Positions 1-64,000 of a DNA stretch of 64,000 bases are shown piece by piece. The position numbers were made by a program, and so were the translations under genes. Each line of letters opens with the position of its first letter. Positions within the stretch are counted from its first letter, which is position 1. Origin of the DNA: Coprinopsis marcescibilis (taxonomy: Eukaryota > Basidiomycota > Agaricomycetes > Agaricales > Psathyrellaceae); the NCBI GenBank assembly GCA_004369085.1, contig ML210147.1, positions 868,001 through 932,000 on the forward strand, read 5' to 3'. The notes beneath the pieces were generated by a model that was given only the letters and a program-made list of their open reading frames with translations, had not been told where the DNA came from and ran no database searches.

Positions 1-1
1 C

Positions 2-869
2 GACACTTGGGTGCTTCCAGAGAGCGCAGAACAAATACGCGGACCAACGTTTATAGTCCATCCTTCGGACCCCTCGCCAGTATCCATCAACTTCAACTCT
101 ACAAGCAACAGAATTGTCGTACATTCACTCGACAAGGATACGTCACCTGAAGAAGAACCACCGAAATTATTGGACCGAACACCAAGTGATGTCGCCCAAG
201 TATGGGTTACCACTCGTGTTGCAGGCTCCGCAACGATAAATCTGCGAACAGGTACCGGGGAAGGAAAGTTCCTGTCGTGCGACAAACACGGCCTGGTATC
301 TGCCGACAGAGATGCACGAGGACCACAGGAGGAATGGACGCCAGTGGTGTTCCCCGACGGAATGGTGGCTTTCATGAACATCTACGAGAAGTACCTCAGT
401 ATCGACGAAGTGGCCGGAGGGACACTAGCTCTCAGAGGCGACAGCGACGACGTCGGCTTCAGGGAACGGTTTTGGGTCAAGATACAATACAAGTACAAAA
501 AGGAGGCCAATGAGGAACAGAAGAAGAGAACCGAGGTAACGGACACAACGGTTAACGAAGCAAGCGCGAAGTGAGTGTTTCCACAACTGGCTGTGTAAAT
601 TCCGGGCTCACGGCGGAACCAGCAAAATACATCAAGCCTGGGGCGCTGGTCGGAGTGTTGTTTCGAACCAAGATAAGAAAGATGTGCGTCATGTCGTCCC
701 AAAACAATTAACATGTCACTTAAACTTCCATATAGCTGAAACGCGCAAAGAAGGAAGGCCGCCTTGCAGAGGCCCTGCTCGATCGGCGGGCGAAGTTGAA
801 GAGGTACGTGCGCAATTTCCTTGAAGGCTTGTAAACCACTCACACGTTTTAAGTGATCGTTTCTGTTGA
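2..869 (+). CDS. FRG1: FRG1-family protein (actin-crosslinking fold), 3' part
   Basis: The gene runs off the left edge; only its C-terminal part is present. The frame opens at base 2 with DTWVLPES and IRGPTFIVH, a block typical of fungal FRG1 homologues. A beta-trefoil-like repeat follows (KFLSCDKHGLVSADRDARGP, then WTPVVF and YLSID). I trace exons 2-535, 736-803 and 854-869. The joins are in phase and give the family C-terminus: KEGRLAEALLDRRAKLK followed by SDRFC and a stop. The end is therefore firm even though the first intron is unusually long (200 bases). FRG1 proteins are nucleolar or nuclear RNA-associated proteins linked to mRNA splicing and actin bundling; the role here is inferred from family only. 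The next gene (3161-5301) is convergent, 2.3 kb away. Confidence 0.85.
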
Positions 870-3160
870 CGAAGCCTTGATTGAGACACTTCGACAATCG
901 TGAAGGTCTCCAACCTCATCAACTTGACTGGTGACTTCCGGCTGCATTCTTAAGTATCCGGACCTCTCGCAGTTCACACACGCAAACCTCTGCTCGCTGT
1001 TCTCTCCGGCTCCGCAAATAATGTTTGAACCTCTTCGTGGGTAATGGGTTTCATTAGGCTCCTCTCAATTTCAACTGAGCTATCTTTGGTCTCTGTAACT
1101 CTCCGTGGAATTACTTGCGACCGTGTGATTGGGGCCCAAGAACGAGGTCGCTATAGCATGTATGAGAATGCAAACATGGTCTCTCGAATACGCGATAACA
1201 GACAACCAGAGCTTCCACTATAATTGTTTCCAAACAGTGATTAGAGAGGCAAATGGACTGTCTGTAGATGCTACTACTAGGTCCTTGACGAATGGGTCGA
1301 AAACTGTTCCGATGTACAGGCTAGTGAGGGATATAACAATTCATTGACAGAAGTACATTTTGCCAATATTTCTACGGACGAAATGGGTTTGTGGCTTGTG
1401 GGAGGTACATGCGTCATTCGATGGGGTATGCATTTGCTACGGCTCTGGCTCGGATTATGCATTCAAGTTATTCGGCTTGAAGTAGATACTACTAGAAGCG
1501 CACAGAGGTACATCAGATTATTCACATTTCCATGAAAGACGAGTGCGATCTGCCTTCTGAATCTGCATGCTCCAACGTAACGAGCCCGCACCTTGAGGTT
1601 TGAGTCTACTTTAACATAACTTCTGGATGTGTTCACATCCAGTTACAGTCATCTAATAACAACCACGACCAGATAATGAAGTTGCACACGTGAACGGTTA
1701 TCTACCCTTCCGTCAGATACGGCTGGGATAGTATTATTATTTAACAGTGACCAGGAGCTTTTACCCAGCCGGCAACGTGTACAATAGTACTGTGGTGCGC
1801 GCGGCTAGAGCCCTGCATGTATCCAATTTCTTCATCACGCGAGGGATAGATAGCTAAAGATAGGGGTATGATCCCTCTTCGGCGACTCAGCATTTGCTTC
1901 CGCAAGGAGGGGCAACAGACACAGTGGTTCGCCGTAGTACCCCAAAGGCAAGGATATTGCCTATGAGTATGGAGCTTAAGGCACACTAGAAAGAGTGCGG
2001 TACTAGCGATCATTGCAACAACCCGCATTCCTCATGAGTAAAAAATTATCATCAGATGGCCCGAACCAGCAAGGTGGTCCTCAAGACCTCAAGAAGTTTC
2101 AATATCCCATCACTTCTCCACTGGGAGGGCCAGATTAGAATATAAGCAATGGAGTAGTGACACTTCGAACCCGCGCTGAGTGGGAGAAACAAGAGCTTTG
2201 GATCACAACACTTCCTCTACATGAATTCGCGATGAACCTGAGAATAGAAGGCCGGTATTTAGAAGGAGGCCAAGGGACTACTAACAGCGCCAGGAGTTTG
2301 TGGCATTCTCCGTTTACTATTCTCTTGCGGCTGTTTTGACTCGTGGAAAATTCAGCCCAAAGCTCAAACAGTACATAAATATCCAGATACCCTTTCTCCA
2401 ATCCTTATCTGGTAAGAATTGTTTATTCGCCGCCCGCATAACTAAAGACGGCGTTCTCGGCTTCGGGAGATCTGCAAGCGACAGATCTCTTTCGTTGCCG
2501 GTCAGTTAGGCGCCTTGGTATTTCTCGGACCTTGTGATCCACCTGACAGGCAGGCGCCAATCCGATAGGCGCCAACTGACCCTGTGTCATTCAAATCAGA
2601 CTTGCAGTGATAAGCGCCGTAAAGAAGAGCCCTGCTGACCTTGATTATGACCGGACAACTTGCATGCGTTTCTGTGGAACATTCACGGGGATGTGTAGCA
2701 CTGGGTTATTGCATGCATGATGTCTGTGATCTGAGTCCCGAATCTTCGAACGGCACAGCTTCGAATATGAAATCATGGGCCATGGTGGTAATGCCGCCTG
2801 TAGACATAGTTCTCTTGGAACAAGGTTTACTACAATGCGGCGCCGTCGTTTGTACATGTGCACATTCCGGTCGCTACAACTTCAAAACATCACACAGGCA
2901 ACTCACGCGTGTCCCCAATACCTAACGCCTACCGCTCTCGCGTGTTTTTGTGTAACAATGTGTAGCAAAGGTAGAACCAATGGGTATACGCGTAGTGGAA
3001 ACACAGCATTCTGGCGTATGTACAAGTACAAGGAAACAGCAAGACTGCAGAGGGTTCCTGTAGGATGATATTGAGAGGAAGTGTATCGCGGGCGGAAAGA
3101 TAATTGGATAATATTATGTGAGCTGCACAGTGCACACTCCGTGACGGTGAACACGATCGA
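870..3160. other. Intergenic stretch, no gene recognised
   Basis: A 2.3 kb interval between two convergent genes. Open frames are all under 100 codons, overlap each other on both strands and resemble no family I know. The only structure I see is a pair of inverted repeats at 2467-2489 and 2500-2581, listed separately. Confidence 0.6.
2467..2581. repeat. Two adjacent inverted repeats
   Basis: GAGATCTG (2467-2474) faces CAGATCTC (2482-2489) across seven bases, a perfect 8-base stem. Directly after it, GGTCAGTTAGGCGCC (2500-2514) faces GGCGCCAACTGACC (2568-2581) across about 53 bases, with one unpaired A. They could fold as hairpins or be the ends of a small decayed element. No transcript evidence is available from sequence alone. 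Confidence 0.5.
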
Positions 3161-5301
3161 TTAGGACACGTAGTCTAGGATTACGAATGGTTAGTGAGAA
3201 TGGGCAATGAAATGGGGTGCTGACGTACAAGCCAGAGCGATAATAAAGTAGAGCGCCAACAACCTGGAGGCCCATTGTAAGCATGGAAAATCATCATGCA
3301 ATAATAAAACTCACAATAGCCCTTCCATGTAATTCGACTTGCCGTCCCTATAAATTGTGTGAGATTACGCATAGGGTGTAAAACGTAAGATACACACTGG
3401 ATGAGTGTATTGACTAGAATAACAGAAACGAAAAGGACGACAGTCTGTCATCTCTCATCAGTATTGCTTAATTCCTTTGAACGCAATGTGATTTACCTCG
3501 AAATCTTTGAAGTAAAGACTCAATTCGTGGCCAGTACTGAGGAAGGAATAAGCGAAAGCAGGTCGGACATCAGTAGAAGCACACTCACATCCACCCGACG
3601 ATGACCAGCAAGGGGACAACAAATGAAGCAATTTGCTACAAAGCACATGAGCATGAGCAACGCTTGTCGAATTGTTAACCTGTAGAAACAGCTTACAATC
3701 GAGCTACCGACACAAATGGTAATGGTCAACTCCATCTTGTTTTTCATTGCCATCCAAATGGAAGTAACATGCTCCGCTGCGTTAGCCTGTGCAAACATTT
3801 AACGGGGACAAGATGCTGTGAACAAGAAGAACACGAACCACGATGGGCAGCAAGATTAATCCGATGAACGTTTTTGAGATGTGATACCTTTCGGCCGTCT
3901 CTTCGATAGAGGCCACCACTAACAATCGTCAATCTTCGTACATGATGTGAAAGGATTGAACCCACAATAATCGGCGCAGAAAGCGGTGATAATTGTCACT
4001 CCGAGCAGGCTTGAAGAAATTGAGCATGGAATTAGTTGATTTCGTCGAACACTTACCCAAATGCAGCAGCCAGAACGTTCATGTGGGGTTCTTCTTCTTC
4101 TTCAGAAGCATCAATCGCGGATTTAAAGAGGAAATGGTGGGTTTTTAGCTAGGCGGTTGAGATCTCAATTTTGACGAGCAGGAACTGCCATGCGAAGCGG
4201 CGCACCTGGAACCATAGATACGCAATGTAGACCAACAGGAGGACTATTGCGGTTCCTCTGGATATGATTACAAGTCCTTCAGCAGAGTCGGGCGCCGACA
4301 ACGTCGTTATATGATAGGCAGCAGGGATCACAAGAGCTATATCCGATGATGTAAGTGTAAGTGTGTTTGTTTGGTAAAGCTGTAAAATACGCACTGATGC
4401 AAGCTAAGGTCATGAGCTGCATTGTCCGACGGAATCAGTATTGCACAGCACCCAGAAGCATCGCTTTAACGTACCGAACTCGACCTGTCAAAAAGCGGTG
4501 ATGAGTGGGATGTCCAGATAAAAAGCAAAGATGAAGGACACACGTTTGAGCAGCGGTTACTTGGAAAACACTCTCTTCTCTTTCATACCCAGCTATAGGT
4601 CCCTGTTAGAATCTTGAGCTGACAAAGAGGTGTTGGAGCGCACCTGCGAGGAATGAACAGCCGAGGACGAGCAGGATGTTGGAAAGGATGGAACCAATCA
4701 TCTAGATCCATAAACAGTCAATTGATGATCGCATGGGTCCGGTTAATACTCACAGATGTCTGTACGATACGAATTTCGTCTTTCGGTTATAAAACAGTAA
4801 GCCTCTATACTGGGTATGGTGAGCCAAGTACGGGCGTACCCCGGAAAAGCGCAGCCACGCCAACAATGATCTCGACCGCATTGCCAAAGGTCGCATTCAG
4901 CAACCCTGCCAGGGTCTCTCCAAGCTTTACAGACAAGCTTTCGGTAGCGTCTCCGAGCAACTAAGAGAAGAGATTAGCGCGCGCAATATATTACGGCGCC
5001 CCGTGCGCTGTTTCCAGCATACCTTGGCCAAAGGAACGATTGCAAGGAAGCTGAAAGAGAACCGCAATGCGGCATCCCAGTCGCTATAATGCGCGACCGC
5101 GCTCAGAGGAACGAACAAGAGCAAGATATTTGCATATGACCCAAAAATGAACCAGCGGTAGGATTGAAGCCAAGACGGTTCTCCTTCAGCCTTGAAGAGC
5201 TTGACTATGCGTTGTCCTAAAGGTAATCGCTGGCTTGCATGGCCGTTCTCGCCGTTTGCATTGGAGTGGGGCAGCAGGGGGGTGTCCTCGTGTGGCGACA
5301 T
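3161..5301 (-). CDS. VCX1: Vacuolar Ca2+/H+ exchanger (CaCA/CAX family)
   Basis: A cation/proton antiporter that loads Ca2+ into the vacuole using the proton gradient. Eighteen exons join in phase to 405 residues, close to the usual fungal CAX length: 5301-5023, 4960-4840, 4779-4754, 4701-4644, 4592-4544, 4484-4475, 4416-4395, 4336-4206, 4148-4057, 4009-3966, 3918-3839, 3786-3697, 3635-3589, 3536-3497, 3444-3398, 3347-3315, 3263-3229 and 3174-3161. Both ion-binding alpha repeats are present: GNAVEIIVG (about 119-127) and ANAAEH (305-310). [18 protein letters not shown] and the hydrophobic end [13 protein letters not shown] are also family hallmarks. An acidic loop (EEEEEP) divides the two halves. 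The start is the ATG giving [12 protein letters not shown]; an in-frame ATG 30 codons upstream is less likely. Exon 6 is only 10 bases, and without it the frame breaks. UBA3 is divergent, 235 bases upstream. Confidence 0.93.
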
Positions 5302-5536
5302 GGACGAAGAAGTAAAGAGTGTGAAGAATGAGGGAATTGGAGTAAAGCCTTGTGAAGGTCCATCATATGTCTGTCCCGCTGAATCCGTCAAGGCAGTGCC
5401 GGTGCTCCCACGTGACCTGCTACAAAAGTTCCGCGAGTGTAATGTAACCCGGAGGCATTACTGTACAGTCTCTGTCGCTGCGCGTCCATCGCTAGCCAAT
5501 CTCAGTCCACTCTCTACCTCCATTTTATCCCGAATA

Positions 5537-7206
5537 ATGGCTTCAGCACCGTCCACAGATTGGCCAGGTCGTTACTACCACATTGATCAGGTTTTGGAAA
5601 AACCGGGCCCTCGAACGGATCCGGCTTTTCTTGCAGGCGATGGTGTAAGTTATGCCCTGAGTTAATGCCGAAGGGTGTCCAGCGCTAATGGTTGTTCAGG
5701 TCAAAGACTTTCTGCGAAATCAAGCCAAGATCCTCGTAATCGGTGCCGGAGGACTAGGATGTGAGATCCTCGCAAACCTGGCACTCACCGGTTTTAAGGA
5801 TATCCATGTAATCGACATGGACACCATCGACATCAGTAACTTGAATCGCCAATTCCTCTTTAGGTATTTCACGATCATCCAACCAAACCGATTATCCGTG
5901 TGTTGAAATCATCGTCCGTTCCTCAAGGCCAAAGGATGTGGGCAGACCGAAAGCGACGGTTGCGGCAGAGTTCATCATGAAACGTGTCCCTGGAGTCACG
6001 GTCACCCCGTAAGCGGCTTCGCAGATCCCAGCGCCTATTCAAACTCAAAATACCGCGGCACAGGTACTTTGGAAAGATTCAGGACAAAGACGAAGACTAT
6101 TACCTGCAGTTTAACCTCGTAATTTGCGGGCTAGACTCTATCGAAGCGCGTCGATGGATGAACGCGACTTTGGTCAATATGGTGGACCCCGAAAACCCTG
6201 AAAGCTTGAAACCCATGATTGATGGCGGAACAGAAGGTATACTAGCCTTCTACTCAGGTGCTGTGATGATTGTTTATAATTACTAGGTTTCAAGGGTCAA
6301 GCTCGGGTTATTCTGCCAACGTTCACCTCGTGTTACGAATGTTCCCTCGACATGCTGAACAAGCCAACAGCATTCCCAATATGCACAATTGCTAACACGC
6401 CGCGACTACCAGAGCACTGCATTGAGTGGGCTTCCGTCCTAGAATGGCCTCGTGTCCACGGAGGTACGTCGTTTACTCTACCCGTGTCCACGACGATCTA
6501 GATCCCTGACGCTTCGGCTAGACAAGAAGATGGATACTGACGACCCAGAGCACATTAGCTGGTTGTACAAGGTCGCGTCAGCTCGCGCTAGAGAGTTCAA
6601 CATAGAAGGTGTTACCTGGTCACTAACTCAAGGTGTTGTCAAGAACATCATCCCAGCCATCGCATCCACAAACGCGATCATTGCGGGTATGTCCTTCTCG
6701 TTGTTCAAGACATATTCGATGTACTGAAAGAAATTTCCAGCCGCATGCTGCAACGAGGCTTTCAAGATCGCTACCAGCTCAGCAGCATTCCTTAACAATT
6801 ACTTTATGCTGATTGGAACCGAGGGCGTATACTCATACACGTTCGAACACGAAAAGCGACACGACTGTCCCGTTTGTGGTGGTGAAGCCCTTGATCTCAC
6901 TGTCTCTCCTGATTCCACTGTTGAGAACCTCATCGACATCTTGATTGAAAGACAAGACATGTATGCATTTCTTTTCTTTTGAAAGTAAGAAAACTCATAA
7001 CATTGTGATTATGCAGACAAATCAAGAAGCCGTCATTGTCTACACCGACCAAGCAGCTATACTTCCAAGCACCACCTCAGTTGGAAGAAGCAACCCGACC
7101 CAACCTCGAGAAGAAACTGTCCGAGTTCGTCCCTGCAAACGGAGAAATCACCGTCACATCTACATCCCTCCCATTCAGCCTTTCGCTTCGCATTCTGTAT
7201 TCATAA
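5537..7206 (+). CDS. UBA3: NEDD8-activating enzyme E1 catalytic subunit
   Basis: Adenylates NEDD8/Rub1 and forms the E1 thioester with its ULA1/APPBP1 partner, so that cullins can be neddylated. Eight exons (5537-5644, 5700-5863, 5928-6008, 6064-6236, 6287-6463, 6522-6686, 6741-6960, 7017-7206) join in phase to 425 residues, the usual size. Seen in order: the nucleotide-binding loop GAGGLGCE (51-58); the [18 protein letters not shown] block; CYEC and CPVCG, the two zinc-binding cysteine pairs; and [20 protein letters not shown] with the catalytic cysteine near 208. The C-terminal part after about 350 is the ubiquitin-fold region that recruits the E2. The 3' end faces NPR2, 151 bases away. Orthology to UBA3 rather than UBA1/UBA2 rests on the length and the [10 protein letters not shown] block. 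Confidence 0.95.
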
Positions 7207-7357
7207 ACAACAGTCATATCATTATAGCAGAGGGTATAACGACGGGATAGATACAGGTATACAAATGTACACTACACAGGCAATCAATAAGCCGTAAAGC
7301 ATGCTCAACACTCTCAAATCAAAGAGGAAAGACAAGGAGAGCCTCTGGGCGAGGCAG

Positions 7358-9678
7358 CTATCGACAAATAACGACCACGTTCCCCATCTTCTCTGGACTC
7401 TCTCCACCCCCTATAGCGATGAGCCATTCCTGCAGCTGAGGCCATCCACAACCAAACCGCACACCAATCTCGTCTGTATGATGGTCTCCATCAAGGAAGG
7501 GGATCAGTTGAGGAGGGTAAGGAGTGACGTTTGCTTCATGATGTCCATACGTTATCGAAGGCGATCGTACTTGCCTTGGTCTCGAAGGAGTGTTGGTTAC
7601 CATTACTTTGGGCATAAGTACAGGCGATGAAGGAGGGACAGAAGGCGAGATCAAAGACGCCCGTCTTGACTCTCTCCCCGCGCTCGCCTTCAACGGGCTG
7701 TCATGCACTCGTGCGGGTGCAACCGAAGCAGCTGTGTTTGTACTCGTATACGAGTATGCTACCACACCCGGATGAGCTGACGGGCCGGCATGCGTTCCGG
7801 CACTTGGAGGGGGATCTACGTCTTTGCTTGGGTGGTGGTACGGGATCCAAGCTGTCCGAGTGTTCTGGGTATTATTACTGGTCTCACCCGATTTCTGCGT
7901 ATTGCGGCTCTGCCGGATATTGCCAATCTTATTGAGGGCAGATTCGGCCGCTTGAAATCTGCGTGCGCGATGCACCGCGATCATGTCGACAGTCGCAAGC
8001 TCCACCGTGGGCTCGTCGGATGGTACATTTGAGAAGAGCGCCGAGGTGCGCGGTCCTTGGTTGATCAGTGTGGCGGAAGGTATTGATGTATATGCTGAGA
8101 AACGGGGAATTGGTTCTTGCAGACTCTTGGCACGCTTCCTGAGGAGCGTTGAAGCACCTGGGTCGGCGTAGGGTTGGACTACGGGCATGTCTTCGGTTGG
8201 CTCGGGTTGGATTAGAACAGGATAGCGATGCACCCTGCGTAGGAACCCCTGCGCAGCGGTTACTTGCGGACAGTGCGGAAGACGTGTATTGAGCGCACCT
8301 TGATGACACCGAACGTGATGAATCTACGGATATCTATTCCGAGTTGCTCTACGTCGTATTCCCGCATCCATTCGAAGACTGTCTTGCCAATCTTGAATCT
8401 CGAATATAAATGCAACAGATCTGGCCAATCCGGTGGTGTTTTGGAACCTGTGGCGGCACTAGCCCTCAGGAGCCAGGTCAAGCAAGCGGTCGTAGGAGGT
8501 ACTTACCAGGCTTTACAACATAAGGTCCGCATTCATCCTTGACGTGCTGTTCGTCGGCCAGCCATTGGATGCTTTTACATAGAGTATACATATTCGAGTA
8601 TTGGAAGATGTCTATCGTCATTATAACTTGATAGTATCTGCCCAAAACGCACTCAGATCTATACACGAGGGTAAAATCAGGGAACTCACAGTAGATGGGC
8701 TATTGCCTGTCGTGTCAATCGTATATCGCAGTTTGCGAGCTGAGCTATTCGCCCGACGTGGTTTACACCGTCAATACATCGGCATACCTTACTCAAAGTC
8801 AGAATGCAGCATGTTACAGGGGTTAGGACCAACTTTAATCATGGTGAGATCCCAGTTCTCTTCAAAACGTTTGGGCAAGTTGATCAATGCGAGTGGAACC
8901 ATCCAATCTTTGACTTCTGGAGGGTTAGGATAAAACGGGAATATCTTGAGTTCGATTGAATTGAACTGATCAATTGGGATGGAAGTTTCCGAGTAAGAGT
9001 TCAGATCCTCGTAGAGTTGTTCGAGAACGCTGTGAACCTGAGGCGACGTTTCAGCAGACGACAGGAACCCTGATTCCTCCTACGAGTTACAACCGTGAAT
9101 CGCTGCTACTGTTATCAAGGTACCGGACGTACTTCGCATGATTTGAAGACACGACTGATTTTCCTGACGATAGGTTCATAGCAGCTAAGGTCCGCGTTCC
9201 GTTCGAAGACAAAGCATAGGTTGTATCGGAAGTAGTACCGCTTGTACTTGCCCGTCAATTCGACGGGAAACCCAATAACCCGATGTCGCTTCGTCGAACA
9301 GATGACTAGCCTTCCGCAAAGGGGGCTAGGTGGTATCACATACATGGATATCTCGGAAAAGTTAAACAGTGTCCTCTGTGACGATATGGATCGTTTCTGG
9401 GGCGACGGGTATTGGCGACCTCGCCTGAATGAGTCTGTTGGTGAGACCATTGATCCACTGGGCGTACGCGCCGTCAGTTCAAGGGTTGGTGTTTGAGGCT
9501 CCACAGAGGATTCCGGAGATGGAGAGGAAGGTACAGAGCCATTTCCGTTGGAAGTCAGTGTCTGGGACGCGATGAGCCCTTCAGGAACTTGATAGACAAT
9601 TTTTGGGCCGATGGTCTCGTCGAAGACTGCGTAAAACACGGACTGTATGCGCGGAAGAAAAGAATCGCCCTCTGGCAT
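7358..9678 (-). CDS. NPR2: Nitrogen permease regulator 2 (GATOR1/SEACIT subunit)
   Basis: Part of the Npr2-Npr3-Iml1 complex at the vacuole, which restrains TORC1 when amino acids are short. Six exons (9678-9133, 9079-8834, 8787-8690, 8637-8507, 8447-8299, 8248-7358) join in phase to 686 residues. The N-terminus (VFYAVFDETIGPKIVYQVPE, then MYVIPPSPLCGRLVI and KRHRVIGFPVELTGKYKR) is the longin-like core, split by a serine/proline-rich insert. MTIDIFQYSNMYT and FITFGVIKVR-type blocks follow, and the end EWLIAIGGG with GNVVVICR is the typical C-terminal helix-turn region. A roughly 200-residue low-complexity insert (residues ~410-620) makes it longer than the mammalian protein, as is common in basidiomycetes. 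It shares a 193-base intergenic region with OGG1. Confidence 0.92.
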
Positions 9679-9871
9679 TGTGAATGTGGCCGTTTATTGC
9701 AGCGTTGACGACGTGCGTTGCATCGACGAGAGAGGGAGAAACGACGTGAAGCCTGAGCGTGACGCTCGACGCTCCAAGCATCGAGCGGGCTGTTGCGGGC
9801 CGTCTGCCGGAGGGATTGATTGACAGGCGACCCGCGACGCGCCAGTTTCGTTCTTGCCGCCAGTTGTCGTT

Positions 9872-11343
9872 ATGGCTCTTTTCCAGCAACTACGCGTATC
9901 CCCAGCCCAGGTCTCTCTGGCAGCAGTGCTGAAATGCGGTCAATCGTTTCGGTGGTCAATATTTCCTCTGCCTACACCAGAGACCAAACCAGAAGCTGGA
10001 CAAGGTTCTCTGGACACCCCACTGGCAGACGCACTGAAGGGCGTACCAACTCATGAATACCGGCTGTGCCTCAAAGACCGTGTGGTCTGCCTGCAACAGT
10101 CATCCGACACCCTATTTTATCGGTCTGCATTTCCGGATCCCCAACCTTCTCCCGCCCAACGAGCCGAGAAGGAGGTCGAAACTTTGGCCTGGATTCGCGA
10201 CTACTTCCAAATGGACGTGGATTTGGAGGATCTTTACGCGCAATGGGCCTTGCAAGACAAGGTTTTCGCAAAATTCCAGGACAGGTTCAAGGGAATCAGG
10301 ATTCTGCGGCAAGACCCTTGGGAGAACCTCGTTTCGTGAGTTACCAGCTCACTACCTCTGAACACAAGAAAAACTTAAACCCCGTGTCCCAGATTCATCT
10401 GCTCATCCAACAACAACATCTCACGGATAACGAAGATGGTGCACAATCTGTGTAAACAATTTTCACCGCCTTTGCTTTCCCTGCCTGATCCCTCTGACCC
10501 GTCCCAGACCAATACCTACCACCCATTCCCACCACCATCCTTACTGGCAACACCTGACGTTACTGGCACACTTCGTACATTGGGATTTGGCTACCGCGCG
10601 GACTACATCCAGAGGACAGCGAAGATGCTTTTCGATACACATACAGCGGCACCTCTTTCATCCGGCCTCAGGGAACCGTCGGAAGTCTGGTTGAGTGGCC
10701 TCCGTTTGCAAGACACCTCAAAAGCGAGAGAGGAACTGCTAAAGTTCGTCGGAGTGGGCAGGAAGGTTGCAGATTGCATCCTTTTGATGAGCCTGGACAA
10801 GGTAAGAGCAAGTTGTTGCGCGAAGCCTTTTGCATCACTAAATACTTTACACAGAAAGAAGTAGTTCCTGTGGACACACACGTATATCAAATTGCTGTTA
10901 AGCACTATGGCTTGAAAGGTTCGTCAGGGGGGAAAGTAACTATGACCCCGAAACTGTATGACGAAGTCAATGCCCGGCTGCAGTCACTCTGGGGAGACTA
11001 TGCAGGTTGGGCCCACTCCGTTAGTAAAATTTCTCCTTCCCATTAAAACGGTCAATTCATTATTGCATAGGTCTTATTCACCGCGGACCTGAAGATCTTT
11101 TCGACATATGGCTTGGAAAGTTCCTCTCCAGTTAAAGTCCAGTCTACCTCAAAGAAAGCAAAGAAGGCAAAAGCCATTACCGCTGTAATGGGCGAGCCTA
11201 TGTCGCCCTTGACGCCGTTGCCGTCGCCAACGCAAACTCCCGTCAAACGCAAGTTGGAAGTCGTGGAAACAGTTCTAGAAACGACAGAGCTAACGACACT
11301 TGCCGAACGAATCAAGAGGCGGAAAAGGGGCGGAAAACCATGA
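9872..11343 (+). CDS. OGG1: 8-oxoguanine DNA glycosylase/AP lyase
   Basis: Removes 8-oxoG opposite C in base-excision repair and nicks the abasic site. Four exons (9872-10335, 10393-10801, 10855-11019, 11071-11343) give 436 residues. The start is the ATG of MALFQQLRVSP. Motifs: LKCGQSFRW (N-terminal OGG domain), SFICSSNNNISRI (the family's SNNN loop), then the helix-hairpin-helix GVGRKVADCILLM with the catalytic lysine at about 279, and VPVDTHV with the conserved aspartate at about 298. The C-terminal 60 residues are basic (KKAKKAK, IKRRKRGG) and look like nuclear localisation signals. The gene is convergent with the RdRP, only 66 bases between stop codons. Confidence 0.95.
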
Positions 11344-11409
11344 TATGTTGTATATATATATTAGTTGTACATTCCCAACGATGCTCAAGGACACACGATA
11401 CCCATTTGC

Positions 11410-14400
11410 CTATGGCGTCTTACTCTTCTCCCGGGTTGGTAGTACCTCTCCCAACCCATCCAAACAGTCCATTACTACCGCAAGTGCGATTATACCAAAG
11501 CTATTGGCGCCGAATTTGTCGTTGTGCTTCTGAGTGTACTCCCAGGCTCTCCACGCACGGCTCAGGCCCGTGATGTGAGTGTCTATGGACTCGTCCTGTC
11601 TTTTCCCCTTGAAATCCTTCTGGACGTCAGATACAAGCGTAGACGCATGCAACCTCATCCTGTATATTTTATCGCTCCGCATCCGCTTCTGCGAACACTT
11701 GGCCAAGATTGTCCCAGCGACCACCTCAGCTTCGAGCAGCTTGACCCCTGGCGTGTTGGAAAGTGTATGCGTGATGCAGATGTAGTTAAGTTCGCTGACG
11801 TATCGGCGGAAGATCCGTTCTGTGTCGCTAAATTGGCCCGTAGGCTTGGCGGACGCTCCAAGGTACTTCCCAACGAAGGGCATCAGAATTTGGGATATGG
11901 CGTCGGATAGTGGAGGGAATTGGCTGGGCGCCAGTTGTTTGTCTTCTTCGGATATTTCTTTGAGATGGACCTCACGGTAGAGGTACCCTAGGGCACTGGT
12001 GGAGCGGTAGTAATCGGTTTCACGAGGAGACACAACCTCAGCTGCGTGCCAATCTGGGGTGCACCGAATGAGCGTTCGGGGTAGTTCATTGTTGTCGAGG
12101 TCAACCGGGATGCCTTGCTTAGGGTAATCGACAGCCTAAAGTCGCGAGTAGTGAGAAGGAGGCTAGCGAGCTGTAGTCAGAGATTTACCTGGGAACATAG
12201 TTCTCCCAGTTTCAAACAAGCAGGATCGGAAAACCCGTCCTAGGACAATCGATTCAGAATAGCCTACAGCGAGAGAAGACGAGAGGCATTGTACCTTGGA
12301 TTGATCTATTCATTTTTAAGGTATGTCAGTAACACACAAGCAGGGTGGAAAGTATCTCAACTACACACCTGCAATAACAAGTAAGCGATCCGAGAGTAAC
12401 CCCTGGATAGAGTTATCAAAATCAGAGTAGCGAAGCGAAGCCTTGGACAGGGATTTACCAGGACGTCGGATTTGATATAATCTACAACGAAATCGCATAT
12501 ATCCGTAATGGTACTATCCCTTTCCAAAGTGAACGTTCCAGCAGAATCATAGGCAGCAGGTTCCAGAGCTTCGCCTGGTAGCAGAGCGTCATGGGTGATG
12601 ACTGCGAATAGATCGCTGTAATGGAGTGTTAAGACTTCCTTGTCATGCGCAGTATGAAGCGTGGCATATACATACCCGTCGACGTCACCTCCAGCTAGAC
12701 AGGAGGCCAAAGACCTCGGGCCTAGAAACCGATATCAATGTCGGTATGACAGAAATGTGTCTGTTTGCTCACCTACGGAAGGTAGGACAACCAGGTTTTT
12801 TAGACCCCTGAAAGCGCAGAAGCCACCCTCAGGTGGTTTACCAATGGCATATACACGTTGAACTAGGGTTTCATAAGAAATTGGTGCGTTTTTCATCGAC
12901 TAGCAGAAGCATACCATCTCCACGATGGATAACTGGGCTTCGAGAGATTGAGCATGGACCTATGATCCAGGTTGGTTCATCATCTTCAGGCCTTTGTATG
13001 CAAGCTGTTTACGATGAGGCTGGGGTGTTAACCGAGATGTCGGTGGCGAGACTTACCGTAAATCTGCCCTTCTTTTAGTTTACGCACGTCTTTGTAACCC
13101 CTCTTCTCGTACGCAGGCCCTTCATCCGCGATGCCGACAAGCAAGTAGCTGTCGGGAATTCTGATCCTAGCACTATGCTTAATGTCGCGCAACACGTCGT
13201 TGATGGCGACACTACGAAGAAGTCGGAGGAACGGTGTGTCAATGGATTGGCCTACTGCCGTGGGGGCTATGTCCAAGCCCAATGCCTGAATTCTGCGCAA
13301 CAGATGTTGGAACCTAAACGGAGTACCTAGGTTATGAGCCGACATAAACTTGACAAATTGTTCCATATTCTCGTCGATGGTGTATGCGTCCGCTATCTCT
13401 GCCTGTTGGAGCGACAGAAACTCTTCCTTGCGCGTCCCAAGGTGTTCGAGGAGCATAACCAGCGGTCTGGAACAAGTCAATACTTTGTTTGAATCACATA
13501 ATAATACGCACCGATTCAAGTAGCAATGGTTTGGAGCAAAGAAAGCCTGAGCAATTTCGATCTCAGCACTCTCAACATCCTTGCTCTCAAATTTGCGCAT
13601 CGACGGCCTGAGGCGCATCTGGATGCCATTTGGGTGACGGTCGAGCTCTCTATCCACAGCGACGACGCCCTTGTACCCCAAGAATCTGATCTGGAACTAT
13701 GCCAAGCTTTAGATTAGCACAATGCTAGAAATACTAATCAACTCACTGCATCAGGCTTCACAATGCTCTTGCGCTGCCCAGGGGTTCGTATCTTCTCCCA
13801 AATGCGATTCCCCAGTGCTAGAGATATCGTCCCGACTCCGTCGGTAAACAAGTACGGCTCTGATCCGAGGTCTGGCATTTCTTCCCACTGAGTTTTGTGG
13901 ATTTCGACGGAAGGATCCGTAGCCGTGAAAGCCTGTGCGATTCGAGCAGCGTACTTTGACGGGCATTTGAGGAGGCCAGTCCCTTTGAAGTCTCCGAGCG
14001 AGTTACGAATGTATTCCGAGTTCACGGATACCGTATCCTGTTGAAACGGCGACATAAACCATACAGCATGTTCTCGAAGGGCGGAACTTGAGTACGCTAG
14101 GAACTCGAAACTCCGCCCAGCTAGATCAAATCCTCTCTTGAGGGTACCCCCAACTCTTTCCTGCAAAAAGGTGGACCCGTCGACTGACCGGTCCCATCGG
14201 TATTGTAAGCGGTCCTCGTCACGAAAGTCGACTCGAATGAAGGCATCTTGGTGGTCGCAGTAATGCCGGATAACGCGGTTCGATTGAGTCGGAAATGGTC
14301 CTTCCAGAATGACCCTCGTTGGGGTGAAAGTGACGTGGCAACAAGGAAACCTTCCCAGATCCGGGGGGGTGTCTTGAAATTCAAAGTTGGCCAAAACAGT

Positions 14401-15685
14401 CTTGAATACTTTCAGCGGGTTTTCTTGGTTTTCAGGAGTGTTGTGGGTCATAAGCACTTCACCGTAATGCCTAAGCAGTTCAGCAACGTAGAGTGCTTTG
14501 TTCTTGCGATGTCGGTCACAAAGTTCTTTGATTTGAGGAATCAAGTCCGAAACGTGTTCCGTGTGCAACAGCCCGCCGCGAAGGAGGGCCTCCATCTGGA
14601 AAGCAACTCCCCAAGGGAAAGTGGCGAGTTGCTTGTGGATGCGGTACATGCGTTTCGGCTCAAAAAAGCCTCGCTTGGTCGCTTCTATCTGCCTGCGTCC
14701 TCCAAATTTAGCGATCAGGTTATCGCCACCAACGCCAGCGACTTTGCAAAGTGTACAGAACTCGGCAATTATGTCGTATCTAGTGTCGTGAAACAATAGG
14801 ACACGCAGTTGTGTTGCATAAGGAGCAACGACCTTGTGCTTGTCATCGAGGTACCCGATTCGATACTTGTACTTCTCGAAATCTGCCTTGTCATTGCCAG
14901 TGAGAGTTCGGTGGAGCTCGACTTGTTCAAGAACCGGTGGAGTAAGCGTATCGAAGCAAAGGTCTAGAGGAAAAGTCAGTTGTTGATCCTAAACAGACAA
15001 ATAATACGCTACAAGGTTTGATATCGTAACCGACCCCGATTTTTCTGATACTGGCAAAGTTGACATTAATGGTGCAACCGATCTTCTCCTTGAGGTGATC
15101 CCCTAGCTATTGAGAGTATTAGAGAAATGATGGAGATAAGGAAACTGAAGACTTGACTGTAATTCGTATGACTTTGTGGTCATAATCAAATTGCAGTTGT
15201 CCAACACCATCAGGAGCGTAGCTCTTCTCCCACTCTACTGAAAATGCTCGGCCACCTGGATAGGTTGGTCTGTAGAACACGCCAAACTGGACAGTGTCAA
15301 CGCGAAGCTTGGTCCTCAGTTCCCAAAGGGTCTGTTCGTGTTTCTCTTCGATGTCCGGACTGACGAAAGGCGTTCGTTCCAATGTCGCGACAACATGGCG
15401 GATGGGCGAACGTGCTGATTTGAAGAACTTGAGCTTCTGCTTGTTTAGTTTGATTGGCGTTTCCCTAACGTCGTCAAGAAACTTCCGCCCGATCTTAGCA
15501 GTTGGGACCGTCAAGCGACCTGTTCCTCTGTGTCCTATACCTGCCGCATCGTTGACGTCAAGTAGGACTTTGAAATTGACCTTTCTTTGTTCTTCGGATT
15601 CTCCAGCATGAAGAATCTGTGCTATCGCCCGAGTAACCGTCCATTCATTTTCATCGGAGTGAATATAGCGAATATCAATTTCCAT
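11410..15685 (-). CDS. Eukaryotic RNA-dependent RNA polymerase, altered active-site motif
   Basis: A QDE-1/RdRP-family protein of RNA silencing, which makes double-stranded RNA for Dicer. The N-terminus (MEIDIRYIHSDENEW) begins at 15685; family blocks follow in order: VTFTPTRVILEGPFPTQSNR, RHYCDHQDAFIRVDFRDED, FTDGVGTISLALG, GYKGVVAVDRELD, SYLLVGIADE, SRSPVIHRGDVQRVYAIG, then VGPRSLASCLAGGDVDGYVY. The stop is at 11410. At the catalytic motif (12672-12686) family members read DxDGD with three metal-binding aspartates; here the third is tyrosine (codon at 12672-12674). The flanking exons splice in phase (for example the exon ending in LPSVG joins PRSLAS), so this is not a frame artefact. The protein is thus either catalytically dead or unusual. 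The unknown gene at 15845 is divergent, 159 bases away. Internal exons were only partly traced. Confidence 0.93.
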
Positions 15686-15844
15686 GTGAAAGATTATCTG
15701 GAAGGATGGATTCGACTAAGAAAGAGACGCCCGCTGCCACCAACAAGGCGCTGAATAAGCTTTGTGACAAACAAGGCCAAATACTATATATAATCTGCCT
15801 TTTAAGCTCGAGTGCGAGCTGCCACAGTGAATTCCATCCATTCA

Positions 15845-16976
15845 ATGTTCAAATATACTCCTCCGGTCCCGTTAACGAACCGTATAACACTATTTGATCT
15901 GCTTCCCGACTCTTTTCTAGACCGACGCTTTGTTTCTACCTCTTTAGCACTACCTTTTGGACGATTACGCGAATTCTTCAAACAGGAACTTGAAGGAATA
16001 CCTGGAGGTCCCTGGATCATGGCTGTCGCAGTGCTTTTTCCCATTTTCTGGATGATCTACGCGTCTGCGGCCTCCAACTCTTGCTCGGAAATAAAAACCT
16101 GGGCCGTCACCGACGCTTTAACATCCGTCTTCCCTCCGGCGCGCTACTCGCAGTCCGGAAAGTACAGGCAAATGTTGGCCTCCTCTGTGGACACCAATGC
16201 ATCGACAATACTTCTTCGTGGCGATAAAATCTTGGAATATCTAGTCTCTGGCGAAATCGAGGTCAAAGACAAGAAGACCCTACAGCAATTGTTAAGCGAT
16301 CAGCTCTGCGTACACGGCTGGAAGATCGTTCTGCGGTTCGACTGGGAATGGATGTTTTTCTCCTTCATTCGTCATCTGTATCCAAGTATGCCAGATGTAA
16401 CCCCTTGCAGTATTTTTGACTTACCGATGGAAACCATCCATAGGGAAACAAGCTGGTTTACTCATCGATACCGGCAGCCCATACTTTGACCTCGATCAAG
16501 TCGCTCCTTCACAACTCCCATCCGCTATTCGACAACTCCTCAAGAAATCTGGCTCTAAAACGAACATCACGATCGGATTCACATGCTTGGATTCTTCCAT
16601 CGGCTTTCTTGACGACAGATACAACATCTGCAGCCTTCTATTCGACCACTCTCAGAATCTCACTGACAACGGCGCGGGAAGGAAGACACTGTCGCCACTC
16701 TTCATGACGCCGAAAAGGGCATTTGATGCGATACACGCGTCGTTACATAGATTCGAGCAAAATTCGATCAAAAACATGACCGACATCCGTGCAAAGGCTT
16801 TGGAAGCTTTCGAACATGACCTCACGTATTCAAAGCAGCGACGAACGGAATTCGTTTTTAGACACGGAATTCGAGCCTGGAGACAGAAGCGGACCGTCCT
16901 GGCGTGGGAGGCTGGTTTACTAAAGGCTGCAGTTCTTCAACGATGGGAGATCGAGATACGACTCAAATCGAAGTAA
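15845..16976 (+). CDS. Protein of unknown function beside the RdRP
   Basis: Not recognised. Two exons (15845-16385 and 16444-16976) join across a GTATGC...CATAG intron in phase to 357 residues; both halves are long open frames, which supports the model. One strongly hydrophobic stretch at residues ~58-78 (PWIMAVAVLFPIFWMIYAS) could be a membrane segment. The C-terminal third is basic and arginine-rich (YSKQRRTEFVFRHGIRAW and beyond). There is no signal peptide and no catalytic motif I know. It starts 159 bases from the RdRP start on the opposite strand, so the two could share a promoter; a functional link is only a guess. A shorter model without the splice would end near residue 225. Confidence 0.7.
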
Positions 16977-17137
16977 AGGTAGTGCAGGTAAGTTCTCTAT
17001 TTCTGAATTTACCCAATAATCAACCGACACAATGGAAAGAAGCACAATAAGCAAGTACTATCGCGGACGAAATTCTAACCGACTCGAGAGAACCTCCGAA
17101 GAAAATCGTTCCGAATCAAGGTCAAGCGTGTGTCACT

Positions 17138-18346
17138 CTACACAACTTTCGCATAAACCAAGACACGCAGAGAATCACCGCAGACCTGCGAAGCGTCACC
17201 AAGACACGGCATCCTGCATCCCCCCAAGTCGACCCCAATCGGATTACTCAAAGAAACATTGCTGCACCCTGTAAACGAGATAAAGCCTGTCAGTTGGATG
17301 AACAATGCCACATAACCCCAGAACGACATTTACAGCATTCTCTGATATACATGAAACATTGTCAGATAACGGATTCAATGAAGAGAGCAGGTAAAATTAA
17401 AAAGACGCACTGTCCGTATTCGAGGCCGGCCGCATTGTAACCAGAGGTTTCGCACCCATCGATGCATCTACCGACGGTCATTTGCTCTGCCGGAATTGGT
17501 GTCCTCTCGGGCCAGTGAGGAAGCCTTCGAGGGCCTCCAGTCCTAGAAAAAAAACGGACGCCAAAAGCGATTCGGATTTAAGTCATCACCAGATTACTCG
17601 ACGCGATTCAAACGTTGACATGACATACGTCCAAGCCTCATCCCTGAAATAACCGACATCCCCAAACGCTGTCAGTTCGCAAAGTTCAAAACCGGGAGCA
17701 GACACGATGTCACGCACTTCCAGCATTCGCCAACAACCCAGCCTTTGTATGTCTTTACCACGCTGGGAGGACCAGTCTTGTAAGCGGCATTTCCGAATCT
17801 GTAGATCTGCATCGCAGAGACACCTCCGCAGGTCTGGCCATTGTTCCCACTGCACGGCATGGAACAATTGCTTTGGGGCGCAGCACCATAGTCATACATG
17901 ATAGTGTTACCGCAATCTGTATATGCGGCACATATCCAATCAAATTCAATGTACATCCGAGAGAAATGATCCTGTCAAATTACGACTCACAGCACTCATT
18001 TCCAAACTCCAGACCACCAAGGATGAACCCACGAGTTTCGCAGGTATCGAGGCAAGCATTAACGCTGGCGTTGTTGGAACCACCCGCTATGTGATGCAAT
18101 TTACGTGGACTTCCGTCACTGTTCATCATGGATTTTTGGTCAGCATCCCGCAGCACTTTTGTTGACGAGGAATGTACGGTACCGGAAGCAGCCAACAGAG
18201 GTCCAAGCGCCATAGTCCGCAGCAGAAACGGCACTCGTCAACGCCTGATGCAGGGTAATCGTTGAGAGGAGCTTTCAAGGTAGGACAAGCCCTACTCAAC
18301 TAACCACAAAAAGCAAGATAAGCCACCCGTTGAGACCGAAAGACAT
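17138..18346 (-). CDS. Secreted protein with two WSC domains
   Basis: WSC domains are eight-cysteine carbohydrate-binding modules of cell-wall sensors and secreted fungal proteins. Eight exons (18346-18305, 18244-18183, 18109-17991, 17916-17718, 17643-17590, 17542-17411, 17341-17334, 17268-17138) join in phase to 248 residues. A signal peptide (GWLILLFVALTSAVSA) precedes WTSVGCF. The first WSC runs from there to CSMPCSGNNGQTCGG. The second runs from GWVVGECW through QMTVGRCIDGCE to CRMPCLGDASQVCGD and ends VLVYAKVV. No transmembrane segment, catalytic domain or GPI signal follows, so it is probably a small secreted or wall-bound protein. Exon 7 is only 8 bases (it encodes the EC of GQECWCSN); the cysteine pattern fails without it. 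The splice in the first WSC, near 18110-18182, is the least certain. Confidence 0.8.
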
Positions 18347-19200
18347 CTGAGGTAAATATGGAGGAAGGGAATAGTAGCTCTGGGTAATCTCACCCTCTCT
18401 TAAAAGGCTCCAGCAAAGTATGATCTGCGATACCAATGGTGGATAGAACAATTTCAATGATCCTCGCCATACTTCACAGCAGCGCTAGTCTGACCTATAA
18501 TAGCGGCAAAAACGAGTCCAGCCACGGGTAGTTCAACGACGAGCAACTTCACATCCTATAGCACATTGTCGTCTACACCGCACGTCAGAAAAGAAGGCAA
18601 GTATGAAATGGAAACACACCTTTCCGTATGCTAGTGACCTCCTCCAGCCCTCTCACCTTTTAACCAGGCTCCCACATACTCCGAGAGGCCAAGAGAAAGA
18701 CTAGTGTGATTGATATATAGATACTGACGAGAGACCCATTAGATACATTTCCACTCGAAGAACAACCGAAAGGGGACGGATATGATATAAAATAAGTATG
18801 GATATCATCATGAGAGAATGAGTGAGGAGACAGAAAGAGAAAAGGAATTCCAGCCAGACAGACAGGCATAAAGAAGATCGGAAACGGGGAAAAAGACAGG
18901 CTAGTTAAATGGATGGTACGTACTAGATATAACGTGTCCTTGGATAGTTACAAAATTTGCCCACATGGAGTGAAGCGTTTAAATGAGTGATTGAACGGAG
19001 CAATGCATTAATCCGAAAGAGAGGCGTGAGGTGAGAATAATTGGTATAAAGAGGGATATATTCCCGAATATCAGAAAGGCGGGGGTAAGGGGCACGAAAG
19101 CGTCGCAATTGTGTATCGCTAGGAACGAATCGAGTGAATGAGCGTAAATAAACCAAAAGTCCGGTGTTAACTAGATGTCCACGACGAAAGATCGAAAAGA
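18347..19200. other. Intergenic stretch, nothing recognised
   Basis: Between the WSC start and the stop of the LIM gene, both on the minus strand. A purine-rich tract (about 18640-18910 on the plus strand) could belong to an untranslated region. No coding frame or repeat is supported. Confidence 0.5.
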
Positions 19201-22200
19201 TTAACGCAGCCCACTATCATCATCTCGAGGGCTAGCGTTGTCATTATTGTTACCACTCAAACCCGCGAGATCGATGAAGCGCGTAACTCGCTTCATAGCC
19301 TTCGAGTTGGGGCCCCAACGAGAACCATAGTCATCATCGCCAACCGATGTAGCATGATGCTCGCATAGCATGCTCCCATCAACTTCCCAATATTCCTTTA
19401 ATCGTTCCCTGCATTCTGGGTACCCAGGATATTCACAAGTCATGCAGTGAGGGTGGTAACGATCACCAGCATGGGACACCGCACAAGGGCCTTCGATGGG
19501 CTGTCCACAAATGGCAGCAGCACAAAGCGAGTCGTTGGACTCGTGGTAATGGTAGGCACAGAAAGGCTTCCCATCAAACACATAAAAGGTTTTGTCGGGG
19601 AACGGTTTCTAAAAAATCGGTTAATTGGGGGGTTTGAATGAAAAGCCAGAGAAAAAGGTACCTTGCAGGTATTGCAATTGAAGCACTCCTTGTGGTATTT
19701 CCCTTTGAGTTGACCATCAGACGATGATACAGCCTGCCTTTCGATGGGGAGGCTACATCGGCGACACTGCAGTCATATTATTAGATGACATCCATTGTCT
19801 GACAAAGGTGAGGGCGTTGCTTACCTTGGGTAGATACATATTCTTCCAGCACCGCTCACAAAGGATACTGCCGGTATCAACCTGAATCCACCGTCCGTCG
19901 TCAATGTGTTTCGAACACTTTACACAGACTTTTTCCTTTCTCTTCTTCGGTCGGCTAACATCAGCACCCACGATATCTGTCGCGGTCGTCGTCCTCGCCC
20001 TCGCAGGCAACTTGATCGGCTTGTTATCTGGCGATGAGACTCCCTGTACGGTTTTGCTCCGCTGCGTCGGCTTGGCATAGTACCCCAGGAAGGCCGGATC
20101 TGCTTCAGATGCAGTATACTCCGTTCCACGGACACTTCCACTCCCTCGCTGCTTCCCTAGCGCCGTAGTCGACTTGCTCTTGACAAGATCACCAGCCCTT
20201 TGATCGTTGTTCTTCAATAGCGACCGCTCTAGCACGTCCAGACCGTTGGGTCCATTCCCAGGCGCCATACTGGTCCCACGGGAATACGCACTTTTGCTTC
20301 CGAGACTGCTATTGCTCGTACTCCTCCCCAACGGCCTAGCGTCGCGGTTATGCAACCCAGGACCTCCCATCTTTGCGTACGCACTAGGCGGCGTTTGCGA
20401 TAGCCCAAGAGCCGATGCAATCAGAGCCGAACTCGTTCTCTGTCGCCCAAGTCCATCCACACTGGACGTGGACGAATACGAGGAGGAAGCAGAGTTGTTC
20501 CTCGAATGTTTAGCACCGTTCGGTTTACGGATCGGAACGCCTTGACGTTCGTCAAGGGCATCAGGGGATGAGGTCAGCTGGCCGTAAGGTGCGCCAGCCC
20601 GTCCAATGGAAGCCGCGTTGGTCGGCAGCGGAGGAGGTGGAGCAGGCAATGATCGTTTGCGACTGCGACTGCTTTGACTCCCACCTCCGCGGCTTGATTC
20701 GTCATCGTTGTCGTAGGCGAGTCCGCCAAACTCTGAACCGGATGTAGGTGATGTCGGTTGCCTGGGATTGCTTCGTTGAGACCCTTTGGTGCTAACACTG
20801 GCGGATCGCGACCTAAAGTCGGCATCATCGTAATAGCCATCCTTGTTGGTCGGCTGTGCTGTGGTTGGGGTTGTGTCGCCTGGAATCATGTTCTTCAGCT
20901 TGTCGTAGAAGGGCATGCGTACTCCGTAAGGCGATGTAGGCCCTCCAGGTGCCGCAGCCATGGGTGTCTTGTTGTAATCGATAGGGGTCCTGTCGTTGCT
21001 CGAATTGGTTATAGAAGTGTCGATTTTGGTCGGTGGGTTGGGTAGTGCTCGTGCCATTTCGTCAGATTGGCCAGGAAAGTAGGAACCAGCGAATGGTGAG
21101 GATGGGATAGGTGAGCGGGGAGTTGATGCATCTGGAGATATTGGAGTCAGATATTGGGGTCATTATATGAGCGTTTTTTATAAACTTTGATGGGAAAGAA
21201 AGATCCATCAAGATGTATCACGTACCGTTAGAAGCAGTGTCAGAAGTGTCCAGAAACCTTGGCGTTTGTGGATATAGATTGGGAGAGTTTTGTTGCGGGC
21301 CTGGAGGCTTCGGAGCAACGGCAAACATGGCTGCACGAGCTGCTGCTGCAAAGCCTCTGCGACCAACACCGGCCATCCCGGCTTCACCACCAATTTTGGT
21401 ATCAATGTCCCTTTCTGAAATCGGAGTTGGGGGACCTTGAGAGGGTGGACCACCAGGAGTGTATGAACGCGGGGGGTTGGCAAAGGGAGGGCCACCGGGA
21501 GGCGGAGGCCCACGCATGGGCATGCTCCCAGGCGGTCCCCCCCTTCCCATGGGACCAGGTGATGGAACGTTGCGAGTTATCGAGCCCTGAAACGAAGGAG
21601 CAGGCGATGCACCGTTCCGAAGTATTGGCGGGGGTGGATTGAAAGGGAGATTCGGGCTGGTTGCAGGACTTCTGATACGGTTTGGAGGGTTTCCATATGT
21701 GGCCGAATTGGGTGTCCCGGTGCGATTTGGTGGATATCTAGGACCAAGATTTGGTGGAGGACCGTTGTGCGAGGATGATCGCTCTCTACCCAGTGCCATG
21801 GGCGGTGCGAAATCGTTTGGATTGGGACCGTTGCTCCTCATTCTGAAATCCGCACTTGCCGGTGGGGGCATGCGCATGTTCGGATTAGGGTCTCCATCCT
21901 GGGGTTCAGGGCGAAAGAGAGGACTACTGCGGGGACCATTTGATCCATTTACGACTGGGTTTATCCTCAGTCGATCTGCGACTGTCCTTTGCTGCTGTTG
22001 CTGCTGCTGCGGTTGGCCTTGAAACGAACGCGGGTCCGGTGGTGGAGGAACACCGGGAGAGGCGACACGACCTAGAAATCTGTTTGGAAGCAGTACGCTT
22101 GCAGACTGGGGCGAAAAAGACGGCCTAGGAAGGGATGGAACTGGGGGAGCTGGGGCGCAAATGTGCTCGCCCAGCTCTGATAACGGTACTGGAAGATTGC

Positions 22201-22270
22201 AATTGGAGCATTTGACGGATGGAAGCAGTTGGGATATACGGCCAGGACCTTGGGGAGTAGCTGCAAGCAT
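19201..22270 (-). CDS. LIM-domain protein with long proline/serine-rich N-terminus (paxillin-like)
   Basis: Probably a cytoskeletal or cell-polarity adaptor: LIM domains bind two zinc ions and mediate protein contacts. Four exons (22270-21226, 21131-19825, 19766-19662, 19608-19201) join in phase to 954 residues. An N-terminal zinc-ribbon-like CSNCNLPVPLSELGEHIC (residues ~21-38) is followed by about 700 residues of disordered, Pro/Ser-rich sequence with a QQQQQQQ run. The C-terminus has consecutive LIM cysteine/histidine sets: CVKCSKHIDDG, CERCWKNMYLPKCRRC, KGKYHKECFNCNTCKKPF, CAYHYHESNDSLCAAAICG and YHPHCMTCEY. Architecture resembles fungal paxillin-like (Pxl1) proteins rather than Lrg1, as no RhoGAP domain follows. 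The SAC gene lies upstream on the same strand. Confidence 0.88.
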
Positions 22271-23320
22271 TGTGGGCTGATATTCAAGGAAAGACTTGTG
22301 TAGGGATCGTTATACGTCCAGCGTGCAAACTCTGGTCTGGCGAGGGCGTCTGTCTGAATTTGCTGGCATAAACTGTGTCGACTGGTGGCCTTTTCGACGG
22401 GTATAAAGCGACAACGAGCAGAGGATATAAGAGAGAATGCCCTATAATGTCGACATTCTGGCGGGGAGAAAGCAAGCGAAGCGAGCAAAAAGTCGACAGG
22501 CCAGAGATCAGCAAAGTCGCGTTGTCCTTATTGTCTCCGGTCTACATTCCATGTCGCTTCCCACAACATTCCAATTTCTACCTAATATCTGTATCCAAGG
22601 AGATCCATGTCTGATTTACATAGCAGCAGTAGTCTGGTGTAGCCAGCAGACCAGAGCAGAACTCGACAAACTCGACAAATCATCTCAACTGCCAATCCAT
22701 CACGAATCCGTCTCGTAGTATCTACCCATGAATCAAACATACCATCCACTCTTCTTCCGCTCTGTCTACCACTACCTTTCAGCCAGATATTCGCCAGCAA
22801 GCACTATCTTTCTTCATTTTAAATGAAATGTCATTACGACAATCTCTTGTTTAAACTTACTCACCGGCCCCGGTGAATCTTGCCGCAGTCAATACGTTAC
22901 TAACAATGCTATTTCCCAAGCGACGTTTCTAGTCAATCAATCCTTGTCATCATTGGCAGGAAAGAGCTAGAGTCTGCCGCCCCTATATGTCTTTTGCTCG
23001 GTGTCTGTGGCCCTCGCTCCAGTCACAAGGCTTCTCAAGTCACTTCTATATGTCGCTTTCATTTCGCGGTTTCCAACTAGTTAACTGCGAGCTCCCCGGA
23101 TCGGACCCTTTCATCTCAGGCGGATTCGGTGTTCATGTCCAACCAGACTGCGGCCTTCATGTACCTTGTTGCTACGATTATACCCAGTACAGCCTCACCC
23201 CAGTTACCACCACCAAAAACAGATCAGTAGCAATATTACAATATACAAGTACAGATACCTCATAAAATAAACAATGTCCACACCTCACCCGAGCCTGAAC
23301 AAAGTCCTCTCCAGTCTCAA
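22271..23320. other. Upstream region of the LIM gene
   Basis: About 1 kb between the LIM start and the SAC stop, both minus strand. It should contain the LIM promoter and 5' leader and the SAC 3' end. Small open frames here are not supported by any family. Confidence 0.5.
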
Positions 23321-26300
23321 TCACCCACCCAACCACAACAACCTCTTCAATCCATACTCCATCTTTGCATACACACTCGTCATGCGCTGAGCCTCTGCCA
23401 AACTAAACGGGGACATCAGAGACCCTCTCATTGTCAGAAATACAAAACCCCTCACCTTACGATATCTTCAGTACTCACAAACCCTTGTCCCCCACCACTG
23501 CCCACATCCTCACAAGCCCTCTGAACAGTCTCAACAATCAGCTCCGCAGCCTCCTTACACGTCGATGCCTGCATCTCGTCCGACATCTCCGAGTACGCAC
23601 TCCCAGTCCTCCTGGTCCTCGCAGGATCAATTGGCAACACCTTGAACGCCGCAAACGATCTATCCATCGCCGGGCTCAATGGTGCACCATCTACCGCCGC
23701 CGCCGCCGTGCTACCCACACCACCAATCAAAGGCAGCCTGAGCGTCCCATCGTTCAACCTTTTCAACGCAAAACTCTTGGCGATAAGCGACTGAAACGTC
23801 TGCGACCCACCCGCTGGCGATCTCGGATTCGGACTGGGCGGTCCCCTCCTAACGTTGAAGCTCGCGTTTACCGGCGACGAAGGGTTGGACAAGACACCCA
23901 GATCCAAGTCATTTCGCACAGAATAGCTGCTCGCACGCGATTCCTGGCGGGAAGTCAACCAGCTGATCACGAACCCATAGTTCTGCTCTGGATCCCGACT
24001 AGCCTCCTCCAACGGGGAAAGGATATAGGCGCCTGCTCAATCAATTCACGCAATCAGCAGTGACCGTGACAATCAGGGATATCGGCCTGATATATCATCC
24101 CGAACCTGATGCACGTACCTTTGGTAATCCCAACCACATCCCCTAGCGGAACACGAGTGTACAGCTTTACCTTCTCAAGGGTATAATCGTAGCTCTGTGC
24201 ACGCCCCAGATCAATCAGCTTTCCAAAAGGTCAGCAGGCACACGCACCACAACATAGAGTGCTTTTATGGTCTGAAACGGTCGTCAGAAACCCAGCATCC
24301 AAGGTACCACACCCAAAACGCACCAACAACAGGACCTTTTCCTCAAACTTTAGGCCGACACGCACGCTGAGCTCCTCGGGTGCAAACAGAGTCCACCCCG
24401 ATATCAGAGTTTCGCCTTCTGGCAACACACGCGAAACGGACGTCGCAATCGCCTCTGCTCGTATCTTTGAGAGCCGAATCAGGTCCCGAGGGTCGGTGCT
24501 CTGCAGCTTTAGCAAAAACTCGGAAAAAACGCTCTTGGTGCGACTTCCGAGCATAAAGTCAAGCACAGCCTGGCAGAACCAGTCGCTAAACGTAGCCGTG
24601 TACATTCTGTTATCACAAACCCGGGGTTAGTCCTGGATTGAAATGAAACAAAATTGGGAAACACATACCGAGCCAATGAATTCATCCCATCGTTCAGCAT
24701 CCCACTAAGATCTCGTTTGCCGGTTCTAAAGAACCAGACGAAAGGAGAAAGCACAGGATTCAATTCAATATACCGTAAAGCCCCGCTGACGAGATGGAAC
24801 TTACCGAGTGAAATCACCCTACAATCGCCCAATAATTGCGGCTACTCAGAGAGAGAAAAAGGAAGCAGTCATAGCGGGGCTCACCTTCAAGGCCGAGGTT
24901 CCAGCGCTAGAAAGACCACAGACATCAGTTTGGTCTGCTCACGCGGTGCAACGAAAGATAGCCTACTATGCTCGGCTGACTGCATCGCCATTATTGGCCC
25001 AGACTATAACAAATCGTTTTGTCAGGGTTCCAGACAGATACTGTGCACATACCGTCATTAAAGATGAGTTCTGTGTCCAGCTCTGTGTTTGCCGGGTTCA
25101 GAGCAACCGCTCGGAGCTGCCGATTAAACACATATTTGGCAAACGCAGACTGCGAAACAATATCAATGTCTAAAAGAGATAGAGGACCAGAAACGCTCGC
25201 ACCTGGACGACATTGGTTCGGTCCAAACAGTCGATGCAGTTCACCCGGAAAACCCCTTTCTGATGAGATAGCACGGTGTCATCGGACATCCAAAGCCATC
25301 TACAAGTACATAATAAAGCGAAACGCACAGAAAGAAACACCGTTAGCACAATTAATCCAGATGTGAAAGGGAAACAAGACCAAACCCTTGCGCTTCGAAA
25401 TTCCGTTCCATAGTTTCCACCAGCTTACTGATGTTCTCGTATCTGAGATAGAGTTTGGGTCCAAGGCTACGATCATTTGAGCAGAGAGACCCACTTCATT
25501 CCCTTGGTCTGTTGATGGAAATCGTATTCGCAATACCTTGATTGAGAATTGATCAGTCACAAAAGAAAGAAGAACGGCCGCTGCTTACTGGACGTCCTTG
25601 TTGTCAAATTCGACCACATATTCCCGGTATGCCTGCGTGATCGCTCCCTCTCTCCCCGATTGCTCTGCAAGGTTGATAATGGTCTTGTAATCCACTGATA
25701 TCAGCCACTGACGGGAGAAGGAGGATCTACACAAACATGAGGTCCATATATCGGGATCGTCCGTTTGAAATGTCTAGATAGGGCGTCCAAATTCTGCTGA
25801 TGAGTTCGATCCGCCGCCAGAACAGGGGGCGGTTTCAAGCTATAACCAGACTGCGTCCAAAATAGCGGAACTGTCAAAGAGATAAGCACCACTCTATGAA
25901 GAATAAAAATTACACACTTGACCCTCTAATTTGGACATAACTGAAAGTATTTTGCCGCTTGTCACGCTTGAAGCGAGATGGCACGTCAAGATTCATCCCC
26001 AATAGCAAGCACTAGCATCGTACCTCGACTCTCATGATTGTTTCCGTCTCCACAAAGTTCGCAACCTGTGCTTCATCGTCAACGCCTCTTCGTTGATATC
26101 GGAGTCCAGCACGGTGTCTTGAACGCCGCGAAATTATGATGTATTCAACAGCAACTTCTTCGGTTTCACCCTCATCCCCGGGTGGGATTGACAGAACCGC
26201 AGGCTGGAAGTATCCTTGCATAATTGGCAAGACGTAAGAGTGCAGCTACAGGGTCTGATCAGTCATTGCGGCGTAGATACAACCGGCGGAAAAGAATGCG

Positions 26301-27873
26301 TACTCCTGCATCAATAAACGGCTTGGAGATCCATTCGTTCCACCAAAACTGTCTGTCGACGCGTCTCCACAGTGGCAAAGTTGGATTGGGCTCCGCTAGC
26401 GGTGAAACCTTTTCCCCATAGTACTTGGGCGACTGCGGATAGCCTTCCGCATCGTTTGAGGATGGCAGTGCGCCAAGTCCTTCGAGGAGTTCCTGTTGCT
26501 TTTGCGACTTGGCAATCTGCTCCTGCTTGTGTTGCAAAGATCTAGTGATGTCTGAAGCAAAACCTGAGAATAGCGCAAACCAATCCGAACCGGTTGCACG
26601 CACCAAAAGTATACGCCCAATACATCCCACCCTTGGTCAACTCTTTGATGCATTCCCTAACGACCTTTTCCTCCAATTCATTGTGCTTTTCCTCCGTAGT
26701 AATTGGAGCAGGAGCCGTTGCTTCCACAATGGTTTCGACAACCTTGGCAGGTTCATCGTTCTCCATCAGTTTATCCAAAGTTTCGCGTTCTTCAGCCATG
26801 CTCGAAGGATTCATGGTCATCTGGAATTCAGAATCCGAGCCATCCGGTGCATGCACGGACGGAGGTCGCGTGGACAGTCGATTCCAGAACGATAACCGGG
26901 TAGCAAGGGTCTTGAACACCGGCGAGGTAATCATAGAGTTCTCCGACGATGGTGAGGATATGTCGGAACGGAACGACTGGGCCGATGGCGGCCGCTCGAT
27001 GAGAGCCGCACCCTCTCTCGATGGAATTGGTGTAAGCGGGGTCGGGGTCATAACCCTGACATCGTCATCGAGAGCAAATTGAACCTTGGGTCGCGGTACC
27101 TCAAGGTCATCCGGGCTGGTAGAGTCGATGGACGGCTGTGAAAGCAGCAAGGATGGTCGCGCCAATGCGGCGTTCCTCGCAGCAAGAGCGCCGACTACTT
27201 CGCGAGCACGGTCCTCCACCAGAGGTATGGCCGTAACGCCCTTCAACCCATACACCGTGTTCACAGGATCGAGAACTGACACAGCACCAGTAAGAACTTG
27301 CAAGCCACGCAGACAGTAGCAACGCACCATGTCCCACCTCTGTCCTCGAGCTGATAACCAAAAGATAGGTGCCTTTGCCGCAGATCAGAACAAAAAGGAC
27401 CACTCCGAAAGCACAAGGCACTCACAGGAAAAGAGTTCGAGCATCCCGACAATCCCATACACAACCACGCTCTCACCCCAAGCCCCAGGCTCTTCCTGCT
27501 CACCCAGCGAATCCTCAACCTCAACGATCGCAGCATCCTTCCAGCAGATCTTCAAATGCGTCGAGGTCAGGTTCTTGTGCTTCGATCGCTCCGAGCTGCT
27601 GCACGGTCGGACCAGCAGCCCATCATGGGTTACCAGGATCGCGAGATGGTCGTATGGGCAGGGGTGTGGGACGGCCGGCAGAACGTATCTGGGCTTCAAA
27701 CCAGGCGTCGTAGTGCTGCTGCCAAGAAGCTTTGGCGGGATCTTCTTCAACAATCTCGTGGCATTGCCCTCTGCGCCGCCAGAGCTCGAACCAGAGACCG
27801 GTTCTCCTTTCTTGTTGTCGCTGTCAAAGTTGATCGAAAATGGCTTGCTCGCCTTTTCGAAAAACCGTTTCAT
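23321..27873 (-). CDS. SAC-domain phosphoinositide phosphatase (Sac2/INPP5F-like)
   Basis: Dephosphorylates phosphoinositides on endomembranes. The N-terminus ([14 protein letters not shown]) leads to [16 protein letters not shown] and [14 protein letters not shown], then ISSRTEVG and [15 protein letters not shown], the SAC N-terminal half. After a long disordered insert come [11 protein letters not shown] and [30 protein letters not shown] and [14 protein letters not shown]. The CX5R active site is in [15 protein letters not shown] (codons 25218-25238). DGMNSLAR and [14 protein letters not shown] follow. The C-terminal hSac2-like region ends [20 protein letters not shown]. First exon 27873-27427; last splice joins 23456 to 23402, giving EDIVSLAEAQ. 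Internal exons were not all fixed. hSac2 places it nearer Sac2/INPP5F than Sac1, and no C-terminal membrane anchor is seen. Confidence 0.9.
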
Positions 27874-28328
27874 TCCCGGTCGATATCAAAAAATCAAACG
27901 CAGATCAGAGGATGGACACGAGCAAGAAGAGGGTCGTAACCGACGCGGAGGCGACAGGGAGGAAGTGATTGTTACCCTCGACTGCTGGTTGACGTTAACA
28001 GAACGAGGCCACATGAACGCACAATCAGTGAACCTCTGCGATTCCACTAGTGACGTCGTCGCGCGGCACCAAGACTTTTTCAATTATGAATGGCGCGCCA
28101 GAGTAAAAACGCGGTTTAAATATTAAAACAAGGTAAGAGATACAGAGGTCGAATTGACCTATAGATCGATGGCTAGGTTAATTTTACAGCGATAATTCAC
28201 CTTGACCGACGTGGGTCCAGTCTAGTACGAGGGTCAAGCCAAAGGCACATAACATGTACGTACACAGGCCGGGAGAGAGAGAAACGAGTCCGATAAACAG
28301 AAAATGTTCAGGCATAAAACGGCATTAT
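27874..28328. other. Intergenic region SAC/transcription factor
   Basis: 455 bases between the SAC start and the stop of the Zn2Cys6 gene, both minus strand. No gene or repeat seen; presumably the SAC promoter. Confidence 0.5.
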
Positions 28329-31300
28329 TTAAGAAGCAAAGCGCGGTGGCAAGTTGTGCGGCGACTGAGGAGGCTGTTGACGTTGTTGCTGTTGCTGTTG
28401 CTGGTTTGAGAAATTGTCAGAGGGGTTCGTAAAGTTGTTCTGGTTAAAGCGAGAAAAAAAGGTATCCCATTGGTCTAGAGAGAGGGTCAGCAACCCTGGT
28501 CGCACAAGAAACAGAGCGACACCTACTCCAATCAAACATCCCACCGGGTAGGCCTTCCAAAAAGCCATTGTCTGCCAACGCCAAGTCGTGCATAGCGCCA
28601 TCCGTCTGGGACGCATCCAGCATGTTCATGACCTGAACCGAGCTAGATTGCGAATTCTGCTGCGCATTCATTGCGGGGTTGACATTGTAGCTCTCCGAGC
28701 CTCTTCCACCCATTCCACCGAGATTAAGGGGAGTAAACTTGACAAGAGGAGCAGATGTCGAGGCCGTAGGGGGTATAATCTCCCTCCCGTCGTCTTGTCC
28801 GCGGGGTCGTTCGTCATGCTCACCTAAGAAAGTTGAGAGAGCGGTTCATTTAGCGATTGTTGCACCCACGCTTACCGTCTTCGGACCCTGCAGCGTCATC
28901 GTCGGAGGATGCGCTAATGATAGTGCCTTCAGGGAGGTCCTTGAATTCTTCCGAGCTACGACTCTTTCCCTGTGCGACAAACACACCCCCACCAGGTCGC
29001 GTGGGGTCCTTTCTGTAATCCAAGATGACCGGAGCTTTGGGTATAACTCCGCCTGTCGGGTTCAGCGCAGGTGCTTCGATGGGCATCGGGGGCCCCTGAG
29101 TGGCTTCATACAACAGAGATATAATTTCGGACGTCTTTGATAAATGCAGTTAGCTTAGGGATTAGATCGGGATGCGGTGAGGATGGAGGCTTACCTTGCG
29201 TCGAGTCGACATATGGTCAGGTGAAATAGCACTTTCCCATCGTCGAACAGTGTCTCGTAACTTTCGCAACTTGTCTGACGCTTCCGAGTCCTTTCGCCTG
29301 ATAAAGGTATGGTACTTGTGACATGAGGCTCGAGTCAACGTCCTTGGATCAGTTGTAGAGATCACATACCTGGACAAGAGCCAACGTGGTGGTTGCGTAT
29401 GCGACAAGCAACCAAACATCATAAACCCGTTCGTGCTTGTCAAGCCAGTCGATGCACTCCCCGGTCATGTTCACTAGCTCCGTCCATTGCTCGACTGTCA
29501 GACTGAACTTGAGATGGGCGGGAACGGTGTAGCTTATGCGCATGAAAACACGCCAAAACATCATGGACAGGCATGCATAAAGGAGATGGAGAAGGCCTAA
29601 GGACGGTATCAGCCATCACAGCCTCGGGCGTTCGAGGGTATCCACGTACCGGCATGCTGAGTACTGTCCGGGCCATTGAACCTGAGGTGCTCTGGAAGCC
29701 CCTCCTTCCACCGTTGCAAATCAGCGAGGAGCTCATAAAGGATGTCATCGGTTGTGGAATTCAAACCAGATGGCCTTGCATTGTCACATCAGCCAATCAA
29801 CCCAGGTCCCTCAGGAAGCGACTCACGTATAGATCGCCTTTTGCAACCGACCCAGAATTATGCTGAGCCGCCCCAGTTCGTCCAAATACAGATCACTCGT
29901 GTTGTTTGACGATGGCAGACGGGCATCGCAATCGAGGACATCGATCATGCACGGTTGACCGTATGCAAGGCTGGCCCTACAGGTTACAATCAGTTCCCCA
30001 ACCCCTGTCGTAAAGCTAAGACGACGACTGACCATCGATCAGAGACGAGACAGGCAGCCCATATGCGCCTCCGTTGCTCAATGTCGGTTTTGCCCGCTTC
30101 TGCGCGGTGGAGGCCCAGGTCTTGGGCCTATGACAAACGGAATTGGTCATCAGAGCTGCAAGTGTTGAGAGAAATATGCTCACCATTCGAATCGCCGTTC
30201 CCAATCTGATCCACAAGGATGACAAAGCGGTGGGGACGAACTGCGAGTGGCAGTCTCCACACATGGACAGGATGAGCAGAGCTTGCACGTTGACAACCTT
30301 TGCATCTGAAAGAACGTCTTCATTTCGAATTATGCTGTTGACAGCCTGTCGAAGAGCATCGAAGGTGCTGTGATCCACCTCCCGACGCGCTGCAGCAACC
30401 AGGCACATTGAGTAGAGAAGCACCGGAGGGGGGTTCTGGGTTGCCAAGAATTCTGCCTTTGTGACGATCGGAAGGATAGGCGCGACCTCGGTAAAGTACG
30501 CGTTGAGAAGAGATTGGATGACCTCCGAGTCGACTTGGGCGATTGGCTTTGATACAATCGCCTGCTGCTCCTCTGTGGTTGGCTTTTGGATCCTGATGTA
30601 GCCATCTGCCGAGTCTCCGATGGTGAAAGTGTGCTGGTAGCGTTGGTCGTAGCTCTCGTAGACCTTTGAGGATACGGTAGCTTGAGAATGCAATAGATAG
30701 GCAGGAGAGGTAGGCCCTAATGTGTCCTGTGAGTCCGAACAAAAACGAAGGAGGATGGAGAACCTACCGATGATCCCGACGTCTCGCCTCGTTGAGGAGT
30801 CCTGGGTCGCGGAGCTTGGGGTAGCGTGAGCCTTTTCCTTTTCCTGGTCCTTGGACTCGTCTTCGATCTTTTTCTTCTTGAAACGTGTTTCCGTAATGGG
30901 CAGGAAGAAGGTGCACTCGAACGAGTACTGTTTGCAGTGCTGGCAGAGCGGTGGATCCTGTCGGACGAATTTGAGGAGCAAGCAGGGGAAACTGACGGAG
31001 AAATTCTTACCGACTCTGCGAGAATGTCGCAACGAATTTTGCGACTACGACACGAGTCACAGGCACGTTGCTGGATGTGAAAAAAATTGGCTGAGAGGCC
31101 CAGAGAACAAAGGGCCGACATACCGTCTTTGTGCGCTTCTTGATGTCTATGGCATTTTGCTGAGAGACACGAGAGGAGCTCTGGGCACGACCCGCGTCGC
31201 TGTTGGATGCGGCCGTTTCGTCGTCTGAAAGCTTTTCGACCCTGGCTGATTCATGAGCAGCCTTTCGCTTGCGCTTATTCCCGGTTGTGGCGGAAGCGGT

Positions 31301-31981
31301 CGAGACCGACTGCTGGGGCTGCTGCTGCTGGGCCTGCTGCTGGTGAACCTGTGCCTGTGCTGCCTGCTGCTGCTGCTGCTGCTGCTGGGCCGAGTCTGCG
31401 GGTGTGGGCCGCTGTGAATACATCATCATTGGCTGGTGATACTGAGGATATGTGGGATATGTATGGTGTGAATAGGCTGGGTGCATTGGATATGCATACT
31501 GGGGATGTGCAGGGGCGGACGGCGGGGACTGTGCAGCGACCTGGGGGTGCTGGGCCATGTATTGGGGATGGTGGTGCTGGGGATAGGGCGAGCCATTGAT
31601 GGGGTAGGAGGGATTCATGAGAGGATAAGGATGGTGGTAGGGCTGAAATATAGGCCCTGGAGGCGTAGTATAGTGGGCTGGAATAAAGACATTATTAATT
31701 ATTTGTGATCGGAGTGGAGGATACTCACGATGGGTCGGGGGCGGCGGGGCGCTGGACGACGGGTGGGGCGGGTCTTTTTTGTGGGCGGGCTGCTCGTTGT
31801 CGGCCGGCGACGTCGCGCTCGTCTCCGCGGCCTGCTTTGTGCGTTGCCGGGTGCGCTTGGTCGCTGCAGTCGGCGTCGGCTTCGTGGCCTGCGTCGGAGT
31901 CGTCGGCAGCGGCTGGTGCGGCAGCGGCTGGGTCGTGCTTGGCTGGTGGGTTTCTGCGTCTCCGGGCGGCGGGGCTGACAT
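28329..31981 (-). CDS. Zn2Cys6 transcription factor with fungal_trans domain
   Basis: A fungal-specific DNA-binding regulator. The N-terminus is disordered, rich in Pro, His, Tyr and Gln, with a polyglutamine tract (QQQQQQQQAAQAQVHQQQ). A basic stretch (NKRKRKAAHE) precedes the binuclear cluster ACDSCRSRKIRCDI joined by a splice to PPLCQHCKQYSFECTF, giving the CX2CX6C...CX2CX6C spacing (about 30930-31070). The linker FLPITETRFKKKK is basic. The fungal_trans middle region is seen in NAYFTEVAPILPIVTKAEF, LWIRLGTAIRM, AQDLGLHRAEAGKTDIEQRR and QPCMIDVLDCDARLP. The C-terminus is Gln/Asn-rich and ends NLPPRFAS. A GTGAGT...CCAG intron of 51 bases (31678-31728) leaves the frame open whether removed or retained. 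Target genes cannot be told from sequence. Confidence 0.9.
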
Positions 31982-34900
31982 CGCTCTTCCGTATTATATC
32001 GCTTTTCTTCTCCTCTTGCTCAACTTGAACCAGTCCGCCGAACTCGTATAAGCTTGCTTACTCAATTCAAATCAATCCTGCAAAAAATACTGCTCTCCTC
32101 CCGTCTCCGTCTGCTTTTTCGTCTGCAAATCGTAAGTATATACCTAAAATCGTGAAGAGATGCGCTTCTTACTCGGTGGCTCGCTGTCGTCTTCTCCAAC
32201 TTCGTTGCTGCCGAAGAGGCCCAGCGCGGACAACGTGTTGATGCCGCTGCTGGCATTTCGGTCTCCGCTCCAATTTTATTTTATTCCCACTGCAGATCTC
32301 AGATCTCGTCTGCAGTAGTCAATCACTGTTTCAGTCATGTATATTCTTAGTTTATTCTCCCTTGTCATGTTCGGGAACAAGATCATTCATTACGGACGCG
32401 TCACAGGAACTGCAACGGCCCCCTGCATCCCCCCTTCAGTTGCTATGCCTGTTTCCCGTACAATATCGGGAATAAAATATACAATACTCAATCTTACGAC
32501 TTGATTAATTCATTACTCCGTTGGTCTCCCCCGTCTCCGTTCAGCTCTTTCAGAACTGCCTTCTCACAACCTCATGCAACTTTGGGCCTCATGCTGTGGG
32601 GCCTGGCAACTTTGATCACACATCTCCATCCCCATCCGTACACATTGCCTTCTTTTCCTATCGCACAAAAACAACAGGGGTATTCTTCTCAAGTCCCTGC
32701 AGAATCAAAAACTTGCACCTACTTTTCTGTCCTTGTTCCTGGCGATGGCCAGCGCCGTGCTCATATCAAAGCGGGTTTTTTTTCGACAAGACATATCATT
32801 TACAGCTTCAACTCGCTCAGCAGACTGTTGACTTCCAATTTCGGCGACAACATAACTCTGTTTACTCCAACCTGCTGGGGATTCTGCTAGCTTGAAGGGA
32901 GATCATACTGATATACATCTTCGCCCCCACTTTCCTGACCACACAGTTAGGCGGGAGTATCTCTCAAACTTCGCCTGGATTTGTGGATCATGTGAAGGAA
33001 TTTAAAGATTTGGCTTTCCCCCCGGTTTGTTTGGCGAGTAGTTCCCAGCATTTCCACCCTGGGCGCTGGATTTTGCGGCGTGAATGATGCACGGACTCGT
33101 ACATTAAGAAACATTGATAGCTATGTCACCTCTCCCAACCATTTAATCGCGACAATCATAACGAACGGTATATACTGCGGAGCGACAAGAGACCTTCACA
33201 ACCGGGTATCGCGCTTGCCTCGTTTTGATCCCCAGTTCATCACAACATATATCCAGACCACCCGACTCAATTCAACGCCCAGGGCCAGGGAGCCCCAGGT
33301 ACACGCCCAGATAAGTCTTGAACCACATCCAGGTTGGTTCAGTCCATGGTCCATCCGCTACTACGGACGGATTCGATCCCACATCCTATGGCGGTTTATG
33401 GTCACATCTTGACAGCTCAAAGCGCTCAGTCTCGGCGGGCGCCCGTTATCTACTAATATGTCAATCGGGGTATTAGCGCCGCCGCCATTTCCGTCCAACC
33501 GTGATACGTCATTCCCTCCTCTACTCCTTCTTCCAACATGGGCATAGCCTCAAACACTTTCGTTAGCATATACTTCCAACTCGGTAAGGTGAATAAGCAC
33601 CCCGAGGACAGGTAAGGTTCCTCGGTGTACACCTTTCGGAAGGTTCCGATGACTCGACATCCAAGTCACCGGGCGGCCCATGCAGCAAGCAAATATGTTA
33701 CCCCCAGCCTGCTCTCCCGCAGCGCCATCACGCAAGAAAATGACCAATTCACATTACATCCAGCACACCCAATCGCAAGCCCAACCACTAGTAAGCAATC
33801 CCCCATTTCAACGACCTTCCCGGTCAATTGACTCAATGGAACAGAAAGCAGTTTCCTTTTCCGATCTTTGTGGATCAGAAATCAGATTTGGCCCGTTCCG
33901 GTCGCACTTTTTGGTACACATCAGGGGCCAAAGTATCTCGCGAAAAAAACAAGTGTTGGTGTTTGGAGGAGCCGCCGCAACGGTCGCGACCAAGTCGCCG
34001 TCCCACCGATGCACAAGTACGTTCCCCTACTTTGGGACCCCACGCCAAGGACTTGGCTAAGCCTTGGCCCTCGAAGAAGCGGCGGGAAATAAGCGCCCTG
34101 CCAATCCAATTGTGACCCGCACACGAGTATTTTTGCGTCGCTGTCCACCAGGACCATATGACAGTGAAATCACCCATTGGGCCTAGCTATATATGCACCA
34201 TATGTACTTGGTCAAAAATAAACACTGTGCATTGGTACACAGATTCGAGCTTGCTTGAAATAGACTAGGGACCCCGAGGGTTAACGTTCGGGGGATAGCC
34301 TCGCGCACCGGGTCATTTCCTGCAAGCTGATTACGCCAATCAGCGGGGTCTCGAGGCACATGACCCTCAATTTGCTCAAATTCGAGGGGTCCATATCCAC
34401 ACGTATTGACCACAGCGTGTCGAGGACACAGCCATACGGTTCGGTTGCGAATAGAGCGAACCTATCCGTGAGATCGAACTGGGCAACACAAGAACATTGC
34501 ACGGATGGACATAGTCTTTACATAGAGTGAACTGCGGAGAGAGATGCAACGTGTGCTGTCCAGTTTCTCACGGAAAAGCACCAGTTCGTTCACTTGCAGT
34601 CTTCTGACCTTCCCGAATTGACGATCTTCCGACAATCGTGATGACCATACCGGATCCCTGAGGAGACCTCCGTAGACTTCCGGAGGCTCAGTTCACCCAG
34701 GAGGTACCAGCAGCGACTAAGGCCCTACGAAAGATGGTTATCCCAGTCGTAATCGGGTTCACCTCCAACAAGCTGAGTTCATGCGCTGTAATGCAAGCTG
34801 CGATGTCACGGGAACCATCCTGAGGCCTCAGAACATGGTCTCAGTCTAGCTTCTCAGAAGGCTGGCACGCGGATGCCAGTGTTTTCCATCCGAATTCCAA

Positions 34901-37900
34901 AGGCCGAATCACGGATTCGGCAAGGTGTCGGAAACATGTCTAAATCTTTGATTGCTTAGCAGACATGGCATCGGTATTAATCAGGATCCGTCAATAAAAG
35001 CAGGGCATGGATGTGGGACAGACCCCAGGTTTTACTACGTCTGGAGGATATGCAGATGGATCGGAGATGGCCGTTTCATCCGTCCTCCTTTCCGGGATCA
35101 ACGTCACATTAAACTTGCTTGCCAGTACAGCGCTCAGAATGCGGCGTTGTCGCCCACTATGGCTCTCACTCAGCAGTCGGCACACAAACAGAATGCCGTG
35201 CCAAGCAACATTTGTCTGCGCTTGCAGCATGCTTCCAGGTTTATTCACCGTCTTTGGTTGGATCAAAGATACCCAAACGAGTGTGGAAACACGCACCCAA
35301 AACAATTGGGCAAAATGGAGCTGGTCAGTCTAATTAAAGTGTGGCTGGTTTTCTCAGGTCAAGTCCTTTAATACACTCGGACGTAGAAAGACAAAGAAGG
35401 GAAATTATCGCAGTGATTGGTAAGAAAGGACAGGAGTGTGAAGGGTAGTTCAAATCAAAACCTAGGGACAAGAAACTTGGAACAGACAGCGAACCAATAA
35501 AACAGGGCACCCAAACGGCGCAACGTCCTACGTCATGCTTCTGCGCTGACAACTACTCCAACCGACCCAATTAACGACGTTGGAGCCTCAGATGAACTTC
35601 GACTTGGGGGGATTCTCAAGTACGCGATCAATGTCACAGTCCCCACGAAGAACAAAGAACTTCTAACCGCAGGAACCTTGTACGTACCGGCTTCTTGCTC
35701 AACATAAATATCTACTCTCCAAGGAGTATGAATCCTGATATTAATCCTGGCCGCCCTATTCTCCCAACGGGCAAGATCGGAGTCCTCAAACTGAGCATTG
35801 AAACACGGATTATCAACTAGTTGCCGTCGCTGGACTATAGGATTAAGGCCAATTCAATCAGATTCATTTCGAGAGGTAATAATAGCCCACGCCTAGCAGC
35901 TGACTGGGTTACAGGTGGTTCTAGACCTTGAATTGAAGCAGATGGCCAGTACAGCTCAAGTTGGAAGAAGCGCAGCTGACTGTCCATCAAGAGACTATGG
36001 CTGTGGTGGACACATAACCACTCGCACGAAAAACGTTCCGAAATAGGGGAAATTATCGAACTCGAAACTGAGTAGGAACCTAGGCAAGTTCACCCGGAAA
36101 TTCCAGTGATTGACAGAACGAGATACAGAGATCCATCAGGTTTTCAGGACACAGCTGTTGGTTGGTTGCTGTTACGGACGGAATTGATCAGCAACTGTCC
36201 TTGCCTGACGCACAATCTCGTGCCATGCGGGAATGCAAAGCATGCTGATATGCTGAAACGCGAGGGCTACAGACAATGGGGAAAGCGTATGTAGACAGAC
36301 TCCAAAGTTCGTGCAAAAGCTCGTGCAATCCCTTTAGCGCGGAAGAATCGAAGGCTTGGATCTGCACACTGATTAGAGGGGTGTTGGCTATCTCTCCGCA
36401 ATGGGCTTTCAGAAGCATTGCCATCGCGCGGTTGAATTGAGTGTCAACGGCCCAGCGGATCTGCTTAGTCCCCCACAACTAGTCACGAAGACCCCTTGTA
36501 TCCCACACACGACTACCACTGACTACGCCATTGCTGTAAACGGTCATAATTTTCCATCGTCGTCAAGTCCAGCGTGGCCAAGAAGTAGTGCACGTCAACT
36601 TACATCACATTCCCGTGGAATACCGAAAGATAATAATAGTACCAGCTCAAAGGGGTTCCACAAGGCTTCCCGTAGCCAGCATCCCTGAGAGAGCCTTCCA
36701 GCAGAATGTCCATTCGAGAGATCAGTTCGGGAGTAAGCACCAGCGGGGACAAACTGATTGGACGTGCGAAAGGCGGAGGTCGGGATTTCTGATGCTCGAG
36801 GCAGAAATGCGTACGTTGCCTCAGATAGAAACCCGAGATTGTGAGACCCCCGCCAGATACAGTATTACCGAAGCTTCAGCGCTCACCCCACGGCGTCCAG
36901 GTGCTGAGCCCACCGCCAGGTATTAAAACCGAACTTGGATTATGGAATAACATGAGATGGAGTCTTGAAAACGGGCTGGACACGTTCCTGAAGCACGAGG
37001 CCAGGCTTGAAGCAAAGTCTGTCGAATTAATAAATCCAGGCACTCCGACCGTGACGTCGTTGTGATAGGTTGTGATCCGTTCCTTCGAGTATACAGCGGG
37101 CAAACGGCCGTCGTGTGCCAAATCGCCGCCTAGTAGATACATAGCAAGTTGGGTTTGGTTAGTAAAATAGACTGAGTAAGATGTGTAATGCACACAGTTT
37201 CATCTACACGCGACCCCAATTGATGTTACTGAATGGTTTGCTCAGCGAGGAAGACGATCGCTAGATCGCCACTGCTTAATGGGCTAGTTTTAAGGTTATA
37301 ATTTATTAGTGCCAGAAAGCCCCGAGTGGGCGCGTAAGTCGGCGTCAGTTCACGCCCGTCGTTGTTTCCCGTGAGATTTCCCGTATTATGAACCGTCATT
37401 CAAGGTGGCAGATCGGTTTTGCCCTAACACAGACGTAATGAGGGCTACTCACCCTGGTAGAAAAAAAAGGAAAGTGGGAGGGTGAAACGGAGCCTGAAAT
37501 CGGAAGGGAATTGGAGAGATGCCAGAGAGCATACTGCCCGCTATAGTATAGAGTCCAAGAGATAAGCAGAAAGAGATAACCGTCTGGCGAAGGCCGCTAG
37601 TTGATCTTGTTGGTAACGAAGGAACATCGTTCGCCGTCTGGCGAACCGTGACCATCATCCCAATTGCACACAGTTCCGCCCGGGTTCAAAACATGCCGGA
37701 GCTGAGAGAATCCACACCCGGTGCGGTGCTTACCCTTTCCAGCTGAAATACCATTGAACCTAGGTCCTGGAATATGCTGGATGAAGGCTTAAAGCTTTCG
37801 CGTTGCTCTGCAAAGTTCGTTGAAATGTCTCTCCGCAAGGTCGTCGCTGTTGAGTTGCTCCCGGAAAAGAAGTGTCCAAAAGTGATCGTGGCAAACTTTT

Positions 37901-38373
37901 CGGAACTGCGATATTTGGTCCGATCCTGGATGACGACATTGCTGGTCCGTGCGCGTTACCGTGCTGTCGCTAGGCACTGCTCTTTGCCCCAACGTCAGAG
38001 CATGATAAAAGGCGAAATTAACTGGTATACCGTACGATACATATCTCATACTGGATTACATGTACTCAACTTTACTAGTAGTCAAGAATACTCTAACGAA
38101 GGAAAAAAGGTTTACCACTCGGTATTTATGTAGCTGCAAAGAGAGTTTTTTTTAGCAAAGGAACGTAGATCAAACGGTAAAAACAGCGAGAGGTATCGAA
38201 GTGCTGCAGGGAAAGAAAATGAAATATGTGGAAGGTAACCTGTTGTCGATACAGACATATATGTCACGGAATTATATCGCGTAAAATCAAAGCCGGAAAC
38301 GAGAGGAACAAACCAAAAGAGTGTGGTGTTTTATGTGTATTAAGTATGTGCCGCTGCCAAGTGACGCAATGGA
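31982..38373. other. 6.4 kb gene-free stretch
   Basis: No frame above about 140 codons and none that resembles a known family on either strand. There are no reverse transcriptase, integrase, transposase or long terminal repeat signals that I can recognise. The first 300 bases, next to the transcription factor start, are probably its leader and promoter. A short palindrome at 34903-34921 is listed separately. The rest may be decayed sequence, non-coding RNA or regulatory DNA; sequence alone does not decide. Confidence 0.55.
34903..34921. repeat. Perfect short palindrome
   Basis: GCCGAATC and GATTCGGC face each other across three bases: an 8-base perfect stem. It could be a dimeric protein site or chance. 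It lies about 2.9 kb upstream of the transcription factor start. Confidence 0.4.
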
Positions 38374-41300
38374 CTATTGTCCATCATCGTCGTCTTCATC
38401 GTTCACGCTGAACTTGATGGGTTCTTTGTTTTTCGCATTTCCAAAGGCACCGAAGTCGTCCTTGACAGACCTCACACTTGGTTGCCTCTCCATCAGCATT
38501 CCAGGATTGATCTCCCTCCTATCCTCCGTGGCAATTCCACTTGCGTTCAACCAGGAAAGTGTCTGAGGCCGACATAGTACTGCAACGAAGTTCTTCCTCC
38601 AGCTCCCGTGTGAAAATGGGTTTGGTGGTGGCGGACCTGCCCCGAGGGTCTTGTGAGCTTGATTCCTGATTTGCTCGATTGTGGTGACATTTAACAACAG
38701 AAGCTAAAGTTGAAGTTAGATAGGTCTTCTGCGTACTCGCAAAGATTAGGAACCACTTACCCGCAGGTGATAGCTCAACAAGGCAGCTACAGGCCAGATG
38801 ACAATGATGGCGAGGCAGAAAGCTACGGCTGTTCCGGGAGTGCGTCCCAGAGCCTGACCAAATGATAATGCCTGCCATCTGGTCAGGTAGAACAGTTGCA
38901 GTGCGGATGTGAGGATGATCAGAATGAGTGTAAGGGTCTAAGGCAAGAGTGTTTATGTCAGAATCACTGCTGGGGATAGGGCTGTGGAGGTAGACATACG
39001 GCGGACATCAAGAGGACGAAAAAGCTCGTATAGTTTCTTCTCCCCACACAGTTGTTGACCCATTGGCAATGATGATCACATCCGTCCACGCAATTGTCAC
39101 ACTGGATCACAGTTGAGCACTGAGTCTACACGACAAACAAACATTAACGTACCATCTTGCAGTGGCTTGACCGTGGAGGTCGGTAGGTCCTGCAGGTAGG
39201 GCAGTACTTGACGCGCACGCTATGGTGAAAATGAATATCTATCGTTGTTACGAATGATTGTAACACATACACTTCAGTTCTGACTTTGAGATCTCTGGGC
39301 ATTGGGGTCTTCAGTCCGTCTATGGGCTCGGCTTCGGGGTATGGTGGATCAGGATCGACATTCCTGGGTAAAATTCCTGGATCGCTGAATGCCTAAAACT
39401 CAACATCAGCACAGGCCCAGAAGAAGCTCAAAGGTGCGCAACATACCGTCACCAACATGCTGCTCAAAACGACACATGCAGCATATATGCAGATGATCAC
39501 AACGGCTTTACCGGCTCTCCTTGCCGCAGCATTCACAATTACAAGGCCTTCTCTGCCCGCCTCTACGCCCAATCCACCTTCTTCCCACCACCACCTGCCA
39601 ACACATCCAAACCAGACACCAGCGATACTCAGAACGACCAACAGCGTAAGCACAAATGCCCATGGGTCATCTCCACCAGTAATGATCCTCCCTCGCATAA
39701 AGAAGGAATTCCGAGATGGGTGAAGTTCGTATCTGTGCGCCACTTTAGCTCTCAGATTCGAGCTATGAAGGGTCGAGGAAGATTGAGAAGGATTAACATT
39801 CGCATTGAACAGAGGAAGCTGGGTTTGAGGCTGAGGAGGGTTAAATGGGGACACCAAAGGGTTACTGGTGGAATCTTCGGGGTATAAGAATGTAAGGAAG
39901 CCCTTAGATTTTCGCCGCGCCCTTGGTTCTTCTTCGTCTCCTCGCGCAAAACTGCCTTCGTTTCCCAACTTCGACCCATCCAAATCGACATCTCTTCTCC
40001 TCCTCCTACGACCCTTCACCTTTATCCGACTCTCCGGTATCAAGCTCGGATCAAGAGGGTGGTAAAGTGGGGTTTTCATCAAAGGATATTCCCCGGGCTG
40101 CAAGGGGGGAGGTGTAGGGTTGAAGGCGGTCGGATTCGGCGTTAAGGTCCCTTCTTCCCCATTTCCTTCGAGGCCCTCCTCCCTTCTAGTTAGCCTGTCC
40201 ACAAAATGGCCCCCGGCACTGGATATCCCAGATCTAACGGACTCGCCAGAATCATAACCTCCTTCGTCGTCGTCGTCAGATCTATAGAGTCGGCTTCTCC
40301 GCTCTTTTTTCCTGGTGCTTCCGTGTCGAGCAGCTTTGGTGGGAGTCAGCGGAATATCCTTGCTTCCACTCCCTCCTCTACTCGTCGTGCTGACCCTCCC
40401 ACCTTTGGAATCTGTGTCGCTCCCACTCTCCAGTACGGTGGTATCTGCTCCTAGCCCAAAGCTGAAGCGCTTTATAGCAGTACTTCCTACACCGCTATCA
40501 ATACTCCTCCGCAAACTATCAAATGTAAGACGGCCTTTGGACGTGCCAGAATTCCTCCGTGAGTTGGCATCATTCGAGCTCTGGGAAACGGAACTGAGAT
40601 GGAGTCGCGGCGCTGATAAGGAGTCGCGGTGGTACGCAGCGTCGATGCTAACTCGTTTACTTTTCGTCGGAGTGCTGGCGCTGGTAGTCGTATTGCTTCT
40701 CTGGACCTGTAGACCACCAGGTGTTGGAATAGACAACGTGAGACCCTTGTGATTTGATATTGGAAGCAATGGCTCCTTGCTGAGTTTCGTGGTGACGCCC
40801 TTGGGTTGCTGACCGTCACCGAGGTCCACCGACAGCCTGCCGCCACGATCTTCGTGAGCCTTGATGAGCTCACTCGAGTGGTTGGAGTGGTGATGCTGGT
40901 GGGCCGAAAGAGAGGAACTTTGGGATAACGACAGTGAGAGCGGATGGGGCGCCAGCGTTTGGGTATTATTCAGTCGTGGTGATCGCGGCTGATTCTGCTG
41001 TGAGTTTTGGTACAATGATTCGTCCACATCTTCGTCGCTGGTGTCATCGTCGGGCGAGGGCCTCATATGTGGTGGGAGAGCAGGCGAGTTGAACCTGTTG
41101 CTAGGAGCGTATCTGTCTCCAGGCCTGGATGGCCGGAAGAAGCTGGCACTGGGTTGAATCCCGCCAGCATGGGTGCTCCTGGCAGGGGATACTGGAGAGG
41201 TTATGCTTCCGCCCGCGGTGAATGCAGAGACATGGCCGACATAGTTAGCCGCCGACGCGGGGTACTGGGCGTTATGGAGCTGGATATTTGATTGGGTAAT

Positions 41301-41525
41301 AGGGAGAGCGTGTTGGAAAGGACTGGTGGTGGACGTCGGGGAATTGAGGCTGCTCGACGGCGGGAGGTGTTTGGGAACCGTCGACGACGTCGCAGTGGTG
41401 TTGACGATGGAAGTTGGCAGCGGCAGCTGGCCTAGCGAGTTACGCTTTTCATTAGACATGACATGGGTGAGGAAGGAAATGTTTCTCTGATTGCTGCCAG
41501 CATGGGCCTCGGTTAGCATTCCCAC
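38374..41525 (-). CDS. ERF2: DHHC palmitoyltransferase (Erf2-like)
   Basis: Transfers palmitate to cysteines of Ras-type and other proteins at the ER/Golgi, normally with Erf4. After a very long disordered N-terminus (about 570 residues, Ser/Pro/Thr-rich) the core begins at [20 protein letters not shown], followed by two membrane segments ([37 protein letters not shown]). [36 protein letters not shown] and the cysteine-rich domain [20 protein letters not shown] follow; the DHHC codons are at 39066-39077. Two more membrane segments precede [11 protein letters not shown] and the acidic end DEDDDDG. The frame opens with ATG at 41525, but the ATG at 41459 ([10 protein letters not shown]) is an equally good start. 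It is divergent from the CAB4 gene, 71-137 bases away. Confidence 0.92.
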
Positions 41526-41596
41526 GGTAAGACACAGTAACCTCGTTGTCTCGATTAGATTAGATTCCGTTCTCTGCTCCTGCCATCATCATCGTC

Positions 41597-42824
41597 ATGC
41601 CTCCAACAGGCGCTGAGACCGTCGCGGTAGATAGGGCCATCCTCCTCGCTACTCTTCAGACTCTTTCTCCCCTTCCATATGCCCTGGGACAAGTCATTCA
41701 CGCTGCGACCGCACTCACCAAGCAGCGTCTCGTCATAGTCTTCTTCTCCCGCTTGTTCAATGTGTGTCCCAAGGGCAGGCGGTTGTCTTATCCACAAATG
41801 CAGGCCATCTCCCACACAGAGGAGAACAACTGGAACGCCGTCCAGAAACTCTTGACATGGGCATATGTGCAAGCCACCAAAGCAGCAGTGGACCGCGGCA
41901 ACATACTGATGGATGTTACCGTCCTCCTCAAGGGCCTCAACGAGGACACTGTCTTCCTAGACGGTGTACAGAAATCTCTGGCCCCAGAAATGGTCTTTCG
42001 AGTCAGTGGAGGTACTGTTGGCGCATAAGCACAGCAGTTCAGTCGCTAACGACCCTATTGTACAGATGCGATAGGTACTCCGTTGCCGATTTCAATAGGA
42101 AACTTGCGAACATCCTACCTTCCCTACTCTGAGGAGCCTAGTCACCCAGAGGTCTCGAGTGCTTCTTACACCACTCTCTTCCGGCAGCAAGACGCGGACA
42201 ATCAACCCCATGTACCGGAACCTGAGAAACCCGGTGTTGATCACGCAATTGGAGGCGCATCAACCAGACCTCCTTTCTACCCGGTCGTAGCCCTTGGCGG
42301 CACGTTCGACCACATTCATGCAGGACACAAAATCCTACTCTCGATGGGGGCGTGGATAGCCGGCTGGAAACTCATTGTAGGAGTAACCTCCGACTCGCTC
42401 CTGCAGAAGAAACCCCATGCCAATCTCATCCAGCCCATCTCTAACCGGATACAACACGTCCGGGACTTCCTCGAAATGTTCAAGCCCAGTCTGGAGTACT
42501 TTATCACAGAAATCACAGACGTGTATGGACCGACTGGGTGGGATGCAGATATCCAAGCTTTGGTGGTCAGCAAGGAAACGCTGAAGGGAGCAGGTGCTGG
42601 TATGTTTACCCGTTCCGCGTTCCGACCTCCTATCTAACCACTTTGCAGTGGCCCAGTGCAGAAAATCGAAAGATCTCCCACCTCTCGAGACCTTTGTGAT
42701 CGACGTCATCTCAGCTACCCACGAAAGTCTGGATCACGAAGATGCAGAGGTGCTTGCGAAGTCAAAGCTGAGCAGCACATTCATCCGAGGGTGGATTGCT
42801 GAATCCGCGAAGGAGTTGACTTAA
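41597..42824 (+). CDS. CAB4: Pantetheine-phosphate adenylyltransferase (CoA synthesis)
   Basis: Transfers AMP from ATP to 4'-phosphopantetheine, the fourth step of coenzyme A synthesis. Three exons (41597-42011, 42066-42599, 42649-42824) join in phase to 374 residues. The nucleotidyltransferase signature is clear: ALGGTFDHIHAGHK with the HxGH motif near 221-226, and KLSSTFIR near the C-terminus, the ISSTxxR-type second motif. The N-terminal ~180 residues are the poorly conserved region found in eukaryotic enzymes. No dephospho-CoA kinase domain follows, so it is monofunctional, as in yeast Cab4. It is divergent from ERF2 with a very short shared upstream region. Confidence 0.92.
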
Positions 42825-43596
42825 GAGGCTTGGGCCAATGGCCCGCAGAGGGGACCACAAAGAAGAACTTGGCCGTTCATACATTGTACAACATCTAACT
42901 CGAGCATAGACTTAATGTACTTATATCGTGTACTAATCATCATTTAAAGGCTAACAGGTACTTTTACCTGCCATGTGTTCAATGGGGAAATTGAACCTGG
43001 TCTTCCAGTGATTCAAGGCCGACAGGAATACGACACTAACAATTCACGTTTCAGATACTTTGCCTCCCTCGTGAAGGGGTACTAAACAAGACAATGACTT
43101 TCGGTTTGAATAGAGGGCTATACTGCACCACATGCTCTCCTCTCTTAACCTCGACGAGATGTCTTTAAAAGCAACGTTGTGTTTCAGCCACAATTGTGAT
43201 GTGGACGTCGGATATTGAGATACCAGCTCCCATCTTTGATCGGTCCAGGCAAAATACTTGTAGCGCACAATGGCTTTGGGGTCGTGTCTGGTGAATGGTG
43301 GGCGCTAATCAATGACATATCCATGGCAAGTGATGGTACCGGCCGCATCAATCGCAACACTGCCATCTGAGATGACATTGCTCCAGGAAACAACAAAGGC
43401 ACTTTGACATTGTGCGACACCACCTCGATGTTAGCAATCACAGGGTATGCGTAGAATATCTGGTGGAAGGGACGTTTGCTCATGGACGCCGAAGATCCGA
43501 TATGGAGTGGTATATAAAGACAAAGAATCAGTGGCTTCATTTCCAAAGACAAAAACAGCCACGCTCAGTAGAAGCTCACAGTTGGCAGCGTAAAAT
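42825..43596. other. Intergenic region
   Basis: Downstream of CAB4 and upstream of the first membrane-protein copy. No gene or repeat recognised. Confidence 0.5.
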
Positions 43597-44859
43597 ATGG
43601 CTGTCACTCTGGAGGAACGAGAATGGGCAATGAACGCGCTTGTCACAACCTCGTTCACCAATGTCGCAGTATCCCTCTTCGTCGCAGGTCAGTATTTATG
43701 TATCTGTGACTTCTAGACTGCAAGAGGACTGATTCGTACTGTTGTCTAAGGAATCCAATTCTTCATGTGCATCTACAGCCTCTACGTCCTCATCGACTCC
43801 CCACCAGAGATCCGGAAAGGGAGAATACCATACATCGTCGTCAGCTTCCTCATCTTCGTGTTATACTCTCTCGCCGTGAGCTTGGAGACTGTCAACATTG
43901 TCGGCATTCTTCTGGCGTCGGCAGCGGGGACAGACGCTATCGAGATTTGGAACAGCCAGATGAACACTTGGCTCGGAGTTCTCGAGGAAGTTTGTGTCAC
44001 GTTATTAATTGCCCTTGGGGATGGACTTTTGGTACGTCAGCGTCGGTTCAGCATGATACATACTAACAAGAGAAATTGTCCTGCTAGCTTTACCGCTGCT
44101 ATATTATCTTGGGAGAAACATGGTGGTTGGTCATCCTCCCAACCCTAACATTCTTCGCAATGATCGGTAAGAGTTTACGAAACCACTGCACCAAAATATA
44201 TTTAAACAACGTACTTTCAGGAACAAGCATATGGATAACCACCCCCCAAGGAAGTATCCAATACAACATCGCAGGAGAAGGAACCCGCACAACTTTGAAT
44301 GTCGTCACAAACGTAATGATTACGGCGTTCATTGCGGTCAAGTTGTTCAAAGCCCAGAGAAGATTAGCAAAGCTCCTTCCAGAGCGACGTGGAGGGGTCT
44401 ACAGGGTGGTAAACAGTATACTCATCGAGTCTGCGTTGCCGCTGAGTCTTTTCGGCGTTGCGCATGCGGTGGTTATCTTGATTGAACTTGCACCGGATTT
44501 GCCTGATCGGGATTTCCTGAACATAATCCCCGCAAAGGCTGTTTTTGCGCTGCTATATCATACGTTTGTGGTAAGCCCTTCATTGTTTGTTAAACGTCTG
44601 ATAGGAGCGTCTCTAAGTAGATTGCTTCCTGTTTTAGGCACTCTCGCCACAAATGATCATCTTCAAAGTCACCACAGGCAAATCGTGGATGGGCACACAA
44701 GATTCGACAAAGGATATATTCTCGGGTCCTATCGCCTTCGCTCACAATACTGCATCTGATCGCTCCTTTAACATAGCCCAACATATCCAATCGGGTAGTC
44801 TGCAAAGCGGTTCCGAGTCAAGTCCGATAGATGCGGAGAAGAAGCCAGCAATGGTGTGA
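43597..44859 (+). CDS. Multi-pass membrane protein of unknown function, tandem copy A
   Basis: Not assigned to a named family. Five exons (43597-43687, 43751-44031, 44088-44166, 44221-44570, 44638-44859) join in phase to 340 residues. About seven hydrophobic segments are visible, for example IQFFMCIYSLYVLI, IPYIVVSFLIFVLYSL, GDGLLLYRCYIIL, WWLVILPTLTFFAMI, VVTNVMITAFIAVKLF and the region around LIESALPLSLFGVAHAVVIL. The tail after LSPQMIIFKVTTGKSW is polar and probably cytosolic. The layout recalls seven-helix receptors, but the pheromone receptor (STE3) and rhodopsin-type motifs are absent. Its neighbour at 45596 is a clear paralogue with the same intron positions. Transport, sensing or secondary-metabolite roles are all unproven. 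Confidence 0.82.
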
Positions 44860-45595
44860 AGCGGTTATGTGGCTACGAGGCAAGAATCCCAGGAGTAGGG
44901 TGTTATGCGAGCCGGTGTGTGTACAGGAGGAACCTGGAACAACGTAAATGTATATTCTAAAGCTAAAGTAGGCTGTCCAAACTTTTCCGACATTCTTTCA
45001 AACATGATACATTGATGATCGGAATCAGCCTTGTGTCGGATTTGTTAATCTTCTTTCCTCTTTCGTAAACGCGCAATTTGAATTCACAAGGCAAGCTTCC
45101 TTTGCCTCCAACTTCGTTCACTGCTCTCAGTCAGTAAGGAGTTAAAAGTAACAGGAAGACGATGACCTCTTAGGGGCTTCAAGATGTTGTAATGTGTACA
45201 ATCATCAATCAGTTAACGTCGTTCGCGCCCTGCCAACACTACAAGTGAGTTGAGCTTCTAACGCCGTAGCATGAATTGTCGCATAACCTGTTAATCTGAT
45301 GATAAAATCTGTGGACGATGATCAACAATGTCAAGTGACATGACAATCTATCAGGAATGTATCCAACCTGCGAAGAGACCTCCCCCCGCCCCCTGGAAAT
45401 CCCCTATCTGACGTGTTCACATATCCATATGTGTTAAAGGTAGATGATGGTACCACACACCTTGCCGAATGGGCGTTCTCTCTGAGGACCCACAATTTAT
45501 AACTGTGATGCAGCTTACACATTAAAAAGGGTTAGCCTCCAGATTCCACAGGTACTCCTAACACTTTATTCCCTCCGCCAGAGATAACAGGTACC
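44860..45595. other. Intergenic region between tandem membrane-protein copies
   Basis: 735 bases between two paralogues on the same strand; no repeat or gene seen that would mark the duplication junction. Confidence 0.5.
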
Positions 45596-46818
45596 ATGTC
45601 CGCTGTTGTACAACAGTTGGAGAGGGCGGGCAACGCTGTAATGAAAGTTGCAAGCGCTAATGTTGCGTTAGCCCTCGTTATATCAGGTATGCCCGTCAGT
45701 CTTTTCTTGTCTAGCAAGGCAATAACTAGTGTGCACAGGAATCCAGTGCTTCATGTGCATCTACACCCTCGTCGCATTCTTGCGCACCCCAGCGAGCGCG
45801 AGACAAGGACGACTGTCATACATAATGACTGGGATCCTAATTTTCGTACTATACAGCTTCGCCGCGAGCTTGGATTCAGCCACGTTGTTGAACATTGTCT
45901 TCGCTTCTTCTACTGGGAGGGATATCCTAAAATGGAGTGAGGAGACGAGCACAGTCGACACCATAGCAAGAATTGTCACAACGCTCTATATAGCCGTGGG
46001 TGATGGGTTGCTGGTGCGTTGAACAGTTGAAGACTAATTACGCTGTCTGATCTGATGAGGCAACCTGAACTCACCAGCTGTATCGATGCTATATGATCCT
46101 GGTTGACGCGTGGTGGCTTGTTGTGCTACCAACCTTGACCTACATAACGATGATAGGTCTGTCCTTATCGAGAATCGCAAGTAGAGGGACGAACTAACTT
46201 CCTGTCGCCCTACCAGTACTGAGCATTTGGACAGATATTCCACACAGCGACGTAACCTACAACATGGCAGGCGAGGGAGCTCGTGTTTGCCTGAGTGTCG
46301 CAACTAACGTCTTGATCACGGTGCTGATCTCGACGCGGCTGATCAGGACCCAGCGAAGGCTGGCCCGCGCTCTCCCATCCCAAAATTTGCAAGTTTATCG
46401 GGGCATCACGAACATCCTAATCGAATCAGCTCTGCCATTGACTGTCTTTGGACTCTGTTACGCGGTGGTAGCGCTGATGCTGATCACACCCGGCTACTCA
46501 ATGCAGGGCATGCTGAACCTACTCATTGCAAACCACGCGGCGGTATTCCCCTATCATGCATTCGCTGTTAGTAGTAAATGCTGCGAAAAGATACGCTCAC
46601 CCTGATACAATTTTCACCTCTAGGCCCTGTCGCCCCAAATGATCATCTTCAGCGTCACGACAGGACGATCTTGGGAACACTCGACTGCAGCAGAGGTCAC
46701 AAGCCCAATAGCGTTCGCCCATACATCCTCGGTGTTGAGATCACAAGGCTTGACCGAGTCTCGAGAGGCCTTCCAGTCTCGCTCGAGCATTCAAGAAAAG
46801 CCGAAACTAGAAGTGTAG
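45596..46818 (+). CDS. Multi-pass membrane protein of unknown function, tandem copy B
   Basis: Paralogue of the preceding gene. Five exons (45596-45686, 45739-46013, 46078-46156, 46217-46566, 46624-46818) join in phase to 329 residues. Exons 1, 3 and 4 have exactly the lengths of copy A (91, 79 and 350 bases) and all four splice phases agree, so the pair arose by duplication of an intron-containing gene. Shared blocks are GIQCFMCIYTL, GDGLLLYRCYMIL, WWLVVLPTLTYI, YNMAGEGAR, ILIESALPLTVFG and LSPQMIIFSVTTGRSW. The loops and the tail are well diverged, which suggests an old duplication or fast change. No function can be assigned. Confidence 0.82.
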
Positions 46819-47117
46819 GTTCGCCAGCCAGCTTCATTTGTCTGCATCTTCCCGTTCCATTATAAATCTGTCCTTACCGAATTTCGCTCCGAATTGGACT
46901 AGCCCAGAATCTGTACAGGACAATGTTTTCCCTGTAGTACATCACCAGCGAGTGCATAATAGTTCAAAGTTTGACCTAGTCATGATGAAGGAGGATAAGC
47001 GCCCCGCGAGGGCGTGTCAATAGATGGAGGATGACTGGGTGCGGTAACCGGGGTTTGCCGAAATGATATAAGAGGTCTGGGCTATCATGGTCGGCTTTGC
47101 TCTTTACTTCTGCCATT

Positions 47118-49595
47118 ATGGATACGCCGTTCGCCAACTTGCTCAATACCAACCATGTTCCTTCCGACGCTCAGCTCGCCCAGTTGCGCACCTTCCTCGA
47201 CGACGAGCCCCGCACAACGATGACCGCGTTTGACACTCAGGAGCAAAATCTTCTCAACGCCTTGGAATCCTTACGAAAGAAGAAGGGAGATTGTCAAAGT
47301 TTTATCGACAAGCACAAGGCGATAATGTCGCCGTTTAGGAGATTGCCCTTTGATGTACTCCAGACCATATTCTTGTTCTGCATACCTGTGGAGCATAACG
47401 CAGTCATGTCAACATCCCAGGCGCCTATGCTGTTGACTCATGTCTGTCACAGATGGAGGGAGGCAACTTTATCGATGCCCTCATTGTGGGCCACGCTTCA
47501 CATCCCAATCCCTGCTCAGCCGGCCGGGCCGTATCGTTCTTCATTGCACGAATACGACTCGTTCTCCGTCGCGTTCGCCGCCCAAGCAGTTGGGGCCAAC
47601 CCGCCACCGCCGGCACCATTGCGAGAAGAGGAGCATCAAGTTTTGGCGTATTGGAAAGCAGTGTATGATACATCGCTTGCACACTGGAAGAGGAAGATGG
47701 AGGTACGAATGGCGTTTGTTGAGGAGTGGCTTCGACGGGCGGGGGGTCTGAAGCTTTCCATCAACATCATCGAATGGGCCCCACCTCCCGATCGCAGGAC
47801 TATCACCCACAGTTGGAAAAACAAGCTTCCGGGACAGAAGATCAAGCTCCTCGATATCCTCAAATCCCATGCAGCTCGTTGGGAGCGTCTAGAATTAAGC
47901 GTCACCTGGCGTTTCCTTTCCGAGATCCTGTCGACCGAAGCTCCGAATATGAAGTACTTCAAAGTCTGCTATGCACCAATGTCACCCCCGAATTTCTTCG
48001 AGTCGAACTCACGGTTTGTCATGTCGCAAGTCACTAGTGACGAAGAAGAGGATCAATCGGCAGAAGAAGCTGCTGCAAGTGCAGCACAGGCAGCGGCCCA
48101 GACCATGTACACAGAAAGCAAACTGCTCAAGTCCTCAAAATTGAGCACTCTTTACCTCAAAACCCTCACTACCGACATATTTCTGCTTCCAACCCGCTGG
48201 GAGAATATCACAGAACTCTTCTTTGAAGGATATTCTAGTCGATTCCCGACGTGGACGCCATTGCCGGGGATGGGAACCCTTACGAAGTTTGGCAAGACTG
48301 AAGCGAAGGACCTGCTGACTCGGTGCCCCTGTCTGAGGAAGTGCCATCTTCTCGTCGGGAGAGGGGACCGAAGAAATCGTAACCCTCTTTCCCTCTTGAT
48401 CCCGAACCAAGCGAAGGAAGTCATAACGCTCCAACACCTGGAACATTTGTCGGTGCACGAAACCAATCCTAGGGAGGAAGAGGCACTGGCTTCTCTCTTC
48501 GAATCCTTCCAATTTCCAGCACTTCGCTCGATAGTTTTCACGACGTCCGCCCTACCACGCCTCTCAAGGCGCTCCTCACTTATCACCCTCCTTACCCAAT
48601 GCACAAACGACATCCAAAAGTTGGCAATCGACTATAGAAGCTTTACGAAGACAGATCTTTCGGAGGTCTTGGGCATGGTTAGTGAGACGGTCGAAGATCT
48701 GTGGTTGACGGTGGATTATTGGGAAACGAGAGAAGGACACTGGTATTATGAGGATGAAGCCGCGGCAGGGATGGGGGCCACTGCTGTTGGCCCTGGGGCG
48801 CAGAATCTGAACAGACCTGCTCCATCCTTCTTGATGAACGACTTCTTGGAAGAGTTGACACCTGACATTCCTCCTCCCCCTCGATCCGCTGACGCGATGG
48901 ATGAGAGTGGGGATGCGGAACCTTTCAGAGGAGTTGAGCCTGCGGTGACGGTCACTAAACGAGTACTGTGCCCCAACCTTCGCTTGTTCTCTTGCAGGTT
49001 GCGTTCGGCAGAGTTTGACGAGCCGACATTGCTCAAATTCATCAGGGCGAGGAGGAGCAATCGGGTTTTGGAGTCGGGTGCGATCAAGCAGATGATTAGG
49101 AGAATCAAGGTACTCTTCGCCGTCAAGTCGAGGGAGGAGATACCTGCGGCAGAGGGTGACAACCAGTACAATATTGGAGGGATGCTCGTTGTCGAAGCAA
49201 GCCAAAAGTTTTCTACGAATCAGGAGAAGAAGAAACCTGCACATAACATTCACTCGTATGTTTTCGACTCGCTCAAGGACGATGACGATGTGTATTTTGG
49301 AATACCGGGAGTTGGTGCGCAGAAGGATACGGAGAGAGATGTGCTGGAACAGTCCCAGGAAGCTAGGCAGGAATTGCACACGAAAGGGAGGTTACAGGTC
49401 AAACTTGGCTGGCCGCCTGAACCCCGGATCGCTTTCTTTCCAAAGGGTTACCCCGACCTGCCCACTGTCAGTGCGGCTACAATTGCCTCTAGGGTCTGGT
49501 CACCGCACTGTGGCGCATTCGGAACGATGAGTTTGCCGGGAGGGGGGTCGGCGGAGAATAGGGGGTTGACAGATTCTGGTGTTCGAATCTTTTGA
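47118..49595 (+). CDS. F-box protein, intronless
   Basis: One uninterrupted frame of 825 residues starting at MDTPFANLLNTN; seven further in-frame codons upstream lack an ATG. An N-terminal helix (about 30-75) precedes the F-box-like region FRRLPFDVLQTIFLFCIPVE (~75-95), then LLTHVCHRWREATLSMPSLW, the standard continuation in agaricomycete F-box proteins that join SCF ubiquitin ligases through Skp1. The rest resembles degenerate leucine-rich repeats in spacing but is not clear enough to count them. An acidic Ala-rich insert (EEEDQSAEEAAASAAQAAA) lies near 320. Lack of introns is unusual in this window, where nearly every other gene is heavily split. The substrate is unknown. Confidence 0.85.
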   Translation: MDTPFANLLNTNHVPSDAQLAQLRTFLDDEPRTTMTAFDTQEQNLLNALESLRKKKGDCQSFIDKHKAIMSPFRRLPFDVLQTIFLFCIPVEHNAVMSTSQAPMLLTHVCHRWREATLSMPSLWATLHIPIPAQPAGPYRSSLHEYDSFSVAFAAQAVGANPPPPAPLREEEHQVLAYWKAVYDTSLAHWKRKMEVRMAFVEEWLRRAGGLKLSINIIEWAPPPDRRTITHSWKNKLPGQKIKLLDILKSHAARWERLELSVTWRFLSEILSTEAPNMKYFKVCYAPMSPPNFFESNSRFVMSQVTSDEEEDQSAEEAAASAAQAAAQTMYTESKLLKSSKLSTLYLKTLTTDIFLLPTRWENITELFFEGYSSRFPTWTPLPGMGTLTKFGKTEAKDLLTRCPCLRKCHLLVGRGDRRNRNPLSLLIPNQAKEVITLQHLEHLSVHETNPREEEALASLFESFQFPALRSIVFTTSALPRLSRRSSLITLLTQCTNDIQKLAIDYRSFTKTDLSEVLGMVSETVEDLWLTVDYWETREGHWYYEDEAAAGMGATAVGPGAQNLNRPAPSFLMNDFLEELTPDIPPPPRSADAMDESGDAEPFRGVEPAVTVTKRVLCPNLRLFSCRLRSAEFDEPTLLKFIRARRSNRVLESGAIKQMIRRIKVLFAVKSREEIPAAEGDNQYNIGGMLVVEASQKFSTNQEKKKPAHNIHSYVFDSLKDDDDVYFGIPGVGAQKDTERDVLEQSQEARQELHTKGRLQVKLGWPPEPRIAFFPKGYPDLPTVSAATIASRVWSPHCGAFGTMSLPGGGSAENRGLTDSGVRIF

Positions 49596-49820
49596 GTGGC
49601 GGGATTCCTCATACTGTTAGCATGCATACAAATCAAATACTTTATACCTTTGTTTCATACCCCTTTTTCATTTTTTTTGCAGCAATTTCTTGTTATTCAT
49701 TCATACGCAACATTGTAACAATTATGCCTTTATTCTCCTATTGCTCAAGAGTTTGTAGTGTAGTGTACCAATGTAGCATTCAAGCATCTAGAAAACGAAA
49801 ACGAACGACCGCCTTGTGCC

Positions 49821-51353
49821 TCAGTTATAGGCTTTCATGATTTCAACCAATACCCAAGCGTTGCCGATAACGTAGATGAGTCCTCTAATCCAAAGCCGGA
49901 AGAAGACGTTTTCGCCGAGGAATTCTAGGTTGTAAGCTTCGCTTAGCCATAGACCTTGGGTTCCTGCCCACACAGCCCCGCAAGCGATACCCTTCCATTG
50001 CGACATGTCCAAGCGGGGAAGCAGAAGCGGGAGGAGTAAGAGATACCACAGGAAGTACTAAACAGCGAGTGAGATATTCGTAAACTATACATGGACATTG
50101 AAAGTTATTCACCTGTGAAGTGCAAACTTTGTTGAATATCACGAAAACGACGGTTTGCAAGAACCAAGTGAATGGTAGGTCTTCTTTCGTTGTGCCAAAT
50201 AGTAGGCCGAGGCCGAGGGACAGACCCATTTGAGGAGCGAAACTTGCTAGCGGGGAGCGGAGGAGCCTGCTGAGGAGTGTGACTGTCTCCGGCGAAGAAG
50301 TTGGATCCGTTGATGGGTAGATGAGATAAGTGAGGTAAAAGTAGGGGGAGAAGTTGTGTCGGTGGTCCAGCCTATGGACGTGGTAGAGGTACGATTCATA
50401 AAGGAACGGGTATCCCCAACTAACGGTAATGTTCAGGAACTTGTCGAGAAACCGAGAAAAGATTTCGGAAGCGACGTACATTGCATAGCACCCAGCTCCC
50501 AGCAGACCGAATGTCAGAGCACTGATGAAACCGAATTGAATCGTCTTCGTGTTAATGATGTTTGAGAGGGCTAGCTTGTTGCCACCTCCCACTGCTCCCA
50601 GAGTGCCAACACCGTAAACAAGGGGGTAGATTTTCCAGTGCGTGCTCAATCCTAGCAGCACCGCAGCAGACTTCCATCGGCCTTTCAGGGCGGTGTATAG
50701 AGTGAGAAGCACAAATAGCGACAGCACGGATTCCGAAGAGCCTCTGGTTGATATTGAGAACACCAGAGGGTTCAGGAGGTGGACACTGGTGTAAATCGTG
50801 GCAAGCGCATTCCTCCTCTCCAGCACATATGGATTGGCCTTAGATCCGCCGGTCTTGCTGGTGTTGGTGGACGACCGTTCTGTCGAGGGAAGGACGTATC
50901 CGAGCAATATCTTGTATAAAAGCAAGCCATTGATTAGGTCGCAAGCGGCAAAGACGTATTTTCCAAATGAAGGGTGAAGCCACGCGTTAGGAACAAGCAA
51001 CCAGGCGAGGAGGGGCGTGTATCGGTAGGTTTCTCTGGTATATGGACTTCAAAAACGATGAGCGACGCGCCCCCAAGGATAAGTCAAGAGCTAGGCAATA
51101 CATACTTTCCAAAATCGAGTTTGTACCCCAGGAATTGCTTCAGAGGTCCCTGCGCTCGGTTAGCATTACCAGGTCCTGGGTTGGATATGAACCAGGCAGC
51201 GTCGGTGAAGACACGGTAGTCAACGTCTGTGTATTTCACTAGCGATCGAGCGTCATGCCACTCGCTGTAGAGGATCAACCCTACTCGCAAAAGTGCTGAG
51301 AAAAGCAGCACCTTCTTGAAGGAAGGGAACGATGTAGTGGAGAGAGCAAACAT
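49821..51353 (-). CDS. GPI14: GPI mannosyltransferase I (PIG-M)
   Basis: Adds the first mannose to the GPI anchor precursor from dolichol-phosphate-mannose in the ER lumen. Three exons (51353-51106, 51046-50113, 50057-49821) join in phase to 472 residues. The DxD motif (codons 51219-51227) lies in YTDVDYRVFTDAAWF; TYRYTPLLAWLLVPN and THWKIYPLVYG are typical of the family, as is HRHNFSPYFYLTYL. Multiple hydrophobic segments and a short C-terminus ending LVEIMKAYN agree with the GT-C fold. The start is the ATG giving MFALSTTSFPSFKK; a further upstream in-frame ATG would add 18 residues. It sits between the F-box gene and the SAR1-like gene. Confidence 0.93.
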
Positions 51354-51632
51354 GTACGAACAACTGGCCACATCATCATTGTGACAGCTAATGAGTTTCC
51401 CATGCACTTGGCAGTTCGGATGGCTACTCGATCTTCTGCAGTGGTCAGGTCGACGTATATGAATATATAGTATCTAAGAACAAGATTAGATTATACATTA
51501 GGATGTAAAGTTGTAATGAGTATCGAGTGTTGAACGTTGAGATAGTAGCGAGAATTATAAACAATCAAAGTATGTGTACGGTCTAGAGATATTGGCTGAA
51601 ATGTTCTGTCGCAAAGGCCGCAAATTGACTTT

Positions 51633-52568
51633 CTATATGTTTTCTGTCAACCAACGCAGGCCTGTACAAGCTCAGGTGAGCAACCGTTTCTCATGGAAAT
51701 ATATAGTCAATCACCTTCTTGATAACCTTCCCTCAGTACTACTGAGCACATGAACACCTCTAATGGGCGAATACCAATCATCTTCCAATTGGGTCCCTAG
51801 ACGGTTACGACAATCATTTCAGCATGTAGCTTCTCGGAACCAAAGAAACGAGGACGCACCCAATTTTCCCTCCCCGTCGTCTTGCCATTCAATCCAAGTT
51901 CTCGGCGAAGCTCATTCTCACCAACGGCACCATTGGCGTCTGTCTTGTTGCCAAGGATAGCGATAGGTATGTCTGGAAGGTCCTTCCATGAGAATAGAGA
52001 GCTGAGCTTCGCCTTGACTTCAGGAAAGCGATCAGGGTCAGAGCTATCTACGAGGTAAACAATTCCATCGGCCTCGGCAATGTAATCCTTTAATAAATAA
52101 CGACCTGTAGATGGTCAGCTAGCTTGAAGAGGAATGGTTGTGCAAGTACTCACACCGATGATGATCAGGTATATCGTAAATTGTGAATTTGGTGCCTTCA
52201 AAAGAAATGTCCCCTGATGCTAGATAAATTCCGTGTGGGTATTTACAGGAGGGTATTGGTGTAGTAAGCGCACATGCCCAAAGGGAGGAGGCCATCAGTT
52301 CAAGCCTGTCGTGTTCGAGCAAATGCAACAACGTCTAGTAAAGTAAGCAGTGTGAGCGTAAGGCACTATGCCGCAGGAATAATGGGCAGCACGTACCGTT
52401 TTCCCTGCGTTGTCTTGGCCCAGGAAGAGGATTTTAGAACGCTTAACAGGCCATCCTACACGAGGCGTCAGCACCTAGCAGACCCAGTGCTTCCGTGAAA
52501 GTTGAACTACCGAGTGCGGACGCTGGAAATGCCCATGCCCAGTGGCAGCAATCACGAACGGAGGCCAT
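51633..52568 (-). CDS. Diverged SAR1-like GTPase, tandem paralogue of SAR1
   Basis: Seven exons (52568-52511, 52455-52397, 52334-52274, 52219-52154, 52104-51860, 51796-51715, 51661-51633) join in phase to an intact 199-residue protein. It aligns end to end with the canonical SAR1 at 53512-54481, including a W-x-W near the N-terminus. All six introns match the first six of SAR1 in position and phase. The P-loop is kept (GQDNAGKT), as are NKTD (G4) and GIRPLEVFMCSVV. The G3 motif is DIPDHH instead of DLGGHQ, so the invariant glycine of DxxG is lost. Switch I reads SSLWAS in place of PTLHPT. It may bind nucleotide but is unlikely to switch like SAR1. The uninterrupted frame argues against a dead pseudogene. 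Confidence 0.87.
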
Positions 52569-53511
52569 AGCTGTAAGTGGTGGAAAGAGTAGAAGGGAAA
52601 GCGGAGTCAAGGTACGAGAGAGGGCAACCCAAGGACAGCCAACCGCTGGCAAGGAGTAGAACGCGACAAAAGGTCCGAGGCAGCCGAGATAGTAGGTACT
52701 ACGAGCGCTTGGCCCAGTCGGCGAGGCCACAAATCCTGCTCAAGTCAAGTAATTGAGCAGGACACACGCTGGAGGGGAACCGTAGTAGAGTTGGTATGCA
52801 TCACGCAGCCATTGCGTAGTAGCTCAGCGCTCAGATCTTACTTGAGCCACTGGAGGAAGGAGTCATTGGCACGACATGATCGCCGGTCGCTGCGGATGAA
52901 ATAACACATTCTTGAATGCTTGTCGCCTCTTGCCTAGTCGTCACTTGTTGCTGCTTGACTGCCGGTTGCCAGATGGTATACTACCGTCCCGGGTAGAGCC
53001 AAGGGTTCTCAAGCGTTCTCCTCGACAATAATTGCATGCCCGAATATGGACACTGGTAACATGGGAAGGAGGGACGAAGTGAACCAATGTCACCACGATG
53101 ATTCGGCACCAAGTAGACGATAGGAAGTGATGTTCATGTTAAAGTTTCCTGGGGCCTGGGCCCTACAGAAATTTACCACATGAACAGATGACGTTCGACG
53201 ATAGAATAAAAACACGATTCACAGAGGAGCAAAATGTGATGAACCACTTTCAATTATTCAGATGGCGCGCTTTCACATGCTAAATACTCACCTCCACCCA
53301 ATCTCATACAACGTATTGTCGTTCATCACGTTAACTACATTATGCAAAAGAAAGTCTACAAAAGAGGTCAATGCCCTAAAAGCATAGACGGGAAGTATAT
53401 GAATGTATAGAGAGTATGGGTCTACGAAACCCTAAGCGAGAATACGAAGAAACTGTCACAGTAGCAACGCAACAGAAGGTCGACCGCCGTTACGCTGACC
53501 GCCACGATAGC
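52569..53511. other. Intergenic region between SAR1-like gene and SAR1
   Basis: Holds the upstream region of the paralogue and the 3' end of SAR1. It contains a perfect 10-base inverted repeat at 52734-52762. No gene recognised. Confidence 0.5.
52734..52762. repeat. Perfect 10-base inverted repeat
   Basis: TCCTGCTCAA (52734-52743) and TTGAGCAGGA (52753-52762) are exact reverse complements with a 9-base spacer. It lies about 170 bases upstream of the start of the SAR1-like gene, so it may sit in its promoter or leader. Confidence 0.5.
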
Positions 53512-54481
53512 TTAGATCTAGAACGCATAGTTAGTTTATTTCCACGTAGGTTAGTCTGAAATGTTCGTACATATTGTGATAACCATCGGAAACCTGAGCA
53601 AGATGTGAGTAAGCCGGTGTAAATTAACGGGAGAGCGGTAATATACTGACCTTCTGCGTAACCCATTCTTTGGACGACTGAGCACATGAAGAGTTCAATG
53701 GGGCGAATATCGCTCAATGGATTTTTGCCCTAGGTTTAGAAACGTGAGTGCCATCGTTCAGAACGACATGAAGTCTGTCATACCTTTCCGGTGGTCTGGT
53801 ACAGGCCAAGGTGGTGTCGGAGCTCGTCCTCGCTCACAGCGCCAGGTGCATCAATCTTGTTACCGAGGACAACGAAGGGAACCTTGGAAAGCTCCTCAAT
53901 CGACAAGAGGGCGTCCAATTCAGCTTTCGATTCGGGGAATCGCTCAAAGTCAGCGCTGTCGACCAAGAAGACAATCCCATCAACTTCAGGGAAGTAGTCT
54001 CTCCAGAGACGCCGGGCTGCATACGGAGGTTAGCACTGAGTAATCTCACCTGTTCTGGGATACCTACCCTGTTGATGGCCTCCCAAATCGTATGTAGTGA
54101 ACTTGATGTTGCCAATGGCAAGCTCTTCCGATGCTGTTCGATAATTCCACACTCAATTTCGGGTCATAGTGGGTTACGTGTCAGGACATACTGGGGTGAA
54201 GTGTCGGTTGGAGAGTCGCAAGTCTGTCGTTCTTCAACATGTGCAAGAGGGTCTAGTCAAAGTATAACGTCAGTAGATACTCCAGCCCCGGAAAGCAAGC
54301 TTCGTACCGTCTTGCCAGCATTATCGAGACCGAGGAAAAGAATTTTGGCGTTCTTCGACGCCAAACCTGTTGTCCCGTCAGGATATTCAGCTTGCGGACT
54401 TGGTACAGGGGTAATCAATACTCACCCAGAGAAGACAGGATATCCCAAACCCAGCCAAACCAGTCACTGAAGAATGCCATT
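53512..54481 (-). CDS. SAR1: SAR1, small GTPase of COPII coat assembly
   Basis: Starts COPII vesicle budding at the ER: GTP-bound SAR1 inserts its N-terminal helix and recruits Sec23/24. Eight exons (54481-54427, 54366-54308, 54252-54192, 54133-54068, 54016-53784, 53729-53651, 53593-53571, 53517-53512) join in phase to 193 residues. The hydrophobic N-terminus is [20 protein letters not shown] motifs are all standard: [14 protein letters not shown] in switch I, DLGGHQQ, NKID, and [12 protein letters not shown]. It ends WLSQYI. The last coding exon is six bases, one isoleucine codon and the stop; it restores the family C-terminus. It is divergent from the coiled-coil gene, 361 bases away, and next to its diverged paralogue. 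Confidence 0.96.
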
Positions 54482-54842
54482 TCGTATTTTGTTCAAGTGA
54501 GAGGGGATTGGATGGTGAATGAACAGTTGCAAACGTGGAATTGCGTGGAACAGAGGCCCACCGTCACCGTCATGATGCGAAGATGTCACTGCACTTTGAC
54601 ACGTGACACTCCGGACCGTAACCCGTTCTCCGGCGACGACGTCAACTCTTCCTTGCTCGTCGTCGTCCACAACGAGCATGACTCAACTCGACCTTTGTTT
54701 TGCATATGTACGGATGTCTCACCACCAACGGTTGCTTTCCGATGCTCTCCTACTACTGTGATAGGCGCCCTCGAGGCCGTCAAGGTTGTGATCACCTCGT
54801 GTCCAGGCTCGCAACCAACTTGAACTACAACGTCCACCATTG
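54482..54842. other. Shared divergent upstream region
   Basis: 361 bases between the starts of SAR1 and the coiled-coil gene; likely a bidirectional promoter. No specific site can be named with confidence. Confidence 0.45.
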
Positions 54843-57153
54843 ATGGCAGACTATTCAGCTGCCCCCAGAGCTCGTGCTCTGAAGGCAGAAGAGATACCTG
54901 CCTACTACCTCGATGACGACGACGATCCTGATAGTGAACTTCCATATGCCACCGCTGCTAAATCAAGCAAACCTCCATTGCCAGGTGGATTCCCTGCGAC
55001 GCTTGATCTCGGCGCAGGCAACAAAGTCACTTTTGTCTCTCTGTTTGGCCCCAATCCCCCACAGAGCGACTCTGGGAGCGGGTCAGAAGACGATTCCAAG
55101 CTTCGTAACAAGGGAAAGGGCCAGACGTCCAGCAATAAGACCCAACGCTCGAATTCCCGGCCATTTCAGCCAATCGTGAACCTCCCAAAGCCTGACAACT
55201 TCACCTCTTCGAATGGGAAAGTAGCATCTTCAGGCTCGCGGAACGATAAGACGAGCCAAGGCGACGATTCGCAAGGCTCGAGTTCTCAAAATCCATTACC
55301 GCCCACTCCGAACCTCCCTGATCCCAATCAAGGACCACCGACGTCTCCAAACCCTTCGACGACAGCTAAGAAGCGGAGCTCCTCACTACCCTTCCCATCT
55401 TTCCCTTTCTACTCATCTTCCAATTCGAAATCAGTTCCCGGCTCGTTCACGCCTCAGTCAGACGATGACGATGACGAGAATGAGCCAGTGGATAGCATGT
55501 CTAAACGACTCGCTGAGCTCGCCACTCGTCGGCGCAAGGAGGCTCAACAAGCTGCAGCTCAAAAGAAAAGGAACCAGAAGAGTTCGGACGACGAAGCACA
55601 GAAAGAGAAAAGTCAATCCGTTTCAAATGAAGGAAGGGCTGCACAAGAGCGCAACGTGCGTAAGTCTGTCGCCGTGAAGCTCGCAGACCTTGCTGCCCTT
55701 CGACTCAAGCAGAACCAACATGCGACTCAAGGCAATGACGACACTCTTCTTGAAGAAGCCCTGGATGAGCTCGGTGAAGTCAGGGACGACAGAGATCGTC
55801 TCGCCACCGAGAAGGAGAAGCTAGACCGTAAAGTCCAGTTGCTCATGCAGCAGGTCAACGACTATTCCCAGATCATCAATCAGAAGGACAAGGAGAAATC
55901 CAAGTTGCGCAAGACGGTCAAAGAACTTTCCAAAACGTATGAGGAACCGCTCGTCATGCGCGACCGACTTGACCAAGCGAACTTCAAACTTCGCAAAGCC
56001 GAACGCCGCAATCGATATGTTGACGACTCAGACCGTTGGAAAGCGGATGCGAAATACAGGAAAAAGAAACAAGACGCCGGAGCACTTTTGTTTGGCTTTC
56101 CGACATACGAAGCAGATGCCCCAAAAGATGATGTTTTGAAGGAAAGGCGAGGTGCGCAGGGATTGATTGCAAAGTCTGTCGAAGAGGTCGTTGGGATGAT
56201 GAAACAGTTTAACCACGGAGTATTCAACACATCTGCCATCATCTCCGATTTCATTTTCAACCGGGGTGTCAGGCACGCATCTGTCTCAACTGCTCAAGCA
56301 GAGCGGGCCCGAAAGGTGTTGGGTCCAAGGGCGGTCAAGCTTGTGCTAGATAATCTCCCGGAAACCGAGAAACTCAAGCCGCTGCTCGCACAATTCATCA
56401 TGCAAATATTCTTGGTCTTTTGGTGCAACTCTATCATTGAGGCTTGGTACCCTAAGCAGGCAACCTTTGCTGAGTTCCTCGTTGATATCTGCTCCAAGAT
56501 CAAAGTCGGTGGTGAGTAACACGCGTCTAGCACCGAACTACGCACTGATATATTATGGGCTTCCAGACAATCGCAATATCTGCGGTACGAAGACTATGAT
56601 CACCCAAACTCACACTCGAGATTCGGTCAACTTGTTCTCTGAGTGGGTTCAAGATATTCTCGATGACCTTCACGAGATTATCTCTGTATTCGGGTGGACG
56701 ATGAAGGGGTATGATCCAAAGGAACATGGAATCCGAGGGTCCTTGAAGGTTCGCAACGCCCTGCTCGACCTGGTTAAAGAGGCCTACGACCTTCGCACCG
56801 CCATGGCAGAAGTCAGCACATCTGGCGATGTGGATTTGGCCATCATCTCCTGCGACACCCCTTTCAAATCGACGTTCATGGATGACGAATGCGCCGATCA
56901 GAGGACGAAGAAGGTGGTGGTTCGAGCCGATACTAGTTCGGACGACAGCGATGACGATGTTGGGGGTTTCAAGGCCGCTGAACGGAGGATGAGGGTGCTG
57001 TATGAACGTGTTGTCGGAACCACTGGCCTAGGCCTTCAAAGAGAAGTCATGAAGCCACATCCCGGGGGGCTGATGAAGCGCGACATCGATATGGTTCTCA
57101 AACCTCGCGTCGTTTTGGAACAAAGCCTGCTAGAGGCCTTGGACGCGTTATAG
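54843..57153 (+). CDS. Coiled-coil protein of unknown function
   Basis: Two exons (54843-56511 and 56567-57153) join in phase to 751 residues starting MADYSAAPRARALK. Residues ~1-250 are disordered and Ser/Pro/Asn-rich, with acidic DDDDDP and DDDDDENEP runs. Residues ~270-400 form a charged heptad-rich region (LLEEALDELGEVRDDRDRL and after), a likely coiled coil. The last ~330 residues look globular and helical, with blocks such as SVNLFSEWVQDILDDLHEII and GIRGSLKVRNALLDLVKEAY. I do not recognise the family; it resembles uncharacterised agaricomycete proteins in composition. No membrane segment or catalytic motif is seen. The start is set by the first ATG of the frame. Confidence 0.78.
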
Positions 57154-58345
57154 CCGCAATTGCTGGGTTTGAAGGTAGCATTGCATCGACATAGTATGTG
57201 GTTCATAGGGCACGCCAAGTCTCCATTTTCCGTATTGGTCAATTAAATATGAAACCATGTATATTCTTGAGTTTTGTGAGGTTGGCCATGAAATAACCGT
57301 GTGCTTTCTGGTGCTCTGACGCGTGACGGACGCTGAAACGACGATCTCCTTCCTGGCATTCGATCTTGTGACACACAGCCTATTCTCGAGGCCTGCCGAG
57401 TTGTGCAGTAAAATCTCGGCCTCTGAGTCCTAGGCTGCTGTGGGTGTCTCGGGGATAATCGCGAGGATCATGTATGGGTGAGCCCCGAGTCGGCCAAGGA
57501 TCTGTTATGTTGTTAAACAAACGGGGAAAAAAATAGGAAAGAGTTTCCGCTTCTTTGGTCTGTTGGCACCGCAGGCGAAGCAAAACTTCTATGGAAGCCG
57601 GTTCTAGGCGAGTATCGGCCACTAAGAGCAGTGCATCTTCGCTGAAATAGGGTACAGCCGTTTGATAGATCATAATAGCTGTTAGAGACGCATTCCTCTG
57701 AGCACTTACTATGCGAATTTACAGACACTACCGTGGGTTGTTCCGCTGAGATCATGATAGCTGTTGGAGACACACTCTCTGAGCACCTACTATGCGAATT
57801 TACAGACACTACCGGGTTGAGTCGCTGTGAGCAACGAGTATATCTAGGGGTGGTTAGTTTCCTCTTTACAGTACCAACGCTAGTGCTGCTATTATGTGTG
57901 ACTGGCGCTGACTCTGAGATTTTACGGAACAGCACCAATCGAGAATCGCCTTCTCGTAGGAAAACTTCAAGTGTTTCTGAGCCATGCACTTCTGCGAAGA
58001 ACTTCGAGTTTCAACTGCATCAAGAGATGCTATGTTGAAGTTTTCAATGTCCGAAGAGATCGAATTCAAGTTGACGCACACACATCGGCTGCGGTTTCCT
58101 TCTGAGGGTACAAGAGGCCTTCTTTACAACTGTGGTCTTAGATGCTTTAGAATGCACTAATTGATCGAGCGCCGCCAACGATCGCGTGAGCGCCTAATAA
58201 ATAAGACCCCTATATAACCCCCGTGGCAAAAACACGATGCGATATCACAGCCCCAAGCGTTTTAAGCCCAAATACGGTACCATCACGGTACAAAACGTTT
58301 TAGCAGCATTGCGGCTTGCTTGCGGCCCACACACTGCACACCTCA
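57154..58345. other. Intergenic region with a direct repeat
   Basis: 1.2 kb between the coiled-coil gene and the second F-box gene. It contains a two-copy direct repeat at 57673-57835. Minus-strand frames across it show duplicated peptides only because of the repeat. No gene recognised. Confidence 0.5.
57673..57835. repeat. Two-copy direct repeat, unit about 81 bases
   Basis: The block ATAGCTGTT...GAGCAC...ACTATGCGAATTTACAGACA appears at about 57675-57755 and again at 57757-57835, with a period of 81-82 bases and a few substitutions. The core ACTATGCGAATTTACAGACA is identical in both. A minisatellite or a local duplication are the simplest readings. Confidence 0.75.
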
Positions 58346-60125
58346 ATGACTTCACATTCCAGTCTTCCTCGCACGACATTCTACAGCTCGACAGCCCCTG
58401 GCTCAAGCATGAATGCAGACCACACCATAGAAATCACGTCTCCTGACTCTGGAAAAAGTGCGAAAAAGCGGAAAACGAGTGGCAACGCGAAGGACGATGG
58501 TGTTAAACCAGCGTGGAGCAGATTAAGAAAGGCCAAACGACCTGGCTATCTCGCACGATTGACAGACACCCCTCTTGATATCCTGCTCGAGATATTCAGC
58601 AAGCTACAGCCGGGCGATCTGTTAAACTTGGCAAGGTCAAGCAAGGCACTTCGAAGGATAGTTTTGAATCGGACACTTGCTGGAGGAGTATGGCGGTCGG
58701 TGAGTGGATGGAGACGCTTTCTGGCGCTTCGACGCAGTCTAACGACACACTCAAGGCCTTTGTTAATGTCAGTGACCCTCGAGCCCCTATGCCACCGTGT
58801 CCAGAGGACCTCAGCCTTGTCCGATACGCTAATCTGGTTTACGACCGCTACTGTTTCGTACGTCTGGGATCATTGAACATTCCACCACTTCGATTCTTAC
58901 TTTTGCCCTTTCCCCGTACCTTGAAGGAGTGCGGAAGCACAGAGAAGCTGGAAGTCTGTTGGCCCGAATACACAAGGTTGTGCCCAGAATGCTTCAACAA
59001 CAAGTGAGTACGCATTATCTGCTCACTTTATGGGCGCCAAAATGGCACGAAATGACTAAAAATGCGCCATGGTGCAGCTTTATCGAAGTGAAATTCCAAC
59101 AAGACAATACCGTAGACCAGGACCTCTCTCGGCTGGTGTATCATCGTTTCCGAAGTGTAGGAGGCAGTAAGTCCAACGAAAGCACCTAGCCGGGTCATCT
59201 ACTGACACCGATGCATTCAGAACTTAGAGGTCCATTGTGCTTCAAGCGGGCACACGAGAGTCTTCAGCAGCGCCTCACTCTTCTAGAGCCTGATCGGGAA
59301 GCATACAATGCCTATGTAAAAGATGAAACGAGAAGGGCGCTCGTCCGAAGTAACGTACGCCATAGCTTTTTCGATGTCTTGATGAGTCTGAACTTGGGGT
59401 TAGCTTTCGAACGAGATACGTAGTTGGGGTGGGCGCACACGCAAATTGAAAAAGGCAGATGGAGTAGAAAAGAGAAGGGCTGTGCAGGACGCGTGAGTGC
59501 CTTTTGATGAAGTTGCTCAACCACTATATTTAAACTATGGGTGTGAGACAGGTACAAGACGAAGCTTGTCGAATTAGGTGAGATACGTCCCTCTTGTCAC
59601 CGGCAACAAGAGTAAAACTGCTTGGATCCAGGTTACCAGCGGGAAGTGGACCGGTTATCGTCGAGGGAGCTGAGATCTCTTCCGGGTTTCAAAGGAGTCA
59701 AGCCCCTGGATGAGAAACGTGAGTAATACTAGAAATACCAAGTTTCGAATGTCCTCTGAGCGAAACTCACTGCAGGCTGGAAGAAGATCGAAACCCAAGT
59801 CATCGCGCTGATGGAGAATCATCGACGAACTTTTTTGAAGATCGACAAAGAACGTGCAGTTGCTCAACGTATCACCACACTCGGGTCCACCATCTCAGGC
59901 TACTACAATGCAGAAAGCCCAGACTCAGACCCCGAACGGCCGAGCTACTTCCAAGTCTCCTCTATGGATCCCTTCCACGCTATCGTATACGATAAGCCGC
60001 CTGAAGAAGAAGTCACCGAAGACGATTTCATACCCCTTATACCACTCTTGCCAGCACTTGAGAGGCAGTGGAGGGAAGCTATCTTCGCATACGTGTACTC
60101 CCAAGCGATGGAGGTGTACGTGTAA
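58346..60125 (+). CDS. F-box protein with split C-terminal region
   Basis: An agaricomycete-type F-box protein. The F-box LTDTPLDILLEIFSKLQPGD (about 73-92) is followed by LLNLARSSKALRRIVLNR. Then come PPCPEDLSLVRYANLVYDRY, a cysteine pair (CPECFNN) and a C-terminal helical region (KLVELGYQREVDRL, then RWKKIETQVIALMENHRR). Exons traced: 58346-58699, 58756-58857, 58927-59003, 59078-59166, 59221-59354, 59488-59492, 59552-59577, 59632-59718 and 59776-60125. The five-base exon at 59488-59492 is needed to carry phase from ALVRSN to YKTKLVELG and is the weakest call; a sequencing error or an alternative donor is possible. An alternative start is the ATG of MNADHTIEIT. It probably joins an SCF ligase. 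The stop is 56 bases from that of UTP21, which is convergent. Confidence 0.75.
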
Positions 60126-60180
60126 GTTCATAGCAGAGGATACCTAGATCATCATAGGAGACAGGTACCTCTCGAAATGA

Positions 60181-63100
60181 TTACAAAGTATCCCTAACAA
60201 AGCCCAATGTACCCAGAGATGATGCCACAAGATCCAATACCCGGCGACTCTCTTTTCTATGAACCTCCAATAGATTTTCCATCGGTTGTTGCAATTCTTC
60301 ATTCTCAATCAGAACTTCACTGTGAATTCGAAGGAAGACGGTCAGGAAAGCTTCGACAGCCTCAAAGTCCCGGTGGCTCTTCAGCCGCTGAGTTAGGGCG
60401 TGCATGAATGATGACAGGCTGTCGATTGCGACCAGTGAGCGGATCTCGAGGTCAAGAGCAGCTGGTGACAGAGTCTTGGCGAAATTAAAGAAATCTCCAT
60501 CTGAAAAGGATTGGGTTTATCAGCCAACATTCTTGGAAAAAAAGGATAGCCCATACAATCGCCATCGGATGGTTCTCCGTCAAGTTTTTGGTGGAATATT
60601 GTTGAAGCCTCCCTGTTGTGGTGCTTGAGCTTTTTCGTTTTCTCGGCTTCCTTCGATTCCTTGGCTTTCTTCTCCACAACAAAGCGGGGCTCGACTCCCG
60701 GTAACGTCGGTAAGAAGAATGGTGCCTTTTCTGGCGCTTTTGGTGCTTCTTTAGGTTTGTTTCGTTGCTGTTAAGATGGATCGAATCAGTAACAGAAAAT
60801 ATAGACAACGATCATGAGAACGCACCTGAATCACTTCGAGATTGAGAAGAGTTTGCCAACGTGAGCGAGGTAACAAGGTTAAGGTGATTAATTCTCCATC
60901 CAGTTGGTTCGGCGTTGAGAAGACATCAGTAGCTTGATCCTGTACTGTGAGCTCTGCCAATGCGTTGAGCGCTATGTTAAATGTCAACAAAGATTCGTCG
61001 AGATTGTAGTGCATTCGACAGACCTTCCTCCTCCTCGGTACCTTGGACCGACGGCAGTGCAACGTCCACAACATCGTCTTCAACGATGCCTGAGAATGAG
61101 ATCTCTGCGTATTGCGCACGGTTAGCCCTGTATTTCCATCAGCAAATATCACATCAGTCAGAACTGCGTTCACTAACCATAGGAAGACCCCGAGACTATC
61201 CACGTGTGCCGTCGCGAGGAAGTCATTTGTAGGGGAGAACGATAGAGTCGTGGCAACACTAGAAGTCTTGAAGGCGTCGATCAACCGCCCTGTGGGCACG
61301 TCGAAAGTCCTGATGATAGAGTCCAGAGAGGTTGTTACGATCCATCTTGAGTCTGGCGAGAACGCAACATCGAGAATCCGACCCCTGAACCCGCCAAGTT
61401 CACGAACAATCTTCCTGGTCTCAATGTCGATGATGCGGACTACCATATCGTCACAGACGACAGCTAACAGTCCGCTATCGTACTGGAGGATTATTGAAAC
61501 TGCGGTGGAGGGCAACACCAAAGTGTGTTCTAGCTTCGTAGATTTGAAATCAAAGAACTAAGAGGGTCAAGTACGTTAGTCATTTTCTTACAAGCCAAAA
61601 TTGCTCTTACATTGACAGTGCCATCCAATGTGCAGGCTACCATGGTGATGTTCAGAGGATCGACCACTATGCCTGTCACAGCTCGCTCGTTTTGCTTCGC
61701 AGAATTGCTGCTGTGAACGCGATTCGATACTTCCTTGGGGCATGGGCCAATCTGGAAGGTCCTTCGCCGGATTCCGGATTGCATGTTCCACATATGTATT
61801 TGACCGGTCGACGAAGCAGCGAGACCGAAATTGCCGCAGGCAGTGACGCATACAGCCTTCGTGAAGAGTTTAGCACGCAGCTAGCACTATCAGAAAGCTA
61901 ATTGACCGACCTTCACTGAGCCCAAAGTAGCTGCCGCCTTTGTTTTGGTATTATCGGCGAAACCGAAGGTGTGCTTTCCGAGACGTTTGCCTTGCATTGT
62001 CCACGTTCGAGCAAAGGTCTCGTCTGTATGCCCGGTTATGATGTCGTCCCAATCCTTCGACCTCGACGACGAATAAGACAGAGATGTGATGGGAGGGAAT
62101 TTTAGGGAGGCGAGGGGTATTGACAAGGATGTTGCTTTCTTCGCGAGAGAGCCTAAGAGAGGGACTGAATGATCTGTGGCATCATGACTGCAATATTGCT
62201 TACCTTGAGATAATTCAAAGGAACGCGAATCTCTAACGACGGAGGTGCAACGGAGACTTCTATCTCTTGACGCCGTGAGCAGCTGCTTGCCGTCGTCCCC
62301 GTAATATCGGATGAGATGGGGAGGTGCGTGATGTCCAGATCTGAATTTCAGCAGTCTCGGCGGGGAAGTTGGAGAGTCAAAAAGCCATTGCTAGGTAAGT
62401 TCGGGTCAGCGGGGAAGCTATCAGACTTCGACTGGTCGCTTACCTTGACACTGTTGTCCTCTCCAGACGAAATCATCAAAGGCTGTCCCGGCACCCACTC
62501 GATAGAGGATATAGCGCCATCGTGTGCACCTCGAATCATATGCAGGAGTCTTCCTCCAGCATTGAGATCCCAAAGTGCAATATGACCAGCAGAGGAAGCT
62601 GAGGCGAGGATGGGATGCCCGTCTAGAAAAGGCGTTCAGTGTCAACCTGCAAAACTTAGTTCTTTTGACCCACCGCTGCGGAACCCAAGGGACCTTATGC
62701 TACCGCCCTCCATGGACATTCGCATCAGGCGCTCGTCCGCCCGGATGTCGTATACAGAGATCTCGCCCGAAGCAAAACCAAGCCCAACGACGTCGATAGC
62801 GGGAGACTGTGTCATTGCTGTAATGGCCGAGCCGGGTACGTGTTTTTGTCCGAGCAAAGGGGTCGCAGGTGCTGAGAGCAGTTGAGATGAAGCAAATTTG
62901 AAAATGCATTGCCTAGCCGGAAGTTTAGCACACATGCTAAGAGGGAATTAGTCCACACAACTCACCGGGTTTGGATATTCCACAGTTGTAAGGTTCCTTG
63001 GCTGCTAGAAACAAGGACCTTGTTCAGGTAGGTCGCCGGGTGCATAATTGAAGTTGCAGTAAAATCCTGCTCGAATTCCATTGTGGAAGCCAGGTCTGCG

Positions 63101-63760
63101 TCTGGTTAGAACATTATATTAAGGGAGTTACGACCATACTGACCTCCTGAGCTGGTATCCCAGGCGAACATCCTGGTGCCATCCTCTGTCAAAGCCAGTA
63201 TTTGCGCTCCAAATATTGTGATGTAGGCGAGGTTAGACCCAAGGGGGTTCTCAATTCTAAGAATCTAGAGGCGGATTGGCATGAGTGATGCGTTCGCAGT
63301 GCAAGAGTGAATATTATACCTCTTTCCCTCTAATGTACTTAAAGAGAAGAGGACCAGATGCAATCCATACTGCATTGCCATCCATGGCCATACACGATAT
63401 CTGTTCTGGGGCATTGGGGCCTGAAAACCCATCCATTAAATCGAATAATCTGCGAAACTACTAGGAGAACATACCAGCAAACAGCAACGTCATCTTCCCT
63501 CCTTCCCAGAGAGCCCATGACTTTCCAAGGCAAGTTAGAATATGGATGCGAGGCCCCTCAGTCGCTCCTTTGAAAGATCGGGTTTGCAAAACGAATGGAA
63601 GATGGTTGGTGATTAATCCAAGGGCTCTAAAAGGCACAAATAGCCTCGGCTCATTCTGCGCCCTCTTGGTTGCTGTCGCAGTTGTTCGCAAACGCTTTCT
63701 CGGGGGAGGTGTCGAGACATCTGAACTGTCCGCAATGCTTGTTGCCGTTGTTGAAGGCAT
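60181..63760 (-). CDS. UTP21: UTP21/WDR36, SSU processome WD40 protein
   Basis: A U3 snoRNP (UTP-B) component needed for 18S rRNA maturation in the nucleolus. The start is MPSTTATSIADSSD at 63760. The protein is a tandem WD40 propeller: FVPFRALGLITNHLPFVLQ is the family's N-terminal blade; NVLVSSSQGTLQLWNIQTR-type blades follow, then AITAMTQSPAIDVVGLGFAS, HIALWDLNAGGRLLHMIRGA, and FRGRILDVAFSPDSRWIVTT. The C-terminal Utp21 domain is clear: MHALTQRLKSHRDFEAVEAF and ESRRVLDLVASSLGTLGFV, ending RDTL. Many short introns interrupt the gene; not all were fixed. A basic linker (EKKAKESKEAEKTKKLKHH) precedes the C-terminal domain. The assignment is firm because the C-terminal block is specific to this family. 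Confidence 0.93.
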
Positions 63761-64000
63761 GTTCGTGAAGTTTTTGGCCTGGGTGTCCAGATTATTTCGT
63801 TAGGTTTTGATATATCAGAGCATACGTCTGGTCGGCGTCGTGAAGATTATTGGGTTACAATGTTGGTAGTCGTGCCCAACGGCAGCAACGACGAGGACGC
63901 GATGGCCAAAAATTATCGCACGTGATGGGGCTTCCCAAAGCGGAACCAATCAATGCCAAGACTCAGTACGTCACGATCAGTGCCAACAAGTCCTTCGTCA

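Follow-up and report, generated by a model that had tools for sequence, protein, structure and literature searches.

SAR1, the COPII GTPase, starts the coating of transport vesicles, and inactive or locked forms of it are used chiefly as laboratory mutants. The window analyzed in this study, a 64,000-nucleotide stretch of the Coprinopsis marcescibilis genome, carries a canonical SAR1 gene and, beside it, a second gene of the same kind in which the G3 motif DLGG reads DIPD. This locus raises the question of whether the second gene is a decaying duplicate, a GTPase that still switches, or a protein retained by selection after its switch had been dismantled. The window is part of contig C2 in a 36.3-Mb assembly of 448 contigs, and the genome-wide searches reported here cover that assembly. 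On balance, our analysis of the sequence indicates that the paralogue is probably an old tandem SAR1 duplicate that was kept by selection and turned into a pseudoGTPase.

Structure of the gene pair

We rebuilt both genes from the sequence. The features of the locus, in window coordinates, are as follows.

53512..54480, minus strand: canonical SAR1, 8 exons, 193 aa; exons 54480-54426, 54366-54308, 54252-54192, 54133-54068, 54016-53784, 53729-53651, 53593-53571, and 53517-53512
52569..53511, no strand assigned: 943-bp interval from the SAR1 stop to the paralogue start codon, presumably containing the SAR1 3' UTR and the paralogue promoter
52568-51633, minus strand: SAR1 paralogue, 7 exons, 600 nt, 199 aa
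52511..52568, minus strand: paralogue exon 1, with the start codon and the N-terminal segment MASVRDCCHWAWAFPASAL
52397..52455, minus strand: paralogue exon 2, with the P-loop GQDNAGKT at 52420-52397
52274..52334, minus strand: paralogue exon 3, with the switch I sequence SSLWAS from 52289, its last codon continuing into exon 4
52154..52219, minus strand: paralogue exon 4, interswitch and G3 motif
52164..52175, minus strand: DIPD codons replacing DLGG, in exon 4
51860..52104, minus strand: paralogue exon 5, with NKTD at 51949-51938 and four additional codons toward the 3' end
51715..51796, minus strand: paralogue exon 6, with the G5 region FMCSVV
51633..51661, minus strand: paralogue exon 7 and stop, equivalent to a fusion of SAR1 exons 7 and 8

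An earlier note on this DNA had described a complete seven-exon paralogue beside SAR1, and the rebuilt models reproduced it with the same exon lengths (58/59/61/66/245/82/29 nt in the paralogue and 55/59/61/66/233/79/23/6 nt in SAR1). All introns carry GT-AG ends (6/6 in the paralogue and 7/7 in SAR1), and both frames are open to the stop codon. The note had also described the intron phases as the same. When the proteins were aligned, introns 1-4 and 6 were found at an identical column and phase in both genes, and intron 5 was identical in phase but lay three columns off, within a gapped loop; SAR1, however, has eight exons, and its last intron has no counterpart. That intron (53570-53518) leaves just six bases (ATC TAA) for the final exon of SAR1, and the paralogue either lost it or never had it.

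Two questions of splicing were considered. An alternative acceptor for intron 3 at 52214, instead of 52220, would yield a protein two residues shorter in frame, and 52220 was retained, as it matches the exon length of SAR1. The DIPD codons lie within exon 4, so the choice of splice sites cannot account for the change in G3, and alternative splicing was ruled out as its source.

A PIG-M mannosyltransferase gene is located farther downstream of the paralogue on the same strand. The window also contains a single-exon frame of 825 aa at 47118-49595 on the plus strand, the relatives of which bear F-box annotations. Counting its own product, only seven such proteins occur in the database; the nearest are from Coprinopsis cinerea, at 49%, and from Coprinopsis sp., at 45%, and a Pfam search of this protein identified no domain. 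A weak Arf-family match (23.2 bits; G000:C2:932256-932585) lies 256 bases past the end of the window.

Concentration of residue loss in the switch regions

To describe which residues the paralogue has lost, we used 184 SAR1 relatives (188 listed proteins minus four that were over-long or partial) as the conservation reference. The paralogue retains 34 of the 45 invariant SAR1 positions as against 14 of the 41 most variable ones, and conservation is higher at retained than at lost positions (Mann-Whitney P = 2.9e-6; residue-stratified permutation P = 0.0016). Among the 82 near-invariant positions, 58 are retained, and the loss is concentrated in the switches: with the N-terminal segment excluded, the core keeps 50/58, whereas the block comprising switch I, the interswitch, and switch II keeps 7/21 (P = 1.2e-5). 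Retention by region was 18/20 in beta-1, the P-loop, and alpha-1, 9/13 at positions 90-129, 6/7 in the G4 loop, 8/9 at positions 142-168, and 9/9 at the C-terminus; the corresponding values were 1/3 in the N-terminal segment, 1/6 in switch I, 1/3 in the interswitch, and 5/12 in G3 and switch II. At variable positions, the contrast between the switch block (5/19 retained) and the core (32/73) was not significant (P = 0.20).

The motifs follow the same division. The replacements of DLGGHQ by DIPDHH and of PTLHPT by SSLWAS were present exactly as the note had described them, and both G3 glycines that are missing from DIPD are glycine in 184/184 SAR1 relatives. Fifteen of the 16 G-motif positions checked are kept, the exception being T59S. 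The P-loop and NKTD had been reported as kept; GQDNAGKT and NKTD are indeed present, but the leucine of the SAR1 P-loop GLDNAGKT (L32, leucine in 184/184 relatives) has become glutamine. SAR1 GTPases characteristically begin with a hydrophobic amphipathic helix. The first 18 residues of the paralogue contain five bulky hydrophobic residues, plus a proline, compared with 11 bulky hydrophobic residues in SAR1. The mean hydrophobicity of the segment is 0.23 in the paralogue and 0.55 in SAR1, but the best 11-residue helical moment is similar (0.44 and 0.46, respectively). Membrane insertion of the paralogue's N-terminus would probably be weaker than that of SAR1.

A residue network described for Arf, Arl, and Sar proteins gives these losses a structural context. 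In the account of PMC3012027, the P-loop aspartate binds two arginines, which in turn bind two acidic residues near alpha-3; an arginine and a tryptophan of switch II contact the backbone of both G3 glycines; and the leucine preceding the P-loop aspartate packs on this set of residues. We transferred the network from Arf1 to SAR1 numbering by using our own alignment. Five of its nine residues are replaced in the paralogue (L32Q, G76P, G77D, W85L, and E113K), and D33, R82, D103, and R106 are kept. None of the five replaced residues varies among the SAR1 relatives (184/184 unchanged at each).

PseudoGTPases are characterized in PMC10731463 by a non-conservative change of key residues within an otherwise conserved G domain. 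The paralogue shows this combination: G76P, G77D, W85L, and E113K occur in a protein that keeps G1, G4, and G5, and the pseudoGTPase reading appears well supported by its residues. The retention of the P-loop, NKxD, the G3 aspartate, the catalytic histidine, and the G5 serine leads us to expect that the paralogue folds as a Sar1 G domain and binds guanine nucleotide. The change of DLGG to DIPD, together with the joint replacement of the residues through which the P-loop and helix alpha-3 are linked to G3 and switch II, suggests that the protein would not sense the gamma phosphate and would have lost switching. A proline and an acidic residue now occupy the place where the NH of a glycine usually meets the gamma phosphate, which would bias the paralogue toward the GDP form. 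The paralogue thus probably has a usable nucleotide pocket but no longer senses the gamma phosphate, and the proposal in the note of a non-switching nucleotide-binding protein remains the best reading of what was lost and what was kept.

Possible cellular roles

A change of the G3 glycine in Ras and G-alpha traps an inactive form that is able to hold the exchange factor. By analogy with these mutants, the paralogue could be a mimic of inactive Sar1 that binds a partner of Sar1-GDP (e.g., Sec12 or Sec16) and tunes or slows COPII assembly. We tentatively regard this mimicry as the most likely action of the protein, and a partner outside COPII appears about as likely. The switch surfaces that serve Sar1 partners have been rewritten, so a COPII decoy is just one possibility; a decoy for Sec12 in particular is made less likely by the fact that the rewriting extends to the surfaces with which Sec12 should interact. 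The fuller proposal, that a natural switch-dead Sar1 was selected in one mushroom lineage as a brake or tuner of COPII, with the network lost as a block and the pocket kept, is rather unlikely as a whole.

A role outside COPII, in which a switch-dead or altered SAR1 copy would use its G domain as a scaffold for a new partner, is possible, though doubtful. In its favor, the N-terminal segment is altered as well as the switches that face partners, and many G-domain pseudoenzymes serve as scaffolds. No second Sec23-type set was evident in the genome: PF04811 was found as seven pieces at only three places, each of which may represent Sec23 or Sec24. Against such a role, the paralogue has gained no partner or domain, still adjoins SAR1, and retains the Sar1 core.

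That the paralogue is instead an active but unusual GTPase, the remade switch of which still cycles nucleotide in a specialized COPII-like role, seems quite unlikely. The P-loop, NKxD, the catalytic histidine, and the switch I hydroxyl (T59S) would serve such an enzyme, and Miro GTPases likewise lack the G3 glycine, as described in PMC8146680. However, G76P, G77D, W85L, and E113K together remove much of the coupling network.

Selection and decay

To evaluate whether the paralogue had been maintained, we compared it with SAR1 at the nucleotide level. Only 8 of 48 four-fold sites are identical, which indicates that synonymous sites are saturated; at the 95% bound, four-fold divergence is at least approximately two substitutions per site. 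Identity is 77% at codon position 2 versus 35% at position 3. The comparison of dN with dS that the note had called for could be made pairwise and yielded a dN of 0.34-0.35: NG86 (Biopython) gave a dN of 0.35 with dS undefined, and maximum likelihood gave a dN of 0.34 and a dS of 2.98, a saturated value that merely bounds the ratio. If at least half of this dS arose on the paralogue branch, the mean dN/dS there would be about a third or less.

We then simulated neutral evolution from SAR1, modelling substitutions without indels. At 53% identity, the frame was open in 0.53% of runs and the splice dinucleotides were intact in 0.067%, and both survived in 0/3000. The neutral walk to 53% identity requires approximately 0.31 substitutions per site and predicts a four-fold identity of approximately 0.75, compared with the observed 0.17. 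The simulation and the four-fold sites point to constraint during most of the paralogue's existence. The note had read the intactness of the gene as a sign of selection, and the saturated synonymous sites, the simulation, and the preferential retention of conserved positions agree with it; selection probably acted on the paralogue through most of its history.

A branch-average dN/dS may also be compatible with recent relaxation or death of the gene. A formerly constrained duplicate that lost its function only recently, and is now decaying with no phenotype, is nevertheless very unlikely. In favor of decay, the terminal branch of the paralogue is very long (4.12 versus 0.12 for SAR1), and no orthologue was found among the best 120 of 1111 protein matches. 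Two of its six splice donors are weak (GTAGTT and GTGATT, with no G at +5, which is present in 7/7 SAR1 donors); paralogue introns 3 and 5 do not match the branch-site pattern, and neither does SAR1 intron 3. On the other side, a pseudogene is marked by a disabled frame or disabled splice sites, and the paralogue has an open frame and intact splice sites, a combination that survived in only 0.1% of 3000 neutral runs even at 70% identity. Its residue loss, moreover, is patterned rather than uniform.

Origin of the paralogue

The paralogue and SAR1 proteins are identical at 102 of 193 aligned residues (52.8%), and the sharing of introns described above indicates a duplication of SAR1 at the DNA level. 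Homology to Sar1 extends over the whole length, with relatives of up to 52% identity over 95% of the query among the best 120 of 1111 matches. The Pfam Arf score is 135.8 bits for the paralogue and 221.4 for SAR1, and in a comparison with solved structures Sar1 entries ranked first (e.g., 1m2o, E = 3.7e-48; 6x90, E = 1.6e-46). On this evidence, we identify the paralogue as a diverged tandem duplicate of SAR1. Synonymous saturation indicates that the duplication is not young. The two proteins have in common a five-residue N-terminal extension, of which M1 and A2 are gapped in 24/27 and 23/27 rows, respectively, of a hand-picked agaricomycete set, and this hints at a lineage-specific duplication.

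The phylogenetic tree did not settle the position of the paralogue: no placement was supported, with the bootstrap not yet settled, and forcing it together with SAR1 cost 2.5 log units and was not rejected (AU p = 0.461). The failure of the tree to place so long a branch would accommodate an ancient ARF-family paralogue such as SarB, which, like the gene studied here, is a Sar1-like paralogue occurring alongside Sar1 (PMC8358228). As described in that source, however, SarB is ancient, has a tryptophan before the Walker B aspartate, and has some intron positions exclusive to it and unshared with Sar1, whereas the paralogue has a tyrosine there (as in this SAR1), sits in tandem beside SAR1, and carries five of its six introns at the SAR1 column and phase and the sixth in phase, so that an origin from SarB or another ancient ARF paralogue was ruled out for practical purposes.

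A haplotype copy or assembly duplicate was disfavored as well, as the introns of the two genes resemble each other no more than shuffled controls do (z = -0.20 to 1.75). A protein search of the 36.3-Mb assembly returned at least 10 matches, namely seven in the gene pair (six in the paralogue and one in SAR1) and three elsewhere at 27-31% identity; these counts are lower bounds, and no third SAR1 was found in this search. The N-terminus of the canonical SAR1 (54480-54426) is itself unusual, and the database proteins P0019 (Rhodotorula taiwanensis) and P0181 (Schizopora) begin in a similar way.

Distribution and known parallels

No relative of the DxPD type was observed among the best 120 of 1111 protein matches, of which the closest was 52% identical; the named matches are SAR1 or ARF-type proteins. 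A diverged orthologue may exist beyond these 120 or be unannotated. Among the top-ranked papers of a literature search that covered few subscription journals, none reported a switch-dead Sar1 or a second SAR1 in mushrooms.

Compared with canonical SAR1, the paralogue has the whole-length homology, intron positions, P-loop, NKxD, G5 region, and C-terminus but lacks DLGG, the PTLHPT switch I, the switch II tryptophan, the coupling glutamate, and the bulky N-terminal segment. The RGK proteins (Rad, Gem, and Rem) are animal Ras-type proteins with long extensions, and their change arose independently of that in the paralogue. They resemble it in carrying an acidic residue in place of a G3 glycine (DXWE), and they are thought to depart from the GDP/GTP switch (PMC4081519). 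In the pseudoRab EhRabX10, a trafficking-type GTPase, the G3 glycine has likewise given way to an acidic residue (DTQDME; PMC8514894). Its G4 and G5 are altered too and the G2 threonine is absent, whereas the paralogue keeps G4 and G5. Septin pseudoGTPases, which arose repeatedly, retain the nucleotide site and have either lost hydrolysis (class II) or exclude GTP (class III) (PMC10731463), but they belong to a different family with a septin assembly interface. In Miro GTPases the G3 glycine is likewise unconserved (PMC8146680), but these proteins are mitochondrial and have several domains. Mammalian SAR1A and SAR1B are SAR1 duplicates of diverged function (PMC7307210), but both are switching GTPases that differ slightly. 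Acidic replacement in G3 and duplication of SAR1 are known kinds of change; the paralogue is an intact SAR1 copy with a dismantled switch, and it was probably selected.

SAR1 is essential in yeast (PMC8146680). If the proposed reading is true, a natural copy with the pocket but not the switch would reveal which surfaces of Sar1 function independently of GTP switching and would offer a ready-made tool to tune protein export in the fungus. The lost residues belong to the coupling network published in PMC3012027, and the paralogue thus presents a clean test of the conversion of a G domain into a pseudoenzyme. If the gene proved confined and silent, it would merely be an ordinary diverged duplicate. 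Another diverged SAR1 copy may be Mycena rosella P0050, a fast-evolving SAR1 (branch 0.42 versus a median of 0.067) with an altered switch I (ALAPTVQPSSEE) and an intact DLGG.
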